Assembly (NCBI GenBank): GCA_032358165.1
Contig: JAALGY010000019.1
Coordinates: forward strand, 1,736,001-1,800,000
Direction: 5' to 3'
DNA: 64,000 nucleotides
Source of the DNA: Diplosphaera chodatii
Lineage: Eukaryota; Chlorophyta; Trebouxiophyceae; Prasiolales; Stichococcaceae
The notes under the pieces were generated by a model, which did not search any database, was not told the origin of the DNA, and saw nothing but the letters and a program-made list of their open reading frames with translations. Each line of letters starts with the position of its first letter. Positions within the stretch are counted from its first letter, which is position 1. A program made the position numbers and the translations under genes. This document shows positions 1-64,000 of this stretch, piece after piece.

Positions 1-590
1 AAGTGGATCATGTGACATTACTGAAAATGTTTTTGGCAACAAATAAGGCTACGACTTCAGATGCTTACTCCAGAGACGAAGGCAAGGTGGACACCTAGAG
101 AACTGAGGTCCCGAATGACATTTCTCCACTCGGACAGGAAAGGGGTGGAAGCCTTGAAGGCTTAGCAACGCGGCCGCCGTTAATTGGTCAGGTTCCGCTC
201 AGCAGCGTGCTTTCAGATGGCGGCATGCAGATGCTCGCATGCCAGCTATTGTAAAGTTGCTTTGCAGCTATCGGACGGACATGCATGACCGCGAGGCAAC
301 AGTGCATGCATGCTGCTGATGAGCGAGGCAATTGTCATCGTAGTACAGCCCGCCTGATTGAGGTGTATCACTTCTGCAGCGGCCTGCAAATGCAGTACTG
401 GAACCTGGCAGCCGCGCTGACAGTACTGGTGCAGTCAAACATGGATGTACTGTAGCTGCAACCAGAAACTGCAGCACACAAGCTGATAGGAGCCTTCCAT
501 GCGGTATGCGGCAGGACATGGCTGCATGTTGAGGAGAGCAACATGCTGCACCAGAAGGCACATCGTAAGTGTGACCTGTGGTTAGACTCT
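1..590. other. Left-edge stretch without a supportable gene
   Basis: I see no exon series, tRNA or mobile element here. Short open frames exist on both strands but have no recognisable domain and no consistent splice signals. It probably holds the promoter and 5' UTR of the F-box gene that begins near 622. Confidence 0.4.
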
Positions 591-621
591 CGTCTTGAAG
601 CTGATCTGTAGCGGAGCGAGC

Positions 622-3600
622 ATGGCTTCAGGTGCCCAGCAGCAAGGCGCAATGAGCAAGACAACTTTTACAGCACTGCCTGTAGAGATTCTGCAGCATA
701 TTTGCAGCATGTTGGAAGATCCAGATGATCTTGCGAGCTGTCACCTGGTGGACACAAGGTACATGCATGCGTCTGGTGTGCAACTGTCCGCCTCACACTG
801 CAAGCCTGTGGTTCTATCTGTGCTCTAGGCATCTGCCTGCTAGTCAGCCATGAAAACAACAACACTCTGCTGATGCGGCGCTGCAGGTTCTGTGATTGGG
901 CCAGATTTGCGCTCTGGAGTGCAGAGCCGCAGCACCCAGGCTTCCTCAAGCTGGCGCTGCAGCACCGGTACCCACTGCGCCACCTCAGCACCGCTGAGCT
1001 ACCCTTTTGCGACTTAGGCTCGTATCTTGCACAGGTGGAGGACCATAGCATGCTGCTCATGCACATACGTACATCTGCCTAGCACGCAGGCTACCTGCAC
1101 CTATATGTTGTGACTGCCATACAGTGTTTGCATCTGTTGTCAAATGGTGCAAAGAGCAGCAGACAGGCTGACGATGAGGTGTCGACACTTCAACAGGCGC
1201 CTAGCAGCCTGACATCCCTACACATTGCCGAAGAGACGCTGGTGAACAAGCAGCTGCCATTCTGGAACAGGAAGCCGTGCGACGAACAGTGGTTGAGCAG
1301 CGTGCTTCAGGGCATCAGCAGCCTACAAAGCCTGTCCTGCCCAGTGCGACACCCTGCCGACTTGCTGCATCTCACTGCATGGACCCTGAAACCCTGTGTT
1401 GCTGTGCTACTTGGGGTGTTCGCAGTGCCGCCGATAAACAGCAACCTTCAAGTCCTGCAAGATATGTTCTCATGTACACGCACACAAGTAGTTGAAGCTT
1501 GCCGTGCATTTGACTGCTGGCTGTGCACGGTGCAACAAGCACCCTGAACACCTTGCTGCCTGGTGTAGGCGGAGGAGATCATTGCCAACTTCCTGCAGCC
1601 GCAACATGCTGGCTTGCGTGCACTGACGCTTGATTGCACGGCTCGCATATCAGATGACTACTGGGTGACTTTCTGCTGATCTCGGTGGAAATACCTGACA
1701 AGCATTGCAGCATGTGCACCACAGATGAGCCTGTTGGTGCCTGTAGTGCGGCCCATCAAGTCCATGCATTCATGAGCACATGGTGTCGGTGCAGGGTGGC
1801 CTCGAAACCCTGACGAACCTGACGCAACTCACCGTCAGTGGCGACGAGGAGCCTGGTGGACAGCTGCCAAACGTCATCGCCAAGCTGACATCTCTGCGCT
1901 GTTTGCGCCTCTCGGTGCTCACTGAGCCACATTCCCTCGCGACGCTCAGGTAGAGTGGGGTGACTGACCATGTACCAGGTAGCACTCTTTACGACCGTGG
2001 ACGTGCATAGCCACAACCGTCTCAATTGTGTTGACAAGAGCACACATGCAATGCAGTCTCCTGACCGCCCTTGGGCTGGGCGGGGGTGATGCACTGAGCT
2101 GCGAGAGTGAAGTGGAAATGGCAGCATTGGTGGATGCGCTGCCGCAGCTCAGGGCCCTGGATCTGAACTTTTGCGCAAACTACGAAGGCGGAGGTTTGCT
2201 GAGCACACACAGGCCTCATCATTGCAGTGGCTGCGGCATCACACTGCACTCCACGAAGTTTTAACGGACCCGGGCACTGAACGCAATGTAGGGCTTTCCC
2301 AGCTGTCGAAACTTCGGAAGCTGCAACATTTGAAAATGGACAATTGCTTTGACGGCAGCACGGATGCCGAGCTGGGTGAAGTCCTGTCCACCATGACAGG
2401 TAGGTTCAAAAGTCATGTGGCCCTCGCGTCAGTGGCTTTCAGTGACTGTTTCATGATGCATCTGGTCTGCCAGGCGCACTTGGCTGTGTGCTTGGAAAGT
2501 GAAGTGCATGCGTCAACTGGCAGGCCGAAGCTCGTGGCACCCTCGAATGATGCAGGCCTACAAGCGCTTGAGGTCTCGGTTCTCTTCATGGCGGAGCATA
2601 CGATTGCAGGTATCATGCAACTCACAAGCCTCACAAGTCTTATTGCCGATGTGACACTGACCAGAGCGTCTGCAAGGTGCGGATGCAAGGGCTTCATGTT
2701 CTGCATGCAAAATACATCCAAGTGCAAGAGCTTGTAGGCACATCAACCCAGTCGATGCCATCGACCAGGCCTGCTGTCCTCGGCAGCGCTATGCATGCTC
2801 TGCTTGCGGTGTCGGGCCCAAGGCTGCAGCGGCTGCAGCTGCACACGTGGGACCACAGCAAGTTTCGTCACAGCCTGCTGCCGGCAGTATTGAAGCACTG
2901 TCCGCTGCTACTGCACCTGGAGATAGACGACCCGTACCTGGAGCATCCAGACACCCCTGCGGTACGGTGGCCTACGCATGTGCATGCAGTGACATCACCC
3001 TGATGCACCCTGCCGTCAGCACCTACCAGGCATGCTGCTGGGGACATTCGTTAGCGAAAGCTTAGCCGGATGGCAACAGCATTGCAATGTTGTAGGAGAC
3101 CAAATACGGGCTGCTGACGGACTGCAGCCAGTTGCACTTTTGCTGCCGCCCTTCAGAGGTTTGCTGTTTGCTGGACGATCTTGTTAAACACCCGAACACT
3201 GTGAATCCTCTCTGAATTTTCTGCACATTGGACAATGTACTAGCGCAGGCATCATAGAGTGCATCACCTGAATGTCAGGTCAGGTTCCATCTCGCTTGTT
3301 TCACTTTGCAGGCACTATTGGCAATGTCACATCTGCAGGAGCTGCGCCGCTTGAGCCTCTGCTTGGTTTCAGTGTCAGGAGCGTCAAGTGCCAACAACTT
3401 CAGCAAGGTCGATATGGATTACGAGACGGTCAGCAGAGGTACCATGTCACGGAACATTGTCATCAGGCACAGGCCTTCTGCATGTTGGCCTGTGCACGGT
3501 TGATGGGCTGCAAGTATATGAATCCTGCACCCCTCGGTGCTGATTGAATGCATGCGGCCCAACAACAATTCCATTCTACAGGTCTACATAATCTTCCAAA

Positions 3601-4653
3601 CCTTGAACGGTTCAGTCTTGTAACGAAGACAGCTGGGAGGTGCAAGGCGCTGCATAGCCTGATTGAGGCAAGCGGCAAAAGCAAAAGTTGCAATCTCTTA
3701 CACATGAAATCTCTGGTCATGAGTGCTGGCCATGCAGGGAAAAGTGCACCTGAGCTGACGTGTGGTGTGCTTTCTCATGCAGGCGCTAGCTTCCTGCAGC
3801 AGGCTGACATGGTTACAGCTTGCAAGTGACGATCACACATCATGGCGAACCACCGCGCCAAGACCAATCCCGGTATGCAGTCCTGAGCTGCACATGAGCA
3901 TGTGTGTATCGTGCATGGGCCTGCAACATAGCAGCATGCAAATGGCATGTTGTGAAGCTACGCCTCCTGCACGTGATCCTGCGAGATGCATGCTTTTGCT
4001 CTGAATTCGATCGCTCACCTGTGCCCTGAGAGTCCAGCCATCCATGACTAGGACTTCGGGACCATGCACCTGAGGGCAGTGTCAGCGCTGCCAAACCTGA
4101 CGGTGCTGAACCTGCACTTCTTGCATTGGGCGGAGGACTGCACCAGCATAGGGCTGACTGTTTTGGCGGCAGCGCTGCCCCGCTTGCGTGTGCTGCACGC
4201 TCCGAGGCATGTGCTGGTGTGTCCAGACTGCTTGATATCTGATGTCTTATACCTTACCATCTAAAACATCTGATATTATGGTCGTCTTGCATTGTATATG
4301 TGCTAAGGCTGCCAGCATCAGTAACTTGTGCATACTCCCTTGATTCACAAGGCACCCAATGATCGTTGGCAAACATTCCGTTCATGTGGCCACTAGATGC
4401 GGGGAACAATGCTATGCAAGCTGCACTGCCGGTCAATTTCATGGTTTGCTGATGTGGAGTGCAGGTGCAGCATGATGCAGTGGCCAAAGAGGAGCCATGG
4501 CGCGACTTCCAATACAGCTATGAGCTGCGGGGTATGCCGGGACGCTGGCTGCGGCGGTGGCCGCGGCGCGCCACCCTGGGCGCAGCCGCTGGGGATCCTC
4601 TAAAGAGATTGTGGCCAGTGCTGGATCCGCAGCGCTGGTTTTGGGACGACTGA
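622..4653 (+). CDS. F-box / leucine-rich-repeat protein (multi-exon)
   Basis: The first exon (622-758) encodes a short F-box: FTALPVEILQHICSMLED, then DLASCHLVD. It splices in frame into 887-1034 (FCDWARFALWSAEPQHP). Later exons, near 1127-1345, 1569-1664, 1795-1951, 2070-2190, 2260-2400, 2560-2670, 2735-2965, 3110-3160, 3310-3440, 3580-3700, 3785-3870, 4050-4240 and 4465-4653, carry LRR-type strings such as LTNLTQLTVSG, LPQLRALDLNFC, LSKLRKLQHLKM and LPNLTVLNLHF. In the family, the F-box binds Skp1 in an SCF ubiquitin ligase and the LRRs select the substrate; that role here is inferred. The terminal exon ends WFWDD-stop. ATG 622 is chosen as the first one near the F-box; ATG 652 (MSKTTF) is equally possible. 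Internal exon edges are approximate and the LRRs are irregular. The gene converges on the minus-strand gene ending at 5087. Confidence 0.62.
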
Positions 4654-5086
4654 GCAGGACATGTGATCAGGCACACCGCGCGCAGGCTTCAGATGTCGGG
4701 ACCGTGCATGCATGCCATGTGTTGGACACGTTACTAATGTCAGCAGCATGAAGGCCGGCTGCTTGTCACTGTGCATAACCAAATGTGGGAAGCAGAAGTC
4801 CATGCATGGCAAGCAGTTATTGGTACTGATGATGCATGAAAAAGGTCAGCAGGAATTGTGCAAATGCAAGAGTACAAGAGCCTGTGGCATGCTTCCTGAC
4901 TCCCGTATCAACAATGCACTTCATGCACGCACAAAGCTGCAGCGATTCCCTGGCCACCATGAAGGCAGTAGATACGTTTGGCCCCGTCCTTCCGTTTGTG
5001 CAACCCGTCTGGTCGCTGTTATCCTTTTAACTGACGGCATTCACTCCTGACAAGATATGTAGGTAGCAGCCTTTGGTCGCTGTTCC
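4654..5086. other. Intergenic space between convergent genes
   Basis: This should hold the 3' UTRs of the F-box gene (+) and the coiled-coil gene (-). I see no further coding exon. Confidence 0.4.
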
Positions 5087-8000
5087 TCAATCACACTGCC
5101 TGTTGTGTTCAGCACTCCTCTTGCGCTTCTCATCCACATACAGGCCACGCTGCATGATGTCCAGTCACTCGTCCTCGTTCCCCAGTATCTTGTGTGCCAG
5201 CACCACCACCAGCGGCACAGCCAGCGTGAGCCTGCAGGCTCTGCAGGACGCAGCGTCAACACACATACCGTGGCATTTTGAGCCAGTGCTACCAGCATCC
5301 AGGAACTCCGTGGACATCTGCCACCACCACGTGCCCGACTGCTACCAGGAGGATGATGGCCATGCGAAAGTGTTGAGTATGACACACACCTGGACAAGAT
5401 GTTCAGTCGCGGCGGCTCTGGCAGCTGCTCCGGCTCCGCAGGAAAGTCTGCAGCATCGTAGCCCGCGGCGCGCAGGCGACCGAACAGCGGCGACAGCACC
5501 TGGGCTGCAGCCAGATCCGCGGCGGCGGTGCCGCTCCTGCCTGAGGGCTGCATCCGGGAGCCTCTGGAGCGGCACTCCGCCGATAGCAGCAGCTCTGAAT
5601 GTGCAAACAAATGCGGAAGGCTATCAAGACCTCTGTCGTGGCATAGCAGGAAACGTGCTTCGTCTGCCAGACGCGCAGGGTGTGTGAAATGCAGGTCTCA
5701 CCGGCATGCAGGTCCTTGAGGCCGCCGTCCGGGGCGTCGGTGCTGCGGCGGCAGTGGCGGCGGACGAGGCTGGGGCCATTTGGCAGCAGCTGGCAGGGCG
5801 GGCTGGGCACCTCTGCAGGCTGCGCCGCGTGGTCTGCACCGGTGGATGCAGGGCGCTTGGCCCCGACCGCCACCCCTGGTGCAGCAATGGGCAGCAGGTC
5901 AACGCTGTCACATACATGCAATGGGCGTCTCTGTGGTGCTCGGCGGATCATTGGCGTCGCAGACACTGCCGCAGTGGTATGCTGCGTGTGGAGATGCTGC
6001 TCCAGTGTGCACCAGCAAAGCTGGCCGGCCGCAGCATCAGTGGCGCCAGGCCGCCCCGCGGCCGCTGCAGCAGCGGCATGCCCAGCAGCGCCGCCGCGCC
6101 GGCCCGCGCCCTGACGACTTCGTGCGCCACGCCGCACAGCACCGCCCGCCCGCCGCCCGCGCCGCCGAGCAGCCTGGCCCTGCAGTGCACGCGCAATGAT
6201 GCCGGTTGGGGTGGCTGTTTCATGCCCCCAACACCCACACTGGTACATCGGAGCAGCGAAAATCTGTCATGACTTAGGTCACGGTGCAAGGGATGGTACC
6301 TCTGCTGAGAGCTGAGAGCGCCCAGCCACCGCAGACCCGCCAGCACATCAGCATCCTTGTCGCCTGCAAACACACCAAGTTTTACTGATATAATGGGCAA
6401 ACGACAAAGCGCCAATGCAACAGCTCGTCATGTTGCAGACTCAACAGCGTTGACGGTGTGATCACGATCAGACCTGCTGTGTCGGACTGTAGGTGCGGCT
6501 CTTCTGCGGAGCCCGACGCTGCGGCCGCCAGCGCCCGCTGCACCATGGCCAGCTGCGCCGACAGCTGCAGCAGGCCCCAGCACGCTGCCTCCCTGAGCCC
6601 CAGGGTTCTGACAGTGTCAGCCTTGCAGCTGACTCACATGCGCCCTCATCTGAAGGGTTGAAGGGTTTGGCGGCGTTGACAGTGCAGGCACATGTTGCGT
6701 CTGCAGCAGTGTTTGGTTGGTCACCGGTTGAGAGTCTCAGGCAATAGTGCCCGACCTGTGGTGGGCGAGGGCAGCCGCGTGGCGGACGGCAGCGGTGCGG
6801 TGCATCGCCGCCAGCGTCAGCAGCAGGGCGCAGTGGTGTGCGAGCGCCCCACTCTGCGCGTGCACCTGTGCAGCGGCTGCCTCCGCCATGGGGCGGAACA
6901 CCTACATGACAGCCAACTCAGTGTTATGCACCGCCCTGAGAAGCAGTTTATGGAGATTCAGGAGTGGCGTATCCCCATGAGCGCAGTTGGGGTCACATGT
7001 CAGCGTCCTCAGACACTGGCAAGCACCACCGAACAAGCTGCACAGTTCTGAGTGAGAACTGCATGTGGTGTTGGCAGTTCCACTTTGCCACTACTTGCTG
7101 TGTCGGCATCCTCGCTGCCAGGTGTTACAGCGTCACACCAACCCAGGGCGTCTCATACCTGCATCTGCTGACTGAGCATCTGCTGGCGCTGCACCTCAGC
7201 CTCCAGCCGTGTCGTCCTGTCATGTGCGGCAGTCAGCTGCTGGCTGAGGCTTGCGGTGCGGGCATTGGCTGCGGCCACAGCCACCTCCCACTCCTGCGCC
7301 TGCATGTGCATCGCAGTCATCACGTCAGGCGTCAGGACTCTTCAACTCATCTCGTGGTCGAAAGATGGTAGTGGACGGCCACAGGTGGATGTTGATCAGC
7401 GGCTGGTGGCAGTGGGTGTCTCGAAGGGTGTCGCGAAACATGCAGCAGACACACACACCTTGTACTTCAGGCGGTGATTGTTTGCGGTGGCGTGTGCCAG
7501 CCTGGCATCTGCCGCGTGCCCGGCTGTGCGCACCCTGTCAGCGGCGCCGGCCTGCGCTGCAGCCGCCTGCTGCTTGGCGGCAGCCACCTCCACGTTTGCT
7601 GCCGCCAGGTCCAGCTGTTGGGCCATGAACATGCTTTTGAGAGTCGTCCATCTTGCGGGTTACAGCATCAGGCTTCTTGGCAGCAAAGTATATAAATACA
7701 CATGTCCAGCTGCTAACCTTGGTTTTGGCCAGCTCTTCCTTGCCCGCAGACACACTGTTGTAGGCCTGTGTCAGTTGCTCCCTCGAGACCTGCAGCTCGC
7801 CAATAGCCTGCACAACACGGACGGCTGAATCAATTGGCCATGCACGCCCCACATATTCTTCGTCAGCATTTCATGTACATACCTCTGCTGTCGCTAAACC
7901 ACCATTGTGCAGCATGCACCACAAATTGGACTGCCCCAGGAGCATCCTGTGCTACTTGAGCTGCATTGACAACAGTCGCCGTTGCACCACACTCGCATCT

Positions 8001-11000
8001 TTGTTCAGCACCTGCAGTTTGGCAGCGACTGCAGCTGCCAGCCGCTGCTGCAGGGACATCGCCTTGTCGTCTGCTGCATCCTGCGCATGGCACAGACATT
8101 GCGATCAGCACATTTGAAGTTGCACGCGCACCAGCACATGGCTGTGCTTGCGAGCTGCTTTCCAGTCGGCAAGAGAGTGCTACATGTGCGGTGTTCGCCC
8201 TACTTCAGGCTGGCAACAGCCATGCGCAGTCTGAGAGGTGCTCAGCATAGGCTGACGCCGATGCAGAAGTGCACCACACGCCGTGTGGATCAGCAAAAGA
8301 TGCCGAGCACCTCTTCCACCAGCTGCCCAATCGAGGACGCCTGCTCCCGTGCAGTCGCACGCAGCACCCTCGCCCGCAAAGTTGCAACCAGCTCTGCGTC
8401 CTCCTTGCTGCGTGCCTGTGCCTCTGCAAGCTGCTCCTGCAGCGCAGCCTCCTGCTGCTGCGACTGCATTGCTGCTTGCGCCTCCTGCTGCTCCAGTGCC
8501 CGCTGCCCGTCGGCTGCCTTGCGCTCTGCTGCTGCTACGTTGGCTGTGAGCTCGTCGATGCGGTGGTAGGCCTCGGTCAGCTGCTCGCCGAGGCGTGCGG
8601 AGGCAGCTGTTCCAAGGGCGGCCTCCTGCTGGGCCTCCGACGCCTGGCCCACCAGGTCCCTAATGCGGCGCTGCATCTCTACAGCCTGCTGCTCCAGGGT
8701 CGCCTTCTGGCCCTTCAGCTGCTCGACATTGGCCGCATGTCCTTGCGCAGCGGCCTGGGCTGCAAGTATGGTGTCCTGCTGCTGGCGCATCGTCTCCTTC
8801 ATCTCCAAGGCTGCAGTGCTCTGCGGTATGCCCACACTCGTGTTGATACGCGATTGATTCTGATGTTTGAATCCGGATGCTGCATGCCCAACCCTCCACA
8901 GGATCAGAAGCAACATGTGCAGCAAGTTGAAATCGACCAATGTGAACAAGTTGCCCACACCTGCAGGTCGATGCGTTCAAATGCCTCCTGAAGCTGCTCC
9001 TGCAGCTCAGCCGCCTTGGTGGTCTTGTGCTGCAGAGCTGCCTGATCCCGCTCCAGGGTGCCCTGCAGCGCCGCCAGCTCACTGTCCAGCCGCTCCTGAC
9101 GCGCACGCAGCGCTTGTCTCTTGGCCGCCGCCGCTGTTGCTGCGCTCTCTGCCGCTGCGCTTGCCGCCTGCTCTGCCAAGCCGGCGTCTGCCGCTGCTGC
9201 CTGTGGGCATGGCAGGGAGCTGTTGAGTAGCTAATTGAAACTGAGGCTGCAAGCATATGACATATTGTAAATCATGCACGCACAGCTGCCAGCATGATGC
9301 TTAATGCCCCACCTGCGCCTGCCGCAGCGCCGCCTCCAGTTCAATGATGCGGCCGTGCTGCCACTCGGCGTGTGTCACCGCCTCGCCGATGTCTGACTGC
9401 AGGCTCGCAACGCTGTCCTGCTGGTGCTGCAGGGCCGCCTGCAGTGCAGCTTGTGATGTCTATAGTCAGCAACAGCATGGTGAAACCCTCATCAGGCATC
9501 GTGACCGCATGCAAAATGCAACCACCAGTGTACCTGCAGCAGTGCAGCCTGGTCGCGCTGCTCCTCTGCTGCCGCTGTTGCTGCAGACTGCAGCTGCGCC
9601 AGCTCTGTATGAGCCTGCTCTGCAGCCGACTCTGCGGCCTCCACAGCAACAGACAGGTCCTGCACCTGCTGGCACGCTGCCGCCTCTGCAGCTTTCGCAG
9701 CCACCAGGTCGGCTTCGGCTGACTTTGCTGCCGCTGCAGCCGCAGCACGCTCGTCCTGCAGTTGCGCCTGCGCCGTGATCAGCTGCGCCGTCAGGTCGCC
9801 CACCTGCACGCAGAGTCATTATCGACATATGACAAGTGTCTGCAGCATGGAAAGTAAACTTCCACCAGTACCCAAGTCCACTCACTTAGTGGGGCAAGGT
9901 TTAATGCTCGCATGCAACAGCTGCGCTTGACAGCACAAACTGGTGCAGCAGTGCCCACCTGGGTGGCAAGGAAGCTGCGAGTGATCTCGAAGGACTGTGA
10001 CTGCGACGCCAGGTCCGCCTCCTGCTCGTGCAGCTCGCCCTGCACCTGCGCAAGTGGGGATGACAACAGCTGTGCTGCACACCGTGTGCATGCTATATTC
10101 TCAACCTGATTACAGCAGATACAGCAAGACTGCATGTCGAGGGAGCGTGTGCATGGCGACTCAGAGGAGGAAGCACAGCAAGCTTTTCTGCATGTTGTCA
10201 CAGCAGAATCACTGATGCGCGTGAGACTCGAAAGAGACTGGCTGCTGCAAGGTGTGCAATCAACACCTGCTGCAGCTGGCGCTGCAGGTCCGCTGCCCGC
10301 GCCTCAGCTGCGGCCAGCTCAGCGGACTTCACACTGAGCGCCTGCCGGCTGCTCTGCGATGAGGCCTCCAAAGCGGCCAGGTCTCGCTCCAGGGCTCCCA
10401 GCCCGCAGTCGGTGCGTGCCACTAGCTTCTGCAGCTGCCGCACATCCGAGCCCCTGTGTAACGGTTTGTAGGTTACTCAGGCGCTTGCATCATTTAACAT
10501 GGTCACTGGGCACAACTGTGTCACGTTGGTTCGTGTGGGCACTATCCAGTGCGGTGCACCTGTTTGGCTTGTTGGTGACGTCCCTGAGGCCTGGACTGGA
10601 TGCACCTGTACGCAGGCAGCTAGCAACTGGCTGAAACTTTGCTAACCTGCCGCATGCACAAACATCAAACGAAGATGGGTGCATGTCAGATACCGAATGG
10701 TTGACACTCACCTTGGCGGCCGTCAGAGGCGGCCTTGAGGCAGCGCAGAGCCTTGGCATGTGCGTCAGCCAGGGCCTCGGGCGGCTGCGGGACCTCCTCG
10801 ACAGCTGCCGCCAGCTGCTGCAGCTGGGTCGCCAGCCGGGCGCGCTCACTGCGGAGCTGCATGACCTCCTCCTTGGCGGCTGACGCGATGCCGCTGAGGC
10901 GCCGCTGGCGACGCTGCAGCTCCGCCTCCGAAGCGGCCTTGGTGGCTGCGGCGTCCTTGGCGGTGATGAGCGCCAGCACGGGCACCTCCATCGCGGCAGG

Positions 11001-11003
11001 CAT
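5087..11003 (-). CDS. Long coiled-coil protein with helical C-terminal region and possible membrane tail
   Basis: Read on the minus strand from MPAAMEVPVLALIT (11003), exon after exon is Ala/Gln/Glu-rich with heptad character. Blocks lie near 10990-10710, 10445-10270, 10045-9960, 9805-9535, 9458-9316, 9200-8972, 8830-8290, 8090-7970, 7810-7715, 7635-7470 and 7330-7157. The chain then joins in matching phase to 6903-6756 (FRPMAEAAAAQVHA), about 6614-6465 (LREAACWGLLQLSAQLAM), 6367-6299 (ADVLAGLRWLGALSSQQR), about 6202-6017, about 5880-5709 and about 5596-5397, which look helical, ARM/HEAT-like, without a firm family match. The last frame (about 5350-5087) contains a hydrophobic run LTLAVPLVVVLAHKIL, then NEDE, an in-frame TGA at 5165-5167, and open coding to TGA 5087-5089. 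The junction into this last exon is unresolved. A structural or scaffold role is inferred; no enzyme motif is seen. It could be two adjacent genes. Confidence 0.5.
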
Positions 11004-11832
11004 TGGAGAACCCTGTGCGTCAAGCCATAAGTATTACTGCGGCACAGCAGCAAGGGTCCATGATCAGGCGCCACAGCTTCAGCGTGCAATACTTTCGTGA
11101 GTGGGTGCACAGTCGTGCATCAGCTTAGCAGCCGTGTTGGCCGCACGGCAGTTGTGCTCCATCAGATGATTCTCATTATGCTGCAGCTGGCATCAACACA
11201 TCTGCCGCAGCATTCACGCTGCAGCCGACGCTGATCCAATCTGGTGCACAAACACGATCCCACCCAAGAGTTGCAGAAAGGTGCCAACACGGTGTTGAGC
11301 GCTTGCGGATGGCCCTACCTCTGTGTCCAATAGGCGTGCGCAAGGCCACGTGCGCGCCGCTGGCGTGCTGCAAACGTCGTCTGACGCTGTGATGTGTACC
11401 AGCTAGCAATGCACCTCTCGTCAGCTGGCGGTGGGAAGTTTGAACATCCCACGTGCCGTTGCTGCATCAGAGCAGATGGCGTGCCTGTCGAAGGGCACAT
11501 GTACGCATTCCGCTCTATTGTGGCAATCTGATGAGCCAGTGCGCAAGTGTGAAGAGGCACCGCTGTGCAGCCTAGTCCTCCACTGAAGGCCACAGCGCAC
11601 ACAACAGACTTGCGCGCAGCCACCAGCACACCGTTGCAGTTTCCCCTCCAAGGTCACATGATATCTGCGTCGGATGAGTCTGCCGTAACGTGACCCAGGC
11701 CTTGCAGTAGACCCTCGAGGTACTTGTCCGCAACACACCAGCATGATGCCGCCGCTGTGCCGCTGCTGGCAGGTCCAACAGCCGTCAGGAAGATGCACGC
11801 AGGCACATCTGTAGAGGGAAGCATCGGGACAT
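11004..11832. promoter_or_regulatory. Divergent intergenic region (putative shared promoter)
   Basis: It separates the minus-strand coiled-coil gene (start about 11003) from the plus-strand DHHC gene (start about 11833), so it probably carries both promoters. I see no clear TATA box. A further 5' exon of either gene in this space cannot be excluded. Confidence 0.35.
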
Positions 11833-13901
11833 ATGATGGAGTTCGGCACGTTCCTCCTGCTGTACGGCGGCGCCTTCGTGGCGTTCCTGTTTCTGACACT
11901 CTTCGGCGACAACCCGGCGTTCGCAGGCACGCCGGTGGCCGCAGCAAGCTACTGCGTCACGGTCGGGCCCTGTGACGCCGCCAAGTGAGTCTGTAATATG
12001 AATGCTACAAAGACGTCAGTCCCTAACTCTGGAAGTTGCCATCGCCCTGGCGCCGTTGCCGACCCCGGAGACGCATGGCTGCAGCTGGGTGGTCGCAAAG
12101 CTGTGCGGCGCACGGGGCGAGCGGGCGGTGGACTCGTGCAGCGCGGCGCTGTGCGAGCGCAAGACGCCCGCGCTGCAGCTGGTGTACCTGGCGCTTGTCG
12201 GCTACACGTGCGTCTGCCTGCAGGCAGCGTGCGCTCAACTGGCAATTTGCTTGACAACACTGGTGCCCACGCTGCCATGTGTCCTCTGACGGCGTGCTGC
12301 TGCTCGTGCAGGTACAAAATGTACCACCAGAATGTGTTTTCGATGCTGCCGATGCCAGGCGTCCCCGCCTGGCACATGTGCGCTGAAGCTGCTTGGCTTT
12401 GAGGCATTGCGTGTTGACAAGCTGCCAGTGATGGTGAACGAAGCTTTATGTATGCAATAGGTACACGGGCACTGGGGTGCTGGTGCTGTGCCTGGCAGCC
12501 TTCTTGGCAGCCAGCGTCACCGACCCCGGCTTTGTGACCAAGGCCAATGTGGCGCACTGGCTGCGCACGCCGTATGATGATGTCACAAACAAGCGCAAGC
12601 TATGCAGCACCTGCGGCCTGCAGCGCCCCGCTCGCGCCAAGCACTGCAGCGTCTGTGGCGGGTGAGTCTGGTGCTGGGTGCTGTGCTGTGCAATCTTACA
12701 AATGTGCCTATTCCTTGGCGTGCCCAAGCTATGCACCTCAGTGGGTGCCTGCTATGTCTGCAGGTGTGTGGCCAGGTTTGACCACCACTGCGGCTGGGTG
12801 AACAACTGCATCGGGGCGCGCAACCTGCGCTGGTTCCTGGCCTTCCTGCTCAGCAACTGCCTGCTGGCGGTGTACGGTGAGGAGCCCTGATCTGCATTGT
12901 CATGCATTGTCAGGGCACAGTCATACGACATCAGCATTCAATGCACACTGTCAGCTACTCTGAAACATGTGGCACCCAGGCTGCGCGCTGCTGGTGCTGG
13001 TGCTGCGGGCGGAGCTGGCGGCCCGCCGTGCCCTGACCCACCGCTGGATGGACCACAGCGGCCGCACCCGGGAGCGCGCCGTGGCGTGGTCTGTCATCGC
13101 CGAGTACACCTTTGTGCACTACCCCACCCAGGTGCGTATCTTCCTGAAAGTGCTGCCAGGTCAACAGACCTGTTGTCGCATTGCAGCAAAGTGCCTGCTG
13201 CGGGATTAAGTGCTGCATATGTGCTGCACCTGCTGGAGCGTGCCTGATGGTGTCCCAAGTGCAGGGCGAGACGCCCGAGCAATACCAGGCCGAGGTGATG
13301 TCCTGCTGCTTGCCCTGTAGGTTATCATCCTGGTGCAGCTGGTGGTGGTGGCCGTCATGATGGGCTTCTTCTCGGTGTACCATCTGTGGCTGGTGGCCGC
13401 CGGCAAGACGACGTACGAGACATCCAAGTGGCGGCGCGTGCGGCTGGAGGCATACGATGCAGGGGGGCCACAGCCCTGGTGAGATGGCTGGCATTCCTTG
13501 CTTCGAGTACGCTTCTGCAACCCTGTAGGTTATATGCAGTAGTGTCTGCAGTGTCTGTTGACTGATGCTCACCGTCAGATGCCCTGCGTTGCAGGGAGGA
13601 AGGTGAGCCACAGCCGTGGTGGCGCTTGCAGCGGCTGCTGCCGCGCTTAAGATGGCGCAGTCCGGCAGCGCCCGTGCCCCGAAACATCTATCAGCGGGGG
13701 CTATGGGCAAGCTTCCGTGAGGTGCTGCTGCCCGATCAGGCGTATGAGTGGAAGGACGTTGCACAAGTTAGCAGTCGGCAGCCAGAGCCTAAACCAGAGG
13801 AATCAGGAGCCACAGCCTCAGTCGTGGGGGATACCTACAGCCCGCCAAGGACACGAAGGTTTGCAGCAGCTGGCGGTACCAGCATTAGGCAAAGACACTG
13901 A
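11833..13901 (+). CDS. DHHC-type protein S-acyltransferase (palmitoyltransferase, PAT17/ZDHHC4-like)
   Basis: DHHC enzymes auto-acylate on the DHHC cysteine and transfer palmitate to substrate cysteines on endomembranes. Exons join with consistent phases. About 11833-11984 has [20 protein letters not shown], a first membrane segment. About 12091-12208 and 12312-12378 carry further N-terminal sequence. About 12462-12660 has a second hydrophobic segment, then TDPG and the Cys-rich [18 protein letters not shown]. About 12763-12875 has the catalytic [16 protein letters not shown]. Membrane segments follow near 12975-13130 and 13320-13480, then a basic cytosolic tail (13595-13901) ending SIRQRH. 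The four hydrophobic segments and the position of the Cys-rich domain between segments 2 and 3 are typical. DPG after segment 2 and the tyrosine-rich YKMYHQNVF loop resemble plant PAT17-type enzymes. Two adjacent ATGs (11833, 11836) make the start ambiguous by one residue. All zinc-binding and catalytic residues are present. Confidence 0.87.
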
Positions 13902-14460
13902 TGTTCTTTAGCACGATCATTACGGTAGTGTCCGTGCTTCAACTGCTGCATTTTGATACTCGCATCAATAACGTCTGCACGATGATCGGCGCAGCAAGTT
14001 TAGCTGCTCTGAGTTCCTTGCACCAATAGGCAGACGTTAATGCATCACTTGCATCTGTGAACCTTGCACTTGGAAGCGTACAGTCTTCACCAGCCCAAGT
14101 GTGCACATGATTGCGTGTAGAGACCCCGGGGAGCTCCCATGCATGCTGTTGGTGCGAACACCGTACTCTATACCATCACGGTAACTAATATATGCACAAC
14201 TGAAGAGGGCCAGGCCACGTCCAAGCAAGCAGCGGTGCTGCAATGCCTGTGCAGCATTTGACAGAGTGACACCCTTGCCAAGACAGAGCTGAAGCTCTCC
14301 AGTGTCTTCATGGCAGAGGCTGCAGCTTAGTGAGCCAGCCAGTATATCTGCTGTTTGCACGAAATGATATCACATCTCCACATGGCACGCTGAGCAGTCT
14401 GGCAATAGCAAGCCTCCTCATGCCCCTGATGCGACGGCACAGACCCACCTTATTGCCCTG
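13902..14460. other. Intergenic, no gene seen
   Basis: This is downstream of the DHHC gene. No exon series or RNA gene is apparent; it is probably 3' UTR and spacer before the hairpin-repeat cluster. Confidence 0.4.
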
Positions 14461-14464
14461 CATG

Positions 14465-14965
14465 CATGACACAGCCGGCTGAGCCGGCTGTCCTGACAGC
14501 CACGGTGTCCGTGTGACAGGTCAGCAATGGCAGGCGCTGTGAGGCGGCGGCGACTTGCCGCCCTGTCTGCACATACCTCTGAAATGGCAACAGCATGCTT
14601 TGTTGCTCCACATGCAGCCGGCGGAGCCGGCTGCTACAAGGCCATCATGTGCATGACCAGGGGCAGCAGGCACTGCCACATGCTTGGCGGCAGCAGCAGC
14701 AGCACCAGCGGTAGTTGAGTTGCTACCGCTGCCCTGCATGCATGCAGGGCACCTGCGCCACGACAGCCGGCGAAGCCAGCTGCCCTGCGGCCATCATGTG
14801 CATGGCCAGGGGCAGCAGGCACTGCCACATGCTAGTAGCAGCAGCAGCAGAGGTCTGCTGCTGCTGCTGCCCTGCATGCCTGCGCCGCAACAGCCGGCGA
14901 AGCCGGCTGCCCTGCGGCCATCAGCGGCGGCAGCCGCCGCTGCCGCCGCTTGCTGGCGGCGCGCC
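14465..14965. repeat. Cluster of GC-rich palindromic (hairpin) repeats
   Basis: Four near-palindromes of the form AGCCGGC-N(2)-AGCCGGCT recur: near 14473 (AGCCGGCTGAGCCGGCT), 14616 (AGCCGGCGGAGCCGGCT), 14766 (AGCCGGCGAAGCCAGCT, one mismatch) and 14891 (AGCCGGCGAAGCCGGCT). Longer sequence is shared after them: the third and fourth copies are followed by GCCCTGCGGCCATCA, and the second and third by CATCATGTGCATG and GGCCAGGGGCAGCAGGC-like text. GCAGCAGCAGCAGC runs lie between. I read this as degenerate dispersed hairpin repeats (SINE/MITE-like or snap-back), not a gene. The short open frames over it are rich in H/A/M and look like chance. Confidence 0.7.
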
Positions 14966-15104
14966 TAGGGGCAAAGAGGGCGGCGTGGGCCCTTTGTGGG
15001 CCCACGGCTGTCAGGGAACGATTGTAGGCTGGAAATGGCCCCCTGCACCTCCGCGCTGATCCGCCCCCGAACTACACCCAGGCTTGCCCTGGGGGTGTAC
15101 GTAG

Positions 15105-15176
15105 GTCGCTGTAGTATAACGGTGAGTATCTCCGCCTGTCACGCGGGAGATCCGGGTTCGATTCCCGGCAGCGGCG
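15105..15176 (+). tRNA. tRNA-Asp (anticodon GTC)
   Basis: A 72-nt cloverleaf can be folded by eye. The acceptor 5' strand GTCGCTG pairs with CAGCGGC (15169-15175, one G-U pair), with discriminator G at 15176. The anticodon loop CTGTCAC gives anticodon GTC, flanked by CCGC/GCGG. The T arm is CCGGG-TTCGATT-CCCGG. The internal promoter B box GGTTCGATTCC is intact and the A-box region is TAGTATAACGG. No intron is present. A TTTT at 15194-15197, 17 nt downstream, would serve as a Pol III terminator. The last 20 nt of this gene are also the start of the first unit of the satellite that follows. Confidence 0.96.
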
Positions 15177-18100
15177 ACAGTTTGGAACCGCCCTTTTGGT
15201 GCGGCTCCTGAGCGGGGAGGTGCTGTGGCAGCGCTACACGGCTTCTGGGGTTCCCGGCAGCGGCGCCAGGGTGCTGCCCCTTTTGCTGCCCCTGGGCCTT
15301 GGATTCCCGGCAGCGGCGCGGCCCAGCTGCCTTTTGGGGCGCCCGCGCTCGCTCCGGGGCCTTCGATTCCCGGCAGCGGCGACAGTTTGGAACCGCCCTT
15401 TTGGTGCGGCTCCTGAGCGGGGAGGTGCTGTGGCAGCGCTACACGGCTTCTGGGGTTCCCGGCAGCGGCGCCAGGGTGCTGCCCCTTTTGCTGCCCCTGG
15501 GCCTTGGATTCCCGGCAGCGGCGCGGCCCAGCTGCCTTTTGGGGCGCCCGCGCTCGCTCCGGGGCCTTCGATTCCCGGCAGCGGCGACAGTTTGGAACCG
15601 CCCTTTTGGTGCGGCTCCTGAGCGGGGAGGTGCTGTGGCAGCGCTACACGGCTTCTGGGGTTCCCGGCAGCGGCGCCAGGGTGCTGCCCCTTTTGCTGCC
15701 CCTGGGCCTTGGATTCCCGGCAGCGGCGCGGACCAGCTGCCTTTTGGGGCGCCCGCGCTCGCTCCGGGGCCTTCGATTCCCGGCAGCGGCGACAGTTTGG
15801 AACCGCCCTTTTGGTGCGGCTCCTGAGCGGGGAGGTGCTGTGGCAGCGCTACACGGCTTCTGGGGTTCCCGGCAGCGGCGCCAGGGTGCTGCCCCTTTTG
15901 CTGCCCCTGGGCCTTGGATTCCCGGCAGCGGCGCGGCCCAGCTGCCTTTTGGGGCGCCCGCGCTCGCTCCGGGGCCTTCGATTCCCGGCAGCGGCGACAG
16001 TTTGGAACCGCCCTTTTGGTGCGGCTCCTGAGCGGGGAGGTGCTGTGGCAGCGCTACACGGCTTCTGGGGTTCCCGGCAGCGGCGCCAGGGTGCTGCCCC
16101 TTTTGCTGCCCCTGGGCCTTGGATTCCCGGCAGCGGCGCGGCCCAGCTGCCTTTTGGGGCGCCCGCGCTCGCTCCGGGGCCTTCGATTCCCGGCAGCGGC
16201 GACAGTTTGGAACCGCCCTTTTGGTGCGGCTCCTGAGCGGGGAGGTGCTGTGGCAGCGCTACACGGCTTCTGGGGTTCCCGGCAGCGGCGCCAGGGTGCT
16301 GCCCCTTTTGCTGCCCCTGGGCCTTGGATTCCCGGCAGCGGCGCGGCCCAGCTGCCTTTTGGGGCGCCCGCGCTCGCTCCGGGGCCTTCGATTCCCGGCA
16401 GCGGCGACAGTTTGGAACCGCCCTTTTGGTGCGGCTCCTGAGCGGGGAGGTGCTGTGGCAGCGCTACACGGCTTCTGGGGTTCCCGGCAGCGGCGCCAGG
16501 GTGCTGCCCCTTTTGCTGCCCCTGGGCCTTGGATTCCCGGCAGCGGCGCGGCCCAGCTGCCTTTTGGGGCGCCCGCGCTCGCTCCGGGGCCTTCGATTCC
16601 CGGCAGCGGCGACAGTTTGGAACCGCCCTTTTGGTGCGGCTCCTGAGCGGGGAGGTGCTGTGGCAGCGCTACACGGCTTCTGGGGTTCCCGGCAGCGGCG
16701 CCAGGGTGCTGCCCCTTTTGCTGCCCCTGGGCCTTGGATTCCCGGCAGCGGCGCGGCCCAGCTGCCTTTTGGGGCGCCCGCGCTCGCTCCGGGGCCTTCG
16801 ATTCCCGGCAGCGGCGACAGTTTGGAACCGCCCTTTTGGTGCGGCTCCTGAGCGGGGAGGTGCTGTGGCAGCGCTACACGGCTTCTGGGGTTCCCGGCAG
16901 CGGCGCCAGGGTGCTGCCCCTTTTGCTGCCCCTGGGCCTTGGATTCCCGGCAGCGGCGCGGACCAGTTGCCTTTTGGGGCGCCCGCGCTCGCTCCGGGGC
17001 CTTCGATTCCCGGCAGCGGCGACAGTTTGGAACCGCCCTTTTGGTGCGGCTCCTGAGCGGGGAGGTGCTGTGGCAGCGCTACACGGCTTCTGGGGTTCCC
17101 GGCAGCGGCGCCAGGGTGCTGCCCCTTTTGCTGCCCCTGGGCCTTGGATTCCCGGCAGCGGCGCGGCCCAGCTGCCTTTTGGGGCGCCCGCGCTCGCTCC
17201 GGGGCCTTCGATTCCCGGCAGCGGCGACAGTTTGGAACCGCCCTTTTGGTGCGGCTCCTGAGCGGGGAGGTGCTGTGGCAGCGCTACACGGCTTCTGGGG
17301 TTCCCGGCAGCGGCGCCAGGGTGCTGCCCCTTTTGCTGCCCCTGGGCCTTGGATTCCCGGCAGCGGCGCGGCCCAGCTGCCTTTTGGGGCGCCCGCGCTC
17401 GCTCCGGGGCCTTCGATTCCCGGCAGCGGCGACAGTTTGGAACCGCCCTTTTGGTGCGGCTCCTGAGCGGGGAGGTGCTGTGGCAGCGCTACACGGCTTC
17501 TGGGGTTCCCGGCAGCGGCGCCAGGGTGCTGCCCCTTTTGCTGCCCCTGGGCCTTGGATTCCCGGCAGCGGCGCGGCCCAGCTGCCTTTTGGGGCGCCCG
17601 CGCTCGCTCCGGGGCCTTCGATTCCCGGCAGCGGCGACAGTTTGGAACCGCCCTTTTGGTGCGGCTCCTGAGCGGGGAGGTGCTGTGGCAGCGCTACACG
17701 GCTTCTGGGGTTCCCGGCAGCGGCGCCAGGGTGCTGCCCCTTTTGCTGCCCCTGGGCCTTGGATTCCCGGCAGCGGCGCGGCCCAGCTGCCTTTTGGGGC
17801 GCCCGCGCTCGCTCCGGGGCCTTCGATTCCCGGCAGCGGCGACAGTTTGGAACCGCCCTTTTGGTGCGGCTCCTGAGCGGGGAGGTGCTGTGGCAGCGCT
17901 ACACGGCTTCTGGGGTTCCCGGCAGCGGCGCCAGGGTGCTGCCCCTTTTGCTGCCCCTGGGCCTTCGATTCCCGGCAGCGGCGCGGCCCAGCTGCCTTTT
18001 GGGGCGCCCGCGCTCGCTCCGGGGCCTTCGATTCCCGGCAGCGGCGACAGTTTGGAACCGCCCTTTTGGTGCGGCTCCTGAGCGGGGAGGTGCTGTGGCA

Positions 18101-21100
18101 GCGCTACACGGCTTCTGGGGTTCCCGGCAGCGGCGCCAGGGTGCTGCCCCTTTTGCTGCCCCTGGGCCTTGGATTCCCGGCAGCGGCGCGGCCCAGCTGC
18201 CTTTTGGGGCGCCCGCGCTCGCTCCGGGGCCTTCGATTCCCGGCAGCGGCGACAGTTTGGAACCGCCCTTTTGGTGCGGCTCCTGAGCGGGGAGGTGCTG
18301 TGGCAGCGCTACACGGCTTCTGGGGTTCCCGGCAGCGGCGCCAGGGTGCTGCCCCTTTTGCTGCCCCTGGGCCTTGGATTCCCGGCAGCGGCGCGGCCCA
18401 GCTGCCTTTTGGGGCGCCCGCGCTCGCTCCGGGGCCTTCGATTCCCGGCAGCGGCGACAGTTTGGAACCGCCCTTTTGGTGCGGCTCCTGAGCGGGGAGG
18501 TGCTGTGGCAGCGCTACACGGCTTCTGGGGTTCCCGGCAGCGGCGCCAGGGTGCTGCCCCTTTTGCTGCCCCTGGGCCTTGGATTCCCGGCAGCGGCGCG
18601 GCCCAGCTGCCTTTTGGGGCGCCCGCGCTCGCTCCGGGGCCTTCGATTCCCGGCAGCGGCGACAGTTTGGAACCGCCCTTTTGGTGCGGCTCCTGAGCGG
18701 GGAGGTGCTGTGGCAGCGCTACACGGCTTCTGGGGTTCCCGGCAGCGGCGCCAGGGTGCTGCCCCTTTTGCTGCCCCTGGGCCTTGGATTCCCGGCAGCG
18801 GCGCGGCCCAGCTGCCTTTTGGGGCGCCCGCGCTCGCTCCGGGGCCTTCGATTCCCGGCAGCGGCGACAGTTTGGAACCGCCCTTTTGGTGCGGCTCCTG
18901 AGCGGGGAGGTGCTGTGGCAGCGCTACACGGCTTCTGGGGTTCCCGGCAGCGGCGCCAGGGTGCTGCCCCTTTTGCTGCCCCTGGGCCTTGGATTCCCGG
19001 CAGCGGCGCGGCCCAGCTGCCTTTTGGGGCGCCCGCGCTCGCTCCGGGGCCTTCGATTCCCGGCAGCGGCGACAGTTTGGAACCGCCCTTTTGGTGCGGC
19101 TCCTGAGCGGGGAGGTGCTGTGGCAGCGCTACACGGCTTCTGGGGTTCCCGGCAGCGGCGCCAGGGTGCTGCCCCTTTTGCTGCCCCTGGGCCTTGGATT
19201 CCCGGCAGCGGCGCGGCCCAGCTGCCTTTTGGGGCGCCCGCGCTCGCTCCGGGGCCTTCGATTCCCGGCAGCGGCGACAGTTTGGAACCGCCCTTTTGGT
19301 GCGGCTCCTGAGCGGGGAGGTGCTGTGGCAGCGCTACACGGCTTCTGGGGTTCCCGGCAGCGGCGCCAGGGTGCTGCCCCTTTTGCTGCCCCTGGGCCTT
19401 GGATTCCCGGCAGCGGCGCGGCCCAGCTGCCTTTTGGGGCGCCCGCGCTCGCTCCGGGGCCTTCGATTCCCGGCAGCGGCGACAGTTTGGAACCGCCCTT
19501 TTGGTGCGGCTCCTGAGCGGGGAGGTGCTGTGGCAGCGCTACACGGCTTCTGGGGTTCCCGGCAGCGGCGCCAGGGTGCTGCCCCTTTTGCTGCCCCTGG
19601 GCCTTGGATTCCTGGCAGCGGCGCGGCCCAGCTGCCTTTTGGGGCGCCCGCGCTCGCTCCGGGGCCTTCGATTCCCGGCAGCGGCGACAGTTTGGAACCG
19701 CCCTTTTGGTGCGGCTCCTGAGCGGGGAGGTGCTGTGGCAGCGCTACACGGCTTCTGGGGTTCCCGGCAGCGGCGCCAGGGTGCTGCCCCTTTTGCTGCC
19801 CCTGGGCCTTGGATTCCCGGCAGCGGCGCGGACCAGTTGCCTTTTGGGGCGCCCGCGCTCGCTCCGGGGCCTTCGATTCCCGGCAGCGGCGACAGTTTGG
19901 AACCGCCCTTTTGGTGCGGCTCCTGAGCGGGGAGGTGCTGTGGCAGCGCTACACGGCTTCTGGGGTTCCCGGCAGCGGCGCCAGGGTGCTGCCCCTTTTG
20001 CTGCCCCTGGGCCTTGGATTCCCGGCAGCGGCGCGGCCCAGCTGCCTTTTGGGGCGCCCGCGCTCGCTCCGGGGCCTTCGATTCCCGGCAGCGGCGACAG
20101 TTTGGAACCGCCCTTTTGGTGCGGCTCCTGAGCGGGGAGGTGCTGTGGCAGCGCTACACGGCTTCTGGGGTTCCCGGCAGCGGCGCCAGGGTGCTGCCCC
20201 TTTTGCTGCCCCTGGGCCTTGGATTCCCGGCAGCGGCGCGGCCCAGCTGCCTTTTGGGGCGCCCGCGCTCGCTCCGGGGCCTTCGATTCCCGGCAGCGGC
20301 GACAGTTTGGAACCGCCCTTTTGGTGCGGCTCCTGAGCGGGGAGGTGCTGTGGCAGCGCTACACGGCTTCTGGGGTTCCCGGCAGCGGCGCCAGGGTGCT
20401 GCCCCTTTTGCTGCCCCTGGGCCTTGGATTCCCGGCAGCGGCGCGGCCCAGCTGCCTTTTGGGGCGCCCGCGCTCGCTCCGGGGCCTTCGATTCCCGGCA
20501 GCGGCGACAGTTTGGAACCGCCCTTTTGGTGCGGCTCCTGAGCGGGGAGGTGCTGTGGCAGCGCTACACGGCTTCTGGGGTTCCCGGCAGCGGCGCCAGG
20601 GTGCTGCCCCTTTTGCTGCCCCTGGGCCTTGGATTCCCGGCAGCGGCGCGGCCCAGCTGCCTTTTGGGGCGCCCGCGCTCGCTCCGGGGCCTTCGATTCC
20701 CGGCAGCGGCGACAGTTTGGAACCGCCCTTTTGGTGCGGCTCCTGAGCGGGGAGGTGCTGTGGCAGCGCTACACGGCTTCTGGGGTTCCCGGCAGCGGCG
20801 CCAGGGTGCTGCCCCTTTTGCTGCCCCTGGGCCTTGGATTCCCGGCAGCGGCGCGGCCCAGCTGCCTTTTGGGGCGCCCGCGCTCGCTCCGGGGCCTTCG
20901 ATTCCCGGCAGCGGCGACAGTTTGGAACCGCCCTTTTGGTGCGGCTCCTGAGCGGGGAGGTGCTGTGGCAGCGCTACACGGCTTCTGGGGTTCCCGGCAG
21001 CGGCGCCAGGGTGCTGCCCCTTTTGCTGCCCCTGGGCCTTGGATTCCCGGCAGCGGCGCGGCCCAGCTGCCTTTTGGGGCGCCCGCGCTCGCTCCGGGGC

Positions 21101-24100
21101 CTTCGATTCCCGGCAGCGGCGACAGTTTGGAACCGCCCTTTTGGTGCGGCTCCTGAGCGGGGAGGTGCTGTGGCAGCGCTACACGGCTTCTGGGGTTCCC
21201 GGCAGCGGCGCCAGGGTGCTGCCCCTTTTGCTGCCCCTGGGCCTTGGATTCCCGGCAGCGGCGCGGACCAGCTGCCTTTTGGGGCGCCCGCGCTCGCTCC
21301 GGGGCCTTCGATTCCCGGCAGCGGCGACAGTTTGGAACCGCCCTTTTGGTGCGGCTCCTGAGCGGGGAGGTGCTGTGGCAGCGCTACACGGCTTCTGGGG
21401 TTCCCGGCAGCGGCGCCAGGGTGCTGCCCCTTTTGCTGCCCCTGGGCCTTGGATTCCCGGCAGCGGCGCGGCCCAGCTGCCTTTTGGGGCGCCCGCGCTC
21501 GCTCCGGGGCCTTCGATTCCCGGCAGCGGCGACAGTTTGGAACCGCCCTTTTGGTGCGGCTCCTGAGCGGGGAGGTGCTGTGGCAGCGCTACACGGCTTC
21601 TGGGGTTCCCGGCAGCGGCGCCAGGGTGCTGCCCCTTTTGCTGCCCCTGGGCCTTGGATTCCCGGCAGCGGCGCGGCCCAGCTGCCTTTTGGGGCGCCCG
21701 CGCTCGCTCCGGGGCCTTCGATTCCCGGCAGCGGCGACAGTTTGGAACCGCCCTTTTGGTGCGGCTCCTGAGCGGGGAGGTGCTGTGGCAGCGCTACACG
21801 GCTTCTGGGGTTCCCGGCAGCGGCGCCAGGGTGCTGCCCCTTTTGCTGCCCCTGGGCCTTGGATTCCCGGCAGCGGCGCGGCCCAGCTGCCTTTTGGGGC
21901 GCCCGCGCTCGCTCCGGGGCCTTCGATTCCCGGCAGCGGCGACAGTTTGGAACCGCCCTTTTGGTGCGGCTCCTGAGCGGGGAGGTGCTGTGGCAGCGCT
22001 ACACGGCTTCTGGGGTTCCCGGCAGCGGCGCCAGGGTGCTGCCCCTTTTGCTGCCCCTGGGCCTTGGATTCCCGGCAGCGGCGCGGCCCAGCTGCCTTTT
22101 GGGGCGCCCGCGCTCGCTCCGGGGCCTTCGATTCCCGGCAGCGGCGACAGTTTGGAACCGCCCTTTTGGTGCGGCTCCTGAGCGGGGAGGTGCTGTGGCA
22201 GCGCTACACGGCTTCTGGGGTTCCCGGCAGCGGCGCCAGGGTGCTGCCCCTTTTGCTGCCCCTGGGCCTTGGATTCCCGGCAGCGGCGCGGCCCAGCTGC
22301 CTTTTGGGGCGCCCGCGCTCGCTCCGGGGCCTTCGATTCCCGGCAGCGGCGACAGTTTGGAACCGCCCTTTTGGTGCGGCTCCTGAGCGGGGAGGTGCTG
22401 TGGCAGCGCTACACGGCTTCTGGGGTTCCCGGCAGCGGCGCCAGGGTGCTGCCCCTTTTGCTGCCCCTGGGCCTTGGATTCCCGGCAGCGGCGCGGCCCA
22501 GCTGCCTTTTGGGGCGCCCGCGCTCGCTCCGGGGCCTTCGATTCCCGGCAGCGGCGACAGTTTGGAACCGCCCTTTTGGTGCGGCTCCTGAGCGGGGAGG
22601 TGCTGTGGCAGCGCTACACGGCTTCTGGGGTTCCCGGCAGCGGCGCCAGGGTGCTGCCCCTTTTGCTGCCCCTGGGCCTTCGATTCCCGGCAGCGGCGCG
22701 GACCAGTTGCCTTTTGGGGCGCCCGCGCTCGCTCCGGGGCCTTCGATTCCCGGCAGCGGCGACAGTTTGGAACCGCCCTTTTGGTGCGGCTCCTGAGCGG
22801 GGAGGTGCTGTGGCAGCGCTACACGGCTTCTGGGGTTCCCGGCAGCGGCGCCAGGGTGCTGCCCCTTTTGCTGCCCCTGGGCCTTGGATTCCCGGCAGCG
22901 GCGCGGCCCAGCTGCCTTTTGGGGCGCCCGCGCTCGCTCCGGGGCCTTCGATTCCCGGCAGCGGCGACAGTTTGGAACCGCCCTTTTGGTGCGGCTCCTG
23001 AGCGGGGAGGTGCTGTGGCAGCGCTACACGGCTTCTGGGGTTCCCGGCAGCGGCGCCAGGGTGCTGCCCCTTTTGCTGCCCCTGGGCCTTGGATTCCCGG
23101 CAGCGGCGCGGCCCAGCTGCCTTTTGGGGCGCCCGCGCTCGCTCCGGGGCCTTCGATTCCCGGCAGCGGCGACAGTTTGGAACCGCCCTTTTGGTGCGGC
23201 TCCTGAGCGGGGAGGTGCTGTGGCAGCGCTACACGGCTTCTGGGGTTCCCGGCAGCGGCGCCAGGGTGCTGCCCCTTTTGCTGCCCCTGGGCCTTGGATT
23301 CCCGGCAGCGGCGCGGCCCAGCTGCCTTTTGGGGCGCCCGCGCTCGCTCCGGGGCCTTCGATTCCCGGCAGCGGCGACAGTTTGGAACCGCCCTTTTGGT
23401 GCGGCTCCTGAGCGGGGAGGTGCTGTGGCAGCGCTACACGGCTTCTGGGGTTCCCGGCAGCGGCGCCAGGGTGCTGCCCCTTTTGCTGCCCCTGGGCCTT
23501 GGATTCCCGGCAGCGGCGCGGCCCAGCTGCCTTTTGGGGCGCCCGCGCTCGCTCCGGGGCCTTCGATTCCCGGCAGCGGCGACAGTTTGGAACCGCCCTT
23601 TTGGTGCGGCTCCTGAGCGGGGAGGTGCTGTGGCAGCGCTACACGGCTTCTGGGGTTCCCGGCAGCGGCGCCAGGGTGCTGCCCCTTTTGCTGCCCCTGG
23701 GCCTTGGATTCCCGGCAGCGGCGCGGCCCAGCTGCCTTTTGGGGCGCCCGCGCTCGCTCCGGGGCCTTCGATTCCCGGCAGCGGCGACAGTTTGGAACCG
23801 CCCTTTTGGTGCGGCTCCTGAGCGGGGAGGTGCTGTGGCAGCGCTACACGGCTTCTGGGGTTCCCGGCAGCGGCGCCAGGGTGCTGCCCCTTTTGCTGCC
23901 CCTGGGCCTTGGATTCCCGGCAGCGGCGCGGACCAGCTGCCTTTTGGGGCGCCCGCGCTCGCTCCGGGGCCTTCGATTCCCGGCAGCGGCGACAGTTTGG
24001 AACCGCCCTTTTGGTGCGGCTCCTGAGCGGGGAGGTGCTGTGGCAGCGCTACACGGCTTCTGGGGTTCCCGGCAGCGGCGCCAGGGTGCTGCCCCTTTTG

Positions 24101-26184
24101 CTGCCCCTGGGCCTTGGATTCCCGGCAGCGGCGCGGCCCAGCTGCCTTTTGGGGCGCCCGCGCTCGCTCCGGGGCCTTCGATTCCCGGCAGCGGCGACAG
24201 TTTGGAACCGCCCTTTTGGTGCGGCTCCTGAGCGGGGAGGTGCTGTGGCAGCGCTACACGGCTTCTGGGGTTCCCGGCAGCGGCGCCAGGGTGCTGCCCC
24301 TTTTGCTGCCCCTGGGCCTTGGATTCCCGGCAGCGGCGCGGCCCAGCTGCCTTTTGGGGCGCCCGCGCTCGCTCCGGGGCCTTCGATTCCCGGCAGCGGC
24401 GACAGTTTGGAACCGCCCTTTTGGTGCGGCTCCTGAGCGGGGAGGTGCTGTGGCAGCGCTACACGGCTTCTGGGGTTCCCGGCAGCGGCGCCAGGGTGCT
24501 GCCCCTTTTGCTGCCCCTGGGCCTTGGATTCCCGGCAGCGGCGCGGCCCAGCTGCCTTTTGGGGCGCCCGCGCTCGCTCCGGGGCCTTCGATTCCCGGCA
24601 GCGGCGACAGTTTGGAACCGCCCTTTTGGTGCGGCTCCTGAGCGGGGAGGTGCTGTGGCAGCGCTACACGGCTTCTGGGGTTCCCGGCAGCGGCGCCAGG
24701 GTGCTGCCCCTTTTGCTGCCCCTGGGCCTTGGATTCCCGGCAGCGGCGCGGCCCAGCTGCCTTTTGGGGCGCCCGCGCTCGCTCCGGGGCCTTCGATTCC
24801 CGGCAGCGGCGACAGTTTGGAACCGCCCTTTTGGTGCGGCTCCTGAGCGGGGAGGTGCTGTGGCAGCGCTACACGGCTTCTGGGGTTCCCGGCAGCGGCG
24901 CCAGGGTGCTGCCCCTTTTGCTGCCCCTGGGCCTTGGATTCCCGGCAGCGGCGCGGCCCAGCTGCCTTTTGGGGCGCCCGCGCTCGCTCCGGGGCCTTCG
25001 ATTCCCGGCAGCGGCGACAGTTTGGAACCGCCCTTTTGGTGCGGCTCCTGAGCGGGGAGGTGCTGTGGCAGCGCTACACGGCTTCTGGGGTTCCCGGCAG
25101 CGGCGCCAGGGTGCTGCCCCTTTTGCTGCCCCTGGGCCTTGGATTCCCGGCAGCGGCGCGGCCCAGCTGCCTTTTGGGGCGCCCGCGCTCGCTCCGGGGC
25201 CTTCGATTCCCGGCAGCGGCGACAGTTTGGAACCGCCCTTTTGGTGCGGCTCCTGAGCGGGGAGGTGCTGTGGCAGCGCTACACGGCTTCTGGGGTTCCC
25301 GGCAGCGGCGCCAGGGTGCTGCCCCTTTTGCTGCCCCTGGGCCTTGGATTCCCGGCAGCGGCGCGGCCCAGCTGCCTTTTGGGGCGCCCGCGCTCGCTCC
25401 GGGGCCTTCGATTCCCGGCAGCGGCGACAGTTTGGAACCGCCCTTTTGGTGCGGCTCCTGAGCGGGGAGGTGCTGTGGCAGCGCTACACGGCTTCTGGGG
25501 TTCCCGGCAGCGGCGCCAGGGTGCTGCCCCTTTTGCTGCCCCTGGGCCTTGGATTCCCGGCAGCGGCGCGGCCCAGCTGCCTTTTGGGGCGCCCGCGCTC
25601 GCTCCGGGGCCTTCGATTCCCGGCAGCGGCGACAGTTTGGAACCGCCCTTTTGGTGCGGCTCCTGAGCGGGGAGGTGCTGTGGCAGCGCTACACGGCTTC
25701 TGGGGTTCCCGGCAGCGGCGCCAGGGTGCTGCCCCTTTTGCTGCCCCTGGGCCTTGGATTCCCGGCAGCGGCGCGGCCCAGCTGCCTTTTGGGGCGCCCG
25801 CGCTCGCTCCGGGGCCTTCGATTCCCGGCAGCGGCGACAGTTTGGAACCGCCCTTTTGGTGCGGCTCCTGAGCGGGGAGGTGCTGTGGCAGCGCTACACG
25901 GCTTCTGGGGTTCCCGGCAGCGGCGCCAGGGTGCTGCCCCTTTTGCTGCCCCTGGGCCTTGGATTCCCGGCAGCGGCGCGGCCCAGCTGCCTTTTGGGGC
26001 GCCCGCGCTCGCTCCGGGGCCTTCGATTCCCGGCAGCGGCGACAGTTTGGAACCGCCCTTTTGGTGCGGCTCCTGAGCGGGGAGGTGCTGTGGCAGCGCT
26101 ACACGGCTTCTGGGGTTCCCGGCAGCGGCGCCAGGGTGCTGCCCCTTTTGCTGCCCCTGGGCCTTGGATTCCCGGCAGCGGCGC
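15157..26184 (+). repeat. 205-bp tandem satellite (about 53.8 units) derived from the tRNA-Asp 3' end
   Basis: The unit repeats without a single indel from the tRNA T loop (15157) to 26184. The 15-mer TTCCCGGCAGCGGCG, which is the 3' end of the tRNA, occurs three times per unit at spacings of 89, 53 and 63 bp (first unit: 15162, 15251, 15304, then 15367). Each copy is followed after 17, 15 or 13 nt by TTTT, so each sub-repeat looks like tRNA 3' end plus trailer plus Pol III-type terminator. Units are almost identical; sparse substitutions include C-to-A in the third sub-repeat (GACCAG at 15731, 16961, 19831, 21266, 22701, 23931), G-to-C before the third core (17966, 22681) and one CCTGG at 19611. 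Because 205 is not divisible by 3, the 175-residue open frame seen over and over is a by-product. No protein-coding function is supported. Confidence 0.97.
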
Positions 26185-26345
26185 ATACTTTTGGGGTGGG
26201 TGGAGGTGCTGCGGAGCCCCCGCCCGCTCGCCTGCATGGGCGGCGGCAGCTGGTTGCAGCGGGCGCGGTGGGAGGGGCTGCTGCCGCCTGGGCTCGCTCC
26301 CTTGGGCCTTCGATTCCCGCCCTCTGCCGCCTCTTTTGAGCTAGC
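26185..26345 (+). repeat. Degenerate right margin of the satellite
   Basis: After the last exact core the sequence still resembles a decayed unit: ACTTTTGGGG, GGAGGTGCTGCGG, GGCGGCGGCAGCTGG, GGGCTCGCTCCCTTGG, then CCTTCGATTCCCGCC near 26307. It then leaves the repeat near TTTTGAGCTAGCC. It marks the older, no longer homogenised edge of the array, in contrast to the sharp left edge at the tRNA. Confidence 0.7.
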
Positions 26346-28330
26346 CAGGAGGTGGTGGGCCATGCCTCAAGTGGACCTAGCCTCCAAGGCCGGTGCAGCA
26401 ATGGCAAGCGCCCACAACTCCCACCACTTGCAAGGCGGTGATGCCACAGTGCCCCCGGCTGCCAGTCGTTCTAGGGCGTCGAAATGACCTTTATGGTGCT
26501 CGCCTGCACGCCTCCACTCACTATTGACGCTTTTGGGGCGGGTCTGTGTGGATTGGGTTCATCCATTGGCTATTGGGTCCAGTTATGGAGCTGATAATCT
26601 GCTACCAGACCCAATCCAAGGAATATCATACCGCCGGGAGACGACGGTATCCTCGTCATTACAGTTCCCGATATTTTTGGAAACCTGGGGAAACGGTGTC
26701 AGCGTGACAGATGTAGGTGTTTCTGTTTTTTGGGAATACCAGGTCAGATTGGAGATTCCGGCGGGCACGGGACTTGTAGTCCCAGCCCCACTTAGAATGC
26801 CAGGGAACGGTGATTTAGCAGCGCTGCGATCGCTTCCAAGCACACTCAATGGCGGTCCTGGGCTGATGGCAGCTTTTCGCACCTGGTGCCAGCTGACGGG
26901 CGCCGGCGGCTGCGCGTTTCACAGGCAGCTTTGGGTGATCCCGAGGTCAGAGACTCTCATCAAGTGGTGCCACCGCTGAGGGGCCTGCGTCGCGGCCGTC
27001 TGTAACTTGTTGGCTATCGTTGAGAGGTGTCGCGCAGCGTTGCTACGCAGCGCGCCCAGCGCAGAGTGGTGATGGTTCGCCAGTGTGTTGAGGCCGGCCA
27101 CCGTCTGTGTGCCAACGCGGCCCAGGCATCCGGGCCGGCCGTGTAATGGCTCGAGCCGGTTGGTTTCTAGGCACTATGGGACGGCTCCGCCGCTTGTGTC
27201 TCTGGGTCCGCTTGCAACGCGCTGTCTGACAGCCACAGCAAGCTTGTCAAACCGAGGTGCAGATAATGCAGCTGGCAGCGGCCGGCTCGCAGCTTGCTCG
27301 ATGTGCTCTGCAGCAGATCATAGCTGGCACTCACAGAGGGAGTCCAGCAGCGCTGTCGTTGAACGGAAGTATGGCTCCGACAACGGGCATACCCAGGGTA
27401 GTCTGTTGGGCGGGGTTCAGCGGCTGTGGAATTGCAGCCTCCTGGAAGTCTAGATGCACGCAGCCTAGGGTACAGTGTGCCCCTGGTGATGATGTCAATG
27501 CCGCAGCTGCGCAGCAGGCGCGCTGTATGTCGCTTACTGCCACGGGCAACATATAGGCGATAGACTGCACTCCCACTGTTGCAGGTTCGAGAGTGGCTGC
27601 GGTGCAGCGCTCGCCCGGCGACACCCTCGATCGGGGGGCTGGGAGCCCGCTGGACCGGAGCAGGCCATGCGCCGCGCTGGGAGCCCGCTGCAACACCCTG
27701 CCAGCGTGTTGCCGAGTGTGCCGGAGGCGCAGAGGTGCGGGCAGAAACAAGCATAGGCTTATTGTGAGGAAGCTGAAAATTTGCAAAGTGGCAGCAGCTT
27801 TGACACAGCAGTTGTCTGCTGACGTGGAGCGGCGCTGGACTCCTGACGGTAGCCCGCCGGCGTCAGTCATGCGCTGCCAACTTTTCAAATGCCCCACGGC
27901 ACCAGACCATGAAACAGTATGTCCTTCATTGCTTCGTTGAAACGTCTGTAGGGAGGATGCTCTGCCTTCAACAGCGGCGGCGTTCGCATTTGCAGCTACA
28001 CCCGGTGCGGTGGTATGCTGCTGCTGCGAACTGCGAGAGGCCGCGGCAGCGGTGGGCTCATATCGTGCTTCTACCGGGTGAGGTGCAGCGGCTGCAGTCG
28101 CTGCAAGTGCACTGTTCCGCTCGTGTGTACGCCGCCCCGTCTACACCGGTGGCTCTCACGGAGTGTGCTCTGCTAGCGGCTGCACAATGTGGTGACAGGA
28201 TGTTGCCGGCGCTGCAGCCGCATCGTCGTGTGCATCGGAGCCCTGGAGGCGGTTGGCCCGTGCAGCCACGCAAAGCAGAAGGAGTGCTTCAGGCGATGAG
28301 GACGCACTGTTAGTGTGCTGGCAGAAAGGG
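26346..28330. other. Region right of the satellite, no supportable gene
   Basis: A 151-codon frame (26524-26979, +) is open and lies in locally less GC-rich sequence, but its product has no recognisable domain. On the minus strand a helical stretch (about 27101-26985, GLNTLANHHHSALGALR) reads well but I could not join it to other exons. Relics of a mobile element are possible; I see no terminal repeats, reverse transcriptase or transposase motifs. Confidence 0.35.
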
Positions 28331-28334
28331 GGGC

Positions 28335-28892
28335 CTTGGGCACGATGTCAGCGCGCCGCGGCTCCAGCGTGCCTCAGCCACCGTCATGCAGACAACCTGG
28401 ACACCAGGTATGCATGGTGCCGGTCATTGCTGGGTGCAGTACTGTGACACACTGCATCCGCACCAAGCGCACAAGACCGCTGAGCGCCCGCTGTGCGTGT
28501 GCTCCCGCAGGACGCTGCCCTAGACATCAACATTGACCTTGCTGCACAGCTGACCAGTGGCCAGTGACGCCGCTCCCAATCACACATGCAAACAAGCAGG
28601 TGACCAGCGTGGTGCCTTGCGGCGGCACACGTCCTGCTCATTGGACATGAAGATCCAGCCGTTCTGACACAGCTGGCTCGACAGCGAGGCACCTCTGCAA
28701 CTTATGCAGGCCCACCGGTAGCGCCCAAATCCTCTAGCGCAGACGTGGTGCGCTATCCGCAGCTGCTGGCAGCATGCCACCCCACAGGCAGAGCCCCTGC
28801 GGTCGGTGGAGGTGGACCTGGCAGTGGAGCTGGCAGCTGCCATGGCGCGCTGCTGCACCCAGCCAGACCCGCGCTCGCCGCCGCTTTGCTGA
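28335..28892 (+). CDS. Possible C-terminal exons of an unrecognised gene
   Basis: Several blocks read as coding with plausible acceptors: about 28335-28411 (MSARRGSSVPQPP), 28511-28549 (DAALDINIDLAAQLT), about 28605-28747 (AAAHVLLIGHEDPAVLTQLA, then PPVAPKSSSADV) and 28788-28892 (RSVEVDLAVELAAAMARC, ending SPPLC-stop). The last two join in phase 0. The upstream part of the gene was not found and no family is recognised. The model is weak: the strings look protein-like and the splice sites fit, but nothing else supports it. Confidence 0.3.
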
Positions 28893-30224
28893 ACGACCCA
28901 AGTGGCGAGTCCATGCGGCAGCCGATTGATTCCTCGTGACATGGCCCCTGCTCGAAGGTGCTTTGTTATGTCTGATGGCTCTGAGTGCCTGCCCCAGGGC
29001 GGCATGCTTGTTGCCACTGCATACAGACCAGACCAGCCCAGCGCTGACGCTGACACCGCAATTATACATAGTGCGCACACTCGTCATGCGCAGGTGACCA
29101 CCAGTGATCCAGGGCAGCCGGTGAGCAATCTGGGGAATAGTGGGTACCCTGCAGCGCGTGCGGTGTCCCGGCAGCAGCAGATACCATAAACTCTGCGGCT
29201 GTAATATCGATCCTTGCAAACCGTGGAGGCTATCCCATGACTGTGTGTGGTTGCGGGTCGGCATGGGCCCTTTGACGCACAAGATGGGCGTTGTCGAGAT
29301 GAGACTTACCACCAGGTTTCGGCGGTGATGTATATGCTATCTGCGCGGATCAATGTACAGCAGCAATGTGGTTTCCAGCACCATGCCATGTTCCTTTCCG
29401 GCAACCATGAGCCCCAACAACTACTGCGTGCACAGTGTCACGAGCCTCGTTGGCCACCCGTGCATCTCTCAGCGCATCGTTTCCAGTATGACATGCCCAA
29501 GGGAAGGTGTCACGTTTGTGGCTTTGTGCGGGTGAAACTAGGACACAGTCCATGTGCTGATGAGCTGGCGACACCTGGGCTGATGACCTGGCACCTGCCG
29601 CTCCATCGGGTGCAATGCGCCTGGCCTTGCTGCATTTGAGCGTGCAAAACGGCCACTCTACATTGCAGTGACGCAGCTGCCTGTCCATATCAAACGCTTG
29701 CGGACGAGCTGCAGTACGATTTCAGACGTCAGGTCATATCGCCTATGCATGCTGTTCCCCTAATCTGATCTGCTAAAAGCTGCAGGGGAACTCTCCCGTG
29801 TCTACACCTGCACATTAATCACCTGACATGCGACCATCATGTGCCGCAGGTGATCGGCGCAGGGAGCGTGCACAAGGTGGCGTTTAGTCCGACGAGTGCA
29901 CGACTGCAGGACGTAGCATGCTGGCCAATCATGCGCTGGTCTTCGCACTGTGCACGACTCAGCGAGTCTACGGTGCTGCAGGTTTTGCAATCTGCGCTGC
30001 CAAAGCCGTACGTGCACCGTCAGATTGGGACAGCAGCAGCGAGGTTGAGCTATGGTGCGCCTTTGGCTGCCTCCCCGGACAAACTGTTTAAGAAAGCTTT
30101 GGTTTGCCTGCTTGTGTGCAACCCTCTGAGCGCAGTGCGTGTACATGCTTGCGCTTGCTAATGTCTATAGGCTGGGCGCTCAACCAAGGCTGCCAGCAGC
30201 TGCCAAGAGGCGGCAACAGGTGGT
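28893..30224. other. Intergenic, no gene seen
   Basis: Open frames on both strands (for example 29247-29639 and 29841-30161) lack domains, are His/Cys/Arg-rich and do not extend by splicing. The sequence near 30160-30224 is probably the 5' UTR or promoter of the next gene. Confidence 0.35.
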
Positions 30225-31103
30225 GTGATGATGACATTCGTGACAGCGCCTGCGGAAGAGTCAGGGCTGGAGGCTATGCTGGAGGCTTGCAGGGTTGCAG
30301 AGGAAGGGCTGGTGGCGAAGGGCTTCGTCCGCGGGAGCGGCGACATGAGCATGGCGGACGTCATGAAGCTGGCAGGCATCTTGGCAGAGTCTATGGAGGA
30401 ACAGCATCGCCTGTGGATGGACAAGGCGGCCGAAATTGGTGTGGCAAAACACGCGTTCAATATGGAGGGGCGACCGGACTTGCTCGCCCGTGTGTCAGAG
30501 GCGCAGCGACAGCTGGCTGCGCAAATGGACCAGGGTGTCGAAGAGATCCTGATCGCAGCCATCATGGCCGCCCAGCCGCGACCCGCCGCACCTCCTCTCA
30601 ACGAACATTCCGGACCAGTTACTGACATGATCGACACAGGACGCCAGGTGTAAACTTGCCAGATACCTCGCACTCCCCTTCTCACTCTTTGTTGGCTGCC
30701 ATCCGAGAACTGCCGTTTGAGCCGTGCTCCGACGGTGGTGTGCAGAGATGCTGACGCTCTGCTGTGTACTGCAACTGCAACAGGCACAGGCAGAAGCAGC
30801 TACAGCACCCCCAAGCAGCAGCCTGGCACAAGAGACAGAGGTGCAGCAGCTCCGCATGCAGCTGAAGGAGCGGGATGAGATGGTTCAGCAGCTGCGTGGC
30901 GACGTCGCCGCCCTCAAGGTCTGTGCGTTCTTGGATCTGTGCGAAGCTTGTGTGATGTGACCAGGCGGATCAACGCGCGCTGCAAGGTTCAAGGATCGGG
31001 TGGCATAACCATTGTGACTCGATCCTTCAAACCTGCTATGCAGAGCATCAAGCAAGAAAGTTGCACGCCGCTGATGGACTACACGCGAGGGCAGATGGGA
31101 TAA
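30225..31103 (+). CDS. Small helical / coiled-coil protein, unknown function
   Basis: Exon 1 (30225-30650) starts MMMTFVTAPAEESGLEAM and is strongly helical and acidic (VMKLAGILAESMEEQHRLW; AQRQLAAQMDQGVEEILIAA), ending GRQ at a GTGTAA donor. Exon 2 (30781-30919) joins in phase 0: AQAEAATAPPSSS, then a heptad segment TEVQQLRMQLKERDEMVQQL and LRGDVAALK, ending at AAG|GTCTGT. Two near-identical acceptors follow, each ending GCAG before AGCATC. One gives a last exon 31044-31103 (SIKQESCTPLMDYTR...), the other 31127-31144 (SIDVA). The protein is about 205-210 residues with no signal peptide and no enzyme motif. A coiled-coil adaptor role is only a guess. Confidence 0.5.
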
Positions 31104-31769
31104 CTGGCCACTCACTGGCTGTGCAGAGCATCGACGTAGCATAGCAGCGGGCAGCCTGGCATGAATCCTGCTTGCAGGTTGTGTGGGATTTGTGGACACC
31201 TGGATTCTATCAAATTCTGCAAGTACCATGACATACCATGCTGAAAACAAGCACGAAGGCGTAGGCTGGTGTAAAGACGTGTACTACCAAAATCACAGCT
31301 TACATGCGACCACCGGACTAGGGCTTTCAAACTAAACAATTAGTTATGCACGGTGTGCAATTAGTTACCATCATGTGAGGCATCACGGCGGTGATGTATG
31401 AGTCCCCTCCCTACCAAGCAACAACAAAATTTCACCCCGGGCCTCAATTGGCGGGCGTCAGGGGACGTGTGCATGTCCGCGCACTTCGTGGCTTCGTGTT
31501 GTCAACCAAAGATCACGCTGGCCACCAGGGTATGGCGCGCTGCAGTGTGGTGTGCTTGCATGAGGGAGGCAGCCTGACCCATCATGTCTCAGCGGCGTCT
31601 GTCAGCGACTCTTCTAATCGTCGCCGTAGCCCTTGCCATGCCCCCTGGATGGTCCGCGGTACGGCTTGCGTGCTGCAGCAGCAAACATGAATTCTTGCCA
31701 ACGTGTGTGACAATCCCACAAACCAACAATCCTCGTGCCCGACAGCAGCAGGTACCATAGCAGCAGGCG
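31104..31769. other. Convergent intergenic space
   Basis: It lies between the coiled-coil gene (+) and the amidase gene (-). Apart from the alternative terminal exon at 31127-31144 I see nothing coding; it probably holds 3' UTRs. Confidence 0.4.
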
Positions 31770-34700
31770 TCACCCACCCTTGCACTTGCCGCCGGACTTG
31801 GGGCCGGGGGGCAGGAAGGTGGGCGGGTTGTAGCGCTTGCACTCGTCAGTGTACCGGTTGTCGCCGCCCACATACTGCGCAATGCGGGAGATGAAGGTTA
31901 GAGATACACTGGGCAGGCTGCACCTGCTGCCGCAGCTTGTTTAACTTCTTACATTGCAGGGTGTGTGCAAAAGTCAGCCCACCTTGTAGCAGCAGACGTG
32001 GTAGCCGAGGTTGCTGTCCACCAGCTGGGTGATGTCGAAGTCGCAGCCCAGCGTCATGATGCTGTTGTGGCACGACAGAAGACGTCAGCAGCAGAGTATC
32101 ACGGGGACGCTTCCCTTTCAGATGGTGTCATACCTGCACTGATGATACATGAGTGTAGCTGTGTATACAATGGGTCCGCCCGAGCCACACCTGTGTGCAG
32201 CATCCTCGGACACGCCAAAGTACTTGATGACGCCGCGGGTCGACACATTGGCCGCGTTGAGCATCGCCAGCGTCGTGTTGTAGCTATGGTCAAAACACAC
32301 CAGGCAAGTCACCACCTCACAGTGGCATGTCCCTGCTGGCTGGGGCAGCCACTGGCCTGCTTTTGGAGACAGTGACGCGCTGCCAGACCATGCGACGGGG
32401 TTGAGAAATCTCACCCGAGGGCGCCGATGGCAGCCTGGGGGTCCAGGCTGGCGTTCAAGGCGGGGATGTCGCGCAAGTAGTCCTGCAACAGGCAGACAGT
32501 GTCGCTTGAAGTGGAGGAATACACATCTTCAGACCCCTGATGCCATCATATCGCGCACGTGTGTTACGCATGCCAGATATGCAGGGCAGGACTACCAACC
32601 GCGCACATTGAAGGTGAAGCCGTGCCAGCAGACTTCCTTGTTGTTTTCCAGGATGGGCGTCTCAAAGGGCTGAGGGATGAACGCAGGCAGCTTGTTCTGC
32701 TTGTGCAGGATCAGGCGGAACCTGCACAGTCGGCAGTTTTCTGGGTGAGCCATCCAGTCATGGATTATTCTGCAAGCCAAACGCCTGGCAAAGCTGGATG
32801 GAAAACATTTGCAGGTACTAGAGGCCATTCGGCCGTGAGCGACGCACTTTCCATTGAACGACGTCTCCAGGCCTGTGCCTGTTGAGCAGAGAAACACAAC
32901 ATAGTGTGAGCAGCATGCAAAGGCACGGCTGCCTCTCAGCACCAAGCAGGCTGGCACTGCACAACACGATCACACCAGCGGCAGCCGCATTTATTGCATC
33001 ATGATGCCTCACCATCATACTCGCTGTCGCCCTGGGTGCCGTGGCAGTCGCCAGCCTGGAACAGACCGCCGTTGACCTGCGGTACCAAAGCTGCTCGGTG
33101 GCCACGTGCTCCGTATGTACAGGGGACTGAACTGTTATCCTGGACGACTGCCGCTCCAAGGACACATTGCCAGCAGTGGTAGTGCACAAGCTCAGGGCAT
33201 ATCTAGCACCTCGACAGGCAGGTAGAACTTGCTGCCGGGGCCCAGCCGCTTGTGATCCATGTTGCCCTGTGACAACGGAGAACGCAGTGTGTAGGTTGAG
33301 CGCACAGCGTGGCCTGCAAACAATTCTTGGCGCGGAAGGCGAGCGGCAATGCATCAGCAACAACTGCATCAGCGACACCCACACCCACCCCGAACTTGCT
33401 GGGCACGGTGGACGTCACCGGGACGGGGTAGTTGCTGGCCAGGCCCATGTTGCCGACATGCGGGTTGGCGGGCACCCGCCACTTGCCCTGCAGACGGGTT
33501 GCGGCAGGCATCCTGGATATTTGGCAGCCCAGACATACGGGCTTCCTACGGTCTTGGGTGTGCAGTGGGCACCACGTCAGCTGCAAAAGTTGTATCCTTG
33601 AATTGCCTGTTGTATCAGCCTGTGAAATGGGGCAAAACGATAGGCACTCACCTTGACGCTGCGGTCCTCGATGGTGCCGTCGCCCAGGGGGTGCCTGTAC
33701 ACCTGGCCGATGTACCTGCACAGCAGTTCCACAGGCACGTCAGGTCCAGCCTCGAGCAGCATGCATCGCACATGCACACGACCCATGACCTTCGTCACGG
33801 TGAGGGCATGCCGCATGGTGGCTGGAGGCGCCGCCTGCGCTCACCAGTATCTGCAGTGCACAAGCAGCAGCTGTCAGTATCAGGTGCAGAAACAAAGAAA
33901 CAGCGAGGACAATGCAGGACGAGAACACGATAGGTGGTGATGAAGCAATGCAGTGCAGTGCAATCCTCACCCGCCGATGGTGTTGGTGCCATTGATGCAG
34001 GGCGCTGAGTTGCCTGCATACAGCAACAGAAGCGGTCAAAAGAGCTTTGACCCACATACATTGCGCGCGCACAGCATGCCATTGCTTGCAGGTAGCTCCT
34101 GGGAGCTGTGCCGTGCGCTCAGCAGCACGTCCGCACCAGAGAAGGTCTGTGCCGGGGAGCTGAAGTTGTAGGTCTGACCGTCGAGCGAGTCGGGCGTGCT
34201 GCCGGTGGTGGGGATGCAGGAGGGCGACTTGAAGCCAGGGAAGTTCTTGGCGGGGTTGGGGCTCAGCCTGCAATGCGAAGCGGACTGCCAGTTGGCAGGC
34301 TGGCAGCATTCCGATGTGAAAGCTCAGTTGAAACCAGTGGCATCAGCATTCGGACATCCAGTAGAGACGTCCTTGTGAAAAACCCGAACGTGGAGAACTT
34401 GGAGTGCACCTCCACTGGTACACGGGCTCCGCATACTTCATGAAGCCTTGCGCGTCAGTGAACAGCTCGTAGATGGTGGACACATCGCGCTTCACGCCAT
34501 CCTGGAAGCCGGTCCTGCCAGAGCAGGCACAGCCTTTTTCACCACACCTGCTGAAACTGTGCACCATATGCATACTCGTTCGTTCATTGCATCGAAGGGT
34601 TGTGCAGGCAGTATTGCACCGCTGTCGGCTGCACTGCATGCGGCAGCTGACAGTCGGCAGCACCCCATTGCCAGACAGGCATACCTGTACTGGTAGCCCC

Positions 34701-36144
34701 ACTGGGCGCCGCCGTTGCTGCCGAAGGAGCGCCCCGTCGTCGGATTCTTCCGCGGCTTCATCTCCAGGATCTGCACCTGCACGTATGAGCAGACACAAAC
34801 GGAGTGTGCACACAGCACGTGCGAGACAGAGGGACTCACAGCACAACCCTGAGCACGCTTGTCACACTAGGCAGCGCGTGCTCCCCCGCGTAAGTCCCTC
34901 ATCCCGCAAGACAGGCCCTGCGATCTGCCTGTCTCCTACCGGCAGTTGGGCAGCATGCGGATGTGACGACGGCGACAGTGCTCCAGCTCACCTCGATGAC
35001 GTCTCCCGGCTCAGCGCCGCACAGGAAGATCGGCCCGGTCAGCACATGCTTGCCGTCTGCCTTGCCGGTGGCGCCGCGCATCTTGATGTTCTGGCCGTTG
35101 GCGTCCCACCTGGAGCCGATCACAGATGGATGTTGATGCCATTGGACAACTCGCTGAACACCAGTCCAAGTCACTGTGCCACATGATGTGTTTCCTGATT
35201 GCTTGATGGCCTGCACCGCAGGCAACATGGCAGTAGCTAGATGTGGCTGACAATCGCCATTGAACGGATCCTACAGCAGAACATTGAACCGCCAGCTCAC
35301 TTGTAGATCTCCGTCATGGCGGGGTCGCCGTCGATCATGAGCTCGGGCGCATCGCCGGCCAGGTGAGTTGCCATCTCCAGCGTGAAGGTCTCCCCGCTTT
35401 GGACATAGGCCTTGGGCTTGCTGCCCTTCCACCTGAGGGCGGATGCGCAGCGCCTTACGTACGCATTGCCGACGGACGCGACAACCGCTTCTCAAGATGT
35501 AGTAGTCCTTGAGGAGCTACTGGCAGCAGTGGTGCATGCAGTGCGCATGCATGTGTAGCGCAGGCACGCTCTGCGGAGGGGCACCCGCGGGCGCTGCAGC
35601 ACGCCTGGCACGGGCAACAGGCATACCACCACACTCACCAGTAGCCCCAGTGGACGTTGTCCACGTCCAGCGGCACCACCAGCTCCTTGTTGCGGCGGAC
35701 GCCGCACTGGTCCGGCTTGCTGCATGCGGACACACGGTGCAGCTTGCGTGACAGCCATCCAATTGGCACACCCAACCCACAACGCAATCTAAGCTCGGTC
35801 TTGAGTCGTCGGTGAGCACCCGCAAGGCGCGTGTGGGTTGACGCATCCGTGCGTCATGCGTAACACCCACAACCACTACTAAACGGCCAGCTGAAGTGAC
35901 GATCCGATGTGCACGACATGGGCCGGCACCAATGCGCGATCATTGACAGCACAATGAGCATAATGACAGATCGTCGTGCGATATCGCAGGCGGCAGCGGG
36001 GGCCGCAGCCACGTATAACGTAAAATTGGACTGCAGGTTTCAAAGGTTTTGCATGACGCACCTGGTGGGCAGCTGTGCCGCAACGCACGCCAGCCACGCC
36101 GCACAGCACAGCAGAACCGCCAGTCCTCCTGCCGACAGCCTCAT
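31770..36144 (-). CDS. Acetamidase/formamidase (FmdA/AmdA family) with signal peptide
   Basis: The family hydrolyses short amides (formamide, acetamide) to ammonia and the acid, usually with a metal. The first exon (36144-36059) is a classical signal peptide (MRLSAGGLAVLLCCAAWL, then ACVAAQLPTR), so the enzyme should enter the secretory pathway. Seventeen coding blocks follow: near 35720 (LVVPLDVDNVHWGYW), 35434 (FTLEMATHLAGDAPELMIDG), 35112 (HVLTGPIFLCGAEPGDVIEV), 34780, 34516, 34268, 34015, 33733, 33500 (VGNMGLASNYPVPVT), 33267 (GNMDHKRLGPGSKFYLPVEV), 33078 (VNGGLFQAGDCHGTQGDSEY), 32880, 32720, 32485, 32283 and 32070 (DITQLVDSNLGYHVCCYK). The last exon (31883-31770) ends SGGKCKGG. The HWGYW, GNMD...GSK.YLPV and GGLF.AGD.H..QGD motifs are diagnostic. 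Secretion and the Pro/Lys/Cys tail are unusual compared with cytosolic bacterial enzymes. Several exon edges are approximate. Confidence 0.86.
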
Positions 36145-36886
36145 GGTGGCGTTGGTGGATGTACCTGCGGGGCAGCGCTGTAACTATCGGATTCTGCAGA
36201 CCACATGGCCGACCACATGGTAGTCACGTGGAAAGATTGCGGGCTGCAGCGGCCGCTACTGACGCCTGATACCGGTGCGATGGCCTGATATGCGCGGCAT
36301 GGGATGCAGCAAAGCGGTGGGAGGCGTGGCTTGCATCCGATCGCCCATTTAGCATTCACACGGATAGGCAGGCCTGCATAGTACCTGACGACGTCCGCTA
36401 TCTGGGGGTGCAGGTACTGTTGGGGGGTGCCGCCGCCGTGGTGCCGTGCTTGGTTTGGCGTCCAATGGGGAATGGGAATATGGACGGGTGGTGGCAATGC
36501 GCGAATGGCCTGCGAGCACTCGACGTACCGGTTTTCAGCTGCCGCAAAGACCTGAAGGATCTGACCTCTTGCAGTTTCAAGCCAGGTGTTGAGTAATGCC
36601 ACAGCCTGAGGTAAGGCCAGGGTCTCAGCCACAGCAGCCCATGTACTCAGAAGTCTGCGCTGCCTGCGAGCTGCTCCAGTTCACTAGCGTTTGACAGTGA
36701 CTTCCATATGGCAAGTTGCGCAACACCTGAAGTCATGGCGCTGCAAACCACTACTAAACCACACTAGCGGAGACACGTTATTGCGCTTCTGCCACTGCAC
36801 AGACCCCAAGTTGGCATACGCTGCATTCCACCGCATCACCAGGGCATTGTGCGGCGCTCAACACAGCCCGTGCCGTGGGCAGCCGC
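36145..36886. promoter_or_regulatory. Upstream region of the amidase gene
   Basis: It separates the amidase start (36144, -) from the methyltransferase stop (36887, -), so it holds the 3' UTR of one and the promoter/5' UTR of the other. A 163-codon minus-strand frame (36632-36141) is open but ends just past the amidase start and has no domain; I treat it as chance or leader sequence. Confidence 0.4.
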
Positions 36887-38844
36887 CTACTGATCAGCCG
36901 TCCGCCTCAGCACCCGGATGTGCTCCGGGCCCACCCCGCAGCAACCGCCCACGATGGTCGCCCCCGCCGAGACCCACTCGCCAGCAAAGCGCACGTAGGC
37001 TTCTGGCGTGATGACGCCATCCTGGTAGTCCCCTTCAGATGGGCAAGCATGCAGCATCAGCCATTTACATCCAACCTGCTGATATGCTGGCGACCCTGAC
37101 GGCCGCCATGCGGCTGCAACGGCATGACAAACAAGCACCTGGGTCTCGATCCAGCAGTGGCGGCTGCGCTGTGCTGTCGGCTCGCCGCTCGTGCAGCCAC
37201 TCTGACGTGGTGCGGCGGAAGCCGTTGCCGTAGGCGCCCGCTTGCACGTGGGACGGCAGCGCCTGCCTCAGCAGCGGCATCGCTGCGCTGATGGCCTGCA
37301 GGAACTCTCGTGCCGAATCAGCTGCTGATTGCAGATGCTGGCTCTGGCCAGTGGTACTGCAGTTCGCAGGGGCGCCGTGCCATGCTGAGCAGACAGCCTC
37401 GCGCCATGGCCAGTGCTAGCTGCTGACATAGACGCCCCTTTGGGGCCTGTCCGGCCGACTCAATGCTGTCAGAGCTGAGTATAGCTGCTCTGCAGCCTGG
37501 GTCTGCAGAGTGCATTCCTGAGAACCGAGCTCCAGGCTCCACCATTGAGCCCAGACACTGAACGCTCACCCGCGGGGCGCAGCAGTTGAGCAGCACGGCC
37601 TCGACACCGGGCAGCTCCCCCAGCCGCGCGGCGACCGGCCCCAGCGGCTCCCCGCTGCGCAGCACGCACGCCTCCGAGTCCTCCAGCGTCAGCGCCACCC
37701 TGCAGCACAAATACATTGCTGGCGTTCCTGCGCCGCGGAACGTTGGCATGCCTGCTGACTGTGTGCGCGTCAGCAGGAGGAGTGATGCACCCGGCAGCAA
37801 ATGAGGAGTGACATGCTGGTCGCGAGAACCACAGTTGATGTGTGATGCAGGTGATCAGCCTTGCCAGCACAGCACCTCACCAGGTGGGCAGCCCTGTGGC
37901 GGCGGCGGCGGACGCTGCGGCCCACGCCTCGTCGCCCGATGCCATCGTCTCGCACAGCAGGATGTCCACCGCAGGCGCCAATGCGGCCGCTATCTGCGGG
38001 GGCAGCTTGCAGTCAGCAGCTTCCAGTCTGGCACGCTCACGCTGAGATGACGAAGGTGTCTGACGCCCAGATCCATGCTTAGAGGTGCACCTGGGCATAC
38101 ACAGGCTGCGCCAGCTCAGCGGCCTGGCGGCCACCCTCTGTCGAGTAGCTCTCCCCCAGCGGCGGCAGGCTGCCGGCGACGAACGCCTGGCACTGCCTGA
38201 CGTTGTTGCCGACCGCCACCGCCCGTCCGTCAGCAGCCGCCCGCGCCAGCGCAGCCGCCGCCTGCGGGCTTGCAGGTGCTCGTGATCTGTGGCCAGATGC
38301 CTCACTCCCAATCCCATGGGATTAGGTCGACAGCTCCACGTCCACCCTCACACACAGCAGCCAGATCCTGAAAACTGCATCCAGTGTAGACGCTGTTCAG
38401 AACTGCAGGTTGGCTAATTCGCCTGCGTGATGGCGATGAAGTCGTCTGACCGCCCGATGCGGCTGAGGCCCCACGGCGTCGCCGGAAAGTTGTTGACCGT
38501 GATGACGTTGGCGCCGGCGTCCAGGTAGTCCTCATGCACCTGACGGCAGCCACGACCAGACCAGAGTATTCAGATTACGGTCATACGCCCTGGCGCTGGG
38601 CATGCTGCGCAGTCCTGGCCCGTGCCGCTGTATGTTACGAGAAGAACAGTGCTGCGCATGTCGGTAGGCACGATGCGCTTGTGCATGCCTGGCGGACGGC
38701 CTTGGGCGCCTCGACATTGGCCAGCGCTGGCACCAGGAAGCTGTCTGCCCAGTGCGTGCCCGCGGCGCTGGTTTGCACCTTACGCTGCTTCAGCAGGTGC
38801 CCGATCGAGCCGTCCAGAATGGTCACCGGCGGCCGGCCTGACAT
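36887..38844 (-). CDS. HMT: Homocysteine S-methyltransferase
   Basis: Transfers a methyl group from S-methylmethionine (or AdoMet) to homocysteine to make methionine; a zinc enzyme of the cytosol in plants. The N-terminal exon (38844-38690) reads MSGRPPVTILDGSIGHLL. Next blocks are 38537-38414 (YLDAGANVITVNNFPATPWG), about 38285-38093 (AVAVGNNVRQCQAFVAGSLP, then YSTEGGRQAAELAQPVYAQ), 38007-37884 (PAVDILLCETMASGDEAW), about 37700-37570 (LPGVEAVLLNCCAPR), about 37320-37160 (AGAYGNGFRRTTSEW) and about 37040-36887 (GATIVGGCCGVGPEHIRVLR, stop). The three family zinc cysteines, one in LLNC and two in GGCCG, are present, as are the DG(S/G)xG start and LLCET core. Length, about 340 residues, fits the plant HMT family. 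Preference between methyl donors cannot be read from sequence. Confidence 0.92.
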
Positions 38845-39522
38845 ACTTGCAGCGCTGTGTGATCCCTAGCCGCCTGATGCTGCGCAATGCGGTGTTGAAT
38901 CAGTGCACTTTGCAGGTTGAGCGGAGCAAGCTGTAGACAGTTCGAGCCAAGCAGCCCGCAACGAAGATGCACCAAATTTGTCTACTGTATCTAGTGATGC
39001 ATCACTCTACTTGCAAACACCTGGTGCTCTGCTTGCATCATACAAATGATAGTGGTTTGGTGACTGGAAGTCCATTTCGGCTGCAGCTTCCGCCAGCTGC
39101 CCCCCGTGTGACCTAAATGCACTTGGTCTGCAAACTTTTGACGACGGTGAGCAAACCCAACTCATTACTGCTGTATGGTTCAAAACACGACTTGTCTGCA
39201 CATCACCCTTCCGCATGCATTTCAGCTACCTCAACTTTCATGAGTTCATCAACCCACGTACGCTGTGCATCAACCTTCCGAGAGCAATCTGCGGCACCAG
39301 GATCAAACACACACAGCAGACGGCTGTCATGTTCAGAGAAGGACAGTCAGAGCAACATCCTCCTGTCGTCTGTCATACAAGTACAATCAGGTACAGGTAC
39401 ACCGCAACATCCGCGCATTGGGCCTGATGGCGCCCATGCAGTGCAAGCAATGTTGACTTAGTGATCATCCACTCAACTTCCCATACTTCTCGCTATGCAG
39501 CAACCACGATCCTAGCGTGCTG
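38845..39522. other. Intergenic, no gene seen
   Basis: Locally less GC-rich. It should contain the promoter of the methyltransferase gene (reading left) and the 3' UTR of the homogentisate dioxygenase gene. No exons or repeats are recognised. Confidence 0.4.
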
Positions 39523-42500
39523 CTATGACGCTTCCCTGGCCTGAGCTGAGAGGGGTCCTGCCGCCTGGCCTGTCACAGCACCGTCCGCGCTGCCTGCGTC
39601 GGCGCCGCTGCCGTTCGGCAGGCCGCTGCTGTGTGGACGCTGAGCCGTGTTTGAAGGTGTGCCGTCCTGCTGCTGCTGCCGCTGCCTGCTGCTGTCCGCT
39701 TTGCCGTCTTTCAGCCAGTCCCGGTCAAAGTGGCTCTGCAGTCCCGACCAGCATTGGTAGTAGTTTCGGTCGACATGGTGTGATGACAGCGCCTGCAAGC
39801 AGGAGCACCAGGGTTCAGGTTCTGGCGAGTATGGTCTGTGCTGGTGAGTGAGCTCACACAGCATTTGCAGCTGCATCTGTGCCACCAAACCCCTGCAGCA
39901 GCAAAAGGGCAGGACTGCCTGCCTGATTGATGGCCCGGCTGTGGGCTGAAAGCCTTGCCGTCATCGCTCCGCCACTTCCAACCCTACCTCATCGCCACAT
40001 GCCATGGGACACGTCCAACCTCAGCTGTGTGCAGGGCGGCTGCTCACCGCCTGGGTGATGCGCGGCGTCCAGTGCGTCTCGAACATGAACGCCAGGCTGT
40101 GGTCCGGCAGGTGCGCGGGGCGCTGCTGGTCGTCGCTGCCCGCCACCGCCGCCTCGAAGGTCGCGGCGTCGGGGCCGTGCGGCGTCATGCACAGGTGCAG
40201 CGATGCGCCTGGGTGGCAGTGCAGTGCACACATTGATCACTACCAATGCACACCACAATAGTCCTGATCTTGTGCACAAGTTCCTGTGACACGCCACAGC
40301 TTGTGCAACCAGTCGCGTGTGCCAATGCGCTGAGAGCTGGTCGAAGCTGCAGGGTCAACTACTGGGAGATCAACCACAGCAGCGGTGCAGGCAACCCACC
40401 GCCTGGGAGGAAGCCGCCGCGCTTGGCCTCGTACTGTCCCCGGATGAGGCCCATGAACTCGCAGCCCATGCAGTTCCGGTGGCTGTTGGCACACCATCAA
40501 CTCGGTCGGTGTGGGGTTTTCGACTGCAGACCATGCTCTGCATGCTAAGGCCTGCTCAGGGTTGAGAAAGCAATGGCAAGCTGGAGGGTTGACGCACTAG
40601 TAGGGTGGCCGGAAGGTGTGGTCCGCCACCGTCCAGCGCGGCGGGAACAGCACAAAGTCTGCCGTCGGCACGCCTGCGCGGCAACCCAGCACATGAGCAC
40701 CGTTTTGATGGCAGAACCCCGTGGGCAGCTGGCTAAAGTTCTGAATCAGGGTGTGTGGCGCAGCCTCGTGCAGCTGCTGCCTGAAGTAAAGATTAGACCC
40801 TTGTTACCTGGCTGGGCTGACGGGCAGGTCAGCACGGTGAAGATGCTGGGGTCTGGGTGGTCGAATGCCACAGCGTTGACCGGACTGAACCTCGCCAAGT
40901 CATACCTGAATGCGCACAGGGGTAAATGTCAGCAGAAGCATTCTGCACCTGCCAGGTCTGTGTCCCAAAGGTACGCCTCGCTAACCAAATGGCTCATGCA
41001 CTGCCAGGCTACGCCCGCTCGGCAGGCACTTCATGCTGGCCAAACGGCGACGTGAGCTGCCTCACTTGTAGGGCGCGTAGTTGCCGTGCCAGGCGACCAC
41101 GTTGAAGGGCGAGAAGGGCTGCGTCGCCGTGAACAGCTCGCCCTCGAACTTGTGCAGCACTGTGAAGCGGCGGGGCGCCTCCTCAAATGCCGCCACCGGC
41201 GTCTGGAAGTCCCGCGGGTTGGCCAGCCCATTGGCCCCTGGCGCCACAGGCAATAACTTTCAACAGGCAGAGGTAGCTTAAGACAGAGAGCCACTTGCCT
41301 GTGCAGCATTTGAATCCTTGCGGCCGCTCTGGATGTGCAGGCTAGCTGTGCCACCAGCCGATGCCCAGCAGCGCGGCGTACCTGCAAGACTGCAGGCGCA
41401 AGTGCTTGCGCATCAGGCCATCGGGCGCCCACCTATGAGGCCCAGGTCCGGAAGCGCAAAGTGGCCGCCGAAGACCTCCAGCACGTAGCCCCGCGCGGGG
41501 CCGCTGGGCAGGGTCACGCTGAATCGCATTCCCCGCTGCACCACCGCGATCTGCCCCGGCAGCACGTTGAGGATGCCGAACTCCGTGGTGATGCGCAGCG
41601 CGCCTGCAGGACGGGAGGCTACTCATCCGAAAGATGCCCAGCTCCTGGGTCGCACAGATGATAAGGACAATAGCACAGCTCGAGGCATTTTTGGTAAAGC
41701 TCTGCGCTGCCACGCCATGTAGCACGATGGCTTGCACATTGTCATGCCACCGGCTTTCAGAGCAGACACATGTGTGTCAGGCCAGGCGCTGTCGACATTT
41801 GGACAGCCTGCAGCCACAGTCTCAAGAGATACAGCCGGTGGCGCACCCTGCTGCGGCACGATCAGGAAGTCGCCATCGGCGTTTGCCAGGCAGCAGTCGT
41901 CCATGTCGGTGCTGGCTGTGTACACATGGATTGCAAAGCCGTCCTTTGTCGCTGGGCTGCAGGCGAACACCTGAGCCGGTTTGTTTGAGGTGGGCACTGG
42001 CTTGCCCAAGCAAACTTGTCAACTGGCCCGCTCCCCTGCAACGGCTGGCCAGGGAGAAGCTTCAGTGTGCACCTGCCGGCGCCGCAGATTGTGAACAGGC
42101 CGCGCACAAAATCCGAGCCGTCCTCCGGGATCTTGAACGGCCGCCACCGCTGCAAGGTTACACATGACCAGCTCAAGGCATGAATGTCAAAGCCACATCT
42201 GACAACACATGCTATTTTGTTCCAAAGCGTGCACACGTTTTGACACGTCAGGCATGTGGATCGCTGTACTGGCTGCTGTCCTTAGGCCAAAGGTGAAGAG
42301 CCCTTCCAGGTCACTCACCAGCTGGTTAGGCGTCACCACGCCCTGCCGAAAGTCTGCCGTCAGCGTCTCCGCCGGGAAGTCCAGCGGGTGGAACGGCTCG
42401 TGTGTGACCGACGGCCGTATCCGGTACAGCCAGCTGCGCTGGTTGCGACTGCAAGGACAGCAGCAGCTCAACTGAGCAGCAGCGTGCGCCGGTACTGACA

Positions 42501-42983
42501 GCCGGGCTGATGCTGTCACGGGCTTGCATATTCTGCGTCACGCATAGTCACGACAACGATCAGCAGCGCTGCACAGCAGCTCACCCCCTGGGGGCTGTGA
42601 ATGCTGTGCCGGACAGCTGCTCAGCATACAGGCCGTATGGACACACCTGCACTGAACCAGACTCAGGGTATCACCGTGTGTCCAAATCACATGTATGCGA
42701 TGACAGATATGCGCCCGATGGTGAGCTGACACAGCGCTGCGCAAGTTCGACGCTGACCCTTGGATTGTTCTGGCCATGCGGCAGGGCGCCCGGCAATGCC
42801 TCAGACTGGAATTCATTGCCTGCATGTGCATCCTTCGAGAACTGAAGACGCGGTTCATGTGGTACCACAGGCATGCATCGAACAGGAGCGCAGCGACCCT
42901 GCATGCAAGCAACATCGGGTGGCCTCACCAAATCCGTGCATGTATTCCACATCGTCCTCAAAGTGACCCTCCCCCTCTTTCAT
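39523..42983 (-). CDS. HGO: Homogentisate 1,2-dioxygenase
   Basis: Opens the ring of homogentisate to maleylacetoacetate in tyrosine catabolism, using Fe(II). A first exon at 42983 ([19 protein letters not shown]) joins in phase to 42821-42766 ([19 protein letters not shown]). Then come about 42632 ([15 protein letters not shown]), 42455-42283 ([20 protein letters not shown]), 42160, 41965, 41606-41436 ([19 protein letters not shown]), 41265-41060 ([17 protein letters not shown]), 40906-40808 ([15 protein letters not shown]), 40680-40600 ([20 protein letters not shown]), 40490-40400 ([18 protein letters not shown]), 40215-40050 ([13 protein letters not shown]) and 39790-39523. The iron-ligand regions (HRNC...E and the later TPHGPD) are present. 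CMGCEFMG has one residue more than the usual CMSEFMG. The C-terminus after WLKD is a Gln/Ser/Gly-rich extension. Confidence 0.93.
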
Positions 42984-43571
42984 GCCTGCGTCAGGCGATA
43001 TTATCAACCAGGCTGGTTAGAACGTGCAACCAAGCAACTGAAATCAAAGGGAGCAAGTTCAGGCCCAAGAGAAGGTGCCTTGGAGCTGGAGATGCTGACG
43101 CAGAAACTTGGTCAAATCAGCAGACAAGCTTCCAAACCTAAGTCTTGTGGCGCGTGCCATGATTGACCTTGCATTCCGATAGTGTGTGACCTCCCACTGG
43201 CTCGAACATGCGTGCGACTGTGCTGTCAAACCGTGCAAGTCAAAGGCCAATGAGGCAAATGAGTTTGGCCTTTCATAGGCCTGGGAAAACTCCTCTGCCA
43301 ACCTTCCTGTCTTTATCCAGCAGCCTTGCACAATAGGGTACGTCTCGCCTCTCAAATACAGCGCAGGCTGTCAAGGGTAGGCGCAGCGGAACACACATCT
43401 CTGGTGGGTTGTGCTCACTCGCGCCAGTTGCGCTACTATAGATACTGCAATACTCAAGTATACAGGCTGATGACAGCGAGTAAACATGGTGCAATCTTCG
43501 GCATCTTGTTGCACGCCTGACTGAAGCAAAGCTGCACACTGCTGCCGCTCTCGACCACGTGCGCGTCCTAT
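42984..43571. other. Intergenic, no gene seen
   Basis: It should carry the promoter of the homogentisate dioxygenase gene and the 3' UTR of the gene to its right; both are minus-strand. No coding exons are recognised. Confidence 0.4.
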
Positions 43572-45150
43572 CTATGGCAGTTTCGGCATCAACCGCGCAT
43601 ACAGGAACAGCAGTGTGCCGAAGCATGACAGCAGCGCAAAGGCAACCAGCAGGTTGCGCAGGCTCAGCAGCCGGCTGCGCCGTCGCCGCTTCCTGCTTGT
43701 GCTGCCGACGCCCTCCTTGGCGTCCCTGCACAGCAACGAACTTGCACCGTCCAGCACATTCAGAAGCATGGCATCACCACGCAGTAGTTTGGAACTTTCA
43801 GGTGCAACAGGACCCTCGACATACTTCCAGCACAGCAGAGCACCAGATCATCATGCCAGGGAGGGTTTGCAAGTGAGCCAACGGGGGCCACTGGGCGCCA
43901 CCACATCCAGCGTGGCAAAGGCTGCTGCAAGCGTCTGGACATCACCTGTTGGTGACCGGCAGCCCGGGCTGGAACATCGACGGGAAGAAGCGTTGCAGCG
44001 AGCGCTTCATGGCGGTGTTGCGCTTGATGTATTTCTCGTCTCCCTCCTCATCGTGGGGCGCCGCCGCCGGCCTGATCTCCGTGTCGGCGACGCCCACCAG
44101 GTGGTGCGCTCCACCCTGCAGGCAGATGTCTCGCCACCGTTCAGCTGATGACGGCACGAAGGGGCGGCTGCCGGATGACTTCTCCAATTTCGTGCATACC
44201 CTCAGTGGTGTGGCCGCAGCGTTCTGTCTGCATGTTTTCGGTTTCGCTGAGAGTGCAGATCGAGGGGTTGCAGCAGACTCACGGGCGTTCTGAAGTGCGA
44301 GGGCGATGCGGGCGGCATCCCGGGCTGCGATGCCGCCGCCGTGGCGCCGGATGTGGTGCGGCCAAACTGCTGCGAGGGGCTGGTGCCGTTGCCATCGGGC
44401 GTGGCTGATGCGGCGCTGGGCGCCGCTGCTGGGCTGGACTGTATGTGGCAGGAGGCATCTGACTCAACTTATGCACCTGCTCAGGGTTCAGGGTCAAGCT
44501 GCGGGCCTTTGCAGCCACAGGGGGCCCTCAATTTGCCTAACATGCGGCAGGATGACAGAGATGACCAGGCACTCACCTCAACAATGAACAGCTCGTCGAT
44601 GTCCTGCAGCTCTTCTGTTCTGAAGACCTGCTCCCCGCTCTGCAAGATCGGGCTTGTATGTGAGCCACCAGTGGGAAAGCGCGACAGTGACTGGGGCACA
44701 ACCGTGTTCACAAGCACAACCGCAGGCAAGTGACAGATGATCACCGAGGCCAGGTAGATGCTGTCTATACCCAGCAGCTTCAGCTTCTGCTGCACTGTGC
44801 GGCAAAAGGACTCCCAGCTGGCGCCGTCTGGCACTGGCACTGCCACTTTCCTGCGAGGCGCAAGGGCTTTGCAGTCAGCAGGTAGAGCACATGCACCACG
44901 GGCAAAAGGGGCCATGCAGATGCATGGTCGTTGCACAAGAAGCCTGTGACTTTTGTTACCTGCGGGGCCTGGCGTCCTTGACGGACACAAACACAAGCCT
45001 TGATGCCTCCTGCACAGATTGTGCGGCAGCGTGTCATGGAGACTGGCCAATGGGGTGCAGATGCCGTGTCAGACAGATTGATGGCACATACACCAGCGTC
45101 GTCAGCTCTGAACACACCATGTCGGCCTGCGAGATGCCGTAGCCGGACAT
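43572..45150 (-). CDS. C-terminal single-pass membrane protein with PB1/doublecortin-like N-terminal domain
   Basis: The first exon (45150-45094) is MSGYGISQADMVCSELTTL. About 44997-44960 (RLVFVSVKDARPR) and about 44850-44745 (KVAVPVPDGASWESFC, then KLKLLGIDSIYLAS) follow, then about 44645-44575 (SGEQVFRTEELQDIDELFIV). Together these read as a ubiquitin-like fold of the PB1/doublecortin type: strand, loop, helix, then GEQVF..EELQDIDEL. A Ser/Ala/Pro-rich exon (about 44440-44285), a charged exon 44126-43943 (DEKYIKRNTAMKRSLQRFF) and a last exon (about 43770-43572) follow. That last exon has a basic cluster KRRRRSR, a membrane segment LLVAFALLSCFGTLLFLYA and the end LMPKLP. The layout suggests a cytosolic protein-interaction domain anchored at an organelle membrane. 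This is inference; no named orthologue is recognised. Confidence 0.6.
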
Positions 45151-45752
45151 GGCTGCACAGCCTCAGGTGCCAAAGGCCCAAGGCGTGCCCGCCTCAGCAC
45201 GCAGAATGCTAGTGCTGCTCGTCTGAGATCTAGCACCCAGCAGCGCCGCTGTGCAAGGTAACACTGGATTCGATGTTGAGGCTGTTGGTTCCGGTGTCAG
45301 AGTCCACTCGTGATGCCACCTAAAGTTGTCTGATCAGTGCACTGCATCAACTGCAGAAGTGAGGTGAAATGCAGGCGTGTTAGGATCAGGGAATTGGGCA
45401 CAATCGTGCACCTAGTACCTTGAGATTCAACACAGGACGAATGGTATTGATGCGACGTTGCACGACAGGGGGTGGTGCACCAGGCACTGCCAATTCAATG
45501 CCGGCAGCAATGGAAGTAGGCCAGCAATGACTGATGGCCCGATTGCTAGGTTGGGTGCTCATCACGAGGTGCAGCAAGCGAAGTGGCTCTTTTGCATGGT
45601 TTCGATGGCAGCAAACGCGACGCCTGTTGGATTTCAATGATCAATAACCGGTCGGCAGTGTAAATTAGTCGTGACCCAGATTCAGATCATTGCACCGATG
45701 TCGGAGGTGAGGCATGCGTGCTGCCCACAGGTTGTCCCGCTGCAGGGTGATG
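45151..45752. promoter_or_regulatory. Divergent promoter region
   Basis: It lies between the minus-strand membrane-protein gene (start 45150) and the plus-strand amidotransferase gene, whose TATA-like box is at its right end. No exons are seen. Confidence 0.4.
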
Positions 45753-45760
45753 TATAAAAG
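45753..45760 (+). promoter_or_regulatory. TATA-like box of the amidotransferase gene
   Basis: TATAAAAG lies about 218 bp upstream of the chosen ATG (45971). It argues that transcription starts near 45785 and that the in-frame ATGs at 45714 and 45750 are not used. A second AT-rich patch (ATAAATATAAA) is at 45789. Confidence 0.5.
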
Positions 45761-45970
45761 TAGCATCTCAGTCCTGACTCAGAGCTTCGATAAATATAAA
45801 CAGTCGGCTGCAGCACCAGCTGCAGGGCCCCCGGTAGCCACCGCAACCCAGCCACCACTCCGCCACTGCATTGGATCAGGACATCACCTGCACATCAGTA
45901 CTGTCCGCACAAGTAGTGTGGCCTGCTTTTGTCGAAAGGCGGCGTCAGACGGTCCAGCAGCGCAGCAGCC

Positions 45971-47515
45971 CATGGCAGATGCATCCAGGCAGAAGCGGCG
46001 GGTTGCGGTGCTGGTCTGTGGCATCCCGCCGCCGGCCGTGCTGGACAGCCAGGGCGACTACGGCGCCCAGTTCTCGCGGCTGCTGCAGCAGAAGTCGGCG
46101 GACGCTGAGGACTGGCGCTTCTGGCGCGCCTATGAGGGCGAGCTGCCGACAGAGGAGGAGCTCACAGCATTTGACGCCATCGTCTTCACAGGTGTGGTCC
46201 GCCTCCTGCAGGGTGAAAGCAGCAGCATTGAGGTGCAGGGGAACAACCGTCACACCGCGTGCAGGTGTGCTTCCACAGCAGCTGCTGCCATCGATCGCTG
46301 CTGGCAATGGTTGGCAGCTGTCCAACGCACTGAAATGGACGTGGGGCAGGTGGCGGCGGCGACGCCTTCAGCGACGACCCCTGGGTGGCCAGGGCGCGGG
46401 AGCTCGTCAAGGCCGCGCACCTGCGCAAGCAGCGCATGCTGGTGCGTGCGACACTGGCTCCTGCCCTGCACCGTGGCATCAATACCTTGCCACATCGCGC
46501 TGAAAGCAATAGCCAACTTTGGCGGACACTCTCACTCATCGTCACGCCCCAGTTGCCTCATTCCTGTCCACCGTGCAACGTCTGCAGCCGACCGCATCCC
46601 GGTCTGCTATGCTACAGGGGGTGTGCTTCGGGCACCAGCTCATCGCGCAGGCGCTGGGCGGGCGGGTGACAAGGGCCCCAGGGTGGGGCATCGGCGCCAA
46701 GGTCATGACCTTCGAGCCGGGTGGGCCGCGCTGACAGATGCCGCCTTGACAGTCATCCTGACGTTTTGCCGCCTTGACAGTCACACCGAGCAGCATTCGT
46801 CCTTCCTGCACTGCCCAACAGTACTGCATGGCTCCTAAAGGTTCTGAACCCTCCAGGCAGACGTTTGTTAAGCTTGCAGCTGCGTTGCAGGGGCTGCCCA
46901 GGAGCTGGCGGTACCTGATCTGCCTGGCAGTGCGGTCGTCAACGTCTCCCACCAGGACCAGGTGTGGTGGGATGCACAGTGCTAGCTTGCCGTGTTGATC
47001 CATGGCACGGGTATCGAGGTCCCGGCAGTCTGCAGGGCGCGTCAAGCGTTGGCAGGGCTGCCGCAAACAGTGTGTCTTGATGGTGCACTTCATGGTCGCA
47101 GGTGCAGCAGCTGCCTGAGGGCGCACAGCAGCTGGCGACGTCCGACGCATGTCCCATCGCCATGTACAGCATCGGCAGCCACATCCTTTGCATGCAAGGT
47201 GCCCTTCCTGCAGCGCTGTGCAGTGCTTCCAGCAAGTATGCTGTCACACCTGTCACTGCATACGCCGGCCCAATTGCGACATAAGGAGTATCCTGGGCCT
47301 TGGACGGTTGTATGTTTCGTTCCACGCCTTACCCTCTTTGCAGGGCACCCGGAGTTTAACAGGGACACCATTGAGAGAATAGTCGACAGCCACCTCAGCA
47401 AGCACACGATGGGGCAGCAGGAGCAGGCGCAGGCGGCGGAGTCATACGAGCAGCATGACCCGATGCGCGACTTTGCACTGCTGCAGCGGCTGTGCACAGC
47501 CCACATCAGGAAGTG
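45971..47515 (+). CDS. Class-I glutamine amidotransferase-like protein (gamma-glutamyl peptidase type)
   Basis: Exon 1 (45971-46190) gives MADASRQKRRVAVLVCG, GDYGAQFSRLLQQ, and FDAIVFTG. Further blocks are about 46351-46440 (DPWVARARELVKAAHL), 46618-46725 (GVCFGHQLIAQALGGRVTRA), about 46895-46965 (AVVNVSHQDQ), 47101-47200 (LATSDACPIAMYSIG) and 47342-47515 (GHPEFNRDTIERIVDSHLS, ending TAHIRK). The nucleophile Cys in GVCFGHQ and the His/Glu in GHPEF are intact. These stand-alone GATase1 proteins of plants include gamma-glutamyl peptidases (GGP1) that trim glutathione conjugates; I infer that type from the compact length (about 260 residues) and the absence of a synthetase domain. A longer in-frame start at 45714 would add a basic N-terminus that could be a transit peptide, but the TATA-like box argues against it. 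Confidence 0.85.
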
Positions 47516-47760
47516 ACACGCGGTGGTTGCTGATTACGATACTCGGTGACATACCCATACATGAAGTTGCCTTTGTATATTTTTCTGGGACGAGATGAGC
47601 TTGTACGGGGAGTTGTAGCCGAGTCTCAGCATGGGGTCGGCATTCAGGTCTTGGGTGGGTGTGCATTGTCGTCAAGGCTGTACACTGCTACTGTAAACCA
47701 TGTACAGTGCGGTCTCCATCACGTGCTCATCACTCCTAGTGTAGTGCCGCAACGGTACGC

Positions 47761-49210
47761 TCATGCATGCGTTGGCACGACGTGGAACAGGTGGTACACC
47801 TGGTCCTGGATGCTCCAGACGCCCATGTCCTGTGCAGGTAGCCAATAAGCAGCACGTCAGTGGGCACTGATATGTGCGCTGGGCCAAGCAAGCGTGCTCG
47901 ACTTGCAGCACGCTGAGAACCGGACAACATGCACAGCACAGGCATCGACTGTCCCAGACACCCTGCTTGCATTTGTGCTGGCCAGGGCAGGCATCCCGGC
48001 GTGTACAGACGACTGCACCGGCGCCAGCGCGGTGGTCACCTGGTCGCACACGGCGCACAGCACAGGGTGGTACTGCTCCTCCTCCGACGCCGCGCCCTCC
48101 GCCGGCTGGGAGTGGCTGCCCCTGCTGCGGCGGCGCTTGCCGCTGCCCGCCGGCCGCGGCTGGACGGATTTGGAAGTGTCCACCCTGCAGTGAGGTTGGC
48201 ACAAACGATAAGTGACGGTCCAGTTGCAGATGACGCGCGGAGCTGCTGTTGAGCTGGAATGCTGCGTTCATTCTCACGGGCGCAGCCAAGGGCTTGCACT
48301 GCGCTGGCTCGTCCTCTGTGTTCTGCGCCCCGCAAAAGACAGGGCGCCCACCCTTGCATGTGGCTGCTACTCCATATCAGGTTGACACGCGGCTCTGCGC
48401 ACACCTGCCGCCGGAGAAGCTGCGCAGCCGTGCAATGCATGCTTGCACACGGGAGCCCCTTCACAACGCAAACTTGCCGGCTGCGGTCATGCGGTCATGA
48501 GCTTGGGCACCGCAGCGTGCGAAGCAGGGTAGGGCCGCCGCACCGCACCGGCAGTTCATCACGAACATGGCGCGGAACTGCCCCTCCTCCTCCGCGTGCT
48601 GCTGGCAGTCCAGGCACACGGTCGTCAGGCACGCCGGGCAGCTCAGCACCGCGTCGCTCTTCCTGCCGGCCCGCAGCCCTGCCGCCCAGGCCTCGTCCTG
48701 AGCGGCGGAACCTCGCAGGTCGGAAGCAGGCGCATTGCAGTATGACATTATGCCTTACAGCTGGCTTGTCACCCATTAGACATGGCACGCTCGACGCAGT
48801 GCTGCCGAGCTGCTTCGCACCAGGACCTGCCGTCGAACCAGGTTCACTGATGGTTGAGGTTGGCGTGCATTGCAGGCGCCCACCTTGTCATCTGCCGCAG
48901 GGTCATAGAAGTCTGGCGGCGCTGTCTCCAGCCCCAGGGCCTGCTCGTCCTCGCTGCTGTAGTCCTCTGAGGAGCCGCCGCCGGGCTGCACCCACCAGTC
49001 GACGTCCTCTGGAGACTGCTGCGCGCCGGGCTGCGGCCGCGGCCGGCCCTGCTGCCGCTGCTGTTGCCGTGGGTGTTGCTGCTGCGGCACACCACCGTTC
49101 GGCGCAGCGCCATGCGAAGCAGCCGTAGCCCCCTTTCTGGTACTGGGCACTGCAGGTTGTGCTTCTGCTGTTGGAGGGTCGGACTGCCGCAACTGCGCTG
49201 CCGACGCCAT
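47761..49210 (-). CDS. EAPP: E2F-associated phosphoprotein (EAPP) homologue
   Basis: The long first exon (49210 to about 48885) is low-complexity and acidic: MASAAQLRQSDPPTAEAQ, then VDWWVQPGGGSSEDYSSEDE and PPDFYDPAADDK. The second block (about 48715-48540) carries the family signature SDAVLSCPACLTTVCLDCQ and FRAMFVMNCR, a zinc-finger-like CxxC...CxxC region. The third (about 48190-48010) is basic (SGKRRRSRGS) and has EEEQYHPVLCAVCDQVT, the second Cys pair. The last (47829-47761) ends VWSIQDQVYHLFHVVPTHA. In animals EAPP binds E2F factors and affects cell-cycle transcription; the function in algae is not established. All four CxxC elements are visible. It converges on the amidotransferase gene with about 245 bp between stops. 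Confidence 0.87.
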
Positions 49211-49889
49211 TGGGCTACTGTTGCAGGGGTGGCAGCCTTGGCAGCTGGCGACCGATACAGCAGAAGGGCTCGCAATGTCTTACATAGCAGATGCAGGCAG
49301 CGGAAGGTACTGTATGTCCCCAAGCGACAACTGGCGATGCGGAGAGAGGAGGTGTGCTGCGCACGCTGTGCAGGTGCAGCTCACCTCAGCTGCTGGCCAT
49401 GCGCGGTACGTAAGCTGGTCATGAGCACCAATCAGGAACGATGTTTGTACGCAGAGCGCAATGCGTTAATGCGCAAGATGAAGCATCTCCTCCATTCTGC
49501 CAATCACATCAAAGTCTGCATGCTGCGCATGTGCAACCTTGCATTTCCTCATCTGCAGCGTGACTCCGTCCACGCTCACCACACCTTGCTTGCACAACAT
49601 CACATTGGCTCCATAGTGCGCTTTGGTGCTCCGACGCAAGGCCGAAAGCTTAGGTGCAAATGCTATGGTGTTGCGCATTGCGCCAGAACGGGCCGCAGCA
49701 GCCAGCGCATGTGTCAAAATTCACAGATCACAGAGTGTGGCGCTTCAATGCTGAGCTTAAGTCGTCCATGAGCATGAAGGGGTTGTACGCATGGTACGCA
49801 ACCCCAGGCGACGGCTACTTGCGCAGCTAGTCGCAAGCGTCTTTTCGCCGCACATGCATCCTGCATGACTCCTGACAGCTGAAGGAGCC
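49211..49889. promoter_or_regulatory. Divergent intergenic region
   Basis: It lies between the starts of the EAPP gene (-) and the EEP gene (+), so it probably contains both promoters. Open frames here have no domain. No clear TATA box is seen. Confidence 0.35.
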
Positions 49890-52800
49890 ATGCCGCCAGC
49901 GGCGGCTGACATGAATCAGCCAGTGGGCAGTGAACAGAACGGTGACCTGCCGAAGCCTGGCGAGCTCCTCCGCCTGGACTTCAGGCGGCCAGGTGCATCA
50001 CCTGCGGATGGCGCTGGCTGTGCAACTGACCCGATGCGGCCGTCTCCGTCAGGCAGCATCCGCCTGGTTCAGGTGGGCATCGCAGCCGGCACAGATACTC
50101 TTCAGCTTGGCACTGCAACGTGCCGATTCTCCTACGGGCACCAGGTGTTGTAAACGCTTTTGCCCATGGAGCAGCTCCTCAGAAGAATATTGGCCTGCAT
50201 CGACTGCCCTGCAGTGGAACATCGAGCGCGGCTACAAGCTGGCGGCGGTGGTCGCCGAGCTGCGGGGGTGCGGCGCGGACGTCATCGCGCTGCAGGAGGT
50301 GGACGTCGGCTGCGACCGCAGCGGCGGCGAGGACACCGGCAAGCCTGCTTTGACGCCTCTACTCTGGGCCGCTTTTATGTCTCTAGATGCTGGACAAAAA
50401 AGCATGCTGGACAAAAAAGCATTCGGACTTCAAAGTCCAAAGAGGTCTGCTTTTCAATGTTGTACCAACCCTGAGCGGCCTGGCATTTCGCGGTTGCAGG
50501 GCGCCGCATCGCGGAGGCGCTGGGCATGAACTACGTGTTCCTGTGCGAGTTCGAGGAGCTGCGGTCGCCGCTGCGCGACGCCGCGACGCAGGGCGGCGGT
50601 GTGCACGGCAACGCCCTCCTGAGCCGCTTCGACATGTCAGACGCGCGCGTCATACAGCACAGGTGCGGCTTGCACCTGGGATGGCCTCCGTACCAAACAA
50701 TCCTCAACATTTCAAGAGCAAGGAAAGCTTATTGCAGAGTTAATGCTAGCCTGTAAATCAACAAGCAACGCTGGTCCTTTGCCGACAAGCTACGATGCAG
50801 GCGAAACAGCCTCAAGAAGCTGCAGTCAGCGGTGTAATGCGTCAGAGTTTAATAATACAATTTCGACCTACATTAGGCTGCAAGAGCTGTCGCTGCGTTC
50901 AGTTCCGGCTGTAGTCAGCGCTGCTGCATGTTCCCTGACGACCGCCAATGCCAGGTCATTTGAGCCGTCCTGCTCTGACGGGTCGTGCGCGTGCGATGCC
51001 GCTGCAGCAGCTGCCCAGGCCTCCGCCTGACCTGCCTCCGCACGCCGCTGGTCACAGTCCTCTGCATCCGCCTCGCCAGCAGCAGTGCCCTGGTGCCGCT
51101 CCGCATCGCCATCCGGCAGTGCTGACCCCGCTGCCTCGCCGCTGGCCGACATTCTGCTGGCTGGCGAGCTGCTGCTGCTGCTGCCGGTTGCAATGGCACT
51201 GCCGTCTCCAGCATCCTGCCTCGCATTGGAGCACGGTTGCGCCAGAGGGGTGCCGACCGCCGCCGCCGCCGGCCGCTGCGGCGGCGTGCCCAGACCCCGG
51301 GGCGGCGGCCCGTGGCCCGCTGCCGGCGTCGCCGCCGCCCTCTGCGGGCTGGCGGCCGAACTGGGCTGCAGACTCTGCTGCAGGGTGGGCGCCGGGGCAT
51401 GCCTCACGGCGGCGCCCGGCCTCGGCAGCGCGCCCGCCGCAAAACCCTGCCTGGTCGCCTGCTGCTGCTCTGCTGCATGGCCGCCGCCGCCGCCGGCGCC
51501 GCTGCCGCCGCCGGCCCTGTCGCCGCCGGGCTGCCTGGCTTGCGCCGCGGCGTCACCGTTTGGAGACGGCGGCGTCAACACGAGCGCGGGCCCATCCGCG
51601 TGCGCGCGACAGCAGGCCGCCCGCACCACCGTGCCGCCCAGGCCCCGCCTCGCCGCCATGTGCTCCGCTGCACGTGCCAGTATCTGCAGGCAGAACTGAC
51701 AAGAGGCTTATGCCTTGCACTTGTCGGGCAGTTCTGAGACCAGACTGTTCCGATATGCGCAGCTCAGCTCCTGCTGCGACCCCCCACAGACTGTTGCTTC
51801 GCTGCCATGCCGGAGGGGCCTTCACCAGCTGGCTGAAGCACTGTGTGCACTAGTAGTGCCCGCGCACTTGGCAGGCCAGCCATGTCGGTGGCATGACGGC
51901 GCAGCGCAGCAATCACAGCCGCGTCGGCCGGGGCCGGCGGCGCCGCGGGCGCCAGGTAGATGGTGGTGCCGTCGTAGTCGGGGTAGCTGTTGGCGGCGGC
52001 CATCCACAGCAGCGAGCCGCCGATGGCGCGGCCGGCCGCGGCGTGCTCGCCCACGGTGCTGAGCACCTGTGGGGTCATCGCACCGAGCGCAGCTTACACA
52101 GACTGCTGGAATCCTGGGTGAGCTTGGCTGACTGACATGCGTTGCAGCCATGGTGGGCCAGGAATATGGCTGTATTTTACCAGCAGATTGCTCGGCGAGC
52201 AGTGTCCATCGCAACTTGCCGAGTAATAACAGAGCTCTTGGCTGGGCCTGACGCATGATAGCCATGCTGTGCGTAGCTATGAAGTAGCCGTCCGCGGGCT
52301 TTTAGTGAGCCAGCGTACAGCTATAGAGGCACATCTCAGTGGATCACTGTTATCCGGGCTCACCTTCTGGAAGAACTCCTGACGCGCTGTGCCAGAGCCC
52401 TTCTTGCCGAATTCGGCCAGCACCACCGGCTTGCCGATGTGCGCCGCAACATCCACATGGCAGTTGACCCAGCGGCGGGCAAAGCGCAGCTGCGCCGCAT
52501 CGTCCTTGCCCTGTGGCAGGGACACTCAGGCTGTGCTCCAGGTTCCGGCTACAAGAGCAGTCCTGAGCCTGCCCAATGTATCACTCGGCTTCTGTGCAGT
52601 TCGCGGTCCAGTTGCGGCATGGCGCTGCTGAACTGCCTGCTGCCGATCGCTTCAACGTGCAGCACACAGTGGCGCTGTGGAGTGCTCCATGTTGGTGAGC
52701 GGCCGCCGCAGCGGGCGCAGCGCACCTTGAGCCAGCTGTCGGGCCACAGGTGGAAGGACGCAAAGTCGATGTGGCGGCCGGCCGAGTTGCGCGCCCAGTC

Positions 52801-55800
52801 GCACCCCGTCGCCAGCACGTCGAAGGGGTTGTCCTGGATCAGATCTGCAGGTGGCAGGTCACCATGATTCACTGTATAGGTATCATCTCGACAACATGGC
52901 GACGGCAGCTCGTGTGCTGCCATCTGCCACCTCGGCTTGCGCTGCGCAGGAGGTTAGCGGTCGCACCTGGGGTGGAGGACCCCAGGAATCCCTCGGAGTC
53001 GTAGGTGACCAGGTGGTTGTGGTCCAGGCTCTTCAGCGACTCAGCCGTCTCGTTCAGCCAGCCCTGCAGCAGTTTGTACGTCACCTCATCTGGTCCTCGG
53101 GCATCAGAGCGCATGCCTCGAGGCAGGGCCCTGCAGCTGGGTGTCCTTTTCGGGGACGTGCTCATGTGCTGTGGTTGGGCTGACTTCTTGGTCGGCAGTC
53201 ATCGCACACGGCAGCGCTGGCTTGCTCGCCTGCAATGTGGCGCCGCTGTAGTCCCCGTTGCAGCGCGGCTCGTTGGCGAGGCTCCAGGCCATGATCGTGG
53301 GGTCGTCCCTGCAGGCAGGCACAGGCCGCTGGCTGCCGAGACACTGGTGTGGCGCAGTCGCTGCCGATCTGGTGCAGTGCGCCAGCAACCCCGTCACCGC
53401 CGATGGATGGTGCCCACGAAGCAGCAGCACCTGTACGTGGTGCCGGTGAAGCTGTTGACGCGCGCCGTGAGCGTGGCGAGGGTGTTGCGGAAGATGTTTT
53501 GCGCCCAGGGGTCGGTGTAGAAGTCCTCCGCGCGGGCGCAGCCGGGGTCCCCGCCCCGGGCAGCCGCGCTCCACTTTGCATACTGCACATGTGACAGACA
53601 GTGACGTTGGTAATCCCTGGTCGTTGCGTTGGATTGCGTTGTAACTGCTCCTTGCGAGAGTGAAACTGCTGGATGGTGCTGGCGCCGCAAACACTGATGT
53701 GGCCGCCTGGCCAGCCCCCAGGCCAACATGCCGGGCTGAGATCGTGCGGACGCACACCTGCGGCATGCCGCCGTAGTCGCCCCAGTAGTTGACGAGCGTC
53801 AGGATGACCAGGATGCCGCGGCGTCGCGCCTCTGCTAGCACGTAGTCCAGGCCCTCGAACACGTGGTCGTTGAACTCGCCTGCACATGGCGGCAGTTTGG
53901 GCAGCTGTCACACACCCTGCTTGCTCCGGCTGCCAAGCGGCCAGATGTGTGTGCATGCTGCCATGGTCAGACGGCTGTTTTCAGCTGGTTCCGGGAGTGC
54001 AGGAGGTGCTGTCAGGACATGTGCTCGAGCTGCTCAAAAGCAGCGGTGATGATCCTCGTGCTGTGCACCTGGGCGCGGCTGCAGCGCGTTCCACTGCGCC
54101 TCGCCGTCGTTGAAGGCCCAGGTGCGCAGCACCGTCAGCCCTGTAGCGACCATGGCGTCCAGCACCTCCGTCACCTCGTGCCGCAGCGACGGCTCCGCCG
54201 CCCGCGTCTGCACCCGACACGCCAACCCTGACTGGTGTCAGTGCCGCAGTATTGCGCGCGAGCAACAGGCCTGGCATGCTGTCTCGCGGTCGTGGTGCCT
54301 GCTGCTGCTGCACCAGCGGCATGAGCTGCTCCCAGTGCTTCACCTTTGGGCTGATGCTGGATGTGCTTGGCATGGCAAGGGCATGGCAACATGCCCTCCC
54401 TGTGCCAGATGTTCAAGCAGCAACGGCGGGTTGCAAGCTCGCAAACATGGCGAAGCTGGGACTGCACTCGCCATGCAGTAGTAGGTGTTGGCGCCGCAGA
54501 AGTAGAAGGGCATGCCCCGCAGCGTGAACCCGCGCCCATCTTGCGCCACCCTAACAAAGTCTGGCGTCGCCATGCTGGTTGAATCTGCAGAGTCTGCTAC
54601 TACGGCGTCTGTTTCAAACAGCTTTCTCAATGCGGATCCAAGGCTGCTGCATGTTTCTCAGTTGCAGTGCGAGCGATACAGGGGCACGGGGTTCGGCAGG
54701 TGATCTCACTCGGGAGAAGTTGCAGACGCCAACTGCAACGTGCTCTGCCGCTCCACTGCTCAGTGCACTTCTGATGGCTCCTAGCACCCGTGTTCAGATA
54801 GCAGCATGAAACGTACGGTTGCAGAGCTGCACCTCGCCAGATTGTGGGACTCGTCGAGGATCGTTTCGGCTGCCCTGGGGCAAAACCGTCGATGCTGGGC
54901 GGTCTTCTGTGAGGACTCCACTGCTGTTGCATCCAACAGCCCTAGTCGGCATGGACAATCATGTGCACATGTGACGCCTGCCGCCATGCAGGCAGCACCC
55001 GGTGGACTGGGAGGCGCCCAAGCACGCGCTGGCGGCGCGGGAGCCGCGCCACGGCCGGCGGGCCGCCCTGGCAGCCACGCTGCACACCCCCGCCGGGCCG
55101 CTGCTGGTGTACAACCTGCACCTGGAGGTCTGTCCGCTGTCTGACGTGCCAGGGCGAAGGGACTGCCCTGCCAGAGACTCCGCACTATCGTTGAGCATCC
55201 TGAGCCTGTGGCAGTGCGAAAGGTGCGCCAATCAACAGCAGTATGCAGGTGGTGCTGCCAAGCGCGCAGTTGGGCGCTGATATGATCAATGCAGAATGAC
55301 CGATCTGGACATCGACCAGCAAAGCGTGGTACACGGCATGTTGTGCTGCCAGCAGCACGCTTGAGCTTCAGCTCACGTCATGTCCATGCTCTGGCTTGCA
55401 GGTGTTCTGTGGCATGCTGGCGCGGGTGTCGCAGTTTGCGGATGTCGTGCGCGACAGCCGGGAGCAGCTGCGGCAGGCGCGCTGCTGACATGCTCGAAGA
55501 TGCCTGGCACAGGGTTGCCCGAAAGGCTCATGCAGCATTAGTCTGCTGTCTTGCCATCTGCTTGCACAGCAATCAGTGCATCGAAGGCCAGTGGAGAAAC
55601 CCCCTTCTGACTTAACTCAAGGTCGTTCTATGCTGAGCAACCGCCAGACCCGATACACACCATGACGAATGGCACACCCAGCATGCACTCTTGGCCAAAC
55701 TCGCTGCGGTGCGTTCAACATCGACACCGTTGCCAAACCTTGCTGCAGGGCATGTTCCACCAGGCGGTGCTGGCGGACCTGAACACCATGGCGCATGGCG

Positions 55801-56650
55801 TCGCACGGCTGTCGCGCCACTACTGCTGCGATGGCCAGCGCTTCCGCACCCTGGGCCAGACGGAGGCCGAGTGGTGAGCGCCCCTGCCTGCCGCCGAAGC
55901 AGTGAGCTGCGGCGTACACCTGCCTTGGTGAAGCGCTCCTGAGTTTAGGGCTTCCTGACTGGTTGTCATATCATTGGGTCGTCACATCGCACCGCCTACA
56001 CGAGCTGCTCAACACTGTGCCGCTTCCGGTAGCTGACAGGCTGATGCGGCCGAGCATGAAAGTGGTTTGATCGAGTCACAGGTGGGACCAGAACGTGCTG
56101 GCGGTGCGCGACCCCAGCTTCCAGCCAGCGACTGATGCTGCGCGGCCGGCAGATGTGCCCGACCCCGAGCCCAACCCCTGGCTCCTGGAGCTGGGCCTGT
56201 GCCGGGGCGTCTGCCAGGATGTGTTGAATCCAGGTGAGTCTGGTGGGCAGCTGCATCGTGTCACAGATAGAGTGGGAGCAGATCTTCCTGCAGAGTCGCA
56301 TGCCACTGTTCTTTTCCTTGCCACGTCTATGTGAAATCAGACTTCGCGACTCACAGATGTGATCAGCATAAGCAAGGGCATGCATGCTCAATTTGCAATG
56401 CTTCATCGTGACACAGCACTACTGTGACACCCTGTGGTCTCCCACTGCAGGCTTTGCGGACCCCTTTGACGTGCGGCGGGACGTGACGCTGGACAACCCG
56501 AGGTACCGGGTGTGGGGCCGCCCCCTGATGGCCGGCAAGCTGGACTGGGTGCTGCTGCGGCGGGCGCGGGTGGTGCACAAGGAGACGCGCAATCTGGATT
56601 ATGGTGCCAGCGACCACCGGCTGCTGCTGGTCGATGTGATGCTGGACTGA
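49890..56650 (+). CDS. Endonuclease/exonuclease/phosphatase (EEP) family protein
   Basis: Eight exons join in perfect frame: 49890-50072, 50215-50338, 50500-50662, 54992-55127, 55402-55476, 55749-55873, 56082-56233, 56451-56650 (385 codons plus stop). Motifs run in family order: IRLVQ|WNIERGYKLA, DVIALQEVDVGCDRSGG (metal-binding Glu), ALGMNYVFLCEFEELRSPLR, NALLSRF, LVYNLHLEV, QAVLADLNTMAHGVARLS, and C-terminal DYGASDHRLLLVDV (catalytic SDH). EEP enzymes cleave phosphodiester bonds in DNA, RNA or lipids with Mg2+; the substrate here cannot be told. Introns 2 and 5 appear to use GC donors (G|GCAAGC at 50339 and CAG|GCGCGC at 55477). Intron 3 (50663-54991, 4.3 kb) contains the whole antisense GH5 gene. 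ATG 49890 is the first in frame; ATG 49911 is possible. Confidence 0.87.
50868..54573 (-). CDS. GH5 endo-1,4-beta-mannanase with long low-complexity tail, nested in an intron
   Basis: Minus-strand exons start MATPDFVRVAQDGRGFTLRG, PFYFCGANTYYCM (54573), then about 54212-54070 (LRHEVTEVLDAMVATGLTVL, RTWAFNDGE), about 53881-53760 (VFEGLDYVLAEARRRGILVI, LVNYWGDYGGMPQ), 53580-53430 (FYTDPWAQNIFRNTLATLTA), about 53308-53230 (MAWSLANEPRCNGDYSG), 53098-52965, 52846-52728, 52515-52368 (VVLAEFGKKGSGTA) and about 52065-51853 (GGSLLWMAAANSYPDYDG). The acid/base Glu in ANEPR and nucleophile Glu in LAEFGKK are present, as is RTWAFNDG. The family hydrolyses mannan backbones, for example in cell walls. A last exon (about 51686-50868) adds some 270 Ala/Gly/Ser/Gln-rich residues and ends SDSSCSLM, which fits a CaaX prenylation box. 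No signal peptide is visible at the chosen start; ATG 54630 would add 19 residues. Confidence 0.85.
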
Positions 56651-57146
56651 TGCCAGATTTGTTGTGCTTCAAATCTGATCTTTCTTGGCGACAGCAGGCC
56701 GCCTTCTCTATGTTTGTGCGGCATGCATGGCTTGCTGCCCAGTGCAACTGACTTACCAAATAATGCAGCCGGCTTCAGGCTGGGTCCCAGGAACATTTTG
56801 TGAAGCCGGATCAGCACCTAACCCTGGATTGAGCCGCCAGCCTGGCCCCAGTTCGCAAGACGAGGACACGGCCATGCCATCCCCAACGAGTGGATTGTGC
56901 CCGATGTAGTTTTCGCTTTTGCGCATTTGGAAGGCCTGTGTACCCCTTCCGCAGTGATCAGATGCAAGCACGCCGACGGTGCAACTCAGTCATCGACCCA
57001 GTGGCTCAACATGGCCGGATTAGGCCCAGCTGAGGATCTTCTTCCGAGACCACAGAAACTGGGGCGAAGCTGAAGATCCTCCTACAAGATAGAGCCCGAG
57101 CCCGCACCGACAGTCACAATTTCCTTCGCGCCGCACTCCAAGCTCC
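56651..57146. other. Intergenic, no gene seen
   Basis: Spacer between the EEP gene and the glycine-rich-protein gene, both plus-strand. It contains a near-repeat AGCTGAGGATCTTCTTCCGAG / AGCTGAAGATCCTCCTACAAG (about 57028 and 57068) and is probably 3' UTR plus promoter. Confidence 0.4.
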
Positions 57147-57154
57147 TTTATATT
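57147..57154 (+). promoter_or_regulatory. TATA-like box of the glycine-rich-protein gene
   Basis: TTTATATT lies about 40 bp before the ATG at 57189. If used, it gives a 5' UTR of only about 10 nt, so either the UTR is very short or this element is incidental. Confidence 0.35.
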
Positions 57155-57188
57155 GACACATAGACCTCAGTCTGCCGCTGCGCCCGCC

Positions 57189-60100
57189 ATGACGGCGATG
57201 AAGACCGCCACGCTTCTGCTGATTGCTGCCGTCGCCTTTGCCGGTGCGTTCACATGATGTGCACTCCCTGCCTGCGACCCTGCAGCCGGTCTATTTGCAT
57301 CCAGAAGCTGTATTAATGCATTTTCTCTCTTATCTATCAGCCTGCGCCCGTTTGCCCCGTCGCAGCCTTGCTGTTTTAGCGCTCGCTCGATGCATGGCAA
57401 AGCTGATCTGATCAACATGGCAGCCCTCGATTGCACGCCTATGGCCATAAATGACGCTGCGCGAACCCTTGAAGAGACCTGTCACGGCGTGGTTGTCATG
57501 TCGACCGCGTGCAGCACGTCAGGTCGCGCCAGCTTTGCATGCGTGTGTGTGCAGAACAACACTCTTGTGTGCTCGTGTTCACGACCCCTTTAGTGAGGCA
57601 GAGCTCTAAGGATCGTGATCATAACATGAGGTAGGCATTCCAGGTGGTTCAGGTGTTCTCTTGCGTGTGCGCCACGCGCTGCCGGTGTGCTGAGTGATGA
57701 GTTTTTGGACCAACCACACATCTGACGCTACACCGTGTCGCGCGGACAACGTTGTATCGCAAATGCAGCTTGAATGTATACACAGCGTGAGACGCTTATG
57801 CCAGTGGCATATGTGGTGCGCCAAGCCGCATGCATGCATGTGTCGTCTGGCACGTGCCCGTCGATCGCCGCTGCAAGTTTGCATGCAAGCTTCAGATCGA
57901 ACGGGAGCCGGCGCAGACAAGCGCCGACCAGACCTGATTGCGAGCGTGCGTTTGTTGGCAGATGTAGAGCGCGCAGCGTGAACGAACGCTTGTTCCGGCG
58001 CGTGCATCCGTGGACCTATCTGCACGACGGGATCAGTCTTCTGCCGTGCCTTGCAAGGCACTCACGACATGAACGTGACAACTGACATGAGCAGCGACAA
58101 CCGCTGCAGCGCGATGCGCATCACAGTTGCTCGGCGGGTCAGAATATCCGCGCCTTTTCATCCGTTGGTCAGTCACGAAACATTGGGCCCACCCTGGTGG
58201 CCAGAGACCCCTTTTAGGCAGTGGAAGTCACCACCACAACTGCCACCCTGTAGTCGCTGCAGATGCTGCGTTTGCGGTGCTGATGCCACACAAGAGCGAG
58301 GCATCAAAAACCCGCTGTGCTGATTGTGCTGCAGGTGTGGCGCACGGCGAGCAGCCCGAAGATGCGCTGGATGCCAACGTGGGCCGCGAGCTTCTGACCT
58401 GCGAGGGCCCCAACTGCTGGCCGCAGGTGACACTGTAGCTGCATGCAGCAGTGCGCTGCTGCTTTACGCATTATTCAGCGCCTTGGTTGCATGCATGTTC
58501 GCCACCTGTGCCTACTGTGTGCGATTTGGCCGCGCAAAAGCTCATCATTCCCGCGCAGCTGCTATAGTCGCAGCCCAAGCCGGTCCCTCACCTTGCTTGA
58601 ACGAGTGAGACGTGTCTCTGCATGCGTGCAGCAGCAGCCGCAGCAGCCCCGCAACAAGAACTCGAACAAGGTCAAGGTTGTGAACCCCACCTTCCAGAAG
58701 TGCGCACCCATCTGTCTCAGACCTGAATTGCCTTCCATCTGTGCTACAATGACAACTCGCCTCTGTTTATTGTGGCACACGCATACGATTGTGTATCGGC
58801 GAGTGCCATGCACTGCCTGCATGACCTCCTGCCAGCGGCTCTGTCTTTCAGTGGTGATGCAGCACAAGTGGGATGGCGCACCACATGAGTGCAGATACAA
58901 ATAGGTAGATGCATAAGTATGTCACGGTGTGGCAACACTTATGGTGCCTTCTCTGATGTGCCTTCTTTAAGGCATGCTGCTGTCCTACTCTGCAGTGCGC
59001 AGTCCGGCGATGGCGGCAAGGGAGGCAACGGCGGCATCTCGCTCCTGGATGGCAACTCGATTGCGATTGGTGAGCTACATGCACGTACATCACGGCCAAC
59101 ATGTGGCTGAAAGCTGCAGTCATCAGCGGGCCTGCAACAGTGTCTGTGAGTCAGCGAGCGGCTGTGTGTACATCAGATTGTGCTGTACAGCATTGGGTTT
59201 GCATCGTACTGTTCTATCTGCGCATGAGACACAGACAGTATAGGTGGCCGACTCACTCAAGCACCTTCTGCATGTGCTCTGCAATGCGACATCAGACGCC
59301 TGACCTTGCCTCCCATCTCTGCCACAGCCATCATCCCGATCGGCCGCGGCGGCGCGCAGAGCGGCAACACCAACGGCCAGTACGCCAATGGCGGCAACGG
59401 CGGCGACAGCGGCCCCGCCGTCAACTCGAACCAGAACAATGTCGGCGTGCTGGGCTTCGCCGGCCGCAAGCTGCTCAACATGTGGAACAACCCTCAGGTG
59501 CGCCCTGTAAGGGGCTAGCGTCTCACTTCTTGACGCTTATTGCTTGTAGACTCCGGAGCCCTGGCAGGACTGTGTTCAGCTGATCTGCAATTTCGCATAC
59601 CTTGACTGCACATACGTACATCAAATCAGGAACAGGAGGTTGTTACCGAACTCAGTTGGCTCGACTGTATGTACGTGTGAGCCTGCCTGTGCCGCCCTGT
59701 GTCCCGACTTTAAGCTTTGTGCATGCGTACGCAGTCACAGCCGAGCCGCAACACGAACGGCATCAAGATCATCAACCTCACCGGCCAGAGGTGCGCCACC
59801 GCAGGCTGTGCAGACTGCTGCCCGGGGTATGTAGCATGGCGGCACGCACAGGCCCTGCCAGTGAGGGGCAAACAGCGGCGCTGGGCAGCGGCCCAGTCTC
59901 TGGCATTTTGCAGGCTGCTGCATGCAGGCCTTTGCCTGCCCACTGCAGTCAATATCATCAGACAGTACATTCGCGCATGCCTGTACAACGTGATGACTGC
60001 AGCGTGTCCTGTTTATGGTCACATACTAGCATCATAAACTGGCCCTGCTTGTGTCCGGTGCAGCGCGACCACTGGCAACGGCGGCGACGGAGGAAAGGGC

Positions 60101-62236
60101 GGCGTGTCAGCTGCTGATGCCAACTCGATTGCACTTGGTGAGTGTCCGCAGTCAAGCATTGACATCCTGTAGAACTGTACATTGCATGCATGGCTGGCTC
60201 GCCACCGTGTGGCATATTTTGTGTGCGTGGTGGTAATGCCTGACCGTCAGTCGGTCGAATCAGCAGTGTGCTATTGCTCTGCTTTGAGGTTCGACAGCGT
60301 GCGATGCCTTGCTGTCTGGCTGCATGCAGCTCTGCTGCCATTCCTGGGCGGTGCACAGAGCGGCAACACCGGTGGCAAGTTTTCCAACGGCGGCAACGGC
60401 GGCGACAGCGGCCCTGCCACCAACTGGAACCAGAACAACGTCGGTGTGGCCAGCGGCGCAGGCCGCAAGCTGCTCACCGGCGGCGACCAGACCGGCTCTC
60501 AGGTGCAGCCATGCACTAGCAGGCTGAGGTAGTGTTCTCATCTGGTAGGCCTGCAGCCGTGGCGACAAGCTCCCAATTCAATGCTTTCCCGTCGGTTGTC
60601 TGCGAGACCAAGATGATGACGGCCCAGCGTGCACGCACGAGCCATAAGGTCGGTTTTGTCTGCCGCTTGCTTTCTGATTGGTGTACCGATGCGAGTTGTG
60701 TGCTGCTGCAGCCACAGCCGGGCCGCAACACCAACCGCATCAAGGTCATCGACCTGACCCGTCAGAGGTGCGCCATGGCACACTGCTTGTCGCTGCCCGG
60801 CATATTTTGAAGCATGCGCTGCTACTTGGGGCCCCAACTGGCAGCAGCGCTGGGCAGCAGCAGCCCAAGCCAGTCCTCAGCGTCCTGTGAGCTGCATGCA
60901 GGGTCCTGCTCAGTGCAGACAGAGGGGTTACTGCATGCATGTGCAGTAGTGTAGTGGACTGCCGCCTTTGTCACGCGAGCATCTGATATACAAGTGAACA
61001 AACTGGCCTTGCTTGTGCCTGACCGCAGTGCGATGAGTGGCAACGGCGGCGATGGAGGAAACGGCGGTGTGTCGGTTGCTGATGCCAACTCGATTGCACT
61101 TGGTGAGTGGGTGCAATTGGCATATCGGTGTACTCTTGACTTGACTTCGTTGCACACTGCATGCATGCCTGGATGGCAATGTCTGGGTTGTGGAGGGATA
61201 CCTCACCAGCAAAGTATATAAATTCCTGTTGCTCTGCTCCAAATCCTGTTGAGCGGCAGCTCAATCGCATGCGATCCCTTTTGTGTGGCTACATGCAGCT
61301 CTGGCGCCATTCCTGGGCGTGGGTGGCGCGAAAAGCGGTAAAACCGGCGGCAGCTTCGCCAACGGCGGCAACGGCGGCGACAGCGGCGCCGCTGCCAACT
61401 ATAACTCGAACAACGTCGGTGTGGCCAGCTTTGCCGGCGGCCGCAAGCTGCTCACCGACCCCCAGGTGCACCCAACATACAGCAGTACAGGCTGCCGTCC
61501 TTCCAAGGCAGGGGCTGCGGACGCAACGACGGCATTTTCAGCCAATCTGCTCCTGCTGTATGTTTGCCCTGCCCAGCCGACTATGTGACGCTTCGACAGC
61601 CACAGTTTTTGGGTGCCTGCCTGCTTGCTTTCCCATCCATGTCCTGACATGCGTCGTGTGCATGCGCAGCCACGGCAGGGGGCCAATGCCAACCGCATCA
61701 AGGTCATCAACCTGACCGGCCAGAAGTGCGACATGCATGACACGGCACAGTTCGGTGGACTTCTGGTGGATCGGTTGAATGAAATGTATGGTGTTCACCT
61801 GCCATGCTTCGTCCACATGGCCTCGTGTCCGACATGCAGCGCGGTGAGTGGCAAGGGCGGTGACGGAGGCAAGGGCGGCTTCTCTGCCCTGAATGGCAAC
61901 TCGATCGCAATTGGTGAGCGCACGCTTTGTAACGCTGTCACTGGCGGCGGCATCCAGATCAGCATTTGAGCTGCAGCTGCATCTTTACCATATTCTGCTT
62001 TCACCTTTGGCTGCACATGGCACTGGCAGCCTGTTTCCGGTGTGCATAAGTGCGGCACCCCATGTGAACCTCCGCTTTGTGACTGCACGCACGCAGCCAT
62101 CATCCCGCTGGGCGGCGGCATCGCGAAGAGCGGCGACACCAATGGCCAGTACGCCAACGGCGGCGACGGCGGCGACAGCGGCCCCGCCATCAATTCGAAC
62201 AAGAACAACGTCGGCATCATTGGCGGCGGAAAGTGA
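57189..62236 (+). CDS. Secreted Gly/Asn-rich protein built from four tandem three-exon cassettes
   Basis: Fourteen exons join in perfect frame (441 residues). Exon 1 (57189-57243) is a signal peptide, MTAMKTATLLLIAAVAFA. Exon 2 (58335-58426) gives VAHGEQPEDALDANVGRELL and two cysteines. Then cassette A-B-C is repeated four times. A (N.NRIKVINLTGQK type): 58632-58699, 59735-59790, 60712-60767, 61670-61725. B (SGNGGDGGKGGVS..D.NSIA type): 58996-59069, 60064-60137, 61029-61102, 61840-61913. C (SGNTNGQYANGGNGGDSGPA, then N.NNVGV..AGRKLL): 59328-59497, 60330-60502, 61299-61465, 62097-62236. Intron phases are the same in every cassette (A to B phase 2, B to C phase 1, C to A phase 0). The last C exon lacks RKLL and ends IIGGGK. 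An extracellular or cell-wall role is inferred. No known family is recognised; PGRS-like GGNGG content is only compositional. Confidence 0.83.
58632..62236 (+). repeat. Four-fold tandem duplication of a three-exon cassette (about 0.9-1.1 kb period)
   Basis: Cassette starts are at 58632, 59735, 60712 and 61670 (periods 1103, 977 and 958 bp). Exon lengths are nearly fixed: A 68/56/56/56, B 74/74/74/74, C 170/173/167/140 including the stop. Introns between copies also share short blocks, for example CTGCATGCAG-CTCTG before C2 and ACATGCAG-CTCTGG before C3, but have otherwise diverged. Copies 2 and 3 look the most alike, which suggests stepwise unequal crossing-over. Confidence 0.8.
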
Positions 62237-63435
62237 AGTGGCACCCAGATCATACATACTCAAGACAACGCACGAACAGGCAGTACATCATGTGCTGAAT
62301 CTTTAAGGAACGGATCTGCTATTTCTGGGCGGTTGCAGTGCAAGCACCCTTGTGATTCTTGTCGATTGATGCATGCAAACCATGCTCATTGCATCCATTC
62401 ATGCTTGGGTAGCACACAGGTAGTGTGTGTGTGCTGATTGCTGCCATTTCAGCTGCGCACACTATGCTGTTTGCGGCAAGCATGCACCGTTGGTTTGAGG
62501 CTTTGCTCCACAGTTATCAGTCCCTGCCGAACATCTCCATTGCAAAGGTTGTGCACCAGTTTGTTGGTTTTCATTCGCAGCTGCTATGCATGCACAGTGC
62601 AACGTACACAACCCAGTGCCATCATTGGGGATTCAAATTCCACTGCAGAATCTGCACAGCTGCATGCTGCGCCGTGTAGCACATTGCCTGGTTCATTTCC
62701 ACACCCCACAGTCCTAAGCACGCCATCCATACCTCTCTAGAGCAACAGAATGACTTGGGAGTAATGCCACACATGGCGCAGCTGTGCTGTGGTGCCCAAG
62801 CCGACTTCAGAGCAGCTCTGAGATGCTGATGTGCAGTGCATCGCATCTGACAGCCTGGCCACCGGATGCCGCTGGCGCTCCATCTGCCCAGTACCGCATG
62901 CAAGAGGTTCATCCACCTGTAGCAAGTGTGCTGCGTGCCAACGGTGCATCACATCTTGATAGGCCGTTGGGCCGATCTGCAGCTCTCGGGACCCCCTGTG
63001 CTGGCCCCAATCTTCGGCGCGAGACCTACGCGGCTAGCTCCGCCCATCCGCGTCGACCATCGCAGATTTTGATTTGACACCCGTTTTAGTGCTCTTGCGG
63101 GTACGCTGGTCGCGCTCGTCCAGTGTCTGCGTCAGGCAACGTGCGCGCCCAGCTGCGACACCAAAAGCCGATGAGAGCAATGGTGCGTGCATCTTTGTGC
63201 AGCCTTGCTGCCCTGCGTTTCGGCACATACCACACGCCGTTGCATCAAAAACTTTAAGCTCAAACCTCAAGAGCATCGCTCGCCCTGTGCCAGCCGCTGT
63301 CGCCGAAGACGCTCGGCACTCGCCGGCTTTTGTGCGTGCTCTGCAGCTGACAGGCATCTGCCGTCTGGCAGACCATCGCAGACATTTCACGCGTCACAGA
63401 TCAATTGGTTGGACCTCATGACAGCGACTTCAACG
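62237..63435. other. Intergenic, no gene seen
   Basis: Downstream of the cassette gene. The sequence is locally AT-richer and lacks exon series; it probably holds the 3' UTR and the promoter of whatever gene starts at the right edge. Confidence 0.4.
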
Positions 63436-63439
63436 GACC

Positions 63440-64000
63440 TTGAGCGCCTCTCCGCAGGTGACCGCAGGGTCAGCAGGATGCGGGCGGTGCGCCACCAGGA
63501 GCAGCGCCTGCAGCGCGGCCTGTGCTCGCACGCGTGCACACTCGAAGGCGACGGTGCTGCTGCTGCTCCTATTTCTGCTGCTCGACGCGACGGTAGCAGA
63601 GCCCATATCAGGCGAGCGCACTCCACCGTGTTGTGCATGCTGTGCTAGCGAGCTATTTTTTCTCACGAAAGGCAATTGCTGCCTCGCCTATGCCATCGGC
63701 AGGCTCTCTGCCAATCGCACTCTGGTGCTGTATCTGTGGCATCTATGTGGGCGGCATCAGTTGGTCGGTGAACTACAACATGTTGAGCAGCTGCTCGGCT
63801 AGCTGACAATGCGCCGGTGCCCACATCGACATGCATGCATGGAGGTTGGATCATCCAGGCTGCGCTTTTCGGACAACTGTGCCGCGGGCACCCACCCTGC
63901 TGAACGTGAGCTGCAACATGACCTGATGAAGGATTGTCTGGCGGTTGCAGGCGGCGACGATGTGGCATCGCTGTTGATGGTGGTTGCCAGCCGCCAGCAG
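63440..64000 (+). CDS. Possible 5' part of a gene running off the right edge
   Basis: A plus-strand frame from 63440 encodes a strongly hydrophobic stretch (KATVLLLLLFLLLDATVA, near 63550-63600) followed by Cys-rich sequence. Further on, 63834-64000 is open to the end of the window (MEVGSSRLRFSD, then GGDDVASLLMVVASRQQ), with a possible acceptor at 63950. These may be parts of one gene or unrelated. Minus-strand reading of 63560-63460 (FECARVRAQAALQALLLVAH) is a competing interpretation. No family is recognised. Confidence 0.22.

Follow-up and report, generated by a model that had tools for sequence, protein, structure and literature searches.

Ten tandem arrays in the genome of Diplosphaera chodatii are made of copies of the 3' end of the tRNA gene that heads them. 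At all 11 loci with such copies (the ten arrays and one tRNA-Gly gene with a distant copy), the copied stretch starts -4 to +1 bases from the start of the T loop, which is the 5' border of the B box; its right end varies between loci. Our reading, which we consider probable, is that the copies arose by tandem duplication with its anchor at the B box of a tRNA gene, were amplified, and have been kept in step with the gene end.

The array at the tRNA-Asp gene of the window

The window, by which we mean the whole stretch of 64,000 nucleotides analysed, contains an intact tRNA-Asp(GTC) gene, one of four identical genomic copies found. As the first-pass annotation had described, an array begins inside the T loop of this gene, position 15157 being the first T-loop base, and continues for about 53.8 units of 205 bp without an indel. 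TRF reported 15157-26184, with a period of 205, 53.8 copies, 99% matches and 0% indels, and no other array of unit above 30 bp in the 64-kb window. All 53 full units were exactly 205 bp long in a unit-by-unit comparison. The features are as follows.

15077..15093, + strand: stem-loop just upstream of the tRNA-Asp gene, 6 bp, CCCAGG/CCTGGG
15105..15176, + strand: tRNA-Asp(GTC) gene, intact (ARAGORN; Rfam RF00005, 58.3 bits)
15155..15165, + strand: GGTTCGATTCC, B box of this gene by its consensus; the first base of the array lies two bases inward of the 5' border of this box
15157..26184, + strand: tandem array, 53 units of 205 bp plus 163 bp (TRF and unit-by-unit comparison)
15157..15245, + strand: monomer A of the first unit, 89 bp: TTCGATT + CCCGGCAGCGGCG, 17 nt, TTTT
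15246..15298, + strand: monomer B of the first unit, 53 bp: TGGGGTT + CCCGGCAGCGGCG, 15 nt, TTTT
15299..15361, + strand: monomer C of the first unit, 63 bp: TTGGATT + CCCGGCAGCGGCG, 13 nt, TTTT
26022..26184, + strand: final partial unit, 163 bp, zero mismatches
26185..26345, + strand: degraded remnant at the right border, containing TTTTGGGG and a tail-like TTCGATTCCCG at 26309-26319, then TTTT (by eye)

Three monomers, 89, 53 and 63 bp long, make up the composite 205-bp unit; every one of them includes the final 13 bases of the tRNA, so that there are three copies of the tRNA 3' end per unit, with TTTT after each. The T loop is partly altered in monomers B and C. The base preceding the unit start is C in the array, versus G in the tRNA-Asp gene. 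Head-to-tail organisation over a long distance and near-identity of units, as in a satellite or minisatellite, are both present: the consensus was matched by 46 of 54 units, and the other 8 hold 12 substitutions at four positions (145, 152, 166 and 171). One variant pair returns every 14 units (units 9, 23 and 37), and this recurrence suggests a block duplication within the array. Homogenisation from the tRNA side, proposed in the first-pass annotation, was not evident, the few variants being scattered across units 3 to 43; no decay gradient was visible within the array. At the right border, which it described as decayed, the mismatch-free partial unit of 163 bp gives way abruptly to about 150 bp of degraded remnant.

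A 6-bp stem is found at the corresponding place in all four tRNA-Asp genes, with differing sequences. Compared to shuffles, the stem of the window was not below (p 0.515), and the other three loci gave p 0.005, 0.055 and 0.10. A Pfam search of ten frames of the window returned a single weak endonuclease/exonuclease/phosphatase match, below cut-off.

Own-tail arrays at other tRNA genes

The same architecture was present at two more tRNA-Asp genes, a check that the first-pass annotation had called for, which brings the own-tail arrays to three of the four identical genes. Arrays of the own tail were also found at three of the four tRNA-Gly(GCC) genes found, both tRNA-Lys(CTT) genes and two of four tRNA-Glu(CTC) genes; the fourth tRNA-Gly gene, C49, has one distant second copy of its tail plus flank. 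This repetition of the architecture at tRNA-Gly, -Lys and -Glu genes, each with its own tail, supports the earlier proposal that the tRNA 3' end seeded the array. Neither an array nor a distant copy was found for 14 of the 25 tRNA genes examined. Lys C35 has just one extra tail, other loci have a few units, and the array of the window reaches 11 kb. Unit length in the arrays lies between 52 and about 235 bp, with some 30-190 bp of repeated flank separating the tails; by eye, what separates them is unlike between tRNA families. The array of tRNA-Asp C17b holds 24 distinct monomers.

The 20-mer TTCGATTCCCGGCAGCGGCG, the tail of the tRNA-Asp gene, had 96 exact occurrences in 85.6 Mb, 96 out of 96 at the four tRNA-Asp loci, and the reversed pattern, searched as a control, gave 0 occurrences; the repetition is not due to chance. 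Units were confined to tRNA genes of the same family, by exact search for the Asp 20-mer and among the best candidates scored for the Gly, Lys and Glu units; a unit at many loci without a tRNA neighbour, which the first-pass annotation had named as evidence against its reading, was not what we observed. Related tRNA genes were also among the best candidates, matched by the gene portion of the Gly, Lys and Glu queries, and in the dispersal search with the window unit the window's own array was absent among the scored candidates. Abundance at many loci, as for a typical satellite, is not seen here: each family has between one and three loci, all of them next to the corresponding tRNA gene. A 45-nt, 91% match to a tRNA-Glu tail lies at C9:1013242, and a partial RF00005 match (35.9 bits) at C41:29992. 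In one listing of tRNA matches, 39 of 63 rows fall on contigs C54, which has mitochondrial genes, and C55, which has an RNA-polymerase fragment and is taken for plastid.

The left edge at the B-box border

Direct repeats of the own tail were found downstream of 9 of 24 nuclear tRNA genes (585-600 bp searched), all with starts -4 to +1 from the T-loop start, and upstream of 0 of 24 (185-600 bp searched), with 11-mer seeds that are blind to starts beyond about base 62. The tRNA-Glu gene C19 heads a tenth array whose left edge is identical in position, and the distant copy at Gly C49 begins at GGGTTCGATT. When TRF was run on 21 tRNA loci, five arrays with a unit above 30 bp were obtained, and 5 of 5 begin at the T loop. 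Since paralogous arrays are not independent, they were counted once, which by our own count leaves five separate events (Asp, Lys, the Gly array, Gly C49 and Glu); under a uniform model, the probability that all five fall within 6 of 62 positions is 8×10−6, for a stretch picked after the fact.

In the window, the B-box left edge applies to the 205-bp unit, not to the inner monomers B and C. The first copy at each locus retains the intact tRNA gene, and each later copy consists of the own tail, the terminator and flank. The full GGTTCGATTCC is retained in the copies at Gly C7 and Gly C18 and, at Asp C17b and C45a, in some of the copies; those in the window and at Glu, Lys and Gly C46 are without the initial GG of the B box. 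An array of intact B boxes, acting as TFIIIC decoys, is thus not the general rule.

At C49, the second copy comprises the tail plus flank as far as base 412 (96%). The stretch between the two copies is itself unduplicated (1649 bp tested), and a second step, deletion or insertion, is therefore needed there. Frames of at least 110 codons were listed in this interval, the longest of 280.

Conservation of the tail

Among ten types of Asp monomers, one window monomer of unassigned type being excluded, 0 of 585 tail bases differed, compared to 294 of 540 in the spacer and 79 of 315 in the T loop. TTTT follows the tail in 162 of 162, 64 of 64 and 8 of 9 Asp monomers. Divergence in the T loop limits what Asp monomers B and C could replace in the gene to its final 13-16 bases. 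Units are alike within each array. Outside the tail, units compared between loci are 65-69% identical for Gly and 82% for Lys; units were cut there at exact 13-base tails, and tail identity in this comparison is by construction. With up to three mismatches allowed, the tail was present at every unit step, and one tail of Gly C18 is inexact (258-bp step). The tail list of Gly C46 counted 41 entries, less 20 false tails 15 bases off, leaving 21; the last match in that of Glu C13, 778 bp off, is unrelated.

In the Glu family, the gene and array share changes. At C13 the gene and its 26 units all have CAGCGGAA (27 of 27), and at C19 the gene and its 9 units all have TGGCGGAA (10 of 10); no further genomic matches of the Glu tail pattern were found outside C13 and C19. 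The units of the two arrays are 83-85% identical, and gene plus first unit 88%, with the same junction; judging from these sequences, the two arrays are of common ancestry. In the acceptor stem, the C19 gene has A7 for the G7 of C13, opposite T66 for C66, and the remaining three Glu genes have G7 and C66. The change may have occurred first in the gene or first in the array.

We rejected, as a general rule, that every monomer holds a mini-tRNA (acceptor plus T arm). At C17b and C45a the Asp monomers read GGTCGCTCCGGGGGTTCGATTCCCGGCAGCGGCG, which pairs well, but folding energies were generally not below those of dinucleotide shuffles with the tail fixed: with at most eight distinct sequences per locus, the best single case reached p 0.03, uncorrected, and several cases were worse than shuffles.

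Proposed mechanism and alternatives

Duplication would start where RNA polymerase III, or a replication fork arriving from the 3' side, stalls at the B box bound by TFIIIC; the nascent end would then switch template back into the 3' flank. The array would subsequently grow by unequal exchange. If, as we propose, the gene 3' end joins this exchange, selection on the tRNA would thereby preserve tail and TTTT throughout the array. The stall, of polymerase or fork, we infer from position only. In yeast, the available part of PMC5356446 describes polymerase III crowding at the 5' borders of the TFIIIC-bound A and B boxes, and tRNA genes are fork barriers according to the available part of PMC5368702. 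The B box is not sufficient, because neither array nor distant copy was found for 14 of the 25 genes.

It seems unlikely to us that duplication is random and the arrays are kept by selection, either with the repeated tail and TTTT as back-up terminators against read-through, or as a boundary or TFIIIC-binding array. The Asp tail and TTTT are indeed conserved and the spacers between monomers are not; the trailer of the C45a tRNA has no TTTT, the first one being met at +69, in the next monomer; the full GGTTCGATTCC persists in the copies named above; and in yeast polymerase III often reads through by 50-200 nt (PMC5356446, in the part available). However, 14 of 25 genes do without an array, the GG of the B box is missing in the window, Glu, Lys and Gly C46 copies, and no duplications were seen that begin between the T loop and the gene end, which would be equally useful (11-mer seeds, blind after about base 62).

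We give little credence to a small element of the tyrosine-recombinase type that would have inserted site-specifically, and more than once, at the tRNA 3' end, using the tail as attachment core. The block common to the copies spans the T loop to the gene end, as such a core would, and Williams reportedly described in 2002 one class of prokaryotic tRNA insertion sites with these limits. Yet units go down to 52 bp, without room for cargo, the sequence between tails differs between tRNA families (by eye), and at C49 the flank is copied beside the tail, so that the core is not duplicated free of flank. The landing site of an element, which the first-pass annotation had offered as an option, is not supported, the 30-190 bp between the tails of the arrays being too short for a cargo gene.

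A retroposon origin or spread, as a tRNA-derived SINE or a captured retrotransposon primer-binding site, is very improbable. Monomer B of the window is tail plus CCA, an 18-nt match to the mature tRNA end, but related C17b monomers have TCA or TCT instead, and on this ground the primer-binding site was rejected. Copies lack the A box, what recurs of the gene being limited to the segment between approximately the T-loop start and its 3' end, and dispersed units were not found (exactly for the Asp 20-mer, otherwise among the best candidates). An assembly artefact is scarcely credible either: long near-identical arrays are hard to assemble and copy number may be off, but the edge is identical in ten arrays of differing units and ages, including the 24 distinct monomers of C17b.

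Relation to known systems and significance

No description of tRNA genes heading arrays of their own 3' end was found in searches of open-access papers. Multigene arrays such as rDNA undergo concerted evolution, in which exchange keeps units alike; the present arrays share this homogeneity, but here a functional tRNA-gene end acts as a member of a non-coding array. In Entamoeba, tRNA genes are likewise tied to tandem repeats, and according to the authors slippage may be favoured where replication pauses at active tRNA genes; the unit there, in the part of PMC2652664 available, is whole tRNA genes with short repeats between, whereas in the loci scanned here a single intact gene heads the array of its own 3' end. 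OAX (Xenopus), PolIII/TAN (newt) and SINE-derived satellites also have tandem units containing tRNA-derived sequence; the available part of PMC10702118 discusses them as SINE- or tRNA-like repeats and does not describe them as attached to their source gene, whereas the present units have no A box and sit directly on theirs. Plant tDNA clusters, e.g. the Tyr-Tyr-Ser and Pro arrays, are local amplifications at tRNA genes too, but of whole genes (PMC11700998, in the part available), and not of 3' ends.

More tentatively, and with more doubt than confidence, the tRNA 3' end may be the living edge of its own satellite: gene and array would exchange, the repeat could rewrite the acceptor stem and the gene body would then compensate (A7/T66 at Glu C19), and such satellites would be born repeatedly at the B-box border of polymerase III genes. 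The origin of a satellite is rarely visible; here different stages stand within one genome, with a common start in a functional gene. Position thereby offers a test of whether replication is broken or stalled at the B box of polymerase III genes, and our results suggest that the end of an essential gene may be drawn into concerted evolution with non-coding repeats.

The tRNA-Asp array of the window

The first-pass annotation had placed the start of a satellite in the T loop of an intact tRNA-Asp(GTC) gene, and this seat proved real.

Features of the window locus
15105-15176 (+), intact tRNA-Asp(GTC) gene
15157-26184, tandem array starting at the first T-loop base of that gene; 53 units, each exactly 205 bp long, then a final unit of 163 bp

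The 205-bp unit divides into three monomers (89, 53 and 63 bp), all made, in order, of a version of the T loop, CCCGGCAGCGGCG, a spacer and TTTT. CCCGGCAGCGGCG is the 3′ strand of both T arm and acceptor stem, discriminator base included, and is called the tail hereafter. Since each unit bears three tails, the array holds 162 of them, gene's own counted, 161 of which are exact over 13 bases (up to 3 mismatches allowed). Compared unit by unit, the array showed 12 substitutions, at four positions, in 8 of the 54 units. The pair C166A and C171T is shared by units 9, 23 and 37, and this 14-unit spacing suggests that blocks of about 2.9 kb were duplicated. Elsewhere in the window, an exon-like frame (49915-50529, +) weakly resembled the endonuclease/exonuclease/phosphatase family, scoring 23.2 bits against a cut-off of 24.5.

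The genome (85.6 Mb, 55 contigs, with the window at G000:C17:1736001-1800000) was found to contain four identical tRNA-Asp genes.

Other tRNA-Asp loci
C17:1184279 (-), locus C17b, array of about 4.9 kb with 24 distinct monomers and 64 tails, that of the gene included
C45:1486845 (-), locus C45a, 9 tails including the gene's own, within 0.5 kb
C45:2023778 (+), tRNA-Asp gene without array

All 96 genome occurrences of an exact 20-mer of the Asp tail fell at these four loci (0 genome-wide for the reversed 20-mer), and the refuting outcome named in the first-pass annotation, the unit at many loci lacking a tRNA neighbour, was not seen with this 20-mer. Units of the window type were met twice inside the C17b array, at 93-94%. 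Their presence there indicates that the two arrays, 567 kb apart on C17, share ancestry or have exchanged units.

A perfect 6-bp stem-loop lies upstream of all four tRNA-Asp genes, ending 4-11 bases before the gene (15077-15093 in the window), and the four stem sequences all differ; two tRNA-Glu genes (L049, L050) have an upstream TCAGG..CCTGA stem. The 3′ trailer of the C45a gene lacks TTTT, the first being at +69, in the array and past the second tail copy, so that its transcript may carry two tails. Asp monomers bearing GGTCGCTCCGGGGGTTCGATTCCCGGCAGCGGCG (C17b, C45a) were considered as tRNAs without D and anticodon arms; the resemblance was not significant as a rule.

Own-tail arrays at other tRNA genes

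Of the best 63 among 1132 candidates scored for RF00005, 39 were on C54 and C55, 23 were nuclear genes and one was partial. C54 (with ATP6 and NADH dehydrogenase 1) and C55 (with an RNA-polymerase fragment) were taken for organelle contigs. Adding tRNA-Glu C19, reached by array query, and tRNA-Glu C13, reached by similarity to tRNA-Asp, gave 25 nuclear genes for comparison. Ten of the 25 carry arrays of their own tail; the proportion is 8/23 for the RF00005 genes, because these two Glu genes were found by other routes. The pattern is wider than the single array described initially and involves several tRNA families.

Own-tail arrays by family (tail counts include the gene's own)
tRNA-Asp, 3/4 genes
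tRNA-Gly(GCC), 3/4 genes: C7 about 0.75 kb, C18 6.8 kb, C46 3.4 kb
tRNA-Lys(CTT), 2/2 genes: C21 four tails, C35 two
tRNA-Glu(CTC), 2/4 genes: C13 27 tails, C19 10

No such array was found within 0.6-1.5 kb downstream of the Thr(TGT) (2), Thr(AGT) (2), Arg(TCT) (2), Arg(TCG), Val(TAC) (2), Gln(CTG) and Gly(CCC) genes, nor over at least 3.6 kb downstream of the two remaining Glu genes and the fourth Asp gene. These 14 array-less genes had no second copy of tail plus flank at their own locus, the query being the last 22 bases with 88 nt of flank, which a bare 20-nt tail might escape. The sole match elsewhere (G000:C9:1013242-1013285, 91% over 45 query bases) is to tail plus trailer of tRNA-Glu C44; C9 has no gene among the tRNA matches listed, and the match may represent a stray tail or a gene that escaped detection. 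The 21-mer GACATCNATNCTTAGACTAGG, which may mark the end of a dispersed element, was met in the 3′ flanks of two tRNA genes, one Arg (L058 1405-1425) and one Gly (L090 221-241), 2 of 96 loci; even at up to 3 mismatches it is absent from the window.

At the fourth Gly gene, on C49, the stretch from GGGTTCGATT through the tail has a second copy in the same orientation, 3474 bp further downstream. The copies are identical at 197 of the first 198 bases, and likeness extends to flank base 412 at 96%. About 3 kb separates the gene and its flank from the second tail and flank (L095-L096-L090, C49:1494600-1498550); the 1649 bp of this interval that were tested have no second copy in the genome. A deletion after duplication, or an insertion, are possible origins of this arrangement.

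A fixed left edge and a proposed mechanism

When 24 tRNA genes were compared with their own flanks using 11-mers, downstream direct repeats started at linear positions 55 and 54 in Lys (T loop from 54), 50, 48 and 53 in Gly (71-nt gene, T loop from 52), 54 in Glu (T loop from 54) and 50, 50 and 53 in Asp (72-nt gene, T loop from 53). Relative to the T-loop start the edge thus ranges from -4 to +1, and it coincides with the B box's 5′ border. The Glu C19 and C13 arrays have one common edge, CCCGGGCTTTCGATT. Upstream direct repeats were found at 0 of the 24 genes, over 185-600 bp of upstream flank.

Tandem duplication with one breakpoint set by a bound complex would be expected to leave the left edge fixed and the right edge free. 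Polymerase III is described in yeast as crowding at the 5′ edges of the A and B boxes to which TFIIIC binds (PMC5356446), tRNA genes are reported to be able to act as replication barriers (PMC5368702), and in Entamoeba a link was drawn by the authors between slippage and pausing at tRNA genes (PMC2652664). A putative stall at the B box's 5′ border would come first, then a switch back to the 3′ flank; later growth would proceed by unequal exchange, the gene's own end included.

As to function, the arrays may possibly serve as spare terminators, as 234 of 235 Asp monomers retain TTTT and the C45a gene finds its first TTTT only within its array. An element inserted at the tRNA 3′ end, as envisaged in the first-pass annotation, fits in part: the att-like block agrees, but array units of 52-235 bp leave no room for cargo, and at C49 the flank is copied too. 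Readings of the arrays as mini-tRNAs, primer-binding sites or TFIIIC decoys failed as general rules.

Gene and array in concert

Ten Asp monomer types were compared, each represented by its most frequent sequence at a locus. Differences fell at 0 of 585 compared positions in the 13-base tail (tails being located with up to 3 mismatches, a mild bias), at 79 of 315 in the T loop, and at 294 of 540 in the 12 bases preceding TTTT. Between-locus identity outside the tail is 65-69% for Gly units and 82% for Lys units, tail identity being there by construction because units were cut at exact tails.

The clearest case of concert is Glu. The C13 gene and all its 26 units end in CAGCGGAA, the C19 gene and all its 9 units in TGGCGGAA, despite the kinship of the arrays (units 83-85% alike); gene end and array therefore differ in step. 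Five positions separate the C19 gene from that of C13. Relative to C13 it has A for G at 7, T for C at 66 and G for A at 67; the other two are 15 and 48. In standard numbering, 7 and 66 pair in the acceptor stem, and 67, A or G, is opposite T6. As the remaining two Glu genes agree with C13 at 7, 66 and 67, C19 is probably the changed gene.

Among the open-access papers listed, outside which most subscription work lies, we found no account of own-3′-end arrays on a tRNA gene, which is not proof of novelty. Chlamydomonas tRNA genes and tRNA-Asp-related SINEs were reportedly treated by Cognat in 2008. In one family, the sequences provide evidence that array and gene end change together, and the tandem arrays are real and form an unusual set, seeded where tRNA genes have their B-box border.
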